The notes under the pieces are model-generated. The model searched no databases. It saw only the letters and a list, made by a program, of their open reading frames with translations, and was not told the DNA's origin. A program made the position numbers and the translations under genes. From Aminiphilus circumscriptus DSM 16581 (GTDB taxonomy: Bacteria > Synergistota > Synergistia > Synergistales > Aminiphilaceae), in assembly GCF_000526375.1 (NCBI RefSeq), contig NZ_JAFY01000002.1, forward strand, positions 248,001-312,000: 64,000 bases of DNA, written 5' to 3'. Of this stretch, positions 1 through 64,000 are shown piece by piece. Numbering within the stretch: position 1 is the stretch's first letter; every line of letters starts with the position of its first letter.

Positions 1-177
1 GATTTCCCGAAGCGTCCCGGAGCCTATGGGATTCCGCAGGGCACGCCGCACTTCCTCCCGTTCGTCCGGCACGCCGGGAACACTTTTCGGTTTTGCGACG
101 GCAACGAGGTTGGGAACGAGAGCCTTCACATGCCCCTTTCCCACAGGAACGACGACTTCGGTGCACTCTCTTCTCAC
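1..177 (-). CDS. LarA-like (DUF2088) protein, N-terminal part, cut by the window edge
   Basis: Only the first 59 codons are present. The start is a GTG at 175-177 with a strong AGGAGG ribosome site (186-191 on the plus strand), eight bases upstream. The visible peptide reads VRRECTEVVVPVGKGHVKAL and continues with a VPGVPDEREEVRRALRNPIGS-type stretch, which resembles the N-terminal domain of the nickel-pincer lactate racemase family. A second, complete relative lies at 35000-36343. It is the last visible gene of the TctC-TctB-TctA-MmgE/PrpD operon. That suggests a racemase or related isomerase step on an imported hydroxy-acid, but the catalytic region is outside the window, so the substrate is unknown. 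Confidence 0.6.
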   Translation of the reverse strand, partial: MRRECTEVVVPVGKGHVKALVPNLVAVAKPKSVPGVPDEREEVRRALRNPIGSGTLREI

Positions 178-214
178 GGACGACACCTCCTGTTCCGGCG
201 ATCCTTCGTAGCCG

Positions 215-1567
215 TTAGATGGTCGGAACGCTTTTCAGCGCCTCCAGTTTTCTCAGATCCTGAAGCAGCGCTTCCGCCCTGATGTCGCCGAGGACGGGAC
301 CGACGAGACCGCGGAATTTCGCGTCGATCTGCGAGGGCGTCATGGGGTTCGCAACGCTCCCCGAGGCGTCCAGCACGACTTTCTCGAAGCGGGTTCCGTC
401 GTCGAGATTCACTTCGAGAGAACAACCCCACTTCTCGGGATACCGCGAGGTAAACTCCGGACTCTCCGCATAATCCACCCTTTCGGAAAGTGCCCGGACC
501 TTCGGGTCTCGAATGCGATCCATGGAAAACTGTTTCTGCCCCGCCGAGCCGTCCAGGTAAGCAACGGCCACGCCGAAACGCATGCAGAACTTGGCCTCGC
601 TCACGTTCTTCGGATATAAAATGGTGCCGCACTGCTTGACACCCACTTCGTAGGATTTGATCCGGATTCTCTCGATCCGGTCGGCCATCTCCGGACACTC
701 CGCCCGGACCTGCAGGATCGCGTCGAGGGCGGGATGCATGCTGCGACAGCAGGAATAGGGTTTCCTGTCCACCTTCAGGATCTCGAAGAGTTCCCCGAGA
801 TTCCGGGACACTTCATCGAGGGAATAGGAGCCGGAAGTGGCGGGAAACAATCCTCCGTCCTCCGCGTCGAGGATGTGTTCCGGGCCGGTCATGCCCGCCT
901 TTGCGAGAAAGGCCGCCACGACGCCGTTCTCCGCCGCACGTCCCGTGTGCATCTTCTTCGACGTGGAGCCGTCGGCGAGAAAGGCCCAGAGTCCCGAAGA
1001 CTGTGTTCCCGCCATGCCGAAGGCATAAAGAGTCCTCTCCACGTCCAGCCCGAGCAGTTTCGCCGCCGCCGCCGCGGCACCGAACGTCCCCGCCGTGCCA
1101 GACACGTGCCATCCCCGAAGGCGATGGTCCGCTACCCCAAATCCCTTTCCTATCCGTGCCATGGTCTCGTATCCGGCAACCACAGCTTCGAGCACCCGCG
1201 CTCCCGATGCTCCGGTCACCTCGGCGACGGACCAAACCGCGGGAAGCACCACGGCACCAATGTGGGTTTTCGATTTCGTGTGTACGTCGTCCAGCTCCAG
1301 AGCGTGTCCCATGAGCCCGTTGAGAAACGCCGCCTGAAAGAGCGACGTGACCTTTCCGCTTCCCCAAACGGAGGCGTTCGCGTCGGCGCGTCCCGAAAGA
1401 GTCAAAAACGTTTCGAGAACGGACGGGACTTCCTCATAAGTCACTCCGCCCACGGCGGCGCCGATGGAATCGATGGCACAGACTTTCGCGGCATCGACGA
1501 CTTCGACGGGGAGATCCTCGATGCGAAGAGCACTGACATACGTTGCAAGTTCGGCCAACTGATGCAT
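215..1567 (-). CDS. MmgE/PrpD family protein
   Basis: A 450-residue protein of the MmgE/PrpD fold, the family of 2-methylcitrate dehydratase and cis-aconitate decarboxylase. Visible family features are the N-terminal all-helical domain with AIDSIGAAVGG near residue 35, the GLMGHALELDD-type segment near residue 90 that carries acidic active-site residues, and the C-terminal KVDRKPYSCCRSMHPALD region. The start is the ATG at 1565-1567, preceded by GAGGAGGGA; an upstream in-frame extension has no ribosome site. It follows tctA by 37 bases and precedes the LarA-like gene, so it probably acts on the imported acid by dehydration, isomerisation or decarboxylation. Members have diverse substrates, so only the family is claimed. 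Confidence 0.85.
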   Translation of the reverse strand: MHQLAELATYVSALRIEDLPVEVVDAAKVCAIDSIGAAVGGVTYEEVPSVLETFLTLSGRADANASVWGSGKVTSLFQAAFLNGLMGHALELDDVHTKSKTHIGAVVLPAVWSVAEVTGASGARVLEAVVAGYETMARIGKGFGVADHRLRGWHVSGTAGTFGAAAAAAKLLGLDVERTLYAFGMAGTQSSGLWAFLADGSTSKKMHTGRAAENGVVAAFLAKAGMTGPEHILDAEDGGLFPATSGSYSLDEVSRNLGELFEILKVDRKPYSCCRSMHPALDAILQVRAECPEMADRIERIRIKSYEVGVKQCGTILYPKNVSEAKFCMRFGVAVAYLDGSAGQKQFSMDRIRDPKVRALSERVDYAESPEFTSRYPEKWGCSLEVNLDDGTRFEKVVLDASGSVANPMTPSQIDAKFRGLVGPVLGDIRAEALLQDLRKLEALKSVPTI

Positions 1568-1604
1568 GGACACGGTTCTTCCCTCCTCGCTTTTTGTGCG
1601 GTTC

Positions 1605-3110
1605 TTATGCAGCGGCCTGTCGGTTGCCGCGCAGAATTCTTCTGATGACCGGCAGGGCCAGGAACACCGCACAGGCCAAGAGAAGCCCCGCCGTGATGGG
1701 ACGCGAGAGCATGGCCCAGTAGTCTCCTCCGGCGATCATGACACCCCGGCGCAGATTGTTCTCGCAGATGTCGCCCAGGACGAGCCCGAGGGTGAGAGCC
1801 GCCGGCGAATAGTGGAATTCCGCCATCAGGTATCCTCCGAGTCCCGCGACGACCATGGTCAGCACGTCCGTGAGATTGTTCTGGGTGGCGAAACTGCCCA
1901 CGGAGGCGAAGAGGATGATCAGGGGGCCGAGAAAGTGGTAGGGGATATCCATGAGCTTGGCGAAGGCAAGGGCGACGCCGAATGCGACGAAGATCATGAG
2001 GATGTTCGTGACGACCATGGAGACGAACACGCCGGAAAGGTAAACGGGTTGCGTCTTCAGAAGCATGGGCCCCACCTGCACGCCCTGGAGCATCAGGGCG
2101 GCCACCATCACCGCCGCCGCGTTGCCTCCAGGAATTCCGAGGGACAGGAGGGGCACCATGGACCCCCCCGTTGCGGCGTTGTTAGAGGTCTCGCTGGCGG
2201 AAAGGCCGTGAAGCGATCCCTTGCCGAATTCCTCCGGATGTTTGGTAAACTTCATCTCCATGCTGTAGCCGAGGAAAGAGGAAATCGTGGCCCCCGCTCC
2301 CGGAAGGATACCGACAATGGTTCCCAGGATGGAGCAGCGAAGCATGGTCATCTTGAGATCCCACCATTCCCGGAGAGACAGCCATTTTCTCGATCTCTTG
2401 AAATCGATGATTTTGTCGGACTTGATTCGCGTCGGGCGGATTACCTGCTTGAGCACTTCCGACACGGCGAACATACCGATCATGACGGGAATCATGGGAA
2501 TACCGCCAAGCAGGTAGGAGAATCCGAAGGTCAGACGAGGGACGCCTTCCACGGGATCCATGGCCATGGTAGCGATGAAGAGTCCCAGCAGCCCGGAGAT
2601 GAGCGTCTTGACCATGCGATCCTCGTCCATGCTGGTGAGAACACTCAGGCCGAGGCACGCCACGGCGAAGAGCTCGGAGGGGCCGAAACGGAGCCCCAGC
2701 TCGGAAAGCTGGCGGGATACCAAAAGCATTGCCAGCGCCGACACAATGCCCCCCACTGCGGAGGAGACCAGTACAACGAGCATGGCCCGCCCGCTTTCAC
2801 CCCTGACCGCCAGGGGGTAGCCGTCAAAGGTTGTCACTGCGCTGGCGGGTGTGCCAGGAATCTTGAAGAGAATGGCCGGAATGCCACCCCCCGTGATGGC
2901 CGCGCAGTAGACTGCGGAGAGGAAGGCGATGGAACCCACCGGATCGAGCTTGAACGTGAAGGGAACCATGAGGGCGACGGCCATGCTGGCGCTGACCCCG
3001 GGAAGGGCCCCGAAGATCACGCCGAGGAGGTTGCCGATGAGGATGAAGAACAGTGTCAACGGCGTGAAGACGACATCGATGCCGAGACGGAGAAGATCGA
3101 ACGTATCCAT
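1605..3110 (-). CDS. tctA: tripartite tricarboxylate transporter, large permease TctA
   Basis: A 501-residue integral membrane protein with the TctA signature: an N-terminal LPGVSASMAVALMVP motif at residues 36-50, the repeated SILGTIVGILPGAGATISSF motif near 270, and a LSLGIPGGNAAAVM segment near 330. These duplicated PG-rich motifs are diagnostic of the large permease of TTT secondary transporters, which take up carboxylates delivered by a periplasmic binding protein. The start ATG has AAAGGGG eight bases upstream and lies 21 bases after tctB. It works with TctB (3132-3629) and TctC (3761-4729). The substrate is not deducible. Confidence 0.95.
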   Translation of the reverse strand: MDTFDLLRLGIDVVFTPLTLFFILIGNLLGVIFGALPGVSASMAVALMVPFTFKLDPVGSIAFLSAVYCAAITGGGIPAILFKIPGTPASAVTTFDGYPLAVRGESGRAMLVVLVSSAVGGIVSALAMLLVSRQLSELGLRFGPSELFAVACLGLSVLTSMDEDRMVKTLISGLLGLFIATMAMDPVEGVPRLTFGFSYLLGGIPMIPVMIGMFAVSEVLKQVIRPTRIKSDKIIDFKRSRKWLSLREWWDLKMTMLRCSILGTIVGILPGAGATISSFLGYSMEMKFTKHPEEFGKGSLHGLSASETSNNAATGGSMVPLLSLGIPGGNAAAVMVAALMLQGVQVGPMLLKTQPVYLSGVFVSMVVTNILMIFVAFGVALAFAKLMDIPYHFLGPLIILFASVGSFATQNNLTDVLTMVVAGLGGYLMAEFHYSPAALTLGLVLGDICENNLRRGVMIAGGDYWAMLSRPITAGLLLACAVFLALPVIRRILRGNRQAAA

Positions 3111-3131
3111 ATCTCTTGCCCCTTTCGTGCT

Positions 3132-3629
3132 CTAGAACAGGCCTTCCAGAAAGATGCTGAACTCCCGGAACACGCCCGTGCCCCGGGGCAGCAGCACCTG
3201 AAGGAGGATCTGGAAGATGACGTAGATGGCGACGGAGCTGCAGAGGGCACCCAGAACGAGGTGGGAGATCTTTCTCAGTCCGATCAGTGCGGAAAAGGCC
3301 ATGACGAAAAGAAAGGTGCTCGGAAGAAAGCCGAGATACTCCAGAATGATCGAGTAGGCCACGAGAATCACGAATGCGACGATGAACCTGGGAGGAAACA
3401 GTTCTCTCCATCTCTTTGCTTCGGCGCCGGCGCTCTTCTTCGATTCCCGCAACAACTTGACGATATTGATCGACAACGCGATCACGAGACCGATCAGAAT
3501 CAGGCGAGGCCAGTCCGCGGCACTCATGATGCCCGGCATGGACGACGGAGGTGTCGTCGCCCCGACGAACCAGTAACAGAAGATGGAGAACGCCAGGATT
3601 GCAACGTTCAGGATCAGCTCCACACTCAC
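3132..3629 (-). CDS. tctB: tripartite tricarboxylate transporter, small permease TctB
   Basis: A 165-residue membrane protein with four hydrophobic spans, the usual size and topology of the TTT small subunit. The start is taken as the GTG at 3627-3629 (VSVELILNVAILAFSI), preceded by GGAGGGGGCGG. The frame stays open upstream to 3881 but that part is polar and overlaps the end of tctC and a hairpin. The gene sits between tctC and tctA in the classic C-B-A order. Its sequence is weakly conserved in the family, so the call rests on context plus topology. Confidence 0.88.
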   Translation of the reverse strand: MSVELILNVAILAFSIFCYWFVGATTPPSSMPGIMSAADWPRLILIGLVIALSINIVKLLRESKKSAGAEAKRWRELFPPRFIVAFVILVAYSIILEYLGFLPSTFLFVMAFSALIGLRKISHLVLGALCSSVAIYVIFQILLQVLLPRGTGVFREFSIFLEGLF

Positions 3630-3645
3630 AAGACCGCCCCCTCCG

Positions 3646-3679
3646 AAAAACTCTCCCTGCCTCCATGCGGCAGGGAGAG
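3646..3679 (-). terminator. hairpin with U tract between tctC and tctB
   Basis: Arms 3651-3661 and 3669-3679 form a perfect 11-bp stem (CTCTCCCTGCC with GGCAGGGAGAG) around a 7-base loop. Read on the minus strand, the stem is followed directly by TTTTT (3650 to 3646). It lies inside the operon, so it probably ends most transcripts after tctC. That would give more binding protein than permease, as is common for such operons. Confidence 0.75.
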
Positions 3680-3760
3680 TCCGTTTCATTTCCAGAAAAA
3701 TCCTCGAATTCTCCCAGGCCCGGTAATTGCTTCCGAAGACCGGTCGTTTCAGTGTCTCAC

Positions 3761-4729
3761 CTACAGTCCCAACTCCTTGAAGGCGTTGCTGAAGAAAGCG
3801 ATGTCCTCTTCCCATTTCTTCTGGAGCTCCGCAGACCCCATCCAGCCGGGGCGCTGGTCGAGCATCCGGTCCTTCATCCATTTCTGGAAGCTTTCGCTCT
3901 CGTAGGCCTTCTTAACAGCCTCCTCGAGTTTCGCGACGATCTCAGGGGGCGTTCCCTTTATCGTGGCAAGACCGCGCCAGGGGCCGATCGTGATATTGAT
4001 ACCTTTCTCGTAGGACGTGGGCGTGTCGGGGAATGCCGCGAGCCTCTGGTCCGTGGCGACGAGCAGAGCGTTCATCTCGCCGGCCTTCACGAGCTCGATG
4101 CTGTTCGCCGGATCATCGTTGGCGAGATCCACATGACCTCCCAGCAGGGCGGATTTCGCCTCGGCGCCGCCGCCGAAGGGAACGAAATTCAGCTCGATCC
4201 CCGCAGCCTTGGCGATCATCTTCATGGACACCGCATCGATACCCTTGGGGCTCAATCCCGCTACCGTGACCTTGCCGGGGTTCGCCTTCGCGAATTCCAC
4301 CATTTCATCCCACGTCTTGAACCGCCCCTTGGCACCTGCCGTGACGAGCACCGAATCCTGAACGAGACGTGCTACGGGAACAAAATTCTTTGTCAGGGAA
4401 ATCGAAGAAAGATTCTGGATTTCCGCAAGAATGTGGGTCGGCGTGTGACAGAACAGGGTGTACCCATCCGCAGGCTGCTTGGCCGCAAATTCCATTCCCT
4501 TGAGACCGCCGCTCCCCTCGGCGTTGATGACCACCACGGGAACACCCAGGACTTTCTCTAGCTCCGGAGCGAGGGCTCTCATGGTCGTGTCCGTCCCACT
4601 ACCCGGACCAAAGGGCACGACAATATCGATCCCTCTCGCTGGAAATTCCTTCGCTTCTCCCACCAAAGGAAGAAACACCAACATGAACAATGCCAACAGA
4701 ACCGCAACTCCCCCGAACAACCGCTTCAT
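3761..4729 (-). CDS. tctC: tripartite tricarboxylate transporter substrate-binding protein TctC
   Basis: A 322-residue periplasmic binding protein of the Bug/TctC family. The N-terminus MKRLFGGVAVLLALFMLVF is a signal peptide with probable cleavage after GEAKE. The mature start reads FPARGIDIVVPFGPGSGTD, the family's beta-strand plus carboxylate-binding loop, followed by AEGSGGLKGMEFAAKQPADGYT. The start ATG at 4727-4729 has AAGGAGGAG eight bases upstream; an in-frame upstream extension (to 4840) has no ribosome site. It is the first gene of the operon, 150 bases from the mapped promoter. The ligand is unknown, probably a mono- to tricarboxylate. Confidence 0.93.
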   Translation of the reverse strand: MKRLFGGVAVLLALFMLVFLPLVGEAKEFPARGIDIVVPFGPGSGTDTTMRALAPELEKVLGVPVVVINAEGSGGLKGMEFAAKQPADGYTLFCHTPTHILAEIQNLSSISLTKNFVPVARLVQDSVLVTAGAKGRFKTWDEMVEFAKANPGKVTVAGLSPKGIDAVSMKMIAKAAGIELNFVPFGGGAEAKSALLGGHVDLANDDPANSIELVKAGEMNALLVATDQRLAAFPDTPTSYEKGINITIGPWRGLATIKGTPPEIVAKLEEAVKKAYESESFQKWMKDRMLDQRPGWMGSAELQKKWEEDIAFFSNAFKELGL

Positions 4730-4853
4730 AAATGCACTCCTCCTTCGCCTTGGCGTTTGTGTCGAGCCAATCTCGACACATACACGCTTTCCGAAAAAAA
4801 ACAGCATTCGCTTCGCCACCACCCTTACCCCTTGTGCCAAAATCGAACATCAT

Positions 4854-4873
4854 GTATCTTAGATCTAAGATAC
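4854..4873. promoter_or_regulatory. perfect 20-bp palindrome, probable GntR operator of the tct operon
   Basis: GTATCTTAGA/TCTAAGATAC is a perfect palindrome that begins five bases downstream of the tct -10 box, so it covers the expected start point. This is the classic position for a repressor site. The divergent GntR/FCD gene at 5268 is the obvious ligand-responsive repressor. Confidence 0.7.
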
Positions 4874-4878
4874 CGGAC

Positions 4879-4907
4879 ATTATAGACAACTCCTTCTCTC
4901 GTGTAAA
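4879..4907 (-). promoter_or_regulatory. sigma-70 promoter of the tct operon
   Basis: On the minus strand TTTACA (4907-4902) and TATAAT (4884-4879) are separated by exactly 17 bases, close to consensus. It points toward tctC. The rest of the 4730-5267 gap is AT-rich compared with the flanking genes. It holds no convincing ORF, only a possible TTGACA (5025-5030) for the divergent regulator, without a clear -10. Confidence 0.75.
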
Positions 4908-5267
4908 GAGGCAGCGGATAGGGATACATTTCACTATTGATTCGTCCTTCTTCTTTTGTTATTCTGAAAATCTATTCTCCAAAAGCACAACAGGGGCCAC
5001 CGCCTGCCCGCGACACATGCCAACTTGACATTGGAGACAAATTTCCTGAAAAATCATTTCTTGTTTTATAAAAACCTAAACGCAACTATCTGTATTAACT
5101 AAAATTATTAATATTAAAAATTTCCGCTGATTGTACTTTGCACCAACCAACTTTCACGGGAACAGCGCATCATAACGACCTGTCAACAACTTCTTTCTAC
5201 AATGAACAAGAAATACCAGCGCTTAACCGAACTGCCTGTTATGCATAAAAGAGCGGGAGTGAAGCCG

Positions 5268-5984
5268 ATGGAGGCCTTTCTGAAGAACACCGTTCCGGTC
5301 ATGGAATTCAAACCTTTTCGGGAAACTATTTACGAGTACCTGCGTCAACAGATCTTGAGTGGGAACCTTCGGGCGGGAATTCTCTTCTCCGACGGAGAAA
5401 TCGCGGAACTGTTCAAGACAAGCCGAACACCGGTCCGGGAGGCGGTTCAGAAACTCGAGGCGGAGGGACTCGTGGAGCGCCTTCCCATGAAGGGGAACAT
5501 CGTCAAGGGACTTTCACCCGTGGAAATCGCCCACATCTATTCGATCCGCAAAGCGCTCGAATTACTGGCAATCCGTTACGCAACGCTCCGCATAACTCCC
5601 GAGGAGCTTGACACAATGAAAACAATCCTCGATGGCGTGGATACACTCCTCGCGCTCGAGGATACGGACAATCTGGCGGAAAAACTTCTGCAACCCGCCG
5701 GAGAGTTCAACAACGTTCTCTTCAACGCCTGTCGCGTACCAAAGCTAATTCAGATGATCTGGCAGCACAGGGAACTGCTCGATCGATATCGGACCATGCG
5801 AATCGTCATCTCGAAGCAGCTTGGAGAGCGTTTTGTCACCCGACGCAGGGTGTACAGAGCCTTTCTGGAAAAGGACATGGAAAAGGCCGTGGCAGCATGG
5901 GAAGAACACCTTGAGACATCCTTCCATATTTGGCTTGAGTCCTCCGGTCTTGACGCGGAAAAAGCACGAGGGGAATATCTCTAG
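5268..5984 (+). CDS. GntR family transcriptional regulator, FCD domain
   Basis: A 238-residue regulator. The N-terminal winged helix carries the GntR signature (FRETIYEYLRQQILSG, then SRTPVREAVQKLEAEGLV). A C-terminal all-helical FCD ligand domain begins at about residue 80 (HIYSIRKALE). The ATG at 5268 is chosen because GGGAG lies eight bases upstream; an earlier in-frame ATG at 5202 lacks a ribosome site. It is divergent from the tct operon and probably represses it through the palindrome at 4854-4873. The inducer is presumably the transported acid or its product. Confidence 0.88.
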   Translation: MEAFLKNTVPVMEFKPFRETIYEYLRQQILSGNLRAGILFSDGEIAELFKTSRTPVREAVQKLEAEGLVERLPMKGNIVKGLSPVEIAHIYSIRKALELLAIRYATLRITPEELDTMKTILDGVDTLLALEDTDNLAEKLLQPAGEFNNVLFNACRVPKLIQMIWQHRELLDRYRTMRIVISKQLGERFVTRRRVYRAFLEKDMEKAVAAWEEHLETSFHIWLESSGLDAEKARGEYL

Positions 5985-5991
5985 CTCCGCG

Positions 5992-6051
5992 ACGTCAGGA
6001 CAGACGAAGGGCCTCCCCGTACGGGGAGGCCCTTCGTCTGTCCTGACGTCT
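5992..6051. terminator. 60-bp perfect palindrome between convergent genes
   Basis: From GACGTCAGGACAG to CTGTCCTGACGTC every base pairs around the centre GTAC (6020-6023), giving up to a 28-bp hairpin on either strand. It separates convergent gntR and phosphatase genes, so a bidirectional terminator is likely. There is no T tract on either side, which is unusual for an intrinsic terminator. Confidence 0.6.
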
Positions 6052-6078
6052 TCGAGACGACAAGCATTCTTCCTTTCG

Positions 6079-7524
6079 TCATTTCAACGGAGCGATCACG
6101 AAGGAGTCGAACACCTCGCCCACCTTGACTGCTCCGTCTCCATCCTCGCTGGCCCGAACAGCCTCCGCGGACATGCCTTCGGAAGTGACGGAAACCACCA
6201 GAACGGAACGATGCTGATTCTGCTCCACGATGGGGGCGTTTCCGCTGAAATGGAGGGGATCGTCCTCGCCTCTGTAGTTGTTGCCGATCGTGGCGGCCTC
6301 GATGTAGTTGACGCCGTTGATGAGGTAGCGCTCGTAGACGTGGGAATGACCGAAGTTCACGGCGTTGACGCCGTATTTTTCGTACAGGGGACGCAGTACG
6401 TTCCAACAGTGGTCACCAAGGGGATACATGGCCACGTCGGGGCTTACGGGGTAGATCACCGGGCGGGACATGGGCACCCATACTTCCGCACCCCGGTTCA
6501 GCATGTGCCAGTGCTGCACGACCCAGGTGAAACGACTCGTCTTGTTCTTCAAGTCCTCCTCCAGCCACCGGACCTGCGGGCTTTCAGGTGAGATATCGTC
6601 GAAGAGGATCCAGCCGGGCGCTTCAAAACCGCTCCAGGGGTGCCAGCGGAAGAGGGACAGAGAGACGATGTGGAGATCGCCGTAGTCCGCGGAGTACCAG
6701 TGCGTTCCGCCCTGTCCGTGCTCCTGGTCCGGATAGAGCGGGCGAAAAAGCTGCATGTAGATGGAGAGCGTCTTCTTCGACGAATCCTGGGCAAGCTGCT
6801 TGTCGGTCCAGATGCGCTGGTCGTCCGCCTCGTGGTTGCCCGGACAAGGGAAGATAGGTATGTACTGGAGCAGCTTCGCTCCGTTCGCCGTCTGCTGCAT
6901 GGCGGTGAACCACTCTCTCCCTTTTTCCTCGGGAGCGATGAAACTCCCCTCCACGGGAAACCACTCTGCGGCCTTCCAGGGAGTGTTCTGGAAATCTCCG
7001 GCATAGAGGATGAAATCCGCGTTCTGCCTGCCCGCCATGCTCACCGTCTCGAGAATCTGTTTCTTCTGCTGCAGGTCGGAAAGCAGGATGAACCTGAAGG
7101 GGCTCCCTCCCGCAACGGGTGCCGTTCTGAAGGAGTAGACGGGGCCTTCCGTTGTCTTTCCTCCCTCTACGACCACGGTCCGGTAGCGGTATTCCGTTCC
7201 CGGCTTCAGCCCCTTGAGCGTCGCGATGCGCTGAAAGACCTTGAGTTCAGGATTCTTTTCCGGCTCCGGATCATACCCGTCGGGTTTTGCGGACGTGCGC
7301 AACCCCTTCACTTCATAGACTCTCGCCTCCGCTTTTCGCCCAAGGGTCTCCGTCTCTCCGAATTCAACCCACGCGCCCTCGCCCGCCTCGGCGAGAAGCC
7401 AGCACACGTTCATCTCCGTCGAGGGAGTCAGGGAGACGAGATAGGGTTCCGTGTAGGCTCTCGCCGCAAAAGCCGGCAACCCGCTGCCGACGACGAAAAG
7501 CAACGCCAGAAAAAACTTTCGCAT
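6079..7524 (-). CDS. secreted purple-acid-phosphatase-like metallophosphoesterase
   Basis: A 481-residue exported protein. A signal peptide (MRKFFLALLFVVGSGLPAFA) precedes a fibronectin-III-like N-terminal domain (residues about 25-135, ending TEYRYRTVVVEGGKTTEGPVYSF-like) and a calcineurin-type domain. Metal-ligand motifs are in order: LLSDLQ, YAGDFQN, PGNHEADD, VQHWHM and the GHSHVYERY signature near residue 400. This order matches purple acid phosphatases, which hydrolyse phosphomonoesters outside the cytoplasm. The ribosome site AAGGAGG lies seven bases before the ATG. It stands alone between the 60-bp palindrome and carB, and its natural substrate is unknown. Confidence 0.85.
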   Translation of the reverse strand: MRKFFLALLFVVGSGLPAFAARAYTEPYLVSLTPSTEMNVCWLLAEAGEGAWVEFGETETLGRKAEARVYEVKGLRTSAKPDGYDPEPEKNPELKVFQRIATLKGLKPGTEYRYRTVVVEGGKTTEGPVYSFRTAPVAGGSPFRFILLSDLQQKKQILETVSMAGRQNADFILYAGDFQNTPWKAAEWFPVEGSFIAPEEKGREWFTAMQQTANGAKLLQYIPIFPCPGNHEADDQRIWTDKQLAQDSSKKTLSIYMQLFRPLYPDQEHGQGGTHWYSADYGDLHIVSLSLFRWHPWSGFEAPGWILFDDISPESPQVRWLEEDLKNKTSRFTWVVQHWHMLNRGAEVWVPMSRPVIYPVSPDVAMYPLGDHCWNVLRPLYEKYGVNAVNFGHSHVYERYLINGVNYIEAATIGNNYRGEDDPLHFSGNAPIVEQNQHRSVLVVSVTSEGMSAEAVRASEDGDGAVKVGEVFDSFVIAPLK

Positions 7525-7748
7525 GGTCGTGCCTCCTTGTAGTGAACTGGAATGACACGAGCATACGCCGGAGAACTCAAGGACATGTGCCGATTTCCTT
7601 TCATTTGAGTCACATGAGAAAAACGAAAGTATTTACTCAGCAAAAGACAGACGTTTCCGCCGACACTCTTTCGCAAATGTGTCGCCCCGACCGCATCTTT
7701 CTCTCCACCACACAAGAGCGCCGAATTTTCGCGAACGTTCCGGTTCAG

Positions 7749-10700
7749 CTATTTCCCTCCGCCCCAGGAGGCCTTGGCGTAACACTGCAACGCCAGAAGG
7801 ACCGCCGAGGCGGTCTCCAGGGAGTGGAAGCAGGGAAGCCCCTCCTCGATGGCGGCGCGACGGATGGCCATGCCGTCCTTGACCATGCCCACCCGGAGGC
7901 CAGGAACGTTGACGAGGAGCTGCCACCGCTTGCGGCGGATCTCCGCGAGCAGCGCCTCGCCCTTGGGAACGGTCTCCACGGGAAGCCCCCACCGCGCCAG
8001 GTGCGCCGCGGTGCCCGGCGTGGCCTCCACGGTCCATCCCTGAGCCAGAAGAGTCGTGGCAAGGGCGCAGACATCGCCCTTGCGGTCGTCCCGCACGGAG
8101 AGAAGCGCCCGCCCCGGGGCGTCGAGGGCAATTCCCGCGCCCCGGAGTCCCTCCCAGAGCGCCTCCGCCACGGTGTCCGCCACGCCGAGGGCCTCACCCG
8201 TGGACTGCATGCGCGGCCCAAGCCGGGCGTCCACCCCTGGAAGCTTCTCCGTCGAAAAAACCGGCACCTTCACGCCGTAGGGACCTCTGTAGACAAACAA
8301 TCCCAACTGCGGCACCATGTCCACGAGGCGCTCGCCGAGGGCGATGCGCACCGCGAGGTCCACCAGGGGAATTCCCGTGAGCTTGCAGACGATGGGCACG
8401 GTGCGGCTGGCCCTTGGATTGGCCTCGATGACCGTGAGCGCCCCGTCGTGGAGGACGAACTGCACGTTCAGAAGCCCCCTCACGCCGAGGGCGCCTCCGA
8501 GCTTGCGTACCACGTCGAGAATCTCCCGGCGGTGGCGCTCCGTGAGGGAAAGGTCGGGAAAGATCGCCAGGGAATCGCCGGAGTGAATTCCCGCGGGATC
8601 GAGATGTTCGAAGACGCCGGGCACGAGCACGTCCTCCCCGTCGCAGAGGGCGTCCACCTCGAATTCCTTTCCCGGCAGAAAGCGATCCAGCAGCACGTTC
8701 TGCCCCTCTCCCACGGCGAAGGCTTCCTCAAGAACCTCCAGGAGCTCCTCCTCGCCGGTGACCACCCGCATGGCCACACCGCCGAGAACGAAGCTGGGGC
8801 GCACCATGAGAGGATAGCCGAGCTTGCGCGCCTGCTTCACCGCGTCCTCCACGTTCCGCGCCGCGCCGCCCTCCGGCTGCGAGATGCCGAGGCGAGCCAC
8901 GAGGGCGGAAAAGCGCCCCCGGTCCTCCGCAGCATCCACCGCGTCCTGTCCCGTTCCGAGGAGGCGCACTCCCCGGGCGGCGAGTTGCTGTCCGAGCCCC
9001 AGGGAGGTCTGTCCGCCGAACCCCGAGAAGATGCCGAAGACGTTTTCCCGGCGGAGCACCGCGAGAACGTCCTCCTCCGCAAGGGGCTCCACGTAGAGAG
9101 CATCGGAGATGTCGAAATCGGTGCTCACCGTCTCGGGGTTGTTGTTCACCATGATCGACCGCACACCCCGCCGCCGCAAAGCCTCCACGGCCTTGACGCA
9201 GCAGTAGTCGAACTCCACCCCCTGGGCGATGCGGATCGGACCGGAGCCGAGCACTGCCACGGCAGGGGCGCCCGCCGCAGGGCATTCCTCGCCCGCGGCA
9301 CCCCAGACGCCGTAGAAATAGCCCGACCCGGCGGGCACTTCCCCGGCGCAGCCATCCACCTCGCGGAACCCCGGCGCGAGGCCGAGCGCCTCCCGGGCGG
9401 CCTCCACCTCCGCCACAGTGCGCTCCACCACTGCGGCAATGGCCTTGTCGGAGAAGCCCAACACTTTGGCCACCTTGAGCGCTTCCGCCGAAAGCCCCTC
9501 CCTGCGGAGGCGCTCCTCCGCGGCGACGATCCGGGCCATCTCCGACACGAACCAGGGGGCGATCCAGGAACGGCGGGCGATCTCCTCCGCGCTCACTCCC
9601 CGGCGCAGCAGCGTGAAGATGGCCTCGATGCGCCGGTGTGTGGGAGCGAGCACGGCTCTCCAGAGATCCTCCTCCTTCAGATCCGCAAGGCGGGGATCGA
9701 AGAGCGGCTCCGTACCGGTGGAACGGTAGGCCTTGAGCAGTGCCTGGGGAAAGGAAAGTCCGAGGGCGAGAACCTCCCCCGTGGCCTTCATCCGGGTTCC
9801 CAGCACGGGATCCGCCTGGGGAAACGCGTCGAAGGGCCACCGGGGCAACTTCACCGCCACATAGTCCAGAGCAGGCTCGGAAAGAGCGCTGCCGACGCCG
9901 GTGACGGGATTGGGCATCTCCGTGAGGGTACGCCCAAGGGCAATTTTGGCGGCGATGCGTGCGATGGGATATCCCGTGGCCTTGCTTGCCAGGGCGCTGG
10001 AACGGCTGGCCCTGGGGTTTACCTCGATGACGGCGTAATCATCCCCGTCCGGAGAGACCGCGAGCTGCACGTTGCAGGCCCCTCGCACGTCCAGAGCCTC
10101 CACGATGCGGAGCGACGCGGAGCGGAGGCGCTGCCACTGGCAGTCCGTGAGCGTGAGCACCGGCGAGACCACCACGGAATCTCCCGTGTGGACGCCCATG
10201 GGATCCACGTTCTCCATGCTGCACACGCAGAGGGCGTTGCCGGAAGCGTCCCGGACCACCTCCGCCTCGATCTCCCGCCACCCCTCCAGGTAGCGCTCCA
10301 CCAGGACGCGCCTCACCGGAGAGGCCCGAAGTCCCGCCTCGACGCAGGCATCAAGTTCCGCGGCGGAGCGGGCCACGCCGCTCCCCGTGCCGCCCAGGGT
10401 GAAATCGGGTCGCACGATGAGTGGAAAAGGAGTCGTCGCGGCAAAGACTCTCGCGGCGGCGACATCGGCAACGCAGACACTCGCCACCACGGGCTCCCCG
10501 ATGTCGAGCATGGTCTGCCGGAAGGCCTCGCGTCCCTCGGCGCGGGCAACGGTTTCCACGGGCGTGCCCAGAACGCGGGTACCGTAGCGCTCCCAGATGC
10601 CCCGCTCCGCGCAGGTGACGCAGAGGTTCAGCGCCGTCTGTCCTCCAAGGGTCGCCACCACCCCGTCGGGGCGGTGCACCTGGAGAATCTCCTCCACCAC

Positions 10701-10979
10701 GTCGGGCAGGAGCGGCTTGAGATAGACCACGTCCGCCACGTCCGGATCGGTCTGAATGGTGGCGGGATTGCTGTTCAGGAGGATCACCGTGCACCCTTCC
10801 TCCTTGAGCGCCCGGCAGGCCTGGCTGCCCGAGTAGTCGAACTCGGCGGCCTGACCGATGCGGATCGGCCCCGATCCCAGAACGAGAATCTTTCGAGCGC
10901 CGGAGGAACGATCCACCACCGGAGACGGTGCTGCGGCGGTGGATCCGGAGCGCGTTCCGAAATCGAGCTCACGCGTCAT
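7749..10979 (-). CDS. carB: carbamoyl-phosphate synthase large subunit
   Basis: A 1076-residue protein of full family length (E. coli about 1073). It has the internal duplication of the family: the ATP-grasp N-half starts GSGPIRIGQAAEFDYSG (near residue 34) and the C-half repeats GSGPIRIAQGVEFDY (near 575). EVNPRASRSSALASKATGYP and EANPRASRTVPIVCKLTG are the paired ATP-binding segments. A C-terminal MGS-like allosteric domain follows from about residue 940. The enzyme makes carbamoyl phosphate from bicarbonate, ATP and ammonia channelled from CarA, for arginine and pyrimidine synthesis. The ATG at 10977-10979 overlaps the carA stop by 11 bases, so translation is coupled. Confidence 0.97.
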   Translation of the reverse strand: MTRELDFGTRSGSTAAAPSPVVDRSSGARKILVLGSGPIRIGQAAEFDYSGSQACRALKEEGCTVILLNSNPATIQTDPDVADVVYLKPLLPDVVEEILQVHRPDGVVATLGGQTALNLCVTCAERGIWERYGTRVLGTPVETVARAEGREAFRQTMLDIGEPVVASVCVADVAAARVFAATTPFPLIVRPDFTLGGTGSGVARSAAELDACVEAGLRASPVRRVLVERYLEGWREIEAEVVRDASGNALCVCSMENVDPMGVHTGDSVVVSPVLTLTDCQWQRLRSASLRIVEALDVRGACNVQLAVSPDGDDYAVIEVNPRASRSSALASKATGYPIARIAAKIALGRTLTEMPNPVTGVGSALSEPALDYVAVKLPRWPFDAFPQADPVLGTRMKATGEVLALGLSFPQALLKAYRSTGTEPLFDPRLADLKEEDLWRAVLAPTHRRIEAIFTLLRRGVSAEEIARRSWIAPWFVSEMARIVAAEERLRREGLSAEALKVAKVLGFSDKAIAAVVERTVAEVEAAREALGLAPGFREVDGCAGEVPAGSGYFYGVWGAAGEECPAAGAPAVAVLGSGPIRIAQGVEFDYCCVKAVEALRRRGVRSIMVNNNPETVSTDFDISDALYVEPLAEEDVLAVLRRENVFGIFSGFGGQTSLGLGQQLAARGVRLLGTGQDAVDAAEDRGRFSALVARLGISQPEGGAARNVEDAVKQARKLGYPLMVRPSFVLGGVAMRVVTGEEELLEVLEEAFAVGEGQNVLLDRFLPGKEFEVDALCDGEDVLVPGVFEHLDPAGIHSGDSLAIFPDLSLTERHRREILDVVRKLGGALGVRGLLNVQFVLHDGALTVIEANPRASRTVPIVCKLTGIPLVDLAVRIALGERLVDMVPQLGLFVYRGPYGVKVPVFSTEKLPGVDARLGPRMQSTGEALGVADTVAEALWEGLRGAGIALDAPGRALLSVRDDRKGDVCALATTLLAQGWTVEATPGTAAHLARWGLPVETVPKGEALLAEIRRKRWQLLVNVPGLRVGMVKDGMAIRRAAIEEGLPCFHSLETASAVLLALQCYAKASWGGGK

Positions 10980-12030
10980 GGGAGGCCTCCTTGGCGAGAT
11001 GCTGCAGAAAGGAATCGAAGAGAAACGCCGTGTCCCGGGGACCGGGACACGCCTCGGGGTGGAACTGCACCCCCCAGGCGGGGACGTTCCTGGAGGCAAT
11101 GCCCTCCACCGTGCCGTCCCCCAGGTGACGGAAGGTGGCGAAAAGGCCCGCCCCGTCGAGGGTCTCCTCCACCACGGCGTAGCCGTGATTCTGACTCGTC
11201 ACGTACCCGCGGCGGCTCTCCAGGTGCAGCACGGGCTGGTTGGTTCCCCGATGCCCGTAGGGGAGCTTCGCCGTGCGGGCACCGCAGGCCTGGGCGAGAA
11301 GCTGCGTGCCCAGGCAGATGCCGAAGAGCGGCACCTTGCCGAGGAGGCGCGTCACCACGGCGGTCTCCTTCCGGAGCACCGCGGGATCCCCCGGGCCGTT
11401 GCTCAGCACCACTCCGGCGGGGTTCCAGGCAAGAATCTCCTCCGCGGTGGTCGAGGCGGGAACGCGAATCACCCGGCACCCATGATTCTCGAGGCTCCGG
11501 AGGATGTTCCGTTTCACCCCGTAGTCCACGAGGACCACCGTAGGGCCGTCTCCTCCTGTGGCGCTCGTTTCGGAACAGGTCACCGTCCGGACCAGCGAAT
11601 CCGGAAGGACCTGGAGACGTGGCGCCTCCGGATCCCGGGCCAAACGCCCCATAAGGGTCCCCCGCTCCCGAAGGCGTAACACGAGGTTACGGCAGTCCAC
11701 TCCCGTCACGAGAGGCACGTTCCATTCGGCAAGCCACTCTCCGAGCTGGCGAACCCCCGGAAGCGGTGTGGACTCCAATCCCTGCACCACCGCCGCGGAA
11801 ACCCATGGGCGGATTCCCTCAAGGGCATCCGCGTCCACCCCGTAGATCCCCTGGGACGGAAAGGTGAAGACCAGCATCTGTCCGCAATAGGAAGGATCCG
11901 AAAGAGACTGGGCATATCCTCCCATGGACGTGGAAAAGACAACTTCCCCGTCCAGCGCCGCCTTCAGGCCGAAGGGCGCGTTTCCGCGCCACCGTGTCCC
12001 GTCGGCGAGCGTAAGCCATACCGTTTCCAT
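10969..12030 (-). CDS. carA: carbamoyl-phosphate synthase small (glutaminase) subunit
   Basis: A 353-residue class I glutamine amidotransferase. The N-terminal CPSase domain (METVWLTLADGTRWRG, then FSTSMGGYAQSLSDPSY) is followed by the triad GATase: nucleophile in FGICLGTQLLAQ, catalytic His and Glu in WGVQFHPEACPGP, and the oxyanion-region LSNGPGDP. It releases ammonia from glutamine for CarB. The start is the ATG at 12028-12030 with GGAGGTG upstream. A longer in-frame reading to 12120 would run through the leader terminator and is rejected. Expression is probably set by the leader region described separately. Confidence 0.97.
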   Translation of the reverse strand: METVWLTLADGTRWRGNAPFGLKAALDGEVVFSTSMGGYAQSLSDPSYCGQMLVFTFPSQGIYGVDADALEGIRPWVSAAVVQGLESTPLPGVRQLGEWLAEWNVPLVTGVDCRNLVLRLRERGTLMGRLARDPEAPRLQVLPDSLVRTVTCSETSATGGDGPTVVLVDYGVKRNILRSLENHGCRVIRVPASTTAEEILAWNPAGVVLSNGPGDPAVLRKETAVVTRLLGKVPLFGICLGTQLLAQACGARTAKLPYGHRGTNQPVLHLESRRGYVTSQNHGYAVVEETLDGAGLFATFRHLGDGTVEGIASRNVPAWGVQFHPEACPGPRDTAFLFDSFLQHLAKEASHDA

Positions 12031-12055
12031 GCGCCGCACACCTCCATCAGGGCAG

Positions 12056-12080
12056 AAAAAATGGGGCCGAAACGGCCCCA
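12056..12080 (-). terminator. intrinsic terminator in the carAB leader (attenuator)
   Basis: The minus-strand transcript folds TGGGGCCG with CGGCCCCA (12080-12073 and 12069-12062) around TTT, followed by six U (12061-12056). It ends only 25 bases before the carA start codon and downstream of the carAB promoter, so it must be bypassed for expression. Confidence 0.85.
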
Positions 12081-12134
12081 CGGAGCGTACCTCATCCGAG
12101 CAACGGAACAGAAAGAACAAGAATCCCTCGCCGG

Positions 12135-12218
12135 CTACGCATCCGAAAGGAGGCCGTCTGTTGCCACGACCTCACATCTGCGCTCCTTTGCGAAGAAATT
12201 CTTGTTCCTTGAATACAT
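12135..12218 (-). CDS. putative 27-residue leader peptide of carAB
   Basis: This short ORF is too small for standard calls. GGAGGTG sits seven bases before an ATG at 12216-12218. The peptide starts MYSRNKNFFAKERRC and ends at TAG (12135-12137). Arg codons are at positions 4, 13 and 14, the last two adjacent (CGC AGA). Just after them, ACGGCCTC (12157-12150) can pair with GGGGCCGT in the 5' arm of the terminator at 12056-12080. A ribosome stalled at the Arg pair would leave this segment free and prevent termination. The function is inferred from this layout only; three Arg in 27 is suggestive, not conclusive. Confidence 0.5.
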   Translation of the reverse strand: MYSRNKNFFAKERRCEVVATDGLLSDA

Positions 12219-12248
12219 CAAAAGCACCTCCGGTTTCTTTCGGCGGAC

Positions 12249-12254
12249 ATTATA
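12249..12254 (-). promoter_or_regulatory. -10 box of the carAB promoter
   Basis: A perfect TATAAT on the minus strand lies about 30 bases upstream of the leader ORF and 219 bases before carA. No strong -35 is seen at 16-18 bases. The promoter lies directly after the znu terminator. Confidence 0.55.
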
Positions 12255-12283
12255 CACAAGGAAACAAACTATGTACAGGGGTG

Positions 12284-12364
12284 AAAAAAGGCGGCACCCT
12301 CTTCGCGATGCCGGTCATCGACGCGCCGGAGAGAACGCGTATCGACGAGAGCAGAGGGTGCCGC
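12284..12364 (-). terminator. terminator of the zinc-uptake operon
   Basis: Outer arms GCGGCACCCTCT (12364-12353 as read on the minus strand) and AGAGGGTGCCGC (12302-12291) enclose about 50 bases with further self-pairing. Six U follow (12289-12284). It lies just after znuB and before the carAB promoter, so it insulates the two operons. Confidence 0.7.
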
Positions 12365-12427
12365 GCCGCACGGAACGGGCGGAAATTTCCGAAACGGCGA
12401 CACAGAAAGCCCTGTGCCGCCGGCGGT

Positions 12428-13255
12428 TTACCGTCGGAAAAGCCTGCCTCCGGTGTACGCCAGGGCGAAGAAGACGAAGTTCACCATCACGATGGACGCT
12501 CCCGCCGGGGCATCGAAGAGATAGGCCGCGAAGATTCCCAGGATCACCGAGGCGACCCCCACGAGAGTAGAAAGCATCAGAGCACTGCGAAATCCCCGGG
12601 CGACCTGAAGGGCCGTCACGGCGGGGAAGATGATGAGGCTCGACACCAGAAGCGTTCCCACCACCTTGATCCCGAGGACCACCGTGAAGGCCGTGAGCAC
12701 CAGCAAAACGCTTTCCACCCGATCCGGACGAATCCCCACGACACGGGCATATTCCGCGTCGAAGGTCACCGCGAGCAGGTCGTGATAGAAGAACACCGCC
12801 GCCAGAACGACAACCAGGGAGAGCAGCGATGCGCCCCACACTTCCGCGCTCGTCACGGCAAGGATGTCCCCGAAAAGATAGCTGAAGAGGTCCACGTTGA
12901 ATCCCCGTCCCATGCTCGCGAGGAAGACGCCCGCGGCCATTCCCGTGGCGGAGACCATGCCCACCGCCGCGTCGCCGAAGACGGCCCGCTCCGAGAGCTT
13001 GCGGATCAGAAGGGACGCCACTGCCGCGACGGGCATGGTCACGTAGAGGGGATACACTCCGAGGAGGAGCGCAAGCCCGATGGAGGCGAAGGCCGAGTGG
13101 GCCAGGCCGTCGCCGATCATGGAAAAACGCCGCAGAATCAGGAACACGCCGAGAAAGGCGCAGGAAAAGGCCACCACGCTCCCCGCGAGAAGCGCCCGCT
13201 GAACGAAGGTGTACTGCAGCGCCTGGACGATCTGGGCGAAAGGTCCGTCAAGCAT
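12428..13255 (-). CDS. znuB: zinc ABC transporter permease ZnuB
   Basis: A 275-residue ABC-3 family membrane protein with seven to eight spans. It has family segments LRRFSMIGDGLAHSAFASIG near residue 45 and VVGTLLVSSLIIFPAV near residue 205. The start is set at the ATG 13253-13255, which overlaps the znuC stop by eight bases; the extension to 13309 would duplicate coding of znuC. Together with ZnuC and ZnuA it imports a divalent metal. Zinc is favoured because a Fur-family regulator with Zur features is next to it, but manganese transporters are close relatives. Confidence 0.9.
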   Translation of the reverse strand: MLDGPFAQIVQALQYTFVQRALLAGSVVAFSCAFLGVFLILRRFSMIGDGLAHSAFASIGLALLLGVYPLYVTMPVAAVASLLIRKLSERAVFGDAAVGMVSATGMAAGVFLASMGRGFNVDLFSYLFGDILAVTSAEVWGASLLSLVVVLAAVFFYHDLLAVTFDAEYARVVGIRPDRVESVLLVLTAFTVVLGIKVVGTLLVSSLIIFPAVTALQVARGFRSALMLSTLVGVASVILGIFAAYLFDAPAGASIVMVNFVFFALAYTGGRLFRR

Positions 13256-14096
13256 GGGATTCGTGATGGTGGTGCTGCCTACAAACCAGGTGCTGGAAGG
13301 CACCTCCAAGATAGCGGGCCGCTTCCTCGGAGCCGCAGAAATCGCCGAAGGCGCCGAAGAAGACGACCTTGCGGTCCAGATAGAGAATCTTCGAGGCGTA
13401 CTTCCCGATGGTGGCGCTGTCGTGGCTCACCAGGAGCACCGAGGTGCCGAGCTGCCGGTTCAGACGCTCCACGGTCTGGTAGAACTGTTCCCGTCCGTCG
13501 GGGTCCAGGGCGGTGACCGGCTCGTCCAGCACGAGCAGCTCCGGCTCGGAGACGAGAGCGCGGGCCAGAAACACGCGCTGGCGCTGTCCCCCCGAGAGGC
13601 GCCCGATGAAGCGCGACCGCAGCGACGACACCCCCACCAGCGCGAGCGCCCGATCCACCGCCTCCTCGTCAGCCTTGGAAAGCCGTTTCGGAAACGTTTT
13701 CCGCGCCAAGAGTCCCATGGAGACCACCTCGGCCACCGTGGCGGGGAAACGCTGCAGCGGAAGAGTCGTCATCTGGGGAAGGTAGCCGACGCGGTCCCAC
13801 CGGGAAAACCCGGACAGGGACTCCCCGAAGAGCCGCACATCACCTTCCGCAAGCTCCACGAGGCCGAGGATCGCCTTGATCAGCGTGGTCTTCCCCGAGC
13901 CGTTCGGTCCCACGATGCCCACATACTCCCCGGAAGCAACGTCGAAACACACCCGTTCCAGAACGGTGCTCGTCTGGTAGAGCACCGTCAGGTCACGAAC
14001 GGAGAGCAGCGGCGAAGAGTCGTCGGAACGGAAATGCCGCGGGAACTCGGCCTTTGCGGAGACCCCGGCGGTCGCCTGCTGGGCTGTCACCGGCAT
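13248..14096 (-). CDS. znuC: zinc ABC transporter ATP-binding protein ZnuC
   Basis: A 282-residue ATPase. Walker A is GPNGSGKTT (near residue 63), the Q-loop YLPQM, the signature LSGGQRQR and Walker B LLVLDEP, with the switch His in LVSHDS. The C-terminus is metal-ligand rich (CRQHHHHESHA), which is uncommon in the family and may sense or buffer metal. The start overlaps the znuA stop by ten bases, and the znuB start overlaps this stop, so the three genes are translationally coupled. Confidence 0.93.
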   Translation of the reverse strand: MPVTAQQATAGVSAKAEFPRHFRSDDSSPLLSVRDLTVLYQTSTVLERVCFDVASGEYVGIVGPNGSGKTTLIKAILGLVELAEGDVRLFGESLSGFSRWDRVGYLPQMTTLPLQRFPATVAEVVSMGLLARKTFPKRLSKADEEAVDRALALVGVSSLRSRFIGRLSGGQRQRVFLARALVSEPELLVLDEPVTALDPDGREQFYQTVERLNRQLGTSVLLVSHDSATIGKYASKILYLDRKVVFFGAFGDFCGSEEAARYLGGAFQHLVCRQHHHHESHA

Positions 14097-15163
14097 GCCA
14101 GTCCTTCCCGAAGCCGGGCCAGGTTGTCCCGCATGATCTGGAGATAGGTGAGCCCCTGCTCACGCTCTTCCCGGGAAAGGTTGTGGGCGCCGTGGAGCAG
14201 GAGAAGCCGCGCCCCCGTCTCCGAGGCGATGGCCCGCGCGACCTTCGGATCGATGAGTTCCTCGTGGTAGATCACGGAGGCGCCGGTGCGTTTCATGGTC
14301 TCCACCAGCTCCGCCACGGCCCGGGGGGACGGCTCCGCATCGGGGGCGAAGCTCGGATAGGGGGACACGTGTTCGAGCCCGTAGCGACGGGCAAAATAGC
14401 CGAAGGCGAAATGGCCGCCGTAGATGATGGTCCTTCGCTCGCAAGCGGAAAGTCCTTCGGTGATCTCTCTGTCGAGGGCCGCAAGCTCCTTCGCATAGCT
14501 CTCGGCGTTGTTGCGGTAGCTCTCGGCTCCCGCGGGGTCTTTTGCGGCGAAAGCCTCGGCGATGGTGCGCACCATGATCCGGGCAAGAACGGGATCGAGC
14601 CAGATATGGGGGTCCTTGCCATGATGGAGATGATGGTGGTCGGAGGCACCCCCGGCGTGCGCATCCGCGCTCGCTTTCTGGTCGTGCCCGTGGTGCTCCT
14701 CCGGCGACGCCGCCGCGTGGCCGGAGGATTCGGCCTCGCCGAAGTGGACATGCTCGTCATGCTCGTCCTCCTCGGCGAGTTCGATGCCGCGGCTCGTGTC
14801 CACCACGAGGAGCGCCGGGCTGTCCACGCCCTTCACAAGGTTCTCCGCCCAGGGTTCCATCAATTCCCCCGTATAGAGGAAGATCTCCGCGTTCCCAAGG
14901 CGGATCATGTCACCGGGGCGAGGCGCGTAGGTATGCGCCTCCACGCCGGGAGGCAGAAGGAGCGACACCTCGACACGGTCGCCGCCCACCTGACGGGCGA
15001 AGTCGTAGAGAGGGAAGATCGTGGCCGTCACCTTGAGTTTCGCCGCCTCCGCGGCGACCGCCCCGGAGGAAAAAGCCGTTCCGGCGACCAGCGCCAAAAG
15101 ACCCGCCGCCAGAACCGAAAACACATACCCCCTCCACTGCCGTTTTTTCTTCGAGCTTTCCAT
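14087..15163 (-). CDS. znuA: zinc ABC transporter substrate-binding protein ZnuA
   Basis: A 358-residue cluster A-I metal-binding protein. An N-terminal signal or anchor segment (GYVFSVLAAGLLALVAG) precedes the mature domain. A His/Asp/Glu-rich loop spans residues about 130-180 (HDEHVHFGE, EEHHGHDQ, DHHHLHHGKDPH). Such a loop marks zinc rather than manganese binders. Metal-site regions include PGVEAHTYAPRPGD, KDPHIWLDP and YGGHFAFGYFARRYG. The ribosome site AAGGAGGAG is ideal. A 235-bp gap separates it from zur on the same strand. Confidence 0.93.
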   Translation of the reverse strand: MESSKKKRQWRGYVFSVLAAGLLALVAGTAFSSGAVAAEAAKLKVTATIFPLYDFARQVGGDRVEVSLLLPPGVEAHTYAPRPGDMIRLGNAEIFLYTGELMEPWAENLVKGVDSPALLVVDTSRGIELAEEDEHDEHVHFGEAESSGHAAASPEEHHGHDQKASADAHAGGASDHHHLHHGKDPHIWLDPVLARIMVRTIAEAFAAKDPAGAESYRNNAESYAKELAALDREITEGLSACERRTIIYGGHFAFGYFARRYGLEHVSPYPSFAPDAEPSPRAVAELVETMKRTGASVIYHEELIDPKVARAIASETGARLLLLHGAHNLSREEREQGLTYLQIMRDNLARLREGLACR

Positions 15164-15398
15164 GTGCTCCTCCTTTTTACACCGCGTATTCCCGCGTAGA
15201 GGAAACAGCCTTGATGTTCCCGGAGAACCCGGTCTGGCACGTACCGCTTTCTCCCCGGAAAGACCGATTCCGGAACTCCGCAGGCGCCTTCTCCGACGTA
15301 AAACGTCTTCGTTTTTTGATGCGCCTCCCCGATATCACACCCGACCACCGGAGAAATGTGCTCTTTTCCGGCGAGAGCGGCCTTGTAAAATGTACGCG

Positions 15399-15947
15399 CT
15401 ACGAGGCCTCCGAGGCATTGTTCCCGCTTTCGGGCTCTTCCCCGGCTCTCCCCCTGCACGCCCTCTTCTCCGCCTGCGACGAAGTGTTCCTCCCCCCCAC
15501 GGCACAGACGGGGCAAAGACCGTACACTTCGACATGATGTCCCTCGATGACATAGCCGGTCTGGGCGGCGAGGAGTTTTTCAAGCACGTCCAGGCCACAG
15601 GCCTCGAACGATTCCGCCCTGCCGCAGGAACGACACACCAGAGCGTGCACATGCCCGGAGGACCATCGCACGTACCGATGCTCTCCGTCGGAGCCGTGCA
15701 CACACTTGATAAGATTTCTCTTTTCCAGAAGCGCAACCGCACGATAGACCGTGGCCTGACCGATGCCATCCTTCGAGAGGGAGGCCACGATCTCCGCCAT
15801 GGAAAGCCCTCGAGGTGATGCGGAAAGAAGCTCAACGAGAGCAATGCGTGGCGCAGTGGCCTTCAGGCCGTTCGTGTCGAGGAGATGTCTCGTCTCCTCG
15901 CCGGTCGTCTTTTGGATGTGTCCGTACGGCTCCACTGTGTTCGTCAT
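15399..15947 (-). CDS. zur: Fur-family regulator, probably Zur
   Basis: A 182-residue winged-helix metalloregulator. The DNA-binding half includes LKATAPRIALVELL and GQATVYRAVALLEK. Structural zinc cysteines occur as CRSCG and CPVC, with HVHALVC and EGHHVEVYG as metal ligands. The last 25 residues form a polar tail beyond the usual length. It lies directly upstream of znuABC on the same strand, so zinc-responsive repression of uptake is the natural role, though other Fur-family metals are possible. No Shine-Dalgarno is visible before the ATG. Confidence 0.85.
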   Translation of the reverse strand: MTNTVEPYGHIQKTTGEETRHLLDTNGLKATAPRIALVELLSASPRGLSMAEIVASLSKDGIGQATVYRAVALLEKRNLIKCVHGSDGEHRYVRWSSGHVHALVCRSCGRAESFEACGLDVLEKLLAAQTGYVIEGHHVEVYGLCPVCAVGGRNTSSQAEKRACRGRAGEEPESGNNASEAS

Positions 15948-15948
15948 G

Positions 15949-15983
15949 AATGATATTTTTTCTCATTTTAGAATGCTTGTCAA
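15949..15983 (-). promoter_or_regulatory. zur promoter with an overlapping inverted repeat
   Basis: TTGACA (15983-15978) points toward zur. The -10 must fall in the A/T run next to the start codon (AAATAT at about 15954-15960). The inverted repeat AATGA-N9-TCATT (15949-15967) covers this region and could be an autoregulatory Zur site. The arms are short, so this is tentative. Confidence 0.4.
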
Positions 15984-16090
15984 GACTTTCGCTCCGGCGG
16001 ACACGCGGCAAGATCCGCGGCGACACCTTTCTTTTGCGCTCTTCCTTGGGAGCGAACGTTCTCCCGGCCTTCACCGCGATACGGGCATCG

Positions 16091-16128
16091 TTGACGACGA
16101 TAGAGTATTCAGCGTATACTGCGCATAC
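16091..16128 (+). promoter_or_regulatory. promoter and probable operator of the second GntR gene
   Basis: TTGACG (16091-16096), an 18-base spacer and TATACT (16115-16120) form a promoter. GTATAC-TGC-GCATAC (16114-16128) overlaps the -10. GTATAC half-sites are typical of FCD-type GntR proteins, so autoregulation is likely. Confidence 0.6.
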
Positions 16129-16149
16129 TTTCATTCCGGAGGCCGATCC

Positions 16150-16980
16150 ATGACGAAACTTGTGCAGCATGTGACCGCAGCGGACCTGGTCTACAGGGAG
16201 ATCCTCCTGAGAATTACCACTCAGGTCCTCACTGCGGGAGAGCGGCTTCCGGAAGCATCCCTGGCCGCAGAAACGGGCGTGAGCAGGACACCGGTTCGAG
16301 AAGCATTGCGTCGCCTGGCACAGGAGGGCGTGGTGGTTCTCGTCCCCGGGGGCGGAGCGTGCCTTGCCGCCCCTTCGTTGAAGGAAATGGCGGACACGAT
16401 GGAGGTCCGTGTTCACCTGGAACGGCTGGTGATCCGCAAGCTCTCCGGCACCATCACGCCCCTGCAGATCTGCCGTCTCGAAGAAACCATCCAGGAACAG
16501 CGTGCCGCCGACCTGGACATTTCCTCCCTCATTCGGCAAGATTGCCTCTTTCATCATCTTTTGGCCGAATCGACGCACAATGAAGCCCTGACGGACTCTC
16601 TCGACGCGCTTCTGGCACGAAGCATGGCCTTCCGGATTCTTTTCGCGGGGCGGGAGGACTACGATAACCATCTCATCCTCGAAGAACACACACGCATTCT
16701 CGACGCATTGAAACGACGCGACACCGAGCTCGCGGAAAAATATCTCGAATTTCACCTGGATCTGGCCCTCGCCGAGCTCTCCCGTTCCGGCGAATCCACA
16801 GGAACGCCTCCGCAAAAGGTCTCTCACGCCGCACAGCGAAGAGGAGCGGATGAAAATCCGGCACATGCGCCCTTTGTGGAGAAGGATCCGGTCTCGCCGA
16901 AAAAGCGGCGTTCGTCCCGTTCCACCCCCGCCGGAAAACGCTTCGGAAACCGTGACAAGGAGGCACATTTCCATGGCTGA
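16150..16980 (+). CDS. GntR family transcriptional regulator, FCD domain
   Basis: A 276-residue regulator. The winged helix spans residues 10-75 (YREILLRITTQVLTAGERLP, SRTPVREALRRLAQEG). An FCD domain follows to about residue 215, with the ligand-region HHLLAESTHNEALT and EEHTRILDALKRRD. About 55 extra C-terminal residues are Pro/Ser/Arg-rich. The ATG at 16150 has GGAGG seven bases upstream; the frame upstream of it is non-coding. Its end overlaps the glcD start by eight bases, so it probably controls the oxidase it is coupled to. Confidence 0.87.
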   Translation: MTKLVQHVTAADLVYREILLRITTQVLTAGERLPEASLAAETGVSRTPVREALRRLAQEGVVVLVPGGGACLAAPSLKEMADTMEVRVHLERLVIRKLSGTITPLQICRLEETIQEQRAADLDISSLIRQDCLFHHLLAESTHNEALTDSLDALLARSMAFRILFAGREDYDNHLILEEHTRILDALKRRDTELAEKYLEFHLDLALAELSRSGESTGTPPQKVSHAAQRRGADENPAHAPFVEKDPVSPKKRRSSRSTPAGKRFGNRDKEAHFHG

Positions 16981-18418
16981 TTTTGCCTATTCTCCCGTCA
17001 CGCCGGAGGTGGTGGAAGAACTCCGCGCGCTCCTCTCGCCGGGACAAGTGACCACCGACGAGGAGAAGCGGGCCGCCTACTCCCGCGACGAGGTGGCGTC
17101 CTGCGCCTGGGACAGACCCTACCTCGCGGAGGTGCTCGTCTTTCCCGAGCGCACCGCTCAGGTGTCGGCGGTGTTGCGCTTCGCCGACGAACGGCGCATT
17201 TCCGTCACACCCCGGGGCGCCGGAACAGGGCTCTCCGGCGGGGCCGTTCCCGTCTTCGGGGGCATCGTGCTCTCCCTGGAGCGGATGAACGCCATTCTGG
17301 AGGTGGACGTGGACAACCTGTGCATCACCGTGGAGCCCGGGGTGGTCACCTCGGAGATCACCCGCGCCGCGGCGGCGGCGGGACTCCTCTACGCGGGGGA
17401 CCCCTGCAGCGGCGACGCCTCCTTCATCGGCGGAAACATCGCCGAGAACGCCGGGGGAAACAAGGTCATCAAGTACGGTTCCACGGGGGCAAGTGTCCTG
17501 GGCCTAGAAGTGGTCCTCGCCGACGGCTCCGTCACCTGGTTCGGCGGCAAGCAGCGCAAGGACGTGACGGGCTACGACTTCGTGAGGCTCCTGGTGGGCT
17601 CCGAGGGAACCCTCGGCGTGGTGACGAAGGCCATCCTGAAACTGGTTCCGCTTCCGGAACGGGTCGTGGACCTTCTGGTTCCCTTTCCCGACGCCGCCTC
17701 CGCCGTGGCCGTCGTGCCCCGCATCATGCGGGAAGGAGGCATTCTCCCCTCGTCCGTGGAGTTCATGGACGCTCTTTCGGTCCAACTTGCCGAACGTTTT
17801 CTGAACCGTCCGGTTCCGCATTCCGACCGGGCGGGAGCCTATCTCCTCATCCAGATCGAGGGCAACGACCGGGACGCCCTCGCCGACGACTACGAGCGCA
17901 TCGGCCGGTTCTGCCTGGAGCACGGCGCGCTGGAGGTCTTTGTGGCGGACAACCGGACCATGCGGGACAGGCTCTGGAAGGTCCGGAAGAACCTCACCGA
18001 GGCGGCGTGGGCCTTCTTTCCCCCGGAGTACGCCGACGAGGACATCGTGGTCCCCACCAGCGCCATTCCGGAGTTTCTCGACCGTCTCGGGGAGATCTGC
18101 GCACGCCACGGCACGGTGTCGCAGACCATGGGACACGTGGGGGACGGCAATCTCCACGCCACCATCTTCTTTTCCGGAGGCACGCCTCCGGACTGGAAAC
18201 AGCGCCTTGCGGCGCTCCAACGGGAACTCTACCCCATCGTGAAGGCCCTGGGAGGAACGCTCACGGGAGAGCACGGCGTGGGGCTCAAGCGGCGGGAGGA
18301 CGTGTCCCTCTTTCTCGACGAGGCACAGATGGCGCTCATCCGACGGGTCAAGCTGGCTTTTGACCCGAACAACATCCTCAATCCCGGAAAGATCGTTCCG
18401 TGGACGAGTCCACCGTGA
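16973..18418 (+). CDS. glcD: FAD-linked oxidase, GlcD/D-lactate dehydrogenase type
   Basis: A 481-residue flavoprotein with an N-terminal PCMH FAD-binding domain (RRISVTPRGAGTGLSGG, GGNIAENAGGNK, GSEGTLGVVTKA) and a C-terminal cap domain with VSQTMGHVGDGNLH and GTLTGEHGVGLKRR. This is the architecture of glycolate oxidase subunit D and D-lactate/2-hydroxyacid dehydrogenases, which oxidise 2-hydroxyacids to 2-oxoacids. The start ATG at 16973 has AAGGAGG nine bases upstream. No GlcE or GlcF partner is next to it, so a stand-alone D-2-hydroxyacid dehydrogenase is more likely than a glycolate oxidase complex. The symbol is used for the family. Confidence 0.87.
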   Translation: MADFAYSPVTPEVVEELRALLSPGQVTTDEEKRAAYSRDEVASCAWDRPYLAEVLVFPERTAQVSAVLRFADERRISVTPRGAGTGLSGGAVPVFGGIVLSLERMNAILEVDVDNLCITVEPGVVTSEITRAAAAAGLLYAGDPCSGDASFIGGNIAENAGGNKVIKYGSTGASVLGLEVVLADGSVTWFGGKQRKDVTGYDFVRLLVGSEGTLGVVTKAILKLVPLPERVVDLLVPFPDAASAVAVVPRIMREGGILPSSVEFMDALSVQLAERFLNRPVPHSDRAGAYLLIQIEGNDRDALADDYERIGRFCLEHGALEVFVADNRTMRDRLWKVRKNLTEAAWAFFPPEYADEDIVVPTSAIPEFLDRLGEICARHGTVSQTMGHVGDGNLHATIFFSGGTPPDWKQRLAALQRELYPIVKALGGTLTGEHGVGLKRREDVSLFLDEAQMALIRRVKLAFDPNNILNPGKIVPWTSPP

Positions 18419-18925
18419 TCCGGCGAAGGATACAAACCCACCGTCTTCGCGCCGAAACGGAACGGGCAGGCGCGTTCGCCCACACCGCCCGGAGTGTCGT
18501 CTCCGGCTATTCCGTGGAAACGATGAAACGAGAGGTGTGCCGCCGGCATAGTCCGAAGAGGACCGATCTTGCCCACCAACTCGGCGGTCATACGTTCGCT
18601 CATGGCCCGACCGACGAGCATACGCGAGAAGAGGTCGACGACAACAGCGAGGGCTATCCCTCATCGGTTCGAAGACACGAATGTCACCCACCCGTTTCCG
18701 GCGGGGTTCCGAAGCGGCAACGTCCTGCATCAAGAAGAAACGTTCCACAAAGGGAGAGGCAACTATGGCAGATTTTGCGCATGTTCCCATTACACACGAT
18801 GGGCACGGAGGCCGATGCCGGGGACGCGTCGTAAGAAACCGACTGGATGCCCCGAAGGAAAGCCGAAGCGCACCCCGGGACAAACGCGATCCTGCGAAAA
18901 ACTTGTCGGAAAGGCGGTTCGCATC
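18419..18925 (+). other. 507-bp gap with a vestigial gene start
   Basis: No convincing complete gene is present. At 18765 an ATG with GGGAGAGG upstream opens a short reading frame (MADFAHVPIT...) whose first bases resemble the start of glcD (MADFAYSPVT, about 24 of 34 bases equal). The similarity then stops. It may be a relic of a duplicated 5' end. Confidence 0.35.
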
Positions 18926-20149
18926 ATGTCCGTAAACTGGAACGCCCGCTTCAGCACCATGGCCAGGGAAAGGCTCGATTCCTCTTTCATCGCCGAGATG
19001 ATCAAGCTCGTCGTGGAGAACCAGGCCATTTCCTTCACTGCGGGAGAGCCCTCGACGGAACTCTTTCCGCTGGAGGGCCTCGCCGCCTCCGCCCGGAACG
19101 CCTTCCGCAATCCGGACCTGTTCAGCTACTATCCCTTTGACGAGGGACTGCTCGGATTGCGGGAATGGATCGTCGGGTGGATGCGCGCCGACGGTCTTCT
19201 TCCGGAGTGGGTCTCCGCGAAAAACGTCTTTCTCACCAACGGTTCCCAGGAGGGCATCAACCTCGTCACGGAAGCCCTGATCGACGAGGGGGACCTGATC
19301 GCCCTGGAGGACCCGACCTATCCGGAGGCCTTTCTGAACTTCGCGAGACAGGGTGCCCGTTTCGTCTCCGCCGCCGTGGACAAGGAGGGGATTCTGCCCG
19401 ACTCTCTCGAAAAGGTGCTCCGGGAAAACCGCGTCAAATTCCTCTACACCATCGTCTCCTTCCAGAACCCCCGGGGCTGCACCGCTCCGACGGAACGGCG
19501 CCGCCAGGTTCTGGAACTCTGCAGAAAATTCGACGTGGTCATTCTGGAGGACGACCCCTATCATTATCTCCGCTTCGAGGGAGACGTCCCCGAAAGCTAT
19601 CTCCGCCTCGCCGGTGACGACGCCCGGGTGCTCTACCTGGGGAGCTTCTCCAAGATCGTCGCTCCGGGCCTGCGCTGCGGATGGGTGGTGGCTCCCCCGG
19701 AAATCATGTCCACCTTGAACCATCTCCGGGTCTCCAACGTCATCGGGCTTCCCGCCTTTTCGCAGTACATTCTCTTCGATTTCCTGAAAGATCTGGATCT
19801 GGCACCCTATTTCGAACACCTCCAGAAGGCTTACAGGACCCGGAGGGATGCCCTCGTGGCCGCCCTCGAACGGCACGTGGTTCCCCTGGGGCTCTCCTTC
19901 GACATTCCCGAGGGAGGCTTTTTTCTCTGGGGGCGCATTCCCGGACTGAACGACATGGTCCGTTTCGCCCGCTTCGCCGTGGAGACGGAGAAGATCGGCA
20001 TCATTCCAGGGACGATCTTCTTTCCCACAAAAGGCAAGGGGCTCGACACGATCCGCTTCTCCTTCGCCAAGGTCACCCCCGAAATAGCCGAGGAGGGCGC
20101 GCTCCGTCTCGCCCGGGCACTGCGCACGTTCACTCCGGGCGAGGCGTGA
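18926..20149 (+). CDS. PLP-dependent aminotransferase, class I/II (2-aminoadipate/LysN type)
   Basis: A 407-residue fold-type I aminotransferase. Key motifs are [15 protein letters not shown] (PLP phosphate region), [38 protein letters not shown] (Asp-Tyr of the PLP site), the Schiff-base Lys in [17 protein letters not shown], and IRFSFAKV (the C-terminal Arg that holds the substrate carboxylate). This pattern fits the MocR-like/LysN group that transaminates aromatic, branched or aminoadipate substrates. The start at 18926 is chosen because the family N-terminus ([14 protein letters not shown]) follows it; the frame stays open upstream. The substrate is not assigned. Confidence 0.88.
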
Positions 20150-20363
20150 TGCACCGTTTTCTCCCTTCCTCCCCGGGAAAAGCATCTCCGGAAGGGAAAG
20201 CACATTGTTCTTTCGTCCCGGTCGTGCAAAAATAGGCGACATACACAAAGAAAGCGAAACGGTGGGGGGTGCCCTCTTTCGAGGTGGCCTACCACTCGCG
20301 ACACGAACGATTCCCCGGCGAAGGAGTGTGAAACGGAGGCGCGGCGCGTCCTCCGAAATTGCC

Positions 20364-22082
20364 ATGGATGTGAGAGACGCAGAAAGACGCACGGACGGCC
20401 TGTTTGACGCAGGCGTCTCCAGGGAGCCGAACTTCCTGGAGCGCATCATCGCCGATGACCTTTCCTCCGGAAGAGTGACGAAGGTCATCACCCGCTTTCC
20501 TCCGGAACCGAACGGACACCTGCACATCGGCCACGCCAAATCCATCTGTCTCAACTTCGGCCTGGCGGAACGGTTCGGCGGAGAGTGCAATCTCCGTTTC
20601 GACGACACGAACCCCACGAAGGAAGAGACGGAATACGTGGAGGCCATCAAACGCGACGTGGCGTGGCTCGGGGCGTCCTGGGCGAAGCTCACCTACGCGT
20701 CGGACTACTTCGCCCGGTTCTACGAATGGGCTCTGGAGCTGGTCCGGGCTGGCAAGGCCTACGTGGACTTCCAGACTCCCGAGGAGATCCGGAAAAACCG
20801 GGGCACCCTCACGGAACCGGGCACGGATTCGCCCGACAGGAACACCTCCGTGGAGGAGAACCTGGCGCTCTTCGAGAAGATGCGCCGGGGAGATTTCGCC
20901 GACGGCGAGTGCGTTCTCCGGGCGAAGATCGACATGGCCCATCCGAATCTGAACATGCGCGATCCCGTGCTCTACCGAATTCTCCACGTGGCGCACCACC
21001 GCACGGGAGACGACTGGTGCATCTACCCCATGTACGACTTCGCCCACGGCTACGAGGACGCCATCGAGGGCGTGACCCACTCCATCTGCACCCTGGAGTT
21101 CGAGGATCATCGTCCCCTCTACGACTGGCTTCTGGACAACGTTTCCGTGCCGTCGCGGCCGCACCAGTACGAGTTCGCCCGTCTGAACCTCACCTACACG
21201 GTGATGAGCAAACGCCACCTTCTGGAACTGGTCACCACCGGGCTCGTGCGCGGCTGGGACGACCCGCGCCTCCCCACCATCAGCGGCCTGCGCCGCCGTG
21301 GCTACACGCCCTCGGCGATCCGCCGTTTCTGCGCCCTGGTCGGCGTGGCCAAGGCGAACAGCATGGTGGAGGCGGAGTACCTGGAGTCGATCCTCCGGGA
21401 CGAGTTGAACGCCACGGCGCAGCGCGTCATGGTGGTGCTTCGCCCCCTCAAGATGGTGCTCACCAACTACCCCGAGGATCAGGTGGAGGAATTCGAGGCG
21501 GAGAACAACCCCGAGGATCCCTCCGCGGGACGTCGCACCGTTCCCTTCTGCCGGGAACTCTGGATCGAGAGGGACGACTTCGAGGAAGTTCCCCCAAAGG
21601 GGTTCTTCCGCCTTTCCCCGGGCAAGGAGGTGCGGCTCAAGCACGCCTATCTCGTCACCTGCCGGGACGTGATCAAGGATGCGGAGGGAAACGTGACGGA
21701 GCTGCACTGCACCTACGATCCCGCCACTCGGGGAGGTGACGCGCCGGACGGCCGCAAAGTCAAGGGGACACTCCACTGGGTCTCGGCGCGCCATGCCGTT
21801 CCTCTGGAGGTGCGCCTCTACGACCGTCTCTTCACGAGAAAGGACATGTCGAATTTGGAGGAAGGGAAGAGCTTCAGGGATTATCTCAATCCGGATTCTC
21901 TCGTGGTTTGCCGTTCCTTCGGAGAACCGCTTCTGAAGAACGCCGACCCGGAGGCGCGCTTCCAGTTTCTCCGCCAGGGTTATTTCTGCGTCGATCCCGA
22001 TTCGACGCCGGAATGTCCGGTCTTCAACCGCACCGTCTCCCTCAAGGACTCCTGGGCGAAGGAAGTGCGCAAGAGGAGCTGA
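20364..22082 (+). CDS. glnS: glutaminyl-tRNA synthetase
   Basis: A 572-residue class Ic synthetase. The HIGH motif lies in [16 protein letters not shown] near residue 45, and the KMSKS equivalent is [11 protein letters not shown] near residue 282. [16 protein letters not shown] and the C-terminal anticodon-binding beta-barrels ([21 protein letters not shown]) are also present. The length fits GlnRS (about 550). The ATG at 20364 is used because conserved sequence begins soon after. Its ribosome site is weak, and an upstream in-frame GTG (near 20328) follows GAAGGAG too closely. A bidirectional terminator follows the gene. Confidence 0.95.
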
Positions 22083-22201
22083 CGCACGTCGGAGGTGCGT
22101 CGCAGGTCCGAACGGCAACGCCTGCTTGTCGTGGCGACGGCTCCCTTCGGGGAGATCCCGCCTCCGCGTCGTGAGAAACAAAAGGTTCTCGCGCCACACA
22201 C

Positions 22202-22230
22202 AAAGGCCCCCCTTTCAGAGGGGGGCCTTT
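22202..22230. terminator. terminator between glnS and feoB
   Basis: AAAGGCCCCCC (22202-22212) pairs perfectly with GGGGGGCCTTT (22220-22230) around a 7-base loop, between convergent genes. The A/T ends supply short U runs in both directions. Confidence 0.8.
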
Positions 22231-22279
22231 GCTTTCGTCGTTCTTCCGTCTTCCTTCGCGCCCTGTCTGTGCCGCCACG

Positions 22280-24328
22280 CTATCCCAACCCCAGGAGTCG
22301 CCCTCCCTGATAGACCAGGACCGCCGCGCCGTAGGCGAGAAGCGTCGTGTAGAGGACCAGGAATCCCGTCCACTTCCAGCTGTTGGTCTCCCGCTTGAAG
22401 GCGGCGATGACCGCCACACAGGGGATGTAGAGCAGGGTCATCACCAGAAACGCGTAGGCCGCGAGAGGCGTGAAGAACTGGGGCAGCACGGCGGCGATCC
22501 CCTCCTCGCCCACGCCGAGGAGCGTGCCGAAGGCGCCCACCACGACCTCCTTGGCGAGAAGACCGAAGACCAGGGCCACACCGGCCTGCCACGAACCGAA
22601 ACCGGCAGGCTCCAGCAAGGGGGCCACGGCGGATCCCAGGCGCCCCACAAGACTTTCCTGAGAGGCATATTCCACGCCAAGGGGCAGGTTCGCCCCGGCC
22701 CAGACGAGGATCACCGCGGCGAAGATGAAGGTTCCCGCCTTCTTCAGGAACATGGCTCCCCGCTCCCAGGCGGAACGGAACACACCCCTCAGGGTGGGCA
22801 GGTGGTAGGGAGGCAGCTCCATCACCAGGTGGGAGCTTTCTCCCTTGAACAGGGTGCTCCCCAGGATTTTCGCCGCCGCGACCGCCACGAGGATTCCCAG
22901 CACGTAGAGGGAGAAGATGGCCAGCGGCGCCCGCTCGCCGAAGAAGACCCCCGCGAAGAGAACGTACACGGGAAGGCGGGCGGAACAGCTCATGAAGGGA
23001 AGCACCAGGAGGGTGATCATCCGGTCCCGGGGACGGTCCAGAATGCGCGTGGACATGATGGAGGGCACGTTGCAGCCGAATCCAAGGAGCATGGGGATGA
23101 AGCTCTTGCCGTGCAGTCCGAGAAAGTGCATGATCCGGTCCATCACGAAGGCTCCCCGGGCCATGTACCCCGAATCCTCCAGCGCGGCGATGAAGACGAA
23201 GAGGAGGAAAATGTGGGGAAAGAAGACCACCACGGAGCCCACACCGCCCACCACGCCGTCCATCACGAAGGATTGAAGCAGCGGAGGCGCACCCATGGAC
23301 GCGAGCACGCCTCCCAGCCACTCTCCGAGGGAGCCGATGGCTCCGTCCAGGAAATCCGCCGTGGGGTCGCCCAGGAGATACGTGAGGGTGAACACCAGCC
23401 AGGTGATCCCCAGGAAGAGGGGAAGCCCGAGAAGGCGGTGCGTGACGACGCGGTCGATGCGGTCCGAGAGGGAAAGCCGTTCCGCGATGGAAAGATCCCG
23501 CCGCACCGCTTCGGCGGCCACACCGGAGAGGAATCCCCAGCGGCGCTCGATCACCGCGGTCTGAAGATCGTAGCCCAGCTCCTTTTCGAGGCGGTCGCTC
23601 TCGCCCTGAAGAACCTCCTCGAATTCCGGAGCATGCAGGTTTTTCGCCAGGGCGCTCAAGAAGAGCGTGTCCCCCTCGGCGAGTTTCACCGCCGCAAGCC
23701 TCGGTGACGCGCCGGGAAACGTGATCCCCAGGCCCGACAGGGCCTCTTCGAGACGCCGAAGAACGCGCTCCACCCGCTCTCCGTAGGGAACGACGAAATC
23801 CCTGCGCCCCTCCCCGAAGGAACCCTCGCCGCGCAGAGCCGCGAGACGGGCGGCGACGCGGGTCTTGAGTCCCTCCACTCCCTCGCCGGAGGTGGCCACC
23901 GTGGGAACCACCGGAACACCGAGCAACCGCTCCAGAGCGGTCACATCCACCTGGATTCCCCGGGAGTTCGCGGCGTCCACCATGTTGAGGGCCACCACGG
24001 CGGGCTGTCCCATTTCGAGGAGCTGCACCACCAGATAGAGACTGCGCTCCAGGTTCGACGCGTCCACCACCACCACCGCCACGTCGGGACGGTCGCGGAG
24101 AATGAACTCCGCCGCGATCTGCTCGTCCACGGAGGCGGCGCCGAGGCTGTAGATGCCGGGCAGATCGACGATGGTGAGTTCCTCGCCGCCGACGCGCATG
24201 AGCCCTTCCTTGCGCTCCACCGTCACGCCGGGCCAGTTGCCGACGGAGGCCCGGGAACCGGTCAACCGGTTGAAGAGACTCGTTTTTCCCGTGTTCGGAT
24301 TGCCCGCCAGGGCGATCACCGCACCCAC
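22280..24328 (-). CDS. feoB: ferrous iron transport protein B
   Basis: A 682-residue protein. The N-terminal G domain has G1 GNPNTGKTSLFN, G3 DLPGIYSLG and G4 NMVD, followed by the GDI helical region and a membrane domain with two Gate repeats. GCNVPSIMSTRIL and FMSCSARLPVYVLFAG carry the conserved cysteines. It is the main GTP-regulated Fe(II) importer. The GTG at 24326-24328 is selected because GGGAGG lies eight bases upstream; longer frames enter feoA. It begins five bases after the feoA stop. Confidence 0.96.
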   Translation of the reverse strand: MGAVIALAGNPNTGKTSLFNRLTGSRASVGNWPGVTVERKEGLMRVGGEELTIVDLPGIYSLGAASVDEQIAAEFILRDRPDVAVVVVDASNLERSLYLVVQLLEMGQPAVVALNMVDAANSRGIQVDVTALERLLGVPVVPTVATSGEGVEGLKTRVAARLAALRGEGSFGEGRRDFVVPYGERVERVLRRLEEALSGLGITFPGASPRLAAVKLAEGDTLFLSALAKNLHAPEFEEVLQGESDRLEKELGYDLQTAVIERRWGFLSGVAAEAVRRDLSIAERLSLSDRIDRVVTHRLLGLPLFLGITWLVFTLTYLLGDPTADFLDGAIGSLGEWLGGVLASMGAPPLLQSFVMDGVVGGVGSVVVFFPHIFLLFVFIAALEDSGYMARGAFVMDRIMHFLGLHGKSFIPMLLGFGCNVPSIMSTRILDRPRDRMITLLVLPFMSCSARLPVYVLFAGVFFGERAPLAIFSLYVLGILVAVAAAKILGSTLFKGESSHLVMELPPYHLPTLRGVFRSAWERGAMFLKKAGTFIFAAVILVWAGANLPLGVEYASQESLVGRLGSAVAPLLEPAGFGSWQAGVALVFGLLAKEVVVGAFGTLLGVGEEGIAAVLPQFFTPLAAYAFLVMTLLYIPCVAVIAAFKRETNSWKWTGFLVLYTTLLAYGAAVLVYQGGRLLGLG

Positions 24329-24333
24329 GGCGT

Positions 24334-24621
24334 TCACCTCCCCCCGCAACCGGCGCAGCAGGAACACCCGCCTCCGGCGATCCGGACCAGCACGACCTTC
24401 GCCTCGTCGAGGCGGAGACTCAGCTCGTACCCGCGGAACCACACCGCGACGGGATCCGCGAGAGGCGCCTTCCGCTCCACCCGAAGGGTCGTTCCCGGAA
24501 CGATCCCCATATCGAGAACACGCTTTCGGAGCGCTCCCTCACCCTCAACCTTGATGACGACACAGGACTTTCCGGGCTCCACCGTGTCGAGAGACTGCGG
24601 AGCCTGACACTGCTCACTCAT
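24334..24621 (-). CDS. feoA: ferrous iron transport protein A
   Basis: A 95-residue SH3-like FeoA protein (LRKRVLDMGIVPGTTLRVERKAPLADP is the core fold), the cytosolic partner of FeoB. Its tail is unusual: GGGCSCCAGCGGR, four cysteines in nine residues. Such a tail may bind iron or an Fe-S cluster, or replace the missing Cys-rich FeoC. Ribosome site GGGAGG is present. It is first in the feoAB operon. Confidence 0.9.
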   Translation of the reverse strand: MSEQCQAPQSLDTVEPGKSCVVIKVEGEGALRKRVLDMGIVPGTTLRVERKAPLADPVAVWFRGYELSLRLDEAKVVLVRIAGGGCSCCAGCGGR

Positions 24622-24668
24622 TGCCGTTCCTCCCTGCGTTTGTACGATATTTTCGAGACTCCAGAAAA

Positions 24669-24792
24669 GTTAGAGTGAACAAACCTCTTTCGGAGTACGA
24701 ACATACTTTCAGCGTGGACACATCCACCCTTTTCCTCCGGCGACCTGGCCCAGCATCACTCGGACAGACACATATTTGTTAGATCAAACAAA
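24669..24792. promoter_or_regulatory. feoAB control region with two GTTAGA elements
   Basis: The 24622-24938 gap contains no gene. It holds GTTAGAGTGAACAAAC (24669-24684) and the near-palindrome TTTGTTAGATCAAACAAA (24775-24792, 16 of 18 bases symmetric). The same GTTAGA half-site forms an inverted repeat before the DtxR gene (25890-25905). These are candidate binding sites for that regulator. Confidence 0.5.
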
Positions 24793-24938
24793 CTCTCGTC
24801 ATTTTCTGAAAAAGAGTGTCCCCCCTCAGGGAAAGCACTCTCTTTGTTCCTCAAGGCTTTGCTCGTCCCGAAAACTTCGGAGCGCCCTTCCTTCCGGCGC
24901 CGGAAAGGCGCATCGTCCCGGGAATGCGCGTTCAGACG

Positions 24939-25187
24939 TCAGACCGCCGCGCTTTCAGGCACCTCCTGCACGAAAATCCGTCCGCACATACCCTCTCCGA
25001 GGGCGTAGCGCGCATCGCCCACGCCGAGAAGAATGCTTCCTCCGGCATTGCGCACCACCCTGACCCTCGCCCCGGGCACCACACCGATTTCGGCGAGGCG
25101 GCGGCAGAACCTCTCGCCTCCCGCAAGACGCACGATCTCCACCGCGGAACCTTCACGAACGCATTCTACCGGACACATGGCGCACAT
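24939..25187 (-). CDS. stand-alone FeoA-domain protein
   Basis: An 82-residue SH3-like protein with FeoA signature (FCRRLAEIGVVPGARVRVVRNAG, then GVGDARYALGEGMCGRIFV). The N-terminus is cysteine-rich (MCAMCPVEC). Start at 25187, or the second ATG at 25178, which has better spacing to GGAAGG. It overlaps the end of the DtxR gene, so the two are co-translated. The role is probably iron handling next to FeoAB; it is separated from feoA by the 317-bp control region. Confidence 0.75.
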   Translation of the reverse strand: MCAMCPVECVREGSAVEIVRLAGGERFCRRLAEIGVVPGARVRVVRNAGGSILLGVGDARYALGEGMCGRIFVQEVPESAAV

Positions 25188-25876
25188 CCTTCCTTCTCAC
25201 CGGACTCCTCGCGACAAGGACAGACCCACACGGTGGTGGCCTCGTCCCGGCGAAGCGAGATGTCCGTTCCGTGAACCCGCACATGAAGAGGATCTCCAAG
25301 CGGCGCCGTTCCCAGATACTCCACCAGGGACCCCGGAACGAGCCCCATTTCGAGAAGACGCTTTCGCAGCAATCCGCCCGCGGTGACCCTCGCCACGATC
25401 CCCTTTCCGTTCTCGGGAATCATCACGAGAGGGCGGGGGAGGCGACACGTATCCTGCGTGGCGGCGAGGAGCTCCTCCACCCAGGAAAGTCCCTGCCGTC
25501 TGGCCTGAAAGACAAAATCCGCGAAGGCGAGGAGGCGCATCTCCGATTCCTCGTCCACCGCGTGCTCCAGGGCACAGGCCATGTCCACGGCCTTCTCCTT
25601 CTCGATGCCGAGGATCTCGGCGAAGAGAAACGAGAGATGCTCGTGGCGCCGGTAAATGCGAAGCGCCCTTTCCCGACCGGCCTCGGTGAGATGGAGTGCG
25701 CCGTAGGGCTCGTGTTCCAGCAGGCAGGCGGCGACGAGCCGCCGCACCGCCGAGACCACCGTGGCCTTGGTGACGCCGAGGCGCGACGCAAGCTCCGTCA
25801 CCGTGGCCTTTCGTCCTTCGATTTCGAGGGAGAAAATTTCTTCCATGTAGTCCTCGATGCGGGCCGATATGGACAT
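25166..25876 (-). CDS. DtxR/MntR family metal-dependent regulator with FeoA domain
   Basis: A 236-residue regulator. The N-terminal winged helix (IEDYMEEIFSLEIEGRKATVTELASRLGVTKATVV) is followed by the dimerisation and metal-binding helices (EHLSFLFAEILGIEKEKAVDMACALEHAVDEE, with His/Glu/Cys ligands). A C-terminal SH3/FeoA-like domain begins at about residue 155. An additional Cys-rich tail reads CPCREESGEKEGCAPC. It sits upstream of the FeoA-like gene and feoAB on the same strand and probably represses them when iron is replete. The ribosome site is GGGGGGCGG. Confidence 0.87.
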   Translation of the reverse strand: MSISARIEDYMEEIFSLEIEGRKATVTELASRLGVTKATVVSAVRRLVAACLLEHEPYGALHLTEAGRERALRIYRRHEHLSFLFAEILGIEKEKAVDMACALEHAVDEESEMRLLAFADFVFQARRQGLSWVEELLAATQDTCRLPRPLVMIPENGKGIVARVTAGGLLRKRLLEMGLVPGSLVEYLGTAPLGDPLHVRVHGTDISLRRDEATTVWVCPCREESGEKEGCAPCVR

Positions 25877-25889
25877 GTTCCGCCCCCCT

Positions 25890-25905
25890 GTTAGAGGCTT
25901 CTAAC
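25890..25905. promoter_or_regulatory. inverted repeat before the DtxR-type gene
   Basis: GTTAGA-GGCT-TCTAAC is a 6-bp inverted repeat 14 bases upstream of the regulator start codon. TTAG-based palindromes are typical of DtxR-family operators, so autoregulation is likely. Confidence 0.6.
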
Positions 25906-25965
25906 TGAAAACATCTTATGTTATGCCCCCATCTTCAGGTCTGTCAAGAGCGGGACGACGGAGAC

Positions 25966-26571
25966 TCACTTTCGGGCGATGACGGAACTCCGCTCCTTCG
26001 TCGCCTGGTAGATCTCCGAGAGCTCCAGATAGACGGCCCGGAGTCGCTCGAAACGGGCCTGCGCCTCCCCGGGATTCGCCAGAGAGGGAATCATCTCCTC
26101 CAGGGAAAACAATTCGAGGAAGGAACTCTTCCGTCGAGGACTCGGGCAGCCGAAGATTTCCTCCAGGATCCGCAGATCGTGAGGGATTTGAAAGTCCTCT
26201 CTGGTGCGCTCGTAGCCGAACAGAAAGTAGACCTTGGGAAAGCCCGACCATGCGAGCGCGGAGAGACACATGGAACAGGGCTCGTGGGTGGAGAGGAAGA
26301 GACATTCCGCGGGACCCGGCCGCGGCACGGAAGGACGCTCTGCCGGAGAGGGGGCGAAGAATTCCTTGATGGTCCACACCTCTCCGTGCCAGAGAGGGCA
26401 TTCCGCCTCATGGTTCGTTCCCGCGAGAACCAGGGAGAGATCGTCCGCCCGGAGCACCGCCGCGCCGAAGACCTTGTGCCCCTGACGCACACCGTCCCGC
26501 GTGAGGGGCACGATATCCTTCTCGACGACGTCGAGCATGCGCCAAAAAAGAGTGGAAGTGTTCCTTTCCAT
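25966..26571 (-). CDS. cytidine/deoxycytidylate deaminase-fold protein
   Basis: A 201-residue zinc-dependent deaminase. The metal/active-site motifs are WHGEVWTI (HxE) and THEPCSMCLSAL (PCxxC), in the correct order and spacing, and GAAVLRADDLSLVLAGTNHEAE is the preceding core strand. The ATG at 26569-26571 has AGGAGG seven bases upstream; an upstream ATG at 26607 is in frame but poorer. It could deaminate guanine, cytosine or a nucleotide; the C-terminal extension (residues about 140-200) does not narrow this down. Confidence 0.75.
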   Translation of the reverse strand: MERNTSTLFWRMLDVVEKDIVPLTRDGVRQGHKVFGAAVLRADDLSLVLAGTNHEAECPLWHGEVWTIKEFFAPSPAERPSVPRPGPAECLFLSTHEPCSMCLSALAWSGFPKVYFLFGYERTREDFQIPHDLRILEEIFGCPSPRRKSSFLELFSLEEMIPSLANPGEAQARFERLRAVYLELSEIYQATKERSSVIARK

Positions 26572-26795
26572 TCCGTTTCCTCCTCGCTTCGTTGGACTCT
26601 CTTTCATGCCGAACCATCCGTCCGGATCTCCTCCGCCGGGAACACTCTCCGGCCGCCGGAGACGGGACGAAACCCCTGCAACAACCCATCCCCTACTGGA
26701 AACAGCTCGGAACGACCAGGCGAAAGGCGCGCACACGATGACCGAAGGCGCCTTCCTTCATTCCGCACGCGGCGTCGAATCTTTTTCCGGAGATC

Positions 26796-27161
26796 TCAGG
26801 ATTCCCGGCGGAGATTTTGCAGTATCGGTTCCTTCAGAAGGTCCTCCTCGTGCAGATCTCCGTTGGCATAGCGTTTGAGACAGAAAAGCGCTTCCTCCCG
26901 AGACGCGTCATCGAGGGAAAGCATGGCGGCGCTGTACGAGGCGACGCGCCGCCGCATTTCCTCGTATTCCCCAGACGTGAGAAACCCCTTGGCACGGCGT
27001 TTGTTGAGAATCGTATAGGGGTCCAGATCGAAGACCATGTCCCTTTCGCGGCAACGACGCAGCCATCGGAAACCAAGAAGCGACACCGCTCCCAGAAGCA
27101 CTCCCGAAGCAATCCACGTGAGAGGACTGAACAACAACGGCGAGGCGAAAAAACGTTCCAA
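26796..27161 (-). CDS. small single-span membrane protein
   Basis: A 121-residue protein starting at a TTG (27159-27161) with an ideal AAGGAGG seven bases upstream. One membrane span (LTWIASGVLLGAVSLLGF, residues 14-31) precedes a basic stretch and a cytoplasmic helical part (YTILNKRRAKGFLTSGEYEE, a SHOCT-like short oligomerisation motif). The function is unknown. It lies in the cluster of exported proteins that continues to 34872. Confidence 0.55.
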   Translation of the reverse strand: MERFFASPLLFSPLTWIASGVLLGAVSLLGFRWLRRCRERDMVFDLDPYTILNKRRAKGFLTSGEYEEMRRRVASYSAAMLSLDDASREEALFCLKRYANGDLHEEDLLKEPILQNLRRES

Positions 27162-27356
27162 GACGATTCCTCCTTACACGCCCTCCTCCGAAACAATCCC
27201 TCGAAGGGAACACGCTTTGTCTCCGGAAATGCCGGAGCATGGTCCATGTCCATTCCGCGTCGTGCTTTTTTCAGACATTGCTTCCCCGAAAAAATGCCGC
27301 TTCGCGGCTTTCGATTGTGTATTGCGTATTGCACCATCGCGTCCCCATCGAAAGAA

Positions 27357-29267
27357 CTACGGAAGAAGAGTGCTCCTGCGGTACTCTCCGCCGGAAAGGG
27401 ACGGATCCCGATTCGGATCGTAGTCGGCCTTGTCCGTGTAGACCACGGAACCAGCCTTGTTCCGCCACCGGAAGTGCCACTGGTTCGATCCGGTCTCCGC
27501 CTCTCCCGAGAAGGGATTGCGGTATGTCGCCTGCCCGGAGAGGGAGAGAAACATGTCGTCCACCAGGCTCTCCCCAGCCCTCCGTCTCACTTCCGCCAAC
27601 GCTCGTTCGAGTTCCCGGAGTTCGGCCTTCCTCTCCCCGAGAAGCTCTCCCCGCTCGATCCATCGCTTCACCTCTCCGGAGACCCACGCGGGAGACATGC
27701 GCAGCGAATCCGCCACCACCCCGAACAGAGGCGCCCAGCGCGCCTCCTCTCCCTCGGGAAAGCGGACCGTCAGGGTGAAGCGATCACACCATTGGCCCGA
27801 CGAAAGGGGGCCGCGATTCTCCAGGACTGTGGCGAGCTTTTCCCGGTAGCGGACGCCCTCTTCGTCGTAGGTTACGGTGAGGAGCGTCGCCTCATAGCGA
27901 AAATCCAGGGGAACGGGAAGACAGGGCAGAAGATGTTTCTCAAAGAAGAGCCGGAACGACGCGGCCAGTGCAGGCAGCGCGCGCTCCTCCACGACCTGCA
28001 GGTTCGTCGCACCGGGGCGCAGTTCGGGGAAAAGCGTCTGCAGGAGAAAATCCCCCGGCGCGACATAGGGAAAGACCGTCATGCCGTGATAGGTAGACCC
28101 GGGAGGCAGCGCGCCTTCCACGGGCGCGACGCGCATGTCCACATAGAGCGTCGGCGAGACCCAGTGCATCTCCGCCGTCCCCGAAGCATCGCTCCGAACG
28201 GCAAAATCCAGTTCTTCCTCCAAAAGCCGGGAGAGCCCCTCCTGAGGAACAAGGCTCTTCCGCGCCACACCTCCAACGACGCTCCACCCCTCGGGAAGAA
28301 GGAGAGAAAACGCCTTCTCCGTCCGGTCCGTGTAGGGCTCGAAGAGGCGGCGGTCTTCCTTGCCGGAGACGTTCGGAGCATCCTTCGAGAGAGGACTCGC
28401 CGGAGGAGCGGCATCATGTGCGCCGGCGGGGCTCGTCTGCCGCACGAACAGGTAGGTGTGCCCTTCGTCGTCCTGGATCTCCAGAGAATCCCCCACGATC
28501 CGGCACCCGAGGCGGAAGGGGTCCTCGCCGTCGGGGCGAATGTGGAGCACGCCTTTCTCGAAGGTGTACTGCCCTCTGGTCTGTTCGGTTCCCGAGGCGC
28601 TTCGCAGCTCGTGCCGATAGGTTCCGTCGGCGAGGAGTTCCAGTTCGATATCCATTCCTTCGTCCCGGTAGAGCCACCTTCCGGACGCGGGAGAGCGATC
28701 CGGCTTCTTGACTTCCGGCGGCGAGGGCGGCGTGATGCCGCGTCCGACGCCGGAGAGAAAGAGCACCCCCGCACCGGAGGCGAGCCGGAGGTCCGGCGAA
28801 GCAGGGGAAACCGTCACCGGAGAGGTGCTTTCAGGCGGAGCCTCCGCCGATGCGGCGGTGCGGAAGACCAGCACGAAGGGAGCACACACGTCCGCCTCGT
28901 CGGCGGCACTTCGGAATCCACGCCTCCCCTGGCTGTTCACCCCCAGCGCATAGGTCGTCCCCGGAAGAAGGCGCACGGGCAGCACGCACACGGAGACCCC
29001 TTCGGCGGCCCCCGACGGATCCCTCTCGAAACGCGGATCGCCGAGCAGTTCGGGAAACGTTCCGGCGCTCTCCGAGACGAGGGACCAACTGTTCCGCTTC
29101 ACGGGAGCGCTGAACCGGATGCGGATCTCCCGCAGTTCCGGGGACACATTTCCCGACCCGGAGGGAGGGTCCGTCCCGATCACCATCAACCCGTTTCCGC
29201 GGGAACACCCCGGAACACACATGCCCAAAAGCACCGACAGGAACACCAACACTATTCCGCGTTTCAC
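27357..29267 (-). CDS. exported lipoprotein with a Big_5/Ig-like domain
   Basis: About 636 residues. A GTG start at 29265-29267 has GGAGG seven bases upstream and leads into a lipoprotein signal (VKRGIVLVFLSVLLGMC, VPGC). After the lipobox comes an Ig-like domain (TDPPSGSGNVSPELREIRIRFSAPV-type, the usual Big_5 opening) up to about residue 140. A beta-rich middle (GRWLYRDEGMDIELELLADG) resembles a lipocalin-like sheet. The last third has no recognised domain. It lies 15 bases beyond the stop of the upstream gene on the same strand, so it is probably co-transcribed with the next two genes. No enzymatic role can be assigned. Confidence 0.6.
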   Translation of the reverse strand: MKRGIVLVFLSVLLGMCVPGCSRGNGLMVIGTDPPSGSGNVSPELREIRIRFSAPVKRNSWSLVSESAGTFPELLGDPRFERDPSGAAEGVSVCVLPVRLLPGTTYALGVNSQGRRGFRSAADEADVCAPFVLVFRTAASAEAPPESTSPVTVSPASPDLRLASGAGVLFLSGVGRGITPPSPPEVKKPDRSPASGRWLYRDEGMDIELELLADGTYRHELRSASGTEQTRGQYTFEKGVLHIRPDGEDPFRLGCRIVGDSLEIQDDEGHTYLFVRQTSPAGAHDAAPPASPLSKDAPNVSGKEDRRLFEPYTDRTEKAFSLLLPEGWSVVGGVARKSLVPQEGLSRLLEEELDFAVRSDASGTAEMHWVSPTLYVDMRVAPVEGALPPGSTYHGMTVFPYVAPGDFLLQTLFPELRPGATNLQVVEERALPALAASFRLFFEKHLLPCLPVPLDFRYEATLLTVTYDEEGVRYREKLATVLENRGPLSSGQWCDRFTLTVRFPEGEEARWAPLFGVVADSLRMSPAWVSGEVKRWIERGELLGERKAELRELERALAEVRRRAGESLVDDMFLSLSGQATYRNPFSGEAETGSNQWHFRWRNKAGSVVYTDKADYDPNRDPSLSGGEYRRSTLLP

Positions 29268-29399
29268 GAAATCACCTCCGAACCGCGACAGAGGACATCC
29301 TCCGGCGCGGGCATTCCTTCTGCGGCACAGGCCGACGAGCACACCCGCCCCGCCTCGAAACCGCAGGCGACGAGGGAAGACCATTGCAACCGAGGTGGC

Positions 29400-30842
29400 C
29401 TACCGGAACGAGAACCCCTTGATGAACGGCAGGAGCCACTCCTGGGCCTTTCCGTATTCCGCCGCGGGAAGCGTGACCACGAGGAGCGCCCCGCTTGCGG
29501 CAAAACGGACGACCACCGTCGCCCGGGAAACCCCCGCGGCATCCGGCGACGAGTAGAGAAAGACCTGGGCCTGCCGCCCCCGGGCCTGCACCACGGAACT
29601 GCCGTGGGCGCGTTTGCCCTCGGCGATCTTCGCCCTGACCTCTTCCGCCGCCGCCTCGTCCTTCACGGCAAAGAGCTGGAGTTCCTCGCCTCCGGGAAGA
29701 CGATAGAGCGCACCGCCTTCGATGGGGCGCACGACCACCGCTCCCGAAGGAAGCGGCGCGGCGAAGAGCCCTGCCGGATCGGAATGCACGAGGGGGGCTC
29801 CCGCCGGAGAGGAAGCCGCGACGGTCTCCCGGCGCACGCTCGCCAGAATCCGGTCGAAAGCGGGAAGAAGTGCGTCGAAGTCCGAGACGGCGGCGTCGAA
29901 GAGAAACCCGTACCCTTCCGTTTCCGTCACCACCGTGTAAAAAAGCCCTTTCAGCTGTGCGGGGTTGCCCTCCACGGTGAAAAGAAACTCCAGCCGCAGC
30001 GCCTCCAGCCCCGCAAGAGAGGTCCTTTTGAGATCCAGGCGCCGGTAGCTCTTGAAACTGTCCTGCCCTTCCGACTCGACCGCCTGGAAATAGGCGTCGA
30101 GGGGAACGGGGGAGGGAAATTCCTCCCGGTAGAACAGAAATTCCGCCCGGGCTCCGCTGCCCTCGCGAAGGACAAAGTAGGCGTTTGCGGATGGATCGGA
30201 GGGCGGCACGGCACTCCATTCCCGGGGAACCTCGAAGGCCAGCGCTCCCTCCCGGACGACCGCCGGGGAAGCCGGCCCGACCTGGAGAGCCTGGTCCCCC
30301 GTGCTTTCCGCACCGGGGGACGCCGCCGGAGAAGAAACGGGACCTCCGGAGGTGGTGATGCGCACGCCCCGGAGGAACTCGGCAAAGCGGTCACGCACTC
30401 TCCCGAAATCCTCCGGCAGCGTGGAGAACTCGAAGACGTACCAGGAGGATTCCAGGCGAAGATAGGACATCTCCCGCTGGAGGGTTCCGTCGGAAGTCTT
30501 CTCCACCACCTGATGCACGATGGAAGGATATCCCGCAAGGGTGCCGTCGCTGTTTTTCAGCAGCGTGGTGCTTTCATCGTAGCGGGCCTTGTTGCGGAGA
30601 TAGTCCGCGAATCCCTCCGCCTCCTCGGGGGAGCCGAAATCGATGCGCCGGAGACGGAGGAGCACCACCGCCCGGTCCTTGTCGTCCCGAAGTTCGCACA
30701 GGGCCACCTCGTCCCGGGTCGGCTCCAGGGCATTCCATCCCGGAGGGAGAGTGATGTCGATGTCCGCACCCTCTGCAACACCGATGGAAACGGCCAGGCA
30801 GCACGCCAGCAGGAACAACGACAGCAGTTTTCTTCCGTCCAT
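29400..30842 (-). CDS. secreted protein with two PsbP/DcrB-like repeats
   Basis: A 480-residue exported protein. The signal peptide is MDGRKLLSLFLLACCLAVS with a cleavage region near GVAEGA. Two similar domains follow, residues about 30-170 and 200-340. Each has the pattern of a PsbP/DcrB-like fold (PPGWNALEPTRDEVALCELRD; VPREWSAVPPSDPSANAYFVL). A third shorter segment reads ALYRLPGGEELQLFAV. The ATG at 30842 has GGAGG seven bases upstream. It is the middle member of the exported-protein cluster between the CHAT protein and the lipoprotein. Function unknown. Confidence 0.6.
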   Translation of the reverse strand: MDGRKLLSLFLLACCLAVSIGVAEGADIDITLPPGWNALEPTRDEVALCELRDDKDRAVVLLRLRRIDFGSPEEAEGFADYLRNKARYDESTTLLKNSDGTLAGYPSIVHQVVEKTSDGTLQREMSYLRLESSWYVFEFSTLPEDFGRVRDRFAEFLRGVRITTSGGPVSSPAASPGAESTGDQALQVGPASPAVVREGALAFEVPREWSAVPPSDPSANAYFVLREGSGARAEFLFYREEFPSPVPLDAYFQAVESEGQDSFKSYRRLDLKRTSLAGLEALRLEFLFTVEGNPAQLKGLFYTVVTETEGYGFLFDAAVSDFDALLPAFDRILASVRRETVAASSPAGAPLVHSDPAGLFAAPLPSGAVVVRPIEGGALYRLPGGEELQLFAVKDEAAAEEVRAKIAEGKRAHGSSVVQARGRQAQVFLYSSPDAAGVSRATVVVRFAASGALLVVTLPAAEYGKAQEWLLPFIKGFSFR

Positions 30843-30912
30843 GATCACGCCTCCTTCGTGCCGGGGGCCCCCTTCGCCCCGGGAATACGTCTCCCTTTCC
30901 TTCCGTCGTTTT

Positions 30913-33900
30913 TTACCGCTCCTCCCCCAAAAGAACGAAGGGAGCCCAGAATGCGGGGTGCGGCAGGCGCTCCAGAAGCGTCACCTGGGCCTTCCGAAGC
31001 GCCTGGGATTTGGTGTCCCCGGAAAGCCAGTTTTTGTAGAAGAGCACGAAGAGATCCTTCGTGGACGCATCGAAGACGCTCCAGAGACTCGCGAGCAGGG
31101 ACGATGTTCCCGCGTGGAAGAAGGAGCGGGAAAATCCGATGAGTCCCTCGGCATGACTCAGTTGCCCCAAACCGGTCTCGCAGGCGCTCAGGACGACGCA
31201 GCCAGCGTTGAGCGGCAGGCGGAAGACTTCCGATGCCCGCAGCTCCCCGTCGTCTTCGCCGTCGGCGGCGAGGTAGATCGTGCTGTTCAAGGGGCGCCTT
31301 CCATCGGCCATGGCATGGGTGGACAGATGCACCACGTCGAAACCGGCGGCTTTTGCGAAAAGGCGCGTTTCCGTCGCATCGGCGCCGAAGAAGATTTCCG
31401 AGGCGGAAAAGAGGGGTGCCACCTCGAGGACCTCCTGCTCCGCGAAGGGAAGCGGCGCAAGAGAGCCGTCGGAAAAGACGGGATTGCCGAAGCCGAGAAA
31501 GCGCAACGGTCTCGACCTCGTCGCCTCCGCGCTTCTCCGGGCGGCGAGCAGCGTGTAGATGCCGAGGGAAGGCGCGTAGGAAAGAGCCGCCCGCTGCAGG
31601 AGATAGTCCGTTCCCGTCCAGAACGTCTGGAAGGGAATGGCGGCGAGAATGCCCTGGGGGATCACCACCACGTGCGGCGCCGTGTACAGAACGTTCTCCA
31701 GGGGTGCCACGAGGCCCAGATAGAGGCGGGAAAGCTCGAGAAAAGGGGGCTCCGCCTCGGGAGTCCGCAGAGAGGGCAGCGCGGCGTTCACCGCGTTCTC
31801 CACGGCCTGCCGCGAAAGAAGGGGCAGCAGCACGCACCGCACTCCGTCCCGGGTGACGAGGAACGCGAGAGTCCGTGACGGCAGCAGGTGATAGCTCACC
31901 ACGAGCACATCCGAAGGAAGGAGACGCCGCATTTCCGCCACTGACGGAGGTGCGGGAGCGGAGAGGGCGGCCAGCTCCGGAGACGCGAGGGCCACCCGGC
32001 TTCGCAGGGAGGCGAGCTTCTCCCGGAGTTCCGCGGCCTTGCGCTCGATCCGCTCCAGCGCGAGCCGCCTTTCCTCGTCGGGAGTTCCTTCGGAGAGGAG
32101 GGCGCTCTTTTTCGCGGCAAGGCGCTCCAGTTCGCCCTCAAGGGCGGCGAGGGCCTCATAGAGCTCCCGGTCCGTCTCCCGGAGTTCCACCTGTCCCCCT
32201 CCCGCCACGTCAAGGAACGACCTTGCCTTCATGCGTTCCGACACGGAAAGGGCTTCCTCCAGCTCCCCCCGTTCGACGAGAAGGTCCACGAGAAGATCGT
32301 AGGCGTCGTAGCGGTGCTCCAAAAAGGCGACGCGCTGTTCCACCGAGGCGAAGCGGGCCCGGATCGTCTCCAGAAGATCCACCGCCTCCCGAAGCGGCCC
32401 GAGAGCCGCCTCGCCGTCCCCCAGGGCCACCCTGGCCCGGGCGAGCCCGTGCAGGGCGGCGAAGGCGAGCGGCGCATCCTCCACCCGCCTCGCCAGAACG
32501 AGGGCCTCTTCGAAGCAGGTCTCGCTCTCGACGAAACGCCCCTGCCGGAGACGAACAACGCCGCGATTGGATGTCACCAGAGCGAGGCCCGCGACGTCAT
32601 TCACCTCCGCGTAGTCCTCGGCGGCCACGTCCAAAGCGCGTTCCGCAAGCTCCCAATCCTCCGCAACAATGCCCAGATTCGCCATGTTCACCATGAGATC
32701 CGTCGCTTCCCGTTCCATTCCCAGGGCGTGATAGCCGTCGAGGGCTCTGCCGAAATGCGCCTTCGCCTCTTCGAGCTGTCCTCCCCTGCGGGCCAGAATC
32801 CCGAGATTGACCAGGATCCCCGCCTCGGCGCGGCGGTCCCCCCGCTCCTGCGCGAGTTCAAGGGCACGGCGGAAGGCGCGCTCCGCCTCCTGCTCCTCTC
32901 CGGTGGCAAGCGCGAGCGTTCCCGCGTTCACGTATACTCCCACATCCTCCGGAATCGCGGGAGACATCTGAAAATGCAGCGCCCGGTCAAGTTCCTCCTT
33001 GGCCCGACCGTACTCGCCCCGGGACAGGAAAAAGACCGCCAGATTGTTCCACACCCAGAGACGCTGCGACGAAAGGCCCAGAGAGACCGCGAGCGCCTCG
33101 CAGCGCTCCAGATCGGCCAGGGATTCCTCCGCTTCGAAGGCGTAGCGGTCCAGAAACTCCGCCCGGTTGAGCCGCACAACGAACTCGAGCCAGGGAGAGG
33201 GAACGTCGAGGGCAATCTCGAGGGCGACACGAAAACGCTCCCGCGTCCGGGCCGGATCCTCCACACCCATGGAGAGACGAGCCAGATGGTTCGCCGCGAG
33301 CCCCGCAATCTCCGGATTTCCCGGCATCTCCTCCGAGGCGCTCCGGGAGGCGTCTCGTTCCAGCAAAGCCATGCCGCGCCTGAACGCCTCCTGCCACAGC
33401 CTCTCCGCCTCGGCGTGGCGCCCCTCGCGGTAGGCCGCAACGCCTCCGGAAAGGGCGGCGAGCGCCTTGCCGTAGTCGCTTCCGGTCCGCTCCGCCAGGG
33501 CACGAAGCTCCTCCAGCGTCGCCGAGGCATCGTCCCAGCGGGAAACTCCCTGAAAGGCGCGGATCACGCCGTCCAGCATGCGGATTTCCTGCACCGTCCG
33601 AAGGGAACGCAACGTTTCCGGCATCTCTTCCGGAATCCTTCCGGAGGAGCGAAGCAGCTCCCGGGCACGCTCCGCCAGGGCCAGCGCCTTCTCGTCGTCG
33701 CCGCGCCGGGAGGCGATGTAGCCGACGGCGAGAGCGTACTCCACCCTTTCCGCCGGCCAGGCCATTGCGGAGGTCACGAGGAGAAACCCTCCGGCCTCGT
33801 CGAGGGCTTCATCGTACCGCCCCCGATAGACGAGGTCGAGCACTCGGTCACGCAGCGCCGCGAGACGCATCGCGGTGACGTGCACATTTCGGACCTGGGC

Positions 33901-34104
33901 GTCGAGGGAGAGCAGCTCCGTCCGGGCGAACCCCTCCGAGGGAAACGCGGCAAAGAGGATCGCAAGAAAGGCGAAACAAAAGAAGAAGGGGAAAAGGAGA
34001 AAGAAGAACCTGGAAACACGTTTCGACACCGAACACAACAAGAAGGGGAAACGCATGTGAGAACAAAAAGAGCGGGAACAAGGCGCCGTTCTGGTTCTTC
34101 TCAC
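30913..34104 (-). CDS. exported or membrane-anchored TPR-CHAT domain protein
   Basis: A 1063-residue protein that starts at a GTG with GGGGAGG nine bases upstream. A long hydrophobic N-terminal segment (FFFLLFPFFFCFAFLAILFAA, residues about 33-53) is a signal or anchor. At least ten tetratricopeptide repeats span residues about 85-590 (for example NLAVFFLSRGEYGRAKEELDRAL). A coiled-coil region at 640-700 leads to a C-terminal CHAT domain (caspase-like). The catalytic pair is His near 930 (VVHLSTHAM) and Cys near 975 (VVLSACETG). CHAT proteins act as regulated proteases or peptide-cleaving effectors. Here the protein is predicted to lie outside the cytoplasm beside two exported proteins of unknown role. 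Its target is unknown. Confidence 0.85.
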   Translation of the reverse strand: MRRTRTAPCSRSFCSHMRFPFLLCSVSKRVSRFFFLLFPFFFCFAFLAILFAAFPSEGFARTELLSLDAQVRNVHVTAMRLAALRDRVLDLVYRGRYDEALDEAGGFLLVTSAMAWPAERVEYALAVGYIASRRGDDEKALALAERARELLRSSGRIPEEMPETLRSLRTVQEIRMLDGVIRAFQGVSRWDDASATLEELRALAERTGSDYGKALAALSGGVAAYREGRHAEAERLWQEAFRRGMALLERDASRSASEEMPGNPEIAGLAANHLARLSMGVEDPARTRERFRVALEIALDVPSPWLEFVVRLNRAEFLDRYAFEAEESLADLERCEALAVSLGLSSQRLWVWNNLAVFFLSRGEYGRAKEELDRALHFQMSPAIPEDVGVYVNAGTLALATGEEQEAERAFRRALELAQERGDRRAEAGILVNLGILARRGGQLEEAKAHFGRALDGYHALGMEREATDLMVNMANLGIVAEDWELAERALDVAAEDYAEVNDVAGLALVTSNRGVVRLRQGRFVESETCFEEALVLARRVEDAPLAFAALHGLARARVALGDGEAALGPLREAVDLLETIRARFASVEQRVAFLEHRYDAYDLLVDLLVERGELEEALSVSERMKARSFLDVAGGGQVELRETDRELYEALAALEGELERLAAKKSALLSEGTPDEERRLALERIERKAAELREKLASLRSRVALASPELAALSAPAPPSVAEMRRLLPSDVLVVSYHLLPSRTLAFLVTRDGVRCVLLPLLSRQAVENAVNAALPSLRTPEAEPPFLELSRLYLGLVAPLENVLYTAPHVVVIPQGILAAIPFQTFWTGTDYLLQRAALSYAPSLGIYTLLAARRSAEATRSRPLRFLGFGNPVFSDGSLAPLPFAEQEVLEVAPLFSASEIFFGADATETRLFAKAAGFDVVHLSTHAMADGRRPLNSTIYLAADGEDDGELRASEVFRLPLNAGCVVLSACETGLGQLSHAEGLIGFSRSFFHAGTSSLLASLWSVFDASTKDLFVLFYKNWLSGDTKSQALRKAQVTLLERLPHPAFWAPFVLLGEER

Positions 34105-34249
34105 GAGAAATCGCCTCCCCTCCGCTTCGGAGAGCGTTCCGCCTCCCGAAGCGACCGTATGTCCCTCTGAGCGCAGTTCTTCTGAAATGGATTATATCTC
34201 AGAGCGACTCCGATCGCCCCTTCCGTCCGGCTCCTCCGGCTCCGAAAGC

Positions 34250-34284
34250 GCGAAGAATCCGGCCGCCCGGGCCGGATTCTTCGC
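34250..34284 (-). terminator. hairpin downstream of the Synerg-CTERM gene
   Basis: A perfect 15-bp stem (GCGAAGAATCCGGCC with GGCCGGATTCTTCGC) and a 5-base loop lie between two minus-strand genes. The U tract is weak (GCTTTC), so termination may be partial. Confidence 0.6.
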
Positions 34285-34329
34285 AAAAGGAGCGTCCGTC
34301 ACTGCGTTTTCTCCGAGGCCTTCAAGAGG

Positions 34330-34872
34330 TCATCCCTTGCGTCGGAACAGGAAAAACGCCGGAACAAGAAGGGCGATGGCCGGAAGCGTCCCGCCTCCCG
34401 CGTTGCAGCCGCCGCCCGATCCACCCGCCCCTTCCGTGGGGGAGGGAGATGCGGAGGGGGACGGCGTGGGAGAACCCGAGATCGTCGGTGTGGGCACCGC
34501 GTTGACCGTGACGACAAGGGTTCTTGAATCCACGGATTGCGACGTGCTCCGGGCGGTCACCCGCACCGTGTAGGTGCCGGCGGTGGAAAAGGTGTGCTCC
34601 TTCGTCGCCGAAAGCGCATTCGTCACCGTCTCCTCCGTCGTTCCGTCGCCGAAGTTCCACTGATACTTCCACATGGTGCCGTTCGTGACTTCCGCCTTGC
34701 AGGTGAAGGTAACCTTCAGCGGTGCGGTCCCTTCGGTCTTGTCCGCCGTGAATTCGGTCACACGGACCGTACAGGTCGGTCACCCTCCCGCGACGGCAGG
34801 CTCGGAAAACAGAAAAACCCCGGTGAAACACAATGCACAGAGCAGAAAAAGGGTTGCACTCATTCGCTTCAT
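34330..34872 (-). pseudogene. PKD-domain surface protein with Synerg-CTERM signal, split by one in-frame TGA
   Basis: Residues MKRMSATLFLLCALCFTGVF form a signal peptide (ATG at 34870-34872, AAGGAGG upstream). The frame meets TGA at 34782-34780 and then continues in the same frame as PTCTVRVTEFTADKTEG. A PKD domain follows (YQWNFGDGTTEETV, HTFSTAGTYTVRV), then a Pro/Ser/Thr spacer and a C-terminal GGGCNAGGGTLP-hydrophobic-FRRKG tail. That tail matches the Synerg-CTERM sorting signal, a phylum marker. A restart at the GTG 34761 would give a 143-residue protein without a signal peptide. A recent nonsense mutation is the simplest reading; read-through or a sequence error are alternatives. Confidence 0.75.
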
Positions 34873-34999
34873 ATCCCTGAACATCCTCCTTCGACATCTG
34901 TTGTCCGGAGAGACGGTTGCTGTGAAAAACCGCTCTTCTCCGGAATCAGCTTCACGGAATGTGTTCCTCCTCCTATTGTGCCCTATCTTCACGTGGCGA

Positions 35000-36343
35000 T
35001 CAAGCCACGAAGGTTCCCTCCGTAGGTCGCTCGGTTGTTCCGGCGGGTTCCACGATGACCGCCACGCCGTCGGGAAGCACCAGAACGGGAGCGGCGACAC
35101 CCATGCGCGCCTCCGCTCGGGCCATGGCCTCTTCGAGCGTGGCCGCGGGAATCAACCCGAGCGTCCGGGCGTCGGCGAAGTTCTTCTCCTCCGTGACGAG
35201 CACCACGGCATGACGGGAGAGAACCCGGGCCAGCACCTGGGATTCCCACTGATCGGGAAGCGTCTCGTCCCGCTTTCGTGCCCCGATCCGGGCGAGGACG
35301 TCCTCCGGCCCGGAGGCGTTCCGGAACTCTCCCACGAAGCGCTCGCCTCCGTTGCCGTCGCGGCACTCCGCGCACATGACGATCACACCTCCGGGAATGC
35401 AGGCCGCCTCGCCTCCCGTCATGCCCTTCACGGCCTGGTAGATGTTCTGATCCAGCGGATAGCCCCCGTTGGACGTGACCACCACGGGCGCGGGAGCGGC
35501 CGTCACGCTCGCGAGATCGCGCAGGAAGGCACACCCCGCACTGTGCGCCTTCACCCGATGTCCCGCGAAGGCGGCGACCACATGATGGTCCCGGTCGAGC
35601 ACCACGTTGAGGACGAAGGCGAGGCGTGCCGCCTCGCCCGCGAAGAGCATGTCCGTCTGAAGGGGATTGCCTTCCAGGATGCCCGTCCTCGCCTTCGGAT
35701 GGCCGATGAACTCCGCGCAATGGTTTCCCAACACGCAGGAACGGCTTGCGATTCCGGGGAGCACGCTCTTGCATCCCCCGGAGAATCCCGCGAAGAAGTG
35801 GGGTTCGATGAACCCCTCCGCGACAAGAAGATCCGCCTCCGCGGCGATGCGGTTGATCTCGCAGGGACCTCCCGAGGGAAGACGCCCGATGGAGACCATC
35901 TCCTCCTCCACCGTGGCCTCGTGCATCACCACGCGCACGCGCCGGAGCGTCTCCTCGCCAAAACGGGCGACCTGCTCCTCCCGCGTCATGGGGCGATGCG
36001 TCCCCGTTGCGATGAGGAGCGCGATCTCCCCGTCGCCGCAGCCGGACCCCCTCCGGAGTTCCTCCAGAAGCGGCGGCAGGGTGACGCGGCTCGGCAGGGG
36101 GCGCGTGTGATCGCTGGTGATCACCACGATACGCTTTTTTCCCCGGGCGAGTTCCGCGACCCGAGACGACCCGACGGGAGCCTCAAGGGCGCGGCGGACC
36201 AGTTCGCCTCCGGCGGCCTCGGGTCGGAGGTCGTTCACCCGGGAGCGGAGAACCCCGGCGATTCGTTCCTCGGGAAGGATCAGGTCCAGGGAGGACGATC
36301 CATAGGGAATGGGAATGCGTGCGAAAGGTTTTCCGGATTCCAT
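35000..36343 (-). CDS. LarA family (nickel-dependent lactate racemase-like) protein
   Basis: A 447-residue DUF2088 protein. The N-terminal domain opens IPYGSSSLDLILPEERIAGVL. Family motifs include VITSDHTRPLPSR, IATGTHRPMTREEQ, and FAGFSGGCKSVLPGI, whose Lys corresponds to the residue that binds the nickel-pincer cofactor in LarA. A conserved His-containing HEATVEEE segment is also present. Members racemise or epimerise 2-hydroxyacids, and not only lactate. The ATG at 36341-36343 follows GAGG nine bases upstream. No larB, larC or larE is in the window. It stands alone between the CTERM gene and an IS scar. Confidence 0.82.
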   Translation of the reverse strand: MESGKPFARIPIPYGSSSLDLILPEERIAGVLRSRVNDLRPEAAGGELVRRALEAPVGSSRVAELARGKKRIVVITSDHTRPLPSRVTLPPLLEELRRGSGCGDGEIALLIATGTHRPMTREEQVARFGEETLRRVRVVMHEATVEEEMVSIGRLPSGGPCEINRIAAEADLLVAEGFIEPHFFAGFSGGCKSVLPGIASRSCVLGNHCAEFIGHPKARTGILEGNPLQTDMLFAGEAARLAFVLNVVLDRDHHVVAAFAGHRVKAHSAGCAFLRDLASVTAAPAPVVVTSNGGYPLDQNIYQAVKGMTGGEAACIPGGVIVMCAECRDGNGGERFVGEFRNASGPEDVLARIGARKRDETLPDQWESQVLARVLSRHAVVLVTEEKNFADARTLGLIPAATLEEAMARAEARMGVAAPVLVLPDGVAVIVEPAGTTERPTEGTFVA

Positions 36344-36596
36344 GAGCACCCGCCTCTTTCCCCGTCGTTCGGAAAACAGTTTTTCCCCCGTCTTGAGAAG
36401 CAAACCCCCCTACGCACACGATGCCGAAGCAAGTTTCCCGCTTCCCCGAAGCACCTGCGGCACTCTTCGACGCTGTCCGCTCCGGCGGGCACTCCGCCCG
36501 GATTTGCGCGGTAAGCCGCCGTTCCGTCCTTTTGTCCGGCCCTTCTCTCTGCAGCAAGTATAAAACCATGTCATTGTACGTCAACGGCAAAACAGA

Positions 36597-36885
36597 TCGG
36601 GTTCTGGAGGTTTCAACCAGTGGCTACTACGCCTGGCTGAAACGACCGGATTCTCCCCGGAATCAAGAGGAAAAACGGCTCGAACTCGAAATCATAGCGG
36701 CTCATAAAAGAACGGAAGAAACCTACAGTCCAGAACGTCTGCAGAAAGAGCTTGCCTGCCACGGCGTTCACATTGGAGTTCACCGGATCAAACGGATTCG
36801 CAGGAAACTGGGGCTTCGCTGCAAACAGTAGGCTGCTTATAGGCTGCTTAAATGTTTTGGTGTCCGCTATTGACGACCGACCCCA
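36597..36885 (+). mobile_element. internally deleted remnant of the IS3-family element
   Basis: Bases 36597-36828 match the 5' part of OrfB of the complete element (56296-56527). They are joined directly to the right end (GGTGTCCGCTATTGACGACC, ending CCCCA at 36885). The left end and most of the transposase are gone, and the sequence TAGGCTGCTTA is doubled at the junction. The truncated frame (VLEVSTSGYYAWL to CKQ stop) cannot encode an active transposase. 36344-36596 before it contains no supported gene. Confidence 0.85.
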
Positions 36886-36991
36886 CCCCGCACCACAGAC
36901 CGAACACCGGCAACAAACGCACTCCTTTTCAGGAGAGCGACAAGCACCGGATATGACGCGGTGAACGTTGGGTACACCGCCTTGCTCGGCT

Positions 36992-37774
36992 TTATAGTTT
37001 ATTAAGTGCTGCATCCACCGTTTGCTTGACGAGCTTTTTCTTAATCTCCGGATCGGGCTTCTGAATGAATTCAACTGCAGCGAGATCGTCACCTCTCTTG
37101 CGGTTTTGTCTCGGTTCCAACGCTTCGATGAGCAGGGCTTCGAGTGCCGGTATGACGCTTGTGCCAGCGAACGAATCCGGCAGTGCACCGAGCTTCCCCT
37201 CATCAGAAACTGGTAATAGTCCAAACCATGAGAAGCGATCCCATCGCGAGGAAAGTCGATCGAGGGTGTGCTCGTAAAGTCGCCTCCCAAGCGGTCGCTC
37301 TGTGGCTCTACCAACGTAAATCACCTCTCTACCGTCATAGAGGAGGTAAATGCCAATCTGCTTCGAAAAATCGACCGCTTCCGCCCCGATCTGCTGCATT
37401 CCCAGGATTTGCGGGCTGGCGCTCCACTCGATAGCTTCGCGACTCCAGAACATCCCGAACGAGCTTACGACCGCATATTGTTCTTCCTCCGCCTCATCCT
37501 CCGTTGAAACGATCGTTGGCGCATCAGGTGAAATGCCAGCCTTCGCCTTCCACACGTAAAGCCCGCGCCCGATTTTTTGCCAAGGGCATGCGCCGCCCTC
37601 TTTTTTGATGGCGGTAGTTAAATGTGCACTGACAGTCGCCGCAGGCGTCGCACCTAGTTCGGTTCGCAACTCCGCCCCAATAATTTTGTCGGTAAGCTCC
37701 TTGTAGTGCATTGCTCCGGAGGCTCCGCTGAGGACCTTTTCAATTGCTTTACGCCATGTGAGTTGCTTCGTCAC
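36992..37774 (-). CDS. HARE-HTH + GIY-YIG nuclease protein
   Basis: A 260-residue protein. Residues 1-76 (TWRKAIEKVLSGASGAMHYKEL, LGATPAATVSAHLTTAIK, FxxxGRGLYVWK-like ending) match the HARE-HTH winged helix, a DNA-binding module often linked to modified-DNA recognition. Residues 138-230 form a GIY-YIG nuclease: GIYLLYD, VIYVGRATE, the conserved Arg in PLGRRL and the Glu/Asn in EALLIEALEPRQN. The GTG start has GAGGAG eight bases upstream. It lies between an IS3 scar and a recombinase scar and has no chromosomal partner. A modification-dependent restriction enzyme is plausible; activity is unproven. Confidence 0.75.
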   Translation of the reverse strand: MTKQLTWRKAIEKVLSGASGAMHYKELTDKIIGAELRTELGATPAATVSAHLTTAIKKEGGACPWQKIGRGLYVWKAKAGISPDAPTIVSTEDEAEEEQYAVVSSFGMFWSREAIEWSASPQILGMQQIGAEAVDFSKQIGIYLLYDGREVIYVGRATERPLGRRLYEHTLDRLSSRWDRFSWFGLLPVSDEGKLGALPDSFAGTSVIPALEALLIEALEPRQNRKRGDDLAAVEFIQKPDPEIKKKLVKQTVDAALNKL

Positions 37775-37848
37775 GTTTTAGGCTCCTCTCCATGTATAAG
37801 GTAAACCACGGTGGTCTTCACGTCCCTGTGGCCAGGGAGTTCCTAAAC
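37771..37848 (-). pseudogene. C-terminal scrap of a tyrosine recombinase (integron-integrase type)
   Basis: In one frame the minus strand reads V-stop-ELPGHRDVKTTVVYLIHG. It aligns with the end of the IntI-like protein at 51361-52417 ([19 protein letters not shown]), with the Gln codon changed to TAG. At DNA level most of about 55 bases agree. It ends at the start codon of the HARE-HTH/GIY-YIG gene. The rest of the 37775-38125 gap is AT-rich and shows no other gene. Confidence 0.7.
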
Positions 37849-38125
37849 CGTTCGAATTTTAAACCATTTTCAAGCAAATGAGTAGCGAAGAAATGCCAAA
37901 AGCGTGACAGATCGCTTGCTTTATTAGAAGAATTTTAAATAAAATAGAGCAAGTGTGAGCCTCTTGTCAAGCCCAGGCTTTGATTCTGTGACAGATGACG
38001 GACCAGGGATACGTCCACTCCAAAATCCGTCCTTTTCACGCTCTTTGGGGGTCTTCCTCTCGTCCGTTGACAATGCGGGGATACTGCCGCCGCACGCCAC
38101 GGGGCGTGCCTTCCATCCTTTTGCG

Positions 38126-39028
38126 TCAAAAGGACATGGCAGCGACGCCGGAAACGACGAGGCCGATACCGCCGAGAAGGCGTGGAGTCAGGCGCTCACG
38201 GAGCAGCAGCGCTCCGAAGAGAGCGGAGAGGAAAGGTCGTATGGAAACGATGTTCGTGGCGACCACGGCAGAGATGGCCGTGAGGCTTCCCGTGAAGAGC
38301 AGGTTGCCTACGGTGAGGCTCAGTGCTCCGGCGGCCACAGTCCAGAGCACGGCGGAGGCGGGCGCTCCCCGCAATCCGGAGGGCGCGGCGGAACCTGCGC
38401 CGAAACGCCTCTCCCGAAGGAGGAACACGAGCCAGGAAACGCCGGTCACTCCCAGGGCCCGCCACCATTCGATCTCTGCCACGGGAAGAACGTTTGCCGA
38501 CACTTTGCAGGAGACGAGACCCGCAAGCCAGCAGACCATGGCCGCGAAGGCGAAGAACATTCCCGTCCGATTGCGCAGCGCCTCCGTTCCGTCCTCCCGG
38601 GGCGCCACAAGGTAGAGCCCGCCGCCGATGAGCGCCGCCGCGAAGAGAAGGGAGAGATGGAAGGATTCGCCGAGAAAGAGGCACGACACCGGGACGGCGA
38701 GCAGCGGATAGGCGGAGGTCACCGCAGAGGTCACCGCCACTCCGAGGCGGTTCAGGGCCGCGAAGAAGAAGGCGTCTCCCACGACGAGCCACACCACCCC
38801 CCCGGCGATGATGGCAAAAAGCTGCTCTCCCGAGGGAGGGGACAGAAGCGCCCGCGCCCCCTCCGTCATGGCGAGATACAGTCCCGCCGTGGCCAGATAG
38901 CCGATGCAGCGCACCGCATTGATGCCCAACACGGAAAAATGCTCCCCGCTCCGCCGATAGAGCACGGGCGTAAAGGCCCAGATCACCGTAGCGCCCAATG
39001 CCAGCATCCATCCCAGAAATTCCTGCAT
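38126..39028 (-). CDS. DMT superfamily (EamA) transporter
   Basis: A 300-residue protein with ten hydrophobic spans in two EamA repeats. The second begins near residue 155 (GMFFAFAAMVCWLAGLVS). PLLAVPVSCLFLGESF and FLSALFGALLLRERLTP are the typical repeat ends (the LGE and RE motifs). Such proteins are metabolite exporters or importers of many kinds. It is a distant relative of the protein at 44052-44993. The substrate is unknown. Confidence 0.85.
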   Translation of the reverse strand: MQEFLGWMLALGATVIWAFTPVLYRRSGEHFSVLGINAVRCIGYLATAGLYLAMTEGARALLSPPSGEQLFAIIAGGVVWLVVGDAFFFAALNRLGVAVTSAVTSAYPLLAVPVSCLFLGESFHLSLLFAAALIGGGLYLVAPREDGTEALRNRTGMFFAFAAMVCWLAGLVSCKVSANVLPVAEIEWWRALGVTGVSWLVFLLRERRFGAGSAAPSGLRGAPASAVLWTVAAGALSLTVGNLLFTGSLTAISAVVATNIVSIRPFLSALFGALLLRERLTPRLLGGIGLVVSGVAAMSF

Positions 39029-39107
39029 GATCGTTGCCCGCCCTTCGTCTGTACGGAAAGAAACTCCTGCGGCGCTCTTTTCGGCAGGAACGTTTAGGTT
39101 TCCGCCT

Positions 39108-39644
39108 CTATGCGTCGCCGGAGAGATCCTCCGGAGTGATGTCCATGTAGATCACGTCGAAAAACTGCCGCTCCCGTTTCAGGGCCCGCCGGCGGCGGCC
39201 CATCTCGCGGAAGCCCACTCTTTTGTAGGATTCGATGGCCCGGGCGTTGAAAGAATACACCCGGAGCAGCACGTTTTCGAAGTTGAGGTAGTCGAATCCG
39301 TACCGGAGCAAAAGGGTCATCGCCTCGCGGCCGTACCCTCTGGACCAGTACGCCTTGTCCCCGATGAAAATACCCAATTCCGCCGTGCCGTTCAGACGGT
39401 CCGTGTCAAAGAAGCCGCAGACGCCGATCATGGCCTCCGTGGCGAGATCGACGATAGCGTAGTTGTGCTCCCTGCCGATCTTCTCCAGAGCCTCCCGTTC
39501 CGCATCGAGGCCGATGACCGCGGAAACCCTGGAAAGGTTCCGCACCACCTCGAGATCGTTGAGCCAGGCCGTACACTGTTCCGCGTCCTCCACAGAAAGA
39601 GGCGACAGGTAGCACTTGTTTCCCACCAGTTTGCGGAAATGCAT
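39108..39644 (-). CDS. GNAT family N-acetyltransferase (RimJ/RimL-like)
   Basis: A 178-residue GNAT protein. The acetyl-CoA pyrophosphate loop is WSRGYGREAMTLLLRYGF (Q/RxxGxG/A type) near residue 98. VYSFNARAIESYKRVGFREMGRRRRAL is the C-terminal core typical of the RimJ/RimL and SpeG group. A strong GGAG ribosome site precedes the ATG. It may acetylate a protein N-terminus, polyamine or antibiotic; context gives no clue. Confidence 0.85.
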   Translation of the reverse strand: MHFRKLVGNKCYLSPLSVEDAEQCTAWLNDLEVVRNLSRVSAVIGLDAEREALEKIGREHNYAIVDLATEAMIGVCGFFDTDRLNGTAELGIFIGDKAYWSRGYGREAMTLLLRYGFDYLNFENVLLRVYSFNARAIESYKRVGFREMGRRRRALKRERQFFDVIYMDITPEDLSGDA

Positions 39645-39802
39645 GGTTTTCTCCTTTCATTTATTTTTTTGGAGCCTTCCCAAAAACCGGAAACGCTCCC
39701 CCGTAAAAACCGCCCCGCAGGAAGAATCTAACGGGAAAACACGATGGCATGCTCTTATAACGTATCGAAAATCCTGTGCCCCGGAAAGAAGGCGACTTGC
39801 GC

Positions 39803-40663
39803 GTGCGAAAGACAACCCTGTTCCGCACTCTGGTGGAGGGACCGGAAATCCTGGTGCTTCCAGGCGCCCATGACAGTCTCACCGCCCGGGTGATCGAAAA
39901 ATGCGGCTTCAAGGCCCTTACCGCGGGGGGCTACAGTTTCTCCGCCTCCCTCCTCGGAAAGCCCGACATCGGGCTCCTCACCATGACGGAGATGGTACAT
40001 CAGTACCGGAATCTTGTGAACGCCGTGGACATCCCTGTTTTCGCCGACGCGGACACGGGGTACGGAGACGTGCACAACGTGATGCGCGCCGTGCGTAAAT
40101 ACGAGGCAGCCGGCGTGGCAGGGCTCTTCATCGAGGATCAGGTTTTTCCGAAACGTTGCGGCCACATGGCCGGCAAAGCGGTCATTCCCCTGGAGGAGAT
40201 GGTGGCGGAAATCAAGGCGGCCATCGCGGCGCGACAGGACCCGGATCTCGTCATCACGGCCCGCACGAACGCACTGGCGGTGCACGGTTTCGACGACGCC
40301 ATCCGGAGAGGAAAAGCCTACGCCGAGGCGGGAGCGGACATGATTTTCGTCGAGGCGGTAACTTCGGAGGAACAGATGCGGACCGTGAATCGGGAGATCC
40401 TCAAGCCGACCCTGGCGAACATGATCGAGGGAGGAAAGACTCCCCTGAAAACGCCGCAGGAACTCCAGAACCTGGGCTACGCCGTGGTGGTCCATCCCTG
40501 CTCTCTCACCTATGCCGTCGCCGGGGCGGCGATGCGCTGCATGACCGAACTCGCGACCCACGGCACCACCGCGGGCTGCCGGGAGGACATGATGGATTTC
40601 GACGAGTTCTTCCGCTTCATCGGCGCACCGGAGATCCGGGAGCGGGAAAAACGCTTCTTCTGA
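39803..40663 (+). CDS. isocitrate lyase/PEP mutase superfamily lyase
   Basis: A 286-residue TIM-barrel enzyme. ADADTGYGD (metal-binding Asp residues, near 85), EAAGVAGLFIEDQVFPKRCGH (active-site KRCGH with the Cys of true lyases) and ARTNALAVHG are the family signatures. The KxCGH loop favours C-C lyases such as 2-methylisocitrate lyase or 2,3-dimethylmalate lyase over phosphonomutases. The GTG at 39803 is preferred because GAAGG lies about ten bases upstream; an in-frame GTG at 39776 is the alternative. It lies 207 bases upstream of a TRAP transporter, so it may cleave the imported acid. Confidence 0.85.
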   Translation: MRKTTLFRTLVEGPEILVLPGAHDSLTARVIEKCGFKALTAGGYSFSASLLGKPDIGLLTMTEMVHQYRNLVNAVDIPVFADADTGYGDVHNVMRAVRKYEAAGVAGLFIEDQVFPKRCGHMAGKAVIPLEEMVAEIKAAIAARQDPDLVITARTNALAVHGFDDAIRRGKAYAEAGADMIFVEAVTSEEQMRTVNREILKPTLANMIEGGKTPLKTPQELQNLGYAVVVHPCSLTYAVAGAAMRCMTELATHGTTAGCREDMMDFDEFFRFIGAPEIREREKRFF

Positions 40664-40869
40664 CGCCCCGGCGGAGGCGTGTTTCCGCAAAGGGCTCCCC
40701 GACCCTGGGCGGCCCTATCTTCTCAAGCAGCCGATCGGAGGTGGAAAATTTCTGAAATGCGCTTTTCACGACGGCGGTGTTCCTCCGAAAAGACGAAGGC
40801 AACCCCTTCGCCGGAGGAAACCGGACAGACACGGCAGAACAGCCGGACGCTCCCGGAGGTGTTGTTCAA

Positions 40870-41856
40870 ATGAAGGCACGGCATGTTTCGCTTCTTCTCG
40901 CGGTTGCGCTCTTTTCCCTCGTCCTCGTCTCCGGCTCCTTCGCCGCGGAGATCGAACTCAATCTGGGACACGCCGCATCGGTCTCCCACCATTACCACAC
41001 CTCGTCGGAACTCTTCGCGAAACTCGTGGAGGAGGGAACGGGCGGCAAGGTGAAGATCAACATCTTCCCCGCCAACCAGCTCGGCTCCCTTCCGGACATG
41101 ACCGAGTCGGTCCGGCTCGGCACGCAGGACATGGTCCTCACCGCCGCCCCCATCATCGGCAACATCATCCCCGAATTCGAGGCGCTGTATCTTCCGTACC
41201 TCTTCCGGGACTACGCCCACGTGACCGCCTTTGACGGCAGCGATGCGGCGAAGAAGCTGGAGGACATCCTCCAGGAGCACGGCATGGTGCTTCTGGGATG
41301 GTGGGAGAACGGCTTCCGGGTCATCACGAACAACCACAAGCCCATCGTCACCCCCGCCGACATGGCGGGCATGAAGCTCCGCATCGGCGAATCCAAGATG
41401 GCCGTCAACACCTTCACCCTCCTGAACGTGAATCCCACGCCCATCACCATGAGCGAACTCTTCACCGCGCTCCAGCTCGGCACGGTGGACGGCCAGGAGA
41501 ATCCCACCGGAAGAGCACTGAGCGGCAAATACTACGAAGTGCAGAAGTATCTCTCCCTCACGCGCCACCAGCATGTCTACGAGCCGCTGGTGATGAACAA
41601 GGCGAAGTTCGACTCCCTGGCCCCGGAAATCCGGGCGGCCCTGCTCGACGCGGGGAAGAAAGTGGCGGAGATCGACCGGAAGAGCGTCTCCGAGACCGAG
41701 GCGGGCGAGATCGAGGAACTGAAGGCGAAGGGCATGGAGATCAACGAGGTGGATCTTCCCGCCTTTCAGGAGGCCATGCGTCCGCTCTACGACCAGTACG
41801 AAAAGGAGCGGGGCGAAAAGTGGGCCGAACTGGTGCGGATGATCCAGAACCTGTAG
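40870..41856 (+). CDS. dctP: TRAP transporter substrate-binding protein DctP
   Basis: A 328-residue periplasmic binding protein. The signal peptide MKARHVSLLLAVALFSLVLV ends near SFA-AEIEL. Family motifs include GGKVKINIFPANQLGSL, ALYLPYLFRDY, the carboxylate-binding Arg in MAGMKLRIGES and ALQLGTVDGQENP. The ATG at 40870 has GGAGGTG upstream. It delivers its ligand to DctQ and DctM encoded just downstream. The ligand is probably a C4-C6 carboxylate, given the adjacent lyase. Confidence 0.95.
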   Translation: MKARHVSLLLAVALFSLVLVSGSFAAEIELNLGHAASVSHHYHTSSELFAKLVEEGTGGKVKINIFPANQLGSLPDMTESVRLGTQDMVLTAAPIIGNIIPEFEALYLPYLFRDYAHVTAFDGSDAAKKLEDILQEHGMVLLGWWENGFRVITNNHKPIVTPADMAGMKLRIGESKMAVNTFTLLNVNPTPITMSELFTALQLGTVDGQENPTGRALSGKYYEVQKYLSLTRHQHVYEPLVMNKAKFDSLAPEIRAALLDAGKKVAEIDRKSVSETEAGEIEELKAKGMEINEVDLPAFQEAMRPLYDQYEKERGEKWAELVRMIQNL

Positions 41857-41870
41857 CCGCTGTGGTCCTC

Positions 41871-42488
41871 ATGTCCGGCTCACTCCAGCCCTCACACGCA
41901 CCCGGAACATCCGTGCCGCCTTTCCAGTGGCTGCGCCAATTGCAGGCCCTGCTGAACAGGACGACCCGTCTCCTTTTGGTGGCCCTCGTGGCGACCATGT
42001 TCCTCGTGCTGCTCCTCCAGATCGTGTCCCGTTTCGTCCTTTTCTTTCCCATCCCCTGGTCCCAGGAGCTGCTGCAGTATCTCAACATCTGGATGGTCTT
42101 CCTCGGGGCTTCCCTCGCGGTGGCCGAGGGAGCCCACATTCGGATCGACCTGGTCCGGACGGCGATTCCCCGGGCCTGGGGACGCGGGCTCACCCTTCTC
42201 GCCCATGGCGTGAGCCTGCTTCTCGTGAGTGTCGTGGCATGGCAGTCGGGGATTCTGATGACGAAGACGATGCACCAGAGCATCGGTTCCTTTCCCGTTC
42301 CCATGGGGTGGTTCTACCTGAGCGTTCTTCTCGGGTGTTCTCTCATGGGCCTCAACTACGCGGTGCGCATCCTCCTCGTTCTCGCGGGCGTTTCCGCGGA
42401 GGGCGACAGCGGAAGCGCACACGGTCACGCCGCGCCGCCCTGTCCCGCAGCCGACGGGCCCGACCACTCCCCGGGAGGCGCCTCATGA
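41871..42488 (+). CDS. dctQ: TRAP transporter small permease DctQ
   Basis: A 205-residue protein with four membrane spans (LLLVALVATMFLVLLLQIVSRFV; WMVFLGASLAVAEGAHIRIDLV; the other two near residues 110 and 140). PIPWSQELLQYLNIWMVFLG is the family signature. The start at 41871 has a poor ribosome site but lies 14 bases after dctP, so reinitiation is likely. The Pro/His-rich C-terminal tail is longer than usual. The stop overlaps the dctM start by four bases (ATGA). Confidence 0.9.
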   Translation: MSGSLQPSHAPGTSVPPFQWLRQLQALLNRTTRLLLVALVATMFLVLLLQIVSRFVLFFPIPWSQELLQYLNIWMVFLGASLAVAEGAHIRIDLVRTAIPRAWGRGLTLLAHGVSLLLVSVVAWQSGILMTKTMHQSIGSFPVPMGWFYLSVLLGCSLMGLNYAVRILLVLAGVSAEGDSGSAHGHAAPPCPAADGPDHSPGGAS

Positions 42489-43801
42489 GCGGCCTCCTCT
42501 TCGCCTCCTTCGCCGCGCTGCTCTGTCTCTCCGTTCCCATCGCACTCTCCCTGGTGGGCGCCTCTCTTCTGAGCCTCGCCCTGAAGACGCCCATTCCCCT
42601 CTTCATCGTTCCTCAGCGCATGGTGGGGGGGATCAATTCCTTTCCCCTCCTGGCCCTGATCTTCTTCATTCTCGCGGGGAACATCATGACCGAGGGAGGA
42701 GTCTCGAAAAAGCTGGTGACGTTCGCAAATCTCTTCGTGGGCAAGGTCGCGGGCGGATTGGCCATCGTCTCCACGCTGGCGGCGATGTTCTTCGGCGCCA
42801 TTTCAGGCTCCTCCGCCGCGACCACCGCCGCCATCGGGGCCATCATGATCCCCCACATGAAGGACGCGGGATACCGCCCCTCCTTTTCCGCGGCGCTCAT
42901 CGCCAGCTCTGGCCTGCCGGGCCTTCTCATTCCTCCCTGCGGCACCATGATTCTCTACGCCATCATCACCGACGTGTCGATCCTCAAGCGCTTCGTGGGA
43001 GGTATTGTTCCGGGGATTTTTCTCGGCATCTCCCTCATGGCCGTGGAGTACGGAATCTCGAAAAAACGGGGATACCGCACGGAAACCGCCGCCCAGAAGG
43101 CGGTGGACACAACGGAACCGGAGAGCGCCGCCGCGCCACCGGACAAAGGGAAGGCGTTCCGGGACAGCCTTTTCGCCCTCCTTTCGCCGGTGATCATCCT
43201 CGGTGGAATCTACTCCGGCATCTTCACGCCCACGGAAGCCGCGGGCATCGCGGTTCTCTACGGCCTGCTGGTGGGGCGCTTAGTCTACCGGGAGCTTTCC
43301 TGGAGCCGCATCGCCTCGGCCTGCTATAAATCCGCTTTGAGCGGCGCGGTGGTCATGTTCCTCATCGCCGCCGCCTCCATTTTCGCCTGGCTCCTGGCCA
43401 CGAACCAGATTCCCCAGAAGTTCGTGAGCATGGTCACGTCCTTCTCCAGGGACCCCAAAACGGTGCTCCTGCTCATCAACATCACGCTGCTCATCGCCGG
43501 CACCTTCCTGGATAACGTGGCGGCCATCACGCTCCTTACGCCCATCCTCTACCCCCTGATCGTCTCCCTGGGAATCGATCCGGTCTTCTTCGGCGTGCTC
43601 ATGATCACCAACCTTGCCATCGGGCAGGTGACCCCTCCGGTGGGCATGAATCTCTTCGTGGCGGCCAACATCTCCGGTGTTCCCGTGGAGCACATCGCCC
43701 GGGAGGCGATTCCCTTCGTGCTCGTCCTCGTGGCGGACCTGATGGTGCTCACCTACGTTCCGGAACGCATCACCTTTTTGCCGAACCTGCTTCTCAAAGG
43801 A
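42485..43801 (+). CDS. dctM: TRAP transporter large permease DctM, stop codon lost
   Basis: The conserved DctM protein (438 residues, about twelve spans) runs from 42485 to 43798. Signatures include GAISGSSAATTAAIGAIMIP, ASSGLPGLLIPPCGTMILYA, TPTEAAGIAVLYGLLVG and AIGQVTPPVGMNLFVA. Where the family ends (LPNLLLK) the next codon is GGA (43799-43801), one base from TGA, and no in-frame stop occurs until 44716. The open frame passes through an intrinsic terminator (43841-43876) and through the next gene. Transcripts that end at the terminator would have no stop codon. A stop-loss mutation or a sequence error is likely. Confidence 0.88.
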
Positions 43802-43840
43802 CATCCGGGGTGCCTTTCGGCTTCCCCGGCCCTTTCCGTC

Positions 43841-43876
43841 GCGAAACCTTCCACCAGGGAGGTTTCGCGCTTTTTT
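43841..43876 (+). terminator. intrinsic terminator after dctPQM
   Basis: GCGAAACCTTCC pairs with GGGAGGTTTCGC (43841-43852 and 43857-43868, one G-T pair) around ACCA. GC and TTTTTT (43871-43876) follow. It lies inside the open reading frame that continues from dctM. Confidence 0.85.
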
Positions 43877-43918
43877 CCTCGCGGTGAGACATTGGATGCA
43901 CTAAATCGAAGTTGGGAG

Positions 43919-43924
43919 TATAAT
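43919..43924 (+). promoter_or_regulatory. -10 box upstream of the second DMT gene
   Basis: A perfect TATAAT lies 128 bases before the start codon at 44052. No good -35 is visible at 16-18 bases. Confidence 0.4.
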
Positions 43925-44051
43925 GCGCCGGGACTGTACCGACGAGGAGATCCTACCCGGAAGCGCGCCTTCCGTCGCGATGCGTCTTTCGTCCGATACG
44001 TCGCACTTTCCACAGGGAAACGCCATCTTTCGAAAGAAGGTTCGAACATCC

Positions 44052-44993
44052 ATGACACTCACGGGTCTTCTCCTCTGCGCCGGTACGGCTATCTGCTGGG
44101 CCTCGTCGCCGCTCCTCCTCCGGGAAGGCATGAAGAGCTTCTCCTACCAGGAAATCAACGCCGTGCGTTCCCTCGGCTTTCTCGGCGGATCCATCGTGGT
44201 CCTCCTGGCGCTTCTGGGCACGTCCGCAACCTTCCCCACCTCGCCCTTCCTCCTGAGCGTCGTGCTCTGCAACGTCCTTCTCGGCAACATCCTCGGCGAT
44301 GTGGCCTATTTCGCCGCCATCAAGAGCATCGGTGTGAGCCGCGCCGTGGCCATCTCCAGTGCCTATCCCCTTGTGGTGACCGCCGTTTCCTGGCTGTGGC
44401 TCGGCGAGCACATCACGCTCCATGTCCTGGCGGGAACAGTGTGCATTGTCCTCGGCCTCGTCTTTCTGCGCATGGAAGGACACGACAGAGAACGACCACA
44501 GGCCGCCACAAAGGGGTTTCTGCTCTCCATCCTGGCCGCTCTCTGCTGGGGCATCGGCATCCCCATCTCCAAGTGGCTCATCTCTTCCGCCGGCATGGAC
44601 CCCGCGACCTTCAACTTCCTCCGGGCCCTGACGCTCGTCCCGCTCACCTGGGGGATCTGGCTCGCCTCCGCGAAGGGACGCCGGGAGGCGAAAAACTTCT
44701 TCTCCCGGCGCGATGAAACCAGCAGGGTGGACAACGCGGTTTCCGCGGGGAAAACCCTTGCCCTGCGGCGTCTCAGCGTCGTTCTGGCAGGGGTTGTAGG
44801 GCTTTCTCTGGGAGGCGTGCTCTTCACGCTCTCGCTGCGGACAGCACCGGTGTCGCTGGTGACACCCATCACCGCCACGAGCCCGTTTCTGACGGCCCTC
44901 TTTTCCTTCTTCGTCCTGCGGGAGCCCACCCGGGCCGTGCAGTGGGCGGGCATCGCCTTCATCGTGGGAGGATCCGCCACCATCGGCATGTGA
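44052..44993 (+). CDS. DMT superfamily (EamA) transporter
   Basis: A 313-residue ten-span transporter with two EamA repeats (the second begins GFLLSILAALCWGIGIPISKW near residue 150). Repeat-end motifs are VVTAVSWLWLGEHITL and FLTALFSFFVLREPTR. The ATG at 44052 follows GAAGG by about eleven bases; the longer frame to 43923 would overlap the promoter. It is a single gene after the TRAP terminator. 44994-45214 downstream has no gene; a small CCCC/GGGG hairpin near 45210-45222 may terminate it. The substrate is unknown. Confidence 0.85.
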   Translation: MTLTGLLLCAGTAICWASSPLLLREGMKSFSYQEINAVRSLGFLGGSIVVLLALLGTSATFPTSPFLLSVVLCNVLLGNILGDVAYFAAIKSIGVSRAVAISSAYPLVVTAVSWLWLGEHITLHVLAGTVCIVLGLVFLRMEGHDRERPQAATKGFLLSILAALCWGIGIPISKWLISSAGMDPATFNFLRALTLVPLTWGIWLASAKGRREAKNFFSRRDETSRVDNAVSAGKTLALRRLSVVLAGVVGLSLGGVLFTLSLRTAPVSLVTPITATSPFLTALFSFFVLREPTRAVQWAGIAFIVGGSATIGM

Positions 44994-45214
44994 GCCCATG
45001 CAGGAACTCTGCTCAAGCACACGAAACTCCTCGCCATGCCGCACACACTTCAGAACTCGTCTTTTCCGGAGAGACCTACTTCATCGACAAATCCGCATCC
45101 GGCGTCGTCTCTGCCTTGCCGCACATGTGAACAGACGCATGGCCTATGATTACGCAGCATCGCCCCCGCCGCCCCGAGCGGGCAATGGCACAGGTGCATC
45201 GTTTTTTCACCCCT

Positions 45215-46381
45215 CTAGGGGGCTTTCATTGAGGAGTCCATCCGGACAGCCCGAAGTACAGGATCGAGACGCCCCCAAGTCGTGAAGACGGTCACCGCCA
45301 GGTGGAGTTCGCTGCCGTCAGAAGCGATGAAGAGCCGGGCCGAGAGGGGCATGGATGAGGCGTGCTCCGTCCCGGGCCGGAGTGGGTAGAGCAGACCTGT
45401 GAACCTTCTCCCCCGCTTGTCCAGGGTGAGGCGAAAAGGATTGTCCCCCCTGGTTGCTGCCGTCAGGGAGCCGTATCCCGACACCTGGACGAACAAGTCC
45501 AGATCCTTCTCCGTGCGGAGAAGCACCCCGTCGGGAGCATCGAAACGCCACCGCCCTTCGGCGAGGCGCTGCAGTTCCCGCAGGCTCTCCGGATGGTACG
45601 TGGTCGGGTCGAAGCGCTCGTCCAGCACATACCGGGCGAGGGCGCTCCCCCCGAAGAGCAAAAGCAGCACCGCCACGAAGCCGAACAGGGCGAGCCTGGA
45701 CGGGGCTTCCGGGACAAGCCCGCACGATTCCGCTCGAACGAAGAGGGAACGCCCCGCCTCCAATGTGGTCTTTCCTTCATGTCCATCGTCACCGCCGCTG
45801 TCGTTTTCGCACTCCCCATCCCCTCCATCGTCATTTTCTCCGGAAAGGACTTCCTTTTCCGCGCCGCTCTTTTCGTCGGGGAAGAGACCGACACCTGTGG
45901 AGACAAGGAAAAGAAAGGCGAAGAGCGCCGCGTCGAGGAGGTTGAAGAAGATCCACCAGCCTCCCGTGAGTGTTCCGCTGTAGGCCCGAAGCACGACACC
46001 CCCGGTCTGTCCCATGGAGAAGAAGGGCTCCCGTAGAAGGCCGTCCGCGATCTCAAAGATCCAGTAGAAGGGAGAATCCGCCGGAGTGGCGTGCACCGCT
46101 CCGGCCACGAGAAGCTGCACCCACCCGTAGACCAGGGCTCCCGCGAAGGCAAGCCACAGACGCTGTCCAAAAGCCCATAACCGGAGCGGATCGCCCCGCC
46201 CCAGACGCCCTGCGCCGTATCCGGCGATGCCCCCCGCGAGCATTCCCGCAAGCCCCGGCAGCGCGCAGACATCGGCCCGAAAGATGCCGAGCACGGCACC
46301 ACAGATCGCACAAAACGTCATGGCTGGCATAAAGCGGAACACTGTCCACCTCACTCCGGACATCTCCTCCATCTCCGGCAC
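45215..46381 (-). CDS. multi-span membrane protein of unknown function
   Basis: A 388-residue protein starting at a GTG with GGGGAG seven bases upstream. Four to five membrane spans lie in residues 10-175. They are followed by an acidic, Gly-rich cytoplasmic or external linker (GENDDGGDGECENDSGGDDGH), one more span (LALFGFVAVLLLLFGGSALARYV) and a soluble C-terminal domain of about 130 residues with a beta-rich pattern. No family is recognised. The stop codon lies within a small hairpin near 45210. Confidence 0.6.
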   Translation of the reverse strand: MPEMEEMSGVRWTVFRFMPAMTFCAICGAVLGIFRADVCALPGLAGMLAGGIAGYGAGRLGRGDPLRLWAFGQRLWLAFAGALVYGWVQLLVAGAVHATPADSPFYWIFEIADGLLREPFFSMGQTGGVVLRAYSGTLTGGWWIFFNLLDAALFAFLFLVSTGVGLFPDEKSGAEKEVLSGENDDGGDGECENDSGGDDGHEGKTTLEAGRSLFVRAESCGLVPEAPSRLALFGFVAVLLLLFGGSALARYVLDERFDPTTYHPESLRELQRLAEGRWRFDAPDGVLLRTEKDLDLFVQVSGYGSLTAATRGDNPFRLTLDKRGRRFTGLLYPLRPGTEHASSMPLSARLFIASDGSELHLAVTVFTTWGRLDPVLRAVRMDSSMKAP

Positions 46382-46521
46382 GACGCCTCTCCCCTCTCCG
46401 CGTCTCTCGCATTTCCGACCCGCCCGGGAGTTCCCACGGATCTGCCCATGTCTTTACCTCTTCCAAGCAGCATTTTAGCACAGTTCCTCCTGTCCTTCGG
46501 AATCCTTCGGAGAAGTGTTCG

Positions 46522-46611
46522 GGAAACCCTGAATAAAGGCCTTTCGATTTCCCTTGACTCGGGTCGCATCAGGCTCTGCGAGGCGCCCTCGTAGCCTTAT
46601 TCAGAGATTCC
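46522..46611. mobile_element. 90-bp IS5-derived MITE with 4-bp target duplication
   Basis: Ends GGAAACCCTGAATAA and TTATTCAGAGATTCC are inverted repeats. They match the ends of the degenerate IS5-family element at 53376-54556. TTCG occurs on both sides (46518-46521 and 46612-46615), the target duplication. A second copy in inverse orientation lies at 59016-59114. The rest of 46382-46684 holds no gene. Confidence 0.85.
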
Positions 46612-46617
46612 TTCGGG

Positions 46618-46623
46618 TATAAT
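46618..46623 (+). promoter_or_regulatory. -10 box of the cbiC-cbiD promoter
   Basis: TATAAT lies seven bases after the MITE end, 62 bases before cbiC. Any -35 would fall inside the MITE. Confidence 0.45.
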
Positions 46624-46684
46624 GAACGTCATCCCTGCAACCGAGAGTGAACACGGGACATACCTTTCTCCGAGGAGGCAGCCC

Positions 46685-47314
46685 ATGACTTTTTCCTACG
46701 AACAGAAACCTCAGGCAATCGAGGACGCCAGCTTCGCCATGATCCAAACGGTTCTGGCGAGCTACGCCGTTCCGGAAGCACTGCTTCCGGTGGTGATCCG
46801 CGTGGTCCACGCGGGGGCGGATTTTTCTCTCGCCTCCCTTGTGACCGTGGGAGGAACGACCGTGCCGGACCTTGCGGCGCGTCTGCACCGGGGGGGACGG
46901 CTCTTCTGCGACGTCTCCATGCTCGCTGCGGGCATCTCCAGGAAAATCACCGCCGCCTGCGGACTCGATCCCTTCGCCTCGGTACACGACGAGAGCGTCG
47001 CCGAAAAGGCCGCCGCCAAGGGCATCACCCGGGCCATGGCTGCGGTGGACATGGCCGTGGCCCAAGGGGTGCGCCTCTTTGCTTTCGGCAACGCCCCCAC
47101 GGCGCTCTTCCGCCTGCTCGAACACGCCCGGGAGGGCGCACCGGTGGACGCGGTGATCGGCATGCCCGTGGGATTCGTGGGAGCCGCGGACAGCAAGGAG
47201 GCCCTTCTGGCCTCGGGGCTGCCCTGTCTGACCCTCCGTGGCCCCCGGGGCGGCTCCAACCTCTGCGCGGCGGCGCTCAACGCCCTGCTCCGTCTGGACG
47301 CTCCGGCGTCCTGA
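46685..47314 (+). CDS. cbiC: cobalt-precorrin-8 methylmutase
   Basis: A 209-residue CbiC/CobH protein that moves a methyl group from C-11 to C-12 in anaerobic cobalamin synthesis. VVIRVVHAGADFSLASL contains the catalytic His. GMPVGFVGAADSKEAL and LRGPRGGSNLCAAALNALL are conserved substrate-binding segments. The ATG at 46685 has GAGGAGG six bases upstream. cbiD follows after 25 bases; the other cob/cbi genes are not in the window. Confidence 0.93.
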   Translation: MTFSYEQKPQAIEDASFAMIQTVLASYAVPEALLPVVIRVVHAGADFSLASLVTVGGTTVPDLAARLHRGGRLFCDVSMLAAGISRKITAACGLDPFASVHDESVAEKAAAKGITRAMAAVDMAVAQGVRLFAFGNAPTALFRLLEHAREGAPVDAVIGMPVGFVGAADSKEALLASGLPCLTLRGPRGGSNLCAAALNALLRLDAPAS

Positions 47315-47339
47315 AGAGCGAAACGTCCGGAGCAGGGAC

Positions 47340-48629
47340 ATGGAGGAGAGACAGGGGAAAAATCTCCGCTACGGATTCACCACCGGCACGGCGGCCACGG
47401 CGGCGGCTCTTGCCGCCGTGCGCTGGCTCCTCGGGAGGCCCTGTCGTACCGTGACGGTGGAGCTGCCGGAGGGACGCCGTCTTCCTCTTCCCGTGGCGGG
47501 AGTGCACTCCCTGGAAAAGGGGAACGGCGAAGGCGCCGAAGCCTGGGTGATCAAGGACGGCGGCGATGACCCGGACGTCACCTCCGGGCTCGCCATCGTC
47601 GCCTCGGTGCAGCTGCTCGACGAAGAGCGCATCGAGATCCGCGGCGGCGAGGGCGTGGGCGTCGTGACGAAGAAGGGCCTTCCCGTGCCGGTAGGGGAAC
47701 CGGCCATCAATCCGGGACCGCGGGCGATGTTGGTGCGGAATCTCGCCGCCGAACTCGGACCGGGGCGCGGCGCGGTGGTGACCGTCTCCGTTCCCGAGGG
47801 GCGCGCCGTGGCGGCCCGGACTTACAATCCGCGCCTCGGCGTGGAGGGGGGCATCTCCATTCTCGGCACCCGGGGCATCGTGGTGCCCATGAGCGAGGAG
47901 GCCCTTGTGGCGACCATCTTCACCGAGTTGGACGTGCTCGCCGCATCGGGGCGCACCGCCTGCTGCCTTGTCCCCGGAAACTACGGCGAGGCCACGGCCC
48001 GCAAACTTGGGGTCCCCGCGGAGGCCCTGGTGAAGACGAGCAACTTCCTGGGCTATTCCCTGGAGAAACTCTCCCACATGGGCGAGGAGGGGAAGGGCGG
48101 ACGCATCGACCATCTGCTGCTGGTGGGACAGGTGGGAAAACTCCTCAAGGTGGCGGGAGGATCGCTCCACACATCGAGCCGCTACAGCGACGGGCGTCTG
48201 GAGACGCTGGCCTCCTGCGCCGTCCTCGCCGGGGCGTCCCGGGAGGAGGTGGCGGCGATCCTCGAGGCGAACACCGCCGACGAGGCGGTGAACGCCCTTT
48301 TGGAAAAACCCTGGGCGGCGGAGACACTCGACCGGGTAGGCAGACGGATCGTGGCGGTGCTGCAGCGCTCCTGCAAAACCCTGCGCTGTATCGGCGTGGT
48401 GCTCTTTATCCTGCCGGACCGGATCGTGCACACCTCCGGCGAGGTGGCACATCTTCTCGCGACTTTGAGACAGAACGTTTCCTCCGAACCTCCTCCGGAG
48501 GAACCGGACGGAAGAGTTCCATGCGCCGGCGAAACGGCGGCGAAAAAGACGACGAAACCCGCAGACGATGCGAGAAGGCCATGCGCAACGGAGACGGACG
48601 AGAACACCGAAGAAGAGACGAAAGGATGA
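47340..48629 (+). CDS. cbiD: cobalt-precorrin-5B C1-methyltransferase
   Basis: A 429-residue CbiD protein, the SAM-dependent methylase of the anaerobic corrin pathway. Signatures: LRYGFTTGTAATAAALAAVRWL, VIKDGGDDPDVTSG, GVGVVTKKGLPVPVGEPAINPGPR, and GNYGEATARKLGVP. The ATG at 47340 has GGAG seven bases upstream. The last 60 residues form a charged Pro/Thr/Glu tail that is not part of the usual fold. Confidence 0.94.
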   Translation: MEERQGKNLRYGFTTGTAATAAALAAVRWLLGRPCRTVTVELPEGRRLPLPVAGVHSLEKGNGEGAEAWVIKDGGDDPDVTSGLAIVASVQLLDEERIEIRGGEGVGVVTKKGLPVPVGEPAINPGPRAMLVRNLAAELGPGRGAVVTVSVPEGRAVAARTYNPRLGVEGGISILGTRGIVVPMSEEALVATIFTELDVLAASGRTACCLVPGNYGEATARKLGVPAEALVKTSNFLGYSLEKLSHMGEEGKGGRIDHLLLVGQVGKLLKVAGGSLHTSSRYSDGRLETLASCAVLAGASREEVAAILEANTADEAVNALLEKPWAAETLDRVGRRIVAVLQRSCKTLRCIGVVLFILPDRIVHTSGEVAHLLATLRQNVSSEPPPEEPDGRVPCAGETAAKKTTKPADDARRPCATETDENTEEETKG

Positions 48630-48636
48630 CCCGGCC

Positions 48637-50130
48637 ATGACGAGGACCCGATCCGCCGCTCTTTCCGGTACCTTTCGAGATTCCGGCGCCCGCCATGTTC
48701 GGCGTGCACGGGTTCAATACTCACGAGGCGACATATCCGGCGCGCACATTCCGGACGTCTCCGGCGGCTCCGGCACGGCGCGGGCAACCGCCCTGCGCCT
48801 CCTCGTTCTCTGTGTCCTCACCCTCCTGTGCTTCGGAACGGATGCAGTATCGGCCAAGGAATTTCCGGAGATCCTCGATCTGCACCGCCTTCCCCAGGAG
48901 CCGCTCCTCTATCTCTCCGGAGATCCCGCGACACCTTTCGTGGACGAGGAGGTCCAGAAAGAGAAGGCGCAGGCGTTCCTCGAAAAGCACTTCGCGCCGT
49001 GGAAACGCACCGCACCGGCCCACACGGTGGAAGACCTCCTCTGGCCCTTCAAGGCCTACGGAAATCGCGAGGGGTTCGGCGAAAACCTGCGCCTCCGCTC
49101 TCCAAACTGGGTGGCCGCCATGCGGACGAATGTCCGGGAGGAGGCCTTCGGAAGCCTTAACCGTCCCGCCGTGGCGCTCCAGGAGACATCGCTCCGCCTC
49201 TTCCCCACGGACAAGCCCTTTTTTCTCGATTCCGACATGGCCGGCGAGGGCTATCCCTTCGACTACCTCCAGAATTCGGCGGTGAAGCCCGGCGAGGCGC
49301 TCTTCGTCTCCCACGCCTCCGCCGACGGCGCCTGGTTCTTCTGCGAGACCGCCTACGCCGCTGGATGGGTGGACGCGCGGCATCTGGCCTTCGTGGACGC
49401 GGCCTTCATGGAACGCTGGCAGCGCGGCCCCTGGCTCGTGGTGTGCCGCAACACCGTCCCCGTGGCACTGTTTCAGCCCGACGACGAGCCCGGAACGTTC
49501 CGTTTCACCGCCCCCCTGGGGACACTGCTTCCCGTCGCGGGAGATCCGTTGCTCGGTGCCTTCCGCTTCGTGAACATTCCTGTGCGGAACGAAAACGGAA
49601 TGGCCGCCATCCATCGGGGGGTGCTTCCCGAAGGAGCGGCGGCGCCCTGGCCCCTTTCCTTCACAGGATGGAACGCGGCGCGCCTCGCCGGAGAGATCAT
49701 GGGGGAACCCTACGGTTGGGGAGGGCTGCTTCAGAACAGGGACTGTTCCGCCACGACAAGGGATCTGCTGGCCCCCTTCGGCGTATGGCTTCCCCGCAAC
49801 TCCGCGGCCCAGGCGAAGAGCGGCACGCGGTTTCCCCTGGAGGGGCTTCCCGTGGCGGAAAAGAAGGCGCGCCTCCTCGCGGAGGGACTCCCTTTCCGGA
49901 CGCTGGTGGCACTTCGGGGGCACATCATGCTCTACATCGGCTCCTGGAGAGGTGAACCGGTGGTCCTCCACACCACCTGGGGCGTGCGGACCCTGAAGGA
50001 CGGCAGAGAAGGGCGACACGTCATCGGCAAAACGGTGATCACCACCCTCACCCCCGGCGCGGAACTTCCGGACCTGCATCCGTCGGGAACCATCGGCGAG
50101 CGGATCACGGGGTTCACGGTGCTCTTCTGA
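48637..50130 (+). CDS. NlpC/P60 family peptidoglycan hydrolase with SH3 domains
   Basis: A 497-residue exported protein. An internal signal/anchor segment (ATALRLLVLCVLTLLCFG) lies at residues about 47-64. It is followed by an N-terminal stabilising domain, two SH3b domains (residues about 170-330) and a C-terminal NlpC/P60 peptidase. The catalytic Cys is in LLQNRDCSATTRDLL and the His in LRGHIMLYIG, with a second His in VLHTTWG. This architecture cleaves gamma-D-Glu-diamino acid bonds in murein peptides. It follows cbiD by seven bases, but a functional link is not evident. Confidence 0.85.
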   Translation: MTRTRSAALSGTFRDSGARHVRRARVQYSRGDISGAHIPDVSGGSGTARATALRLLVLCVLTLLCFGTDAVSAKEFPEILDLHRLPQEPLLYLSGDPATPFVDEEVQKEKAQAFLEKHFAPWKRTAPAHTVEDLLWPFKAYGNREGFGENLRLRSPNWVAAMRTNVREEAFGSLNRPAVALQETSLRLFPTDKPFFLDSDMAGEGYPFDYLQNSAVKPGEALFVSHASADGAWFFCETAYAAGWVDARHLAFVDAAFMERWQRGPWLVVCRNTVPVALFQPDDEPGTFRFTAPLGTLLPVAGDPLLGAFRFVNIPVRNENGMAAIHRGVLPEGAAAPWPLSFTGWNAARLAGEIMGEPYGWGGLLQNRDCSATTRDLLAPFGVWLPRNSAAQAKSGTRFPLEGLPVAEKKARLLAEGLPFRTLVALRGHIMLYIGSWRGEPVVLHTTWGVRTLKDGREGRHVIGKTVITTLTPGAELPDLHPSGTIGERITGFTVLF

Positions 50131-50131
50131 C

Positions 50132-50635
50132 ATGACGCTTCTTCGAGGCTTTCCTCCCATCGCCCGGAGCGACGCGACCCGTCTTGTCCTGGGCAGCATG
50201 CCCAGCGAGACATCCCTGGCGAAGGGCGAGTATTACGGCCATCCGCGCAACGCCTTCTGGCCGATTCTCGGAGCTCTGCTCGGTTTCGATCCCGGCGCGC
50301 CCTACGCCGAGCGTTGCGAGGCCCTTCACCGAGCCCGCATCGCCCTCTGGGACGTCCTCGCCTGCTGCGAACGGCCGGGAAGCCTCGATGCGGACATCGT
50401 GGCATCCTCCATCGTTCCCAACGACTTCGGCACCTTCTTCGCGGCCCATCCGCAGATCCGCGTCCTCTATTTCAACGGAAGCACCGCGGAAAACGCCTTC
50501 CGCCGCCACGTGCGTCCTCGTCTCCCAGAGCCGCTGAGGGCGCTCCCAACGCTGAGGCTCCCCTCCACCAGCCCGGCCCACGCGGGCCGCTCCTTCGAGG
50601 CAAAACGCGCCGCCTGGTCGTGTCTTGTGGAATAA
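50132..50635 (+). CDS. DNA-deoxyinosine glycosylase (uracil-DNA glycosylase superfamily, family 6)
   Basis: A 167-residue HDG-type glycosylase. Motif A is LVLGSMPSETSLAKGEYYGH with NAFWPILG following, and motif B is LPSTSPAHA near the C-terminus. These match hypoxanthine-DNA glycosylases, which excise deaminated bases for repair. The gene is complete, but its 3' part (from 50445) is one copy of a 220-bp repeat whose other copy ends the downstream island. The element therefore inserted in this gene and restored its end. Confidence 0.85.
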   Translation: MTLLRGFPPIARSDATRLVLGSMPSETSLAKGEYYGHPRNAFWPILGALLGFDPGAPYAERCEALHRARIALWDVLACCERPGSLDADIVASSIVPNDFGTFFAAHPQIRVLYFNGSTAENAFRRHVRPRLPEPLRALPTLRLPSTSPAHAGRSFEAKRAAWSCLVE

Positions 50636-50664
50636 TCTTTCCGCAGCTGTTATCGACGCAAAAA
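50445..50664 (+). repeat. 220-bp direct repeat, left (functional) copy
   Basis: It covers the last 191 bases of the glycosylase gene plus 29 downstream bases. It matches 59224-59443 without gaps; eight differences were counted by eye. Together the copies bound the 8.56-kb island. This copy keeps the reading frame. Confidence 0.9.
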
Positions 50665-50696
50665 AGTTGTGTGCATCACGTTGCGCAAAAAGGTTT

Positions 50697-50963
50697 TCAT
50701 GGTGTTTGGCGGCCGTCTGCGGCGGATTCCACCCCCTCCGGCGTGTGTTTCCATATCCAGTCGACAAGCTTCTGCTTCGAGCCAATGTAGTTGGTGATGT
50801 ATTTCGGCCGCTGTTCCGGCGACGGCTCCTCGGCAGCCGCCTCGCCCTGGGCCTCGAGCGCCTCGAAGTCCAGGTCAAGGGCGGCATCCGTTTCGAGGAG
50901 GAACGCCAGCCGGTCACTCGGTTGGGAAAAGCTCCATTCGGTTCTCCGGTCATGTCGCGACAA
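50697..50963 (-). pseudogene. N-terminal fragment of a D12-class DNA adenine methyltransferase
   Basis: The fragment has a polar N-terminal part and then KYITNYIGSKQKLVDWIWKH, the opening motif of Dam/D12-class N6-adenine methyltransferases (SAM-binding loop). It ends soon after TPEGV at 50697, losing the catalytic DPPY region. The upstream extension on the minus strand (50964-51110) has no clear start. It is a prophage- or island-type gene truncated at the island's left side. Confidence 0.6.
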
Positions 50964-51178
50964 ACCCGGTTGATGCCGGTGGGCGGTCGGCCCGTGCCCG
51001 GGGTGAACCCCGAAATCAGGCAGAGAGCCCTGTCGCTTGGATACCTACCGGAGACCGTCGAAAAGTGTCGGAGGGGGAATCACCTCGGGGGCTGTAAAAA
51101 CCAAAATTGGGGTTTGACCAAGCCACCCTGCTTGCAGTATGTTACTTGATGGACGAGTGGACATGCTTGAAAGGGTGA

Positions 51179-51364
51179 ATGATGCAGACCAAGTGGCTGA
51201 CAGTCATTAAAGCGGCGGAATACCTGAAAATGGGTATCTATAAGCTGGCCCAAGAAGGCAAACTGCCGACGCACAAGGTCGGGCGGCAAGGGCGGTTCGA
51301 TGCGAAGGAACTCGATAGGTGGCTCAAGTCCGGCAAACTGGCTTCCCGAGAGGAGCGCAGATGA
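51179..51364 (+). CDS. excisionase-like helix-turn-helix protein
   Basis: A 61-residue MerR-like/helix-turn-helix 17 protein. [34 protein letters not shown] is the excisionase-type DNA-binding fold. ATG ATG starts at 51179/51182 after AAGGGTG. Its TGA overlaps the ATG of the integrase, so the pair is coupled. It may direct recombination or regulate the integrase. Such a partner is unusual for integron integrases. Confidence 0.75.
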
Positions 51365-52417
51365 TGGCTTCAGGTGTTCACGCAAGCCTCACGGATTCTC
51401 CAGTGAGAGGGAATGAATCCCTTCCATCCCTTGGGGATAGGCAGGTTGGTTGCGCCCGCCGACCCAAGCTGCTTGACCAGTTGCGCGAATCCTTGAGGTC
51501 GCGCCATTACAGTCCGCGTACGGAGCAGACCTATTGCCATTGGGTCAGACGCTACATCCACTTTCACAACATCCGCCACCCCGCCGAAATGGCCGAACCG
51601 GAAATCAACGCCTTCCTGACGCATCTGGCTACGAAGGAAAAGGTAAGCGCCTCCACTCAGAACCAGGCGCTTTCCGCGCTGCTTTTCCTTTATCGTCACG
51701 TCCTCGGTCGTGAAGTGGGCGACCTGGGCGAAGTCATCCGCGCCCGCAAACCCAAACGCCTGCCTGTGGTCATGACCCGCGATGAAGTGAAAGCCGTGCT
51801 GACGAACCTGACCGGCGATAAGTGGCTCATGGCCTCGCTGATGTACGGCGCGGGACTGCGACTGATGGAATGTTTGCGTCTGCGCGTGCAGGACATCGAT
51901 TTCTCCAGAAACGAAATCCTCGTCCGCGACGGCAAGGGGGCGAAAGACCGTATCACTATGCTGCCCGAGTCGCTCAAAGCCCAGCTGCAACAGCACCTCA
52001 AAACCGTCAAGGCAATCCACGAGCGCGACCTGGCCGACGGTTGGGGTCGCGTTCACCTGCCAGACGCCCTCGACCGTAAATACCCCCAACGCTCCCAAGG
52101 AGTGGCGCTGGCAATGGATCTTTCCGCAGGAGAACCGCTGGAAAAACCCAAAGACGGGCGAAGAGGGACGCCATCACGTTCACGAATCGATCATCCAGAA
52201 GGCGGTCAACGGCGCGGTGAAAAGGGTCGGCTTGGCCAAACGGGCCACCTGCCACACATTCCGTCATTCCTTCGCCACGCAACTCCTGGAATCGGGCTAC
52301 GACATCAGGACAGTTCAGGAACTTCTCGGTCACAAGGACGTCAAGACTACGATGATTTACACCCATGTCCTGAACCGGGGCGGCAAGGGCGTTAAAAGTC
52401 CGGTGGACGATTTGTAG
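51361..52417 (+). pseudogene. intI: integron-type integrase (IntI) with one frameshift
   Basis: Tyrosine recombinase of the integron group: [59 protein letters not shown], the catalytic Arg in [22 protein letters not shown] (H-x-x-R) and the nucleophile in [13 protein letters not shown]. The IntI-specific insert ([20 protein letters not shown]) is present only if one C is removed from CCCCC at 52083-52087. The listed reading frame breaks there and the 3' half resumes in another frame (to 52417). All catalytic residues survive. The frameshift may be real, reversible or a sequence error. The gene has the same direction as the cassette that follows. Confidence 0.85.
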
Positions 52418-52589
52418 AGGAGGAGCGAAGGTGTCTTATATAAAAGCCATATATCCCCCCGTGTTCAGTGCAGAACATGGCCTAATCTTCTGCAAATGCA
52501 GGTGTTACGAGAGAATTGCAGGCGGGGTGTTATACCGCGATGTCGCGACCCAAAGGTGCTATGAAGAAACCATATAAACATTGTTAGGC
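52418..52589 (+). other. attI-like region ending in a GTTAGGC core site
   Basis: The 165 bases between intI and the cassette are non-coding. They end with GTTAGGC (52583-52589), a perfect GTTRRRY core, 17 bases before the next start codon. This is where a cassette boundary is expected (G/TTAGGC). The exact attI extent is unknown. Confidence 0.6.
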
Positions 52590-52605
52590 AGGAAGAATCA
52601 GGCTC

Positions 52606-53295
52606 ATGGCTAACGAAATCATATCTTACCTTGAAATGTGCCGCCGTGAAGGTGTCACCCTGCAGCGCGGGATGAACTTCGGCCTCGGTGGCAATCATTC
52701 GGTGATATTAATGTCGCTCCGACCCAACGCCCCTTACGAAGATGAGGTCCAGGACGGGGGCACAGTCCTGATTTACGAGGGCCATGATGAACCTCGGAGT
52801 ACTCGTGTACCTGACCCGAAGCGAGTTGACCAGCCTGAGCGTAGCCATACTAACACACTCACCCAGAATGGCCTGTTCTACCGTGCGGCACAGGAAGCGA
52901 AAGCTGGTCAGCGTCCGCCGGAACGCGTTCGGGTGTATGAGAAGCTGCGACAGGGCATCTGGTCTTACAATGGTATCTTCCATCTTGTTGATGCGTGGCG
53001 ACAGGTCAGTAATGGACGCCAAGTGTTCAAATTCAAGCTCGTAGCGGTGGAGGATGAGGAGGACCTGAATGTGCCGGCTCGATCCGAGGCAGCACGCCGG
53101 CGTGTTATTCCCACACATGTCAAGCTGGAGGTCTGGAAGCGGGACGGTGGACGATGCGTCGTCTGTGGGGCAACCGATGAGCTTCACTTTGATCACATCG
53201 TTCCCTACTCGAAAGGAGGCACATCCCTGGTAGCTCAAAATATTCAGTTGCTTTGCGCTCGCCACAACATGGAGAAGCGCGACCGAATACAATGA
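52606..53295 (+). CDS. integron cassette gene: SRA-like + HNH endonuclease
   Basis: A 229-residue protein. Residues about 15-150 (LQRGMNFGLGGNHSVILMS, GGTVLIYEGHDEP, TLTQNGLFYRAAQ, VRVYEKLRQGIWSYNGIFHLVDAWR) have the pattern of the bacterial SRA/YDG domain, which flips modified cytosines. Residues 168-229 form an HNH nuclease (IPTHVKLEVWKRDGGRCVVCG, LHFDHIVPYSKGG, NIQLLCARHN) with two zinc CxxC-type pairs. The family fits type IV, modification-dependent restriction. The gene fills the cassette between GTTAGGC (52583) and an attC (53301). Methylation dependence is inferred. Confidence 0.8.
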   Translation: MANEIISYLEMCRREGVTLQRGMNFGLGGNHSVILMSLRPNAPYEDEVQDGGTVLIYEGHDEPRSTRVPDPKRVDQPERSHTNTLTQNGLFYRAAQEAKAGQRPPERVRVYEKLRQGIWSYNGIFHLVDAWRQVSNGRQVFKFKLVAVEDEEDLNVPARSEAARRRVIPTHVKLEVWKRDGGRCVVCGATDELHFDHIVPYSKGGTSLVAQNIQLLCARHNMEKRDRIQ

Positions 53296-53300
53296 CGTCT

Positions 53301-53361
53301 GCCTAACAACAACCGGTTGCAGCGGACGGCGATCCGCCGCCGCTGAACCCAACCGTAACGT
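53301..53361 (+). other. attC recombination site of the HNH cassette
   Basis: It starts with GCCTAAC, the exact complement of the GTTAGGC at 52583. The following arms fold: CGGTTG with CAACCG, CAGCGG with CCGCTG (a four-base bulge on the right arm) and CGGCG with CGCCG (one extra A). Bulged asymmetric stems are the hallmark of attC. The 3' core is GTAACGT, not GTTRRRY, so the right boundary has been altered. Confidence 0.7.
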
Positions 53362-53375
53362 GCCTTCACTTTTTA
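53355..53375. repeat. 21-bp repeat, left copy, ends at the IS5 boundary
   Basis: GTAACGTGCC...CTTTTTA is identical to 55805-55825. In the minus direction the sequence is the tail/next-start junction of the decayed phage gene (stop, then GTGAAGGCACG). It stands directly between an attC core and the IS5 end. Confidence 0.85.
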
Positions 53376-54556
53376 GGAAACCCTGAACAAGCTTCTCGCA
53401 AAATGTTCACAGCGGGAGGAAAAGAGGAAATGCCCCGCAAAGACCACATTTCCCGCACCTCTGGTAGCAGAGAGGAGGAATTATCTCCGTCTTCCGACCC
53501 TTTTTAACCCCCCTGTGGACAGGAGAAAACCTCTCGCCATGTAGAGATTGCACAGAGCGAAGAGCACGTACACGACATCTGGTATTTTTGGCAAGACCCT
53601 ACACGTGCACCTTGGAAAATCCGAAGACGCCTGTGACGACGGAGAAGACCTGTTCAACCCGCGAACGGACTTTTGAAAGAAGACGGTTTTTCTCTTTCTC
53701 TTCTTCGGTGAGTTTTTTGTGCTTCGTGGCTCTCTTTTGGGTATAATCCACGGCGCGCGGGGCTTTCGTCCGGATCTCTTCGGTTTTGCCCATGTAGGCC
53801 GATCCATGCAGGAGTTCACCGATTCGGGTGGAGTCGTGCACGTTCGCCCCTTGGTGACGAGGCTCGCGGACCTGTTTGCTTTCCTTGTCCACGCCGACAT
53901 GGACTTTCATACCGAAGTAGCACTGGTTGCCCTTCTTCGTGGAGTGCATCTCCGGATCGTGTTTCTTCTCCAGGGTTTTCGCCTGCGAGGGAGCGTGGAT
54001 GATTGTGGCGGGCGCGTCGGTTCCCTCGGAGAGTTTTAAGCCCCGGGAGGCGAGAGAAAGATTTCCCGCCTCGAAGGGACTCTTGCGAGCTTGTGGGTTT
54101 CCAGAAGATGGCGGAACGTGCAAATCGTGCGTCCGGAACGGGTTCGTTGCGCAAGATCGATACGGGCGAAGCGCCGCATGGACTCCACGTCACACGAGGG
54201 CTTCTTCCACACCCCTGTCGCTCAAGGCCCGAACTCGTTCTGGAGAAAGTGGAGCCGCAAGCATTTTCCAGCCCTATGGGAGGACGTCCCTTTCCCTCTT
54301 TCGGATAGAAGGGTTCGAGAAGAGCGCAAAGCTCTTTCCAAGGGACTCTCTGTTCCATTTCGGCGAGAAAGAGTTCCCGTTTTGTGGGTTTTCGGTCTTT
54401 CTCGAACGAAATGGCGCTCGCGAAAGTTTTCTGTCGCTTTCTCGTACCTCAGCCCCCTGGAAAGAAGGTCGCACCGGAGGGAACATGGTGGCTTTGGGAT
54501 TCATTTTACGGTCTCAAGGGAAAAACGGCGACATCCGCGAGTTTTTCAGAGATTCC
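53376..54556 (-). mobile_element. degenerate IS5-family element
   Basis: About 1.18 kb with imperfect terminal inverted repeats GGAAACCCTGAACAA and (reversed) GGAATCTCTGAAAAA. The transposase is on the minus strand and is scattered over three frames. N-terminal pieces are CALLEPFYPKEGKGRPPIGL and LRLHFLQNEF; the core piece is DPEMHSTKKGNQCYFGMKVH; the C-terminal piece is VEQVFSVVTGVFGF. Several frameshifts rule out activity. No target duplication is seen, so one flank has been rearranged. Its ends also define the MITEs at 46522 and 59016. Confidence 0.85.
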
Positions 54557-54587
54557 ATGAGCATTACCTCAGAATTGGAGGGATTTC

Positions 54588-55691
54588 ATGCGTTATTATA
54601 TCAGCTTGTTTTCACCTGAAACATTTCAAAAGTTTCTAGAATCATCAAAAGACATCTCCGGTTTTAGAAAGAAGCAGGAGAATGCAGCTAAGCATATAAA
54701 AAAAGGAGACATCCTTGTTTGTTATATGACCAGGATTTCACGTTTTTTTGCACTTTTTGAAGTAATAGAGAATTATTTCATTGATGATAAACCGATATTT
54801 GTGGATTCAGATGATCCATATGTTGTTAGGTTTAAGATAAAGCCAATTGTCTTACTGGATATCAATCATTCCGTTCCAATTTTTGATGAAAAACTTTGGG
54901 ATAAATTATCTTTTACTAAAAAACGATCATGGACTGCAATGGTTCGCTCAAGCCTAAGAGAAATTGATGAAGAAGATGGGAAGATAATTGAATCGGTTTT
55001 GAAAGAACAAGAAAAGATAAAGAGGATATACAAACTTGATGAAAAAGAAGAAAAAAAGCTAAAACAGAAACAGCATAGAGTAAAATCAAACGAAAGCATT
55101 ATAAATGTCTCAGTCCCTGAGGATGACGAAGAATCTTATAAAGAGGCACACACTCCCTTTACGACGGAGATAAGAGAATCAATAAAAATACAAGCAGAGA
55201 TTGCTAGAATTGGAACGATGATGAATTTTAAAATATGGGTTCCAAAGAGTGACATCCAAAAAATCAGAGGTTACTTAAAAAACTTCGATCTCAACATAAT
55301 AGATGAACTACCATTAAACTACGATGATACAACACTAAAGACAATTGAAAATATTGACGTATTATGGCTAAAGGGAAGATCAATTGTAAGGGCTTTTGAA
55401 GTTGAACATACGACTTCAATTTATTCGGGGATCCTTAGAATGGCAGACTTAATGGCATTACAACCAAATCTAGATATCAAAGCACATATAGTAGCTCCAG
55501 AGGAAAGGAAAGAGAAAGTTTTTCAAGAAATTACACGTCCGGTTTTTTCATTACTTGATGGTAAACCATTGTCTGAAAGATGTTCTTTTATTTCCTATGA
55601 TTCTGTTCTTGAATTGTCAAAAGAGAGGCAACTGCAATACATGAATGATATGGTATTAGAACAATACGAAGAATATGGCGTTGAAGACTGA
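54588..55691 (+). CDS. EVE-domain protein with predicted PD-(D/E)XK nuclease domain
   Basis: A 367-residue protein, visibly AT-rich against the GC-rich surroundings, so recently acquired. Residues 1-110 fit an EVE/PUA-like fold (RYYISLFSPETFQKFLE, GDILVCYMTRISRFFALFEV, DDPYVVRFKIKP). Such folds bind modified bases. A charged coiled linker follows at residues 125-175. The C-terminal domain has D257 (NIDVLW) and E271/E273 (AFEVEHTTSIYSGILRMADL), a D-ExE arrangement fitting a PD-(D/E)XK nuclease. The ATG has GGAGGGA upstream. An attC-like structure follows the gene. Modification-dependent restriction is the best guess. Confidence 0.7.
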   Translation: MRYYISLFSPETFQKFLESSKDISGFRKKQENAAKHIKKGDILVCYMTRISRFFALFEVIENYFIDDKPIFVDSDDPYVVRFKIKPIVLLDINHSVPIFDEKLWDKLSFTKKRSWTAMVRSSLREIDEEDGKIIESVLKEQEKIKRIYKLDEKEEKKLKQKQHRVKSNESIINVSVPEDDEESYKEAHTPFTTEIRESIKIQAEIARIGTMMNFKIWVPKSDIQKIRGYLKNFDLNIIDELPLNYDDTTLKTIENIDVLWLKGRSIVRAFEVEHTTSIYSGILRMADLMALQPNLDIKAHIVAPEERKEKVFQEITRPVFSLLDGKPLSERCSFISYDSVLELSKERQLQYMNDMVLEQYEEYGVED

Positions 55692-55711
55692 TGTAATATA
55701 CGGTACAGATC

Positions 55712-55805
55712 CATAGAACAACCGCTTCAACTTGATTCGGCGCCCTGAAGCCTGGTCCTACGGACGTACACTTTTCATACAGGCGCCTCGCAAGTTAAGC
55801 AAATG
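55712..55805 (+). other. attC-like folded region after the EVE gene
   Basis: GCTT-C-AACTTG (55724-55734) pairs with CAAGTTAAGC (55791-55800), leaving one extruded C. Further in, GGCGCC (55739-55744) pairs with GGCGCC (55782-55787). A single extrahelical base in an imperfect stem is typical of attC. The outer R'' box is poor (ATAGAAC). The structure ends at the same GTAACG core as the HNH attC. Confidence 0.5.
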
Positions 55806-55825
55806 TAACGTGCCTTCACTTTTTA
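55805..55825. repeat. 21-bp repeat, right copy
   Basis: Identical to 53355-53375. Here it continues into the 3' end of the ancestral phage gene (55826-55876), so this is the original context. The two copies bound a 2.45-kb segment with the IS5 element and the EVE gene. Confidence 0.85.
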
Positions 55826-55937
55826 CTTCTCGGCTGCTTCGAGAGCTTCCTTACTTGGCCTTTTCCGCCAGTTCCTTGAGGTACGTTGAAAATATCGGAC
55901 ACCAAAGTTACTATCCAACCAAAACGGAGGTGTCTGA

Positions 55938-56255
55938 ATGGCAAAGAACGCAACGAACGGTCGCTATTCGAAAGAATTTCGGCATGAAGCCGTCAACATG
56001 ATCATTGAAGGCGGCTTGACAGCATATGAAGCATCGCGTCAACTCTCCCTGCCCAAGTCGACCCTGGAAAACTGGGTGAGAGCGTACAAGGCCGGAAAAC
56101 TTTCCGATATTGGCGGCGAGCGGCGGCCTCTCACTCAGGTTGAGGAGGAGCTTGAGCGCGTCAAACGAGAGCTTGCTCAAGTAAAACAGGAGCGCGATAT
56201 CTTAAAAAAAGCCGCCGCGTACTTTGCCCGGGAGTCGCTGTCCGGTACGCGGTAA
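55938..56255 (+). CDS. IS3 OrfA, helix-turn-helix protein
   Basis: A 105-residue OrfA. YSKEFRHEAVNMIIEGGLTAYEASRQL is the IS3 HTH. EELERVKRELAQVKQERDILKKAAAY is the leucine-zipper that ends in the frameshift zone. A run of seven A (56204-56210) followed by G is a classic -1 slippery site. The ribosome site GGAGG precedes the ATG. Confidence 0.9.
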   Translation: MAKNATNGRYSKEFRHEAVNMIIEGGLTAYEASRQLSLPKSTLENWVRAYKAGKLSDIGGERRPLTQVEEELERVKRELAQVKQERDILKKAAAYFARESLSGTR

Positions 56256-57106
56256 TCAGGCGGTTTCGATCGAAGTATCCGGTTCCTCGGCTATGTCGGG
56301 TTCTGGAGGTTTCAACCAGTGGCTACTACGCCTGGCTGAAACGACCGGATTCTCTCCGGAATCAAGAGGAAAAACGGCTCGAACTCGAAATCATAGCGGC
56401 TCATAAAAGAACGGAAGAAACCTACGGTCCGGAACGTCTGCAGAAAGAGCTTGCCTGCCACGGCGTTCACATTGGAGTTCACCGGATCAAACGGATTCGC
56501 AGGAAACTGGGGCTTCGCTGCAAACAGGTCAAAAAGTTCAAGGCAACCACAAACGCAAACCACAAGCTGCCGGTTGCCACAAATCTTTTAGAACAAAACT
56601 TTGTCACGGAGGCCCCGAATCAAGTCTGGGTAACGGATATCACTTACATCCCCACAGCCGAGGGCTGGTTATATCTTGCCGGTCACAAGGATCTTTTTAC
56701 CGGAGAGATTGTGGGCTACGCCATGGGAGAACGCATGACAAAGAATCTGGTCACCCAGTCCCTGTTTCGCGCTGTCGCTGCCAAGAGGCCTGCGGCTGGT
56801 TTGATTCATCATTCCGACCGTGGCAGTCAGTACTGCGCCGCGGGCTACCGAAAACTCCTTGACCAGTTCAAAATGCGGGCATCGATGAGCCGCCGTGGGA
56901 ACTGCTATGACAACGCGCCCATTGAGAGTTTCTGGGGTGTGCTGAAAAACGAACTCGTTCATCATTGCCGTTACGAAACCCGGCAGGAAGCTATACGGCA
57001 GATCACGACGTACATCGAAATCTTTTACAATCGGCAGCGACGGCAGAAGAGACTTGGTTATCTCTCCCCTGCCGCCTATGAGAAACAATTTTTCAAAGAG
57101 CAGTAG
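56207..57106 (+). CDS. IS3 OrfB transposase, made by -1 frameshift
   Basis: The frame after slippage encodes about 299 residues with the IS3 DDE integrase core: WVTDITYIPT, LIHHSDRGSQYC and NCYDNAPIESFWGVLKNE. The N-terminal SGYYAWLKRPDSLRNQ region is shared with the remnant at 36597. No good independent start exists before 56711, so production by frameshifting at the A7 run in orfA is expected. Confidence 0.88.
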   Translation, partial: KSRRVLCPGVAVRYAVIRRFRSKYPVPRLCRVLEVSTSGYYAWLKRPDSLRNQEEKRLELEIIAAHKRTEETYGPERLQKELACHGVHIGVHRIKRIRRKLGLRCKQVKKFKATTNANHKLPVATNLLEQNFVTEAPNQVWVTDITYIPTAEGWLYLAGHKDLFTGEIVGYAMGERMTKNLVTQSLFRAVAAKRPAAGLIHHSDRGSQYCAAGYRKLLDQFKMRASMSRRGNCYDNAPIESFWGVLKNELVHHCRYETRQEAIRQITTYIEIFYNRQRRQKRLGYLSPAAYEKQFFKEQ

Positions 57107-57147
57107 GCTGCTTACATATTTTGGTGTCCGCTATTGACGACCGACCC

Positions 57148-58642
57148 CACCTCACCGGCCGCCTTTCCCAGCGCCTTGACAAGCTGCTGCTTGTTTTTGA
57201 GCGGGCCGATGTGGTGCTTCTTCTTGGCGTCGATCAGGGCCGCGCCTTGGAGCGTTTTGTGATCGACGCCGGGTTCCAACTCGTCGAGCAGGTCGATGAT
57301 GTCCTGCGTGGTCATGTTGAGGGAGACTCCCTTGGCCTTGGCCATCTCTTGGAGTTCGACCACGGTGAGGTTATGCAGTCCGCCGCTCGGCGGAATCCTC
57401 TTGAGCTGGTCCGCCAGTTGCTGCGCATGCTTGAGGGATGCCTGCTTCTGGGCGAGAAGTTGAACCAGGTCGTCCTTGGTGCGGAGCAGGCCGATCTTGT
57501 GTTCCTTGAGCTTGGCGTCGAGCGCGGCTCCGGCGAGTCTGGAGTGGTCCACGCCCGGCTCCGCCGCGTCGAGCAGATGGATGAAGTCGGCTTTGGTCCG
57601 GGCGATGGAGACGCCGTTCTGCTTGGCCAGGATCTGGAGTTGCTTCACACTCAGAGTGTTCAGGTCGGCGATCTGTCCGCCTTCGAAGGCTGCCTTGAGC
57701 TTCGCGTCTTCCGTCGCCTTGGCCTTCGCCTGCTCTTCGATGGTCTGGGGCGGGATGATGCACGCGGCGGGTTCAGCCGCGGCTTTGGCCCCCAGCTCTC
57801 CTCCGCAGATCACCAGGGGCCATGCGACCACACTCGTGCAGCGACAGTTGGGATGGGCCGGTTGCTGGGGAAAGCGGTTCGTGTCGAAGACCTTGCCGTC
57901 CAGCGGCCCGCAGACCGGGCAGACCCGCTCGTCCTCCATGGTCATCCATTCGAGCTTCCGGACTCCGACGTGGTCGTGGAACTTGAGTCACCCCTGGTTA
58001 TGGGCGCGCAGGACCTCCGTGCGGGCGATCACCTCCATGCGGTACTGGGCCTTGGTGAACACCTTGGAACCGGCGTAGCGGAAGGACTCCGGGTCTTTCA
58101 CCACTCGCCCGAGGTCGCGGACGATGTCCTCGACGCCCTTGCCGGTGGCGACGCCGCCCATCACGACACGCTTGATGCCGTCGACCAGCTCGCGGTTGAC
58201 GTCGCTGGCCAGGACCAGGTTGTAGTTCGTCATGAAATCGATGGCATCGGTGTCCACCAGGGTGAACACTCGGGTGGCGAGTTTGTCGATACCCTCCGGG
58301 GTCAAGTCACGGTAAAAGGGAAGCTGGGCCGCGGCGAATTCGTCGATGCCGCGGTAGACGCCTTGGCGGAAGGATGTTTTGGCCGTTTTCCGGAAAAGCA
58401 GCGTCTGTTCCCGGTGCAGGCGGCTCGTGGTCTCCTGGATGTCGGATTGAAGTTTCTTGAGGCCTTCGAGGGCGGCAAATTTGTTGTCAGGGAGGGAACC
58501 GAGGCTCTTGTAGCGCAGGACGGCGCGGCGCACCTCATCTTCGGCGGCGAGCATCGCGGTCAGTTCGGCGACCGTTTGCTCCGTATAGAGATTGCGGGCG
58601 CGGATGCTCTTTTCCGTGGCCCGGCAGATGGCTTCGGTTTGA
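57148..58642 (-). pseudogene. phage head-morphogenesis (Mu F/SPP1 gp7-like) gene, broken
   Basis: Read on the minus strand. The conserved part includes KAQYRMEVIARTEVLRAHNQG, then a TGA (57990-57988, probably from CGA), and in the same frame LKFHDHVGVRKLEWMTMEDE followed by VCPVCGPLDG and AHPNCRCTSVV. This is the minor head protein signature. The C-terminal part has two SAP/HeH-like repeats (LSVKQLQILAKQNGVS; LTVVELQEMAKAKGVS, each followed by EPGVDH...). The 5' end is fused to IS5 sequence at 58643. The last codons and stop (55851-55853) are separated by the IS3 insertion. Confidence 0.8.
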
Positions 58643-58957
58643 GAGAGTGAATCCGGAGCATTCTCTCCAGCCCTATGGGAGGACGTCCCCTTCCCTCTTT
58701 CGGATAGAATGGTTCGAGACGAGCGCAAAGCTCTTTCGCAGGGGCTCTCTGTTCCATTTCGGCGAGAAAGAGTTCCCGTTTGGTGGGTTTTCGGTCTTTC
58801 TCGAACGAAATGGCGCTCGCGAAAGTTTTCTGTCGCTTTCTCGTACCTCAGCCCCCTGGAAAGAAGGTCGCACCGGAGGAACATGGTGGCTTTGGGATTC
58901 ATTTTACGGTCTCAAGGAAAAAACGGCGACATCCGCACGGAGTTTTTCAGAGATTCC
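58643..58957 (-). mobile_element. IS5-family element, end fragment
   Basis: About 315 bases closely match the transposase-start end of 53376-54556, with the end CAGAGATTCC. The truncated transposase reads CARLEPFYPKEGRGRPPIGL, then LERMLRIHSL, before phage sequence begins. The element's other end is absent. Confidence 0.8.
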
Positions 58958-59015
58958 TTAAGACATCGGATGCTTGCCTGACCGTAATCTTCCTCTCAAG
59001 CAACTGCTCTATAAC

Positions 59016-59114
59016 GAAATCTCTGAATAAGGCTACGTCAGCCCGCAGGGCGCCTCGCAGAGCCTGATGCGACCCGAGTCAAGGAAAAGCCAAAGGTCTT
59101 TATTCAGAGCTTCC
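59016..59114. mobile_element. 99-bp IS5-derived MITE, second copy
   Basis: It has ends GAAATCTCTGAATAA and TTTATTCAGAGCTTCC. The interior (GAGGCGCCCT, GCATCAGGCTCTGCG in reverse) is the same as in the MITE at 46522-46611, in inverse orientation. ATAAC occurs on both sides (59011-59015 and 59115-59119). Confidence 0.82.
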
Positions 59115-59170
59115 ATAACATATACCCGCCTTGATTCCTTCTGGCTCAAGAAAAGGTCATCCTTTCTCAT

Positions 59171-59191
59171 GGGGACATTTTCTCTGTCCCC
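59171..59191. other. short hairpin in the island's right end
   Basis: GGGGACA pairs with TGTCCCC around TTTTCTC. The stretch 59115-59223 has no gene. The hairpin may be part of another IS end or a small terminator. Confidence 0.4.
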
Positions 59192-59223
59192 TTATAGGGT
59201 GACAATATCACTGTCCGGGAACA

Positions 59224-59443
59224 CCCATCCGCAGATCCGCGTCGTCTATTTCAACGGAAGCACCGCGGAAAACGCCTTCCGCCGCCACGTGCATCCTCGT
59301 CTCCCAAAGCCGCTGAGGGCGCTCCCAACGCTGCGACTCCCCTCCACCAGCCCAGCCCACGCAGGCCGCTCCTTCGAGGCAAAACGCGCCGCCTAGTCGT
59401 GTCTTGTGGAATAATCTTTCCGCAGCTGTTATCGACGCAAAAA
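59224..59443 (+). repeat. 220-bp direct repeat, right (decayed) copy of the glycosylase 3' end
   Basis: Gap-free match to 50445-50664. Of the eight differences, six are G to A in this copy. One of them turns the Trp codon after KRAA into TAG. It has no start codon and is not a gene. It also provides the last codons of the neighbouring minus-strand gene. Confidence 0.9.
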
Positions 59444-60421
59444 CGTTTCAGGAGGCGCCATGTTTTCCAGCGGATAGAGTCCGCTCGCGATGGAAAGCTC
59501 TTCCGTCAAACCCTTTTCCACAAGGGGTGCGACATAGTTCGCGCCTCCGTGGACGAGACAAATTCCTCTGTTGCGGGCTGAAACAACCGGAGCGTACTCC
59601 GAAGGCAAAGTGCTTCCCATGGAGACGACTCCTGAAATGCCGATACGTTCGAGCAAGTCCACCACATGACGGGCCTGATTGTAGAGGAAAGCCGGAAAGA
59701 TTTTGATTCCCGTAGTCACATATCCCGTTCCTCGGGTTGCCGCTTCATAGACAGAGGTGTACCGCCCCCGGATGAGTAGCTCCCCTGGGCTCAAGGTGCT
59801 TCCGGATGCGGAAAGAAGCTCTACAAATCCCTCTGGAGCGCCTTCTCGGATTTGAAAAAGTCCCGTAGCGCTGCTTTCGCAGAAAATACCGGCACGACGA
59901 AACAGCACGTCGTAGTTTCGTGATGAAAGACAGAGCAGTCCTCGCGAACCAAACGGAACCTCCGTATGCCAAAGGCGGGTTCCGGAGGAGAGAATGTCGA
60001 GAAGAGGCGAAATGATCAAGGAAGAGCCCGCGAGATGCGAGAGGAGCTCCAGCGCTTGAGAGAGGTGTTTTTCCGGAAGAAGAACCATGTTGACGATGGC
60101 GTTTCCTTTTCCTTGCGTCGGATCGATCGTAGCTTCGCAGAGGAGACGTTCCACCTCGAGGGAGGGCGCACCAAACCGTTCTTGAAGGAGAATGCGCCGG
60201 GCTACTTCGACTCCTTTTTGCGTGAGAAGAGCGCCTTTGCGCCCGTTTTTTTTGAGAAGCCCTTCTTTCTCGAGAGATGTAAGGTGATATCGGACAGTTC
60301 TCGTATCGACGTTCACGCCGCGCATGCGCAACGCTTCCCCCAGCTCTGTCGATGTCTTCTCCCCTTCCTCAAAATAGAGCAGGGAAAAGATTTCTCGCAA
60401 CGTACCGGAGAGCTCCTCCAT
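59429..60421 (-). CDS. NrpR-like transcriptional regulator (winged helix + DUF128)
   Basis: A 330-residue protein. Residues 1-75 form a winged helix of the RNase R type (TSTELGEALRMRGVNVDTRTVRYHLTSLEKEGLL). The rest is one DUF128/NrpR domain (GTGYVTTGIKIFPAFLYNQARHVVDLLERIGISG-type core). NrpR controls nitrogen genes in methanogens; bacterial relatives are less known. The ATG at 60419-60421 has GGAGGAG. The C-terminal residues come from the 220-bp repeat, so the natural end may have been changed. It probably regulates the transporter and enzymes on the same strand. Confidence 0.75.
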   Translation of the reverse strand: MEELSGTLREIFSLLYFEEGEKTSTELGEALRMRGVNVDTRTVRYHLTSLEKEGLLKKNGRKGALLTQKGVEVARRILLQERFGAPSLEVERLLCEATIDPTQGKGNAIVNMVLLPEKHLSQALELLSHLAGSSLIISPLLDILSSGTRLWHTEVPFGSRGLLCLSSRNYDVLFRRAGIFCESSATGLFQIREGAPEGFVELLSASGSTLSPGELLIRGRYTSVYEAATRGTGYVTTGIKIFPAFLYNQARHVVDLLERIGISGVVSMGSTLPSEYAPVVSARNRGICLVHGGANYVAPLVEKGLTEELSIASGLYPLENMAPPETFLRR

Positions 60422-60520
60422 CGCCACACTCCTCCTCACAACAAAGAGCGGGGGCGACGTGCGCTTCCCCGCCGAGTCAAATCAAAAGACAACACTCGAA
60501 ACCGTCAGGACGGGACGTAT

Positions 60521-61918
60521 CTAAAAAGGACCATATCCTATCCAAGCGGCCACGGCAACAAGGACACCGCCAGCCACAGTCAAAAGAAGCGTGAGTTTGG
60601 CAATGTGCCGAACCCATCTGTCATAAGGAATGTCCGCAAAGGCAAGATAGTAGATCATGGCGGGATAAAACATGTTTGTGATGCCGTCACCGAACTGAAA
60701 CGCCAAGACAGCGGTCTGGCGCGTGACTCCTACGAGATCCGAAAGAGGAGTCATGATGGGCATTGTCGCCGCAGCTTGTCCGCTTCCAGAACCGATGAAG
60801 AAATTGATCCCCGATTGAACGAGAAACATGACGACCCCAGCACCTACGCTCCCCACATGCGCGAGCGGCATGGCAAATCCGTACACGACGGTGTCCAAAA
60901 CCTTGCCGTTTTCGAGAATGACCACGATGGCACGAGCGAATCCGATGATCAGAGCACCGTATGTAACGCCCTTGGCACCGTTGACGAACTCTCGAAAAAG
61001 CTGCGTTGGGTTCATTCGCGCAAGAATTCCCGCGAGAAGCCCAACACCCAGAAAAAGGGCAGAAATTTCGGTGGTATACCATTCATATTTGATGACACCC
61101 CATATCTGTATGCCTATGCCGCTCAAAAGGAGAAGAAGGATGAGCTTACGCACCAGCGTCAGTTCCTGCATGGAATAATCCAGATCGTACTTGGCCATTT
61201 CCCCTTCTTCTTCTTTGTATCCCCAAAGAATGCTCTTCGAAGGATCGCCCTTGCAGGATCTGGCGTATCGGAGAATAAACCACGCGGCGATAACGAAGAA
61301 CACGAGGAAACAGACCACGCGGTATCCGATTCCAGAGTACAGGGGCACTTCCGCGATGCTTTGGGCTACACCGATGGTGAAGGGGTTCATGATAGCACCA
61401 GCAAAACCGACCCACGCGGCGGTGCGGACGAGATGAAATCCCACAACGCGATCATAGCCGAGAGCGAGGGCCATGGCCACACCAAGAGGAATGAGGGGGA
61501 TCGTCTCCTCCGCAAAGCCGAAAAAGGCACCCAAAAGAGCAAAAACCAACATAATACAGACCAGGAGTGGCGTATCCTTTCCCTGCATGAATTTTACCGC
61601 GGCGATGATTCCCGCATCGAGTGCCCCTGTGGCGCGAATGATCTGAATTGCTCCAGCGATGAGAAACACGAAGGCGATGATGCCAGCGCTCTGGCGGAAT
61701 CCCGTGGGAATCGCCTGAAGCATCTTGAAGGGATTCACCGGTTGTGATTCCACAATCGCATACGAAGCGGGATCAACAACGGTTTTGCCGCTGTGAGGAT
61801 CTTTGACGCGCTGATATTCTCCGGCGGGAAGGGTCCATGTGGCAAGGGTAGCCAAAAGAATGAGCAGGGAAATAATAAAATATCCGTGCGGATTCTTGAT
61901 CCATTCCGGAAAACGCAT
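60521..61918 (-). CDS. YfcC family (DcuC-like) C4-dicarboxylate/amino-acid transporter
   Basis: A 465-residue membrane protein with about twelve spans. The N-terminus (HGYFIISLLILLATLATWTLPAGEY) and the motifs GAFFGFAEETIPLIPLG and NFFIGSGSGQAAATMPIMTPL match the YfcC/ArcD-like branch of the ion-transporter superfamily. A GGAGG ribosome site precedes the ATG. Substrates in the family are di- and tricarboxylates, peptides or basic amino acids. With AtuA and a C26 hydrolase nearby, a nitrogen-containing carboxylate is plausible. Confidence 0.85.
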   Translation of the reverse strand: MRFPEWIKNPHGYFIISLLILLATLATWTLPAGEYQRVKDPHSGKTVVDPASYAIVESQPVNPFKMLQAIPTGFRQSAGIIAFVFLIAGAIQIIRATGALDAGIIAAVKFMQGKDTPLLVCIMLVFALLGAFFGFAEETIPLIPLGVAMALALGYDRVVGFHLVRTAAWVGFAGAIMNPFTIGVAQSIAEVPLYSGIGYRVVCFLVFFVIAAWFILRYARSCKGDPSKSILWGYKEEEGEMAKYDLDYSMQELTLVRKLILLLLLSGIGIQIWGVIKYEWYTTEISALFLGVGLLAGILARMNPTQLFREFVNGAKGVTYGALIIGFARAIVVILENGKVLDTVVYGFAMPLAHVGSVGAGVVMFLVQSGINFFIGSGSGQAAATMPIMTPLSDLVGVTRQTAVLAFQFGDGITNMFYPAMIYYLAFADIPYDRWVRHIAKLTLLLTVAGGVLVAVAAWIGYGPF

Positions 61919-62036
61919 GCGATAACCTCCTTTTTTCAGGAAGATGCATCAAAAAGGAACGAGAAAACCTCCAAGAACCACGATTTCCTGTGAGAAAAGA
62001 GTGTTCCTGAAACCACCGCTTCGGCGGAGAGTCCAC

Positions 62037-62369
62037 TCACTCCACTTCATCCTTCCAGGGAACCTCAATCTGCAGCAGCGGCGCATATTGCTGACATCCA
62101 AAGAGATCTGTCTCTCCGAGACCTCCGCTCGGCACAAGCCGGCGAATGGTGAATTTCACAGCCTTCGCCGGATCGAAATAGACATGATCCGTGATCCTTT
62201 CCTCACAAATACGGAAGAGTTCGGCGATGCGCTTCTTTTCCAAAACACCCGTGGCGCAAACATGTTTATACGCATGATCGTCTGGAAAGATCACGTCGAA
62301 AGTGATCTTATCGACTCCTGCGTTTTTGCTGCGAACCGTCTTGGCGATCGAGGCAAGGGGCTTCTTCAT
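62037..62369 (-). CDS. DUF4387 family protein
   Basis: A 110-residue protein (AKTVRSKNAGVDKITFDVIF, then DPAKAVKFTIRR). DUF4387 proteins are regular small partners of AtuA/DUF1446 proteins, sometimes fused to them. The start overlaps the AtuA stop by four bases (ATGA), consistent with a two-subunit enzyme. The reaction is unknown. Confidence 0.8.
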   Translation of the reverse strand: MKKPLASIAKTVRSKNAGVDKITFDVIFPDDHAYKHVCATGVLEKKRIAELFRICEERITDHVYFDPAKAVKFTIRRLVPSGGLGETDLFGCQQYAPLLQIEVPWKDEVE

Positions 62370-63766
62370 AGCCGTTTCTCTCCTTCCAAAACTCCTTTCC
62401 GCACCTGAGCGGAAAAGACCGGGAACAGCTCAAGGGGATCCTCGACAGGAACAACATGATTGAGCGTCCACGAATAGACCGGCGGCGCAGGAAGGACTTC
62501 GTCAAAAAGAAACGCCACAGAACCCGCCGTTCCCTTGACTTCGGGAAGACGAGCGTAAAAAAGTTGCCGCGTTCCGATAAGCGCCACTTCCTCTGCAAGA
62601 GACGCATCGGAGGCGACTCCTTCGACGACGACGCACACCTCATGAGGAACTGCATCAAGACAGGACTCGAGATCTTTCAAGATCGCATCTCGGCCGTAGA
62701 CATGGTATTCCAGGTGATACGCTTCTTCAGGTAAGCGCTCTCGGACCTGCTGTCGCGCCCAGGCAATCATGTCGTCCACGTGGGCGATGGAATAGGGATC
62801 CCGAATGCCAGCAATGCCGATGAAACGCTCACCGACCTTGCCCGCTCCCTCAAGTTTCACCCGAACGCCCTTTTCATCGGGACGAAAGATGGAACCGGTT
62901 ATTTTGCACGTCTTTTCCTCCACTTGTTCGTACCGGCAGGTGCGCATGTCCAAAACGCCTCCCGCCACGTGCTCGAAAAAAGGATTGGCCCGCTCATACA
63001 TGGCGTGTCCCGCTACGGAGGCCACGGTACATCTCTGCTGGGGATGCATCGCCGTAACGTAGACCGCGTCGTCCATGATCGTTCCAAGGACGGACTCTTT
63101 GCCTGCGTAAGGCTCCGCACAAAAGGAGGCGCATTCCAACACTTTTCCGAGATAATAGGCGAGATCCGGAGAACATCCTTCGTGCAGGGCCGCAGCAGCA
63201 AAAATCGCACAATCGCTGGAGCGCCCTCCAATAATGACATCCGCTCCCGCCTCGAGGGCCTTCCGAAAAGGGTGTACCCCCGCAACGGCCACAATACGCG
63301 TTGTCCTCTCCAGCTCCTCAAGCGACAGCGGAGGCCGTCCGTCGAGCCCTTCGACAACCACCCCCCGCTCCATCATGGTTCGGAGTAACTCTTTTTCCAC
63401 GTCCGAATAGAACCAGGCAATGCGAAAGGGAGGCACATCGTGCTCCGCCGCCATTTCGGCGATCATCTTCACGTAGAGATCGACACGACTCCGTGTTCCC
63501 GTGTCCCCGGCGGAGCCAATGATCATGGGAACACCTTGTCTCCGCGATGCGAGGAACATGAGCTCCAAATCATGCCTTTGCCATGCTACGGGACTTACCG
63601 AGACATCTCTGCCGAGCGCCGCTGGACCGATATCGTCGCTTCCCGAATCACAGCAGTAATAATCAGGACGCGCTTCAACCCCGAGAAAAAAGCTTTCTTC
63701 CTTCGTGGGAGCAAAACCGAGATGACCGTTCGGACACAGAATACGCACGCTCTTTTTTTTCTTCAT
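62366..63766 (-). CDS. AtuA/DUF1446 family protein
   Basis: A 466-residue protein. GHLGFAPTKEESFFLGVEARPDYYCCDSGSDDIGP at the N-terminus and VIIGGRSSDCAIFAAAAL near residue 180 are AtuA-family signatures; GRDAILKDLE lies in the C-terminal part. AtuA was named for acyclic terpene utilisation, but most relatives in anaerobes sit in amino-acid or hydroxyacid degradation clusters. The ATG at 63766 is preferred; a GTG at 63781 is in frame but lacks room for a ribosome site. Confidence 0.8.
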   Translation of the reverse strand: MKKKKSVRILCPNGHLGFAPTKEESFFLGVEARPDYYCCDSGSDDIGPAALGRDVSVSPVAWQRHDLELMFLASRRQGVPMIIGSAGDTGTRSRVDLYVKMIAEMAAEHDVPPFRIAWFYSDVEKELLRTMMERGVVVEGLDGRPPLSLEELERTTRIVAVAGVHPFRKALEAGADVIIGGRSSDCAIFAAAALHEGCSPDLAYYLGKVLECASFCAEPYAGKESVLGTIMDDAVYVTAMHPQQRCTVASVAGHAMYERANPFFEHVAGGVLDMRTCRYEQVEEKTCKITGSIFRPDEKGVRVKLEGAGKVGERFIGIAGIRDPYSIAHVDDMIAWARQQVRERLPEEAYHLEYHVYGRDAILKDLESCLDAVPHEVCVVVEGVASDASLAEEVALIGTRQLFYARLPEVKGTAGSVAFLFDEVLPAPPVYSWTLNHVVPVEDPLELFPVFSAQVRKGVLEGEKRL

Positions 63767-63865
63767 GATCCGCCTGTTCACTCCCCTCTCTCCTCAATCG
63801 GAGAGTTCTTCCATGCCTAACAAGTCCACGTCGCTCCATCGCCCTTTTTCGTCATCATCCCTTTC

Positions 63866-64000
63866 TCAACACCTCCTCTTCTGCGCCGCTCTGGCAGCAT
63901 CGACAAAGGCGCGCAGGAGCGCCTCCGCCCTCGCGTCCTTGCCCTGAAACAACTCCTCTGGATGAAATTGAACACCTAGAAAAAAGGCTCCTTCTGTGCT
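63866..64000 (-). CDS. peptidase C26/gamma-glutamyl hydrolase-like protein, C-terminal end
   Basis: The last 44 codons of a gene that continues beyond the window. GAFFLGVQFHPEEL contains the catalytic His-Glu of class I amidotransferase-like hydrolases. The tail (AEALLRAFVDAARAAQKRRC) fits the PuuD/peptidase C26 group, which cleave gamma-glutamyl amides. It is upstream of AtuA on the same strand, separated by 99 bases. Confidence 0.7.
   Translation of the reverse strand, partial: STEGAFFLGVQFHPEELFQGKDARAEALLRAFVDAARAAQKRRC

Follow-up and report, generated by a model that had tools for sequence, protein, structure and literature searches.

A predicted arginine-sensing attenuator in the leader of the carAB operon of Aminiphilus circumscriptus

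The carAB operon of Aminiphilus circumscriptus DSM 16581 is probably controlled by a ribosome-mediated transcription attenuator responsive to arginyl-tRNA, a reading to which we assign a probability of roughly 0.6. The parts of the leader, their order, the position of the switch and its conservation in one congener are established by sequence and computation. The operon lies on the minus strand of a window of 64,000 nt, which is the whole stretch of DNA analyzed here (GCF_000526375.1, NZ_JAFY01000002.1 positions 248,001-312,000; coordinates below are window positions). It comprises carA (10972..12030, TIGR01368), which starts at an ATG at 12030 behind its own Shine-Dalgarno sequence, and carB, encoding the large subunit of carbamoyl-phosphate synthase (7749..10925, TIGR01369 and NF003671); both scores far exceed the NCBIfam cut-offs. 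The leader elements, all on the minus strand, occupy positions 12277-12056, directly 5' of carA. Further upstream, a long hairpin with a T-run (12358-12286) lies 3' of a zinc transporter permease gene and is probably the terminator of that operon. Because the zinc transporter operon ends in this terminator-like hairpin of its own, carAB probably forms a unit independent of it.

The leader opens with a sigma-70-type promoter, TGTACA-17-TATAAT (12249..12277), which scores 10/12 in a consensus scan, has the same hexamers in the congener and was found once against 0.2 expected in shuffles. A Shine-Dalgarno sequence, GGAGGTG (12225..12231), also unaltered in the congener, precedes a leader ORF of 27 codons (MYSRNKNFFAKERRCEVVATDGLLSDA, 12135..12218) with Arg codons at AGG4, CGC13 and AGA14, the last two being the candidate control codons (12177..12182). 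The stop codon is separated by a U-rich stretch from an intrinsic terminator 53 nt downstream, which consists of a 9-bp stem (12081-12061) followed by U6 (12056..12081). A promoter, a Shine-Dalgarno sequence and a short ORF thus share one leader, and an intrinsic terminator lies between the ORF and carA, as in classical attenuators. The original prediction, which proposed a leader-peptide attenuator at this site, had named the promoter, the Shine-Dalgarno sequence, the 27-codon ORF, Arg13-14, an 8-bp sequestering segment and the U6 terminator, and all are present base for base. It had also called the Arg content modest. At 3/27 (∼11%), the content is indeed at chance level, equal to the random-ORF expectation at the same G+C, and Arg enrichment was for this reason rejected as evidence for the leader ORF. 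Among the Arg codons of six genes in the window, AGA is the least used (7/278), a rarity that does not tell the leader from a random ORF.

Within and beyond the ORF, the RNA contains segments that can pair in two mutually exclusive ways. Strand 1 (GAGGTCGT, 12166..12173) forms a protector hairpin with strand 2 (ACGGCCTC, 12150..12157) in the minimum free energy (MFE) fold. In stalled-ribosome folds, strand 2 is the 5' part of an antiterminator and pairs with strand 3 (GGGGCCGT, 12072..12079), which MFE and stalled-ribosome folds show to be common to antiterminator and terminator; this complementarity (12157-12150 with 12079-12072) spans the 8 bp originally described. The complete antiterminator is about twice as long. 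In stalled-ribosome folds the ACGGCCUC:GGGGCCGU pairing is extended by that of CGGAUGCGUA (12145-12136, stop codon within) with UACGCUCCG (12089-12081), so that a second segment, strand 2' (CGGATGCGTA, 12136..12145), pairs with strand 3' (TACGCTCCG, 12081..12089). A long outer stem, with its 3' strand at 12108..12129, is found in the MFE folds of A. circumscriptus and its congener and pairs with codons ∼4-9 (12209-12191) in the absence of a ribosome.

The behavior of these alternatives under translation was modeled by folding the RNA free 3' of a ribosome placed at each leader codon and computing the probability of the terminator hairpin. This probability is ∼0.9-0.97 at most stall positions. 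It drops to 0.32, 0.05, 0.16 and 0.47 when codons 13, 14, 15 and 16, respectively, occupy the A site, climbs back to ∼0.9 by codon 18 and stands at 0.97 with the ribosome at the stop codon. The minimum falls on the tandem Arg codons, and varying the ribosome footprint from 9 to 16 nt shifts the low-terminator window by at most one codon. The modeled fall from 0.97 to 0.05 at codon 14 agrees with the proposal that a ribosome stalled on the Arg codons would favor read-through. Among 150 dinucleotide-preserving shuffles of the region from codon 11 to the terminator, a comparable drop occurred anywhere in 6 and at codons 13-15 in 1; none combined a drop at codons 13-15 with a subsequent recovery at codons 21-28. 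The chance that a tandem Arg pair lands in the switch window is ∼4/27 by rough estimate. In silico, by stall folding and the 150 shuffles, the antiterminator excludes the terminator and is exposed only on stalling at the control codons.

We infer from this anatomy that the leader ORF is translated, that ribosomes stall within it and that arginine is the signal in vivo. In the proposed mechanism, transcription would begin ∼8 nt past TATAAT and a ribosome would start on the 27-codon leader. With abundant Arg-tRNA, the ribosome would reach the stop codon and, because this codon is part of strand 2', would cover that strand; strand 3 would then pair with strand 4 and transcription would terminate. 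When Arg-tRNA is scarce, the ribosome would stall at CGC13-AGA14 and cover strand 1, leaving strands 2 and 2' to pair with strands 3 and 3'; the terminator would be blocked and carAB transcribed. If no ribosome is present, the RNA would adopt the long outer stem together with the 1:2 hairpin, and termination would follow. A second layer is probably provided by a repressor that binds 29-bp-spaced operators overlapping the leader start and sets initiation.

Conservation was assessed at the family level in four genomes: the window genome (G000), its congener (G001), and G002 and G003, which belong to other genera; a scan of genome contigs with carA yielded no close relatives. The carA gene of G001 is 97% identical to that of G000, and its leader (MHTGNRNFFAKERRCGAAATDGLLSDA) has an ORF of equal length, keeps Arg-Arg-Cys and ends in an identical terminator. 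The two genomes differ at 14/223 four-fold sites of carA, 11/84 sites of the leader ORF and 0/28 sites of the terminator; the ORF overall, via its N-terminal codons, diverges faster than the four-fold sites. The changes are unevenly placed: codons 7-15, which include AKERRC, carry 2, both synonymous; codons 2-6 and 16-18 carry 9, every one in an amino-acid-altered codon; and codons 19-27 are the same in both genomes. Strand 1 (codons 16-18) carries three changes, two of which preserve its pairing, and the outer stem persists in G001 despite a 6-nt deletion. Stall folding of the G001 leader gives reduced termination at codons 14-15, plus low terminator probability at codons 9-12. The switch is predicted by folding in both G000 and G001; the antiterminator strands are invariant between these two genomes and therefore yield no covariation evidence.

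In other genera the picture is different. The carA leader of G002 encodes MKRRCRHVWGGEKVESGLFRRVP, with five Arg codons (5/23) and a Cys after RR as in G001; that of G003 contains a 42-codon ORF, and that of G176 a 9-codon ORF ending at the terminator. Terminators 5' of carA are also present in G002, G003 and G176, and in G020 by reading of the sequence. Equilibrium folding predicted no Arg-dependent alternative fold in the carA leaders of G002, G003, G176 and G020, all from other genera and all with a terminator and a short ORF. A conserved attenuator in other genera was accordingly rejected, partial transcripts of G002 included. The full switch is found in only two closely related genomes, so the mechanism is supported for one genus only, and the expectation that relatives would share the leader ORF holds for the congener. 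Two further candidates for conservation were set aside: the ‘NQSF’ N-terminus common to the leader peptides of G003, G176 and G020 is accounted for by operator box 2, described below, and was not counted as peptide conservation, and the co-occurrence of a leader ATG with a terminator is too weak (5 leaders with both, 14 with the ATG only).

The original prediction is thus supported in its anatomy, its order of elements and its logic, with a sharp predicted switch on the tandem Arg codons; its reach is confined to the genus, and it missed a pair of operators. When 86 regions upstream of carA from across the phylum were compared, two 14-bp dyads, approximately TRAACNNNNRKTYA, emerged near the transcription start. 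The best-scoring pair is spaced by 29 nt in 24/37 genera and by 30 nt in 6/37. In A. circumscriptus, box 1 (GAAACCGGAGGTGC, 12224..12237) contains the leader Shine-Dalgarno sequence, and box 2 (GGAACAAGAATTTC, 12195..12208), 29 nt from box 1, coincides with codons 4-8 of the leader ORF. A whole-phylum pattern search located the pair also 5' of lysW-lysX, of an ornithine aminotransferase gene and of amino-acid-binding transporter genes, all of which are arginine-related. Because the promoter itself carries the pair in G002 and in family f3, the pair is a DNA operator, and the alternative of an RNA element was rejected. Paired boxes spaced by ∼29 bp recall the ArgR operators of Bacillus. Paired palindromic operators near the promoter are present here with this spacing and the ArgR gene is absent: no recognizable ArgR was found in G000, and only 2/188 genomes of the phylum contain one over the cut-off. 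Control of carAB by ArgR was rejected on this ground, and the box pair points to a putative arginine regulator. As the boxes overlap the Shine-Dalgarno sequence and codons 4-8, arginine control at initiation is likely too, and carAB is probably under dual arginine control.

The operator pair is a strong rival of the attenuator as well as its likely partner. As a rival, it would mean that a DNA-binding repressor at the 29-bp-spaced operators exerts the arginine control, that the start of the leader ORF is a by-product of the operator, and that the terminator sets only a basal level. The AACCNNAGGTG within the operator resembles a Shine-Dalgarno sequence, the boxes coincide with the Shine-Dalgarno sequence and codons 4-8, most genera keep the pair at carA with a spacing of exactly 29 nt, the pair recurs at other arginine-related genes, and its position on the promoter in G002 and family f3 is operator-like. 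Such a repressor acting alone would leave unexplained the terminator, the composite antiterminator and the position of the switch on the Arg codons, and ArgR itself is not recognizable. We consider this explanation unlikely, although it survives better than the other alternatives to the attenuator.

An attenuator of the same build could instead respond to general translation or to another amino acid (Cys15, Lys11 or Phe8-9). The switch window reaches C15 and E16 in G000 and codons 9-12 in G001, and the Cys after RR recurs in both G001 and G002. The minimum is nevertheless at AGA14, and carbamoyl phosphate feeds the synthesis of arginine and pyrimidines, not that of Cys, Lys or Phe, which makes this reading improbable. 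It is more doubtful still that there is no regulation at all, with a chance ORF lying before a weak or unused terminator. Arg frequency at the random level and the close relationship of G000 and G001 would fit such a view; the shuffle control, the full conservation of the U6 terminator and the presence of terminators 5' of carA elsewhere argue against it. Least probable is pyrimidine sensing, through RNA polymerase pausing of the pyrBI/pyrE type or PyrR binding: the U-rich stretch that separates the stop codon from the terminator, the PyrR encoded 5' of pyrB in G000 and the pyrimidine attenuation proposed for Pseudomonas aeruginosa carA (cited in PMC4997734) would favor it, but the ORF stops 53 nt before the terminator, so that a ribosome following RNA polymerase closely would leave the terminator uncovered, which makes a pyrBI-type mechanism unlikely, and Rfam covariance models matched no PyrR site, T-box or other Rfam family in the carA leader. 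In G000, pyrR lies 5' of pyrB (L222), an order which suggests that the pyrimidine genes are probably PyrR-controlled, separately from carAB.

An arginine-sensing attenuator at carAB would resemble the trp, his and leu attenuators in its promoter, its control-codon ORF, its mutually exclusive antiterminator and terminator, the placement of the terminator before the first gene, and the outcome of stalling, which is read-through. It differs from them in having only tandem control codons and in its arginine specificity at carAB. In two comparative surveys (PMC1262725, PMC2965389), the attenuators named are those of trp, leu, ilv, his, thr and phe, and in Escherichia coli attenuation is stated to act on no arginine gene (PMC6245113). 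Classical attenuation is established for these six pathways and not for arginine biosynthesis. Arg codons do serve as sensors elsewhere: in the Salmonella speF leader (orf34, 34 codons), consecutive Arg codons 12-13 sense arginine (PMC6386406), and in Staphylococcus aureus rbfL rare Arg codons pause ribosomes (PMC13009471). The speF leader shares the two consecutive Arg codons with that of carAB, but it acts on an ornithine decarboxylase gene by means of Rho, RNA decay and translation, with no intrinsic terminator before a biosynthetic operon. A leader peptide has been reported 5' of carA in P. aeruginosa, with pyrimidine attenuation proposed (cited in PMC4997734); the attenuation signal proposed there is pyrimidine, arginine acts separately at the transcriptional level, and the lineage is unrelated.

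In fungi, the arginine attenuator peptide (CPA1/arg-2) stalls the ribosome at high arginine and blocks translation. The carAB leader would work in the opposite sense, as a stall at low arginine would relieve termination. Arginine T-box leaders offer another parallel, since they control an arginine gene through Arg-tRNA charging at the RNA level, and one is present at argG in G000; the carA leader differs in having no T-box match. The kind of attenuator is therefore known, and its arginine specificity at carAB, together with the argG leader, is new within the literature searched. If confirmed, an Arg-specific carAB attenuator would widen the code of control amino acids and reveal how an ArgR-less lineage controls a branch-point enzyme.

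The argG leaders supply the regulon context. A T-box (RF00230, 100-112 bits) lies 5' of argG in 4/4 genomes of the family, with AGA or CGC (Arg) as specifier in the alignments, and it is overlapped by an Arg-rich ORF preceded by a Shine-Dalgarno sequence (MNALHGFRRARRIRPVTAFISQNRVMTGRVGRRLVAREEAP in G000 and G001, MSGTVRRRRRGRCDF... in G002, MDGLFRLRRRRMRCRC... in G003). In G000 this leader is at L231:1050-1349, and further loci combining a T-box with an Arg-rich ORF are L229, L230, L232, L236, L237, L263-L272, L274 and L277-L282. Among the sampled genomes, the arrangement, often with RRARRIRP, occurs in seven families (f1, f2, f3, f4, f8, f9 and f10); no example turned up in the genomes sampled from f5 and f6, and those sampled from f7 and f11 have the T-box at argG and no Arg-rich ORF. 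Within the Arg runs, 97/119 Arg codons are the rare AGA or CGA. Measurements on f1, f4 and f10 leaders put the T-box start 58-70 nt into the ORF and the ORF end 60-66 nt inside the T-box. The front edge of a ribosome positioned on the Arg run would lie at nt 45-54, shortly before the T-box begins.

This geometry suggests a possible gate. During translation the ribosome would break up stem I of the T-box, whereas a ribosome stalled on the Arg run would leave the T-box free to bind uncharged tRNA-Arg, joining two RNA sensors of one tRNA pool in a single transcript. Full-text literature searches found no report in which a leader peptide accompanies an argG T-box, and none on Synergistetes in connection with T-box and arginine. 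The occurrence of Arg-rich leader ORFs in this lineage raises the prior for the carAB attenuator. The broader proposal, that an ArgR-less phylum uses Arg leader peptides in two designs, a classical attenuator at carAB and a ribosome-gated T-box at argG, is tentative, and we place it just short of even odds.

Several other features of carA regions were observed. Upstream of the carA promoter in families f8 and f6 (e.g. L107, L108, L113 and L116), TGCAACCGATTGAAC and TGCAATCGATTGCA resemble a LacI-family (PurR-type) operator. In one genus of family f6 (g27, L118-L120), the carA match lies inside an open frame of 1402 codons, which suggests a carA-carB fusion, and one in-frame TGA was reported within the match. 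Finally, the region upstream of carA in the congener (L002) has a good Shine-Dalgarno sequence and an ATG within the leader (AAGGAGCGCAGATG), in a frame continuous with carA; at the counterpart in A. circumscriptus, the ATG is immediately followed by TGA.
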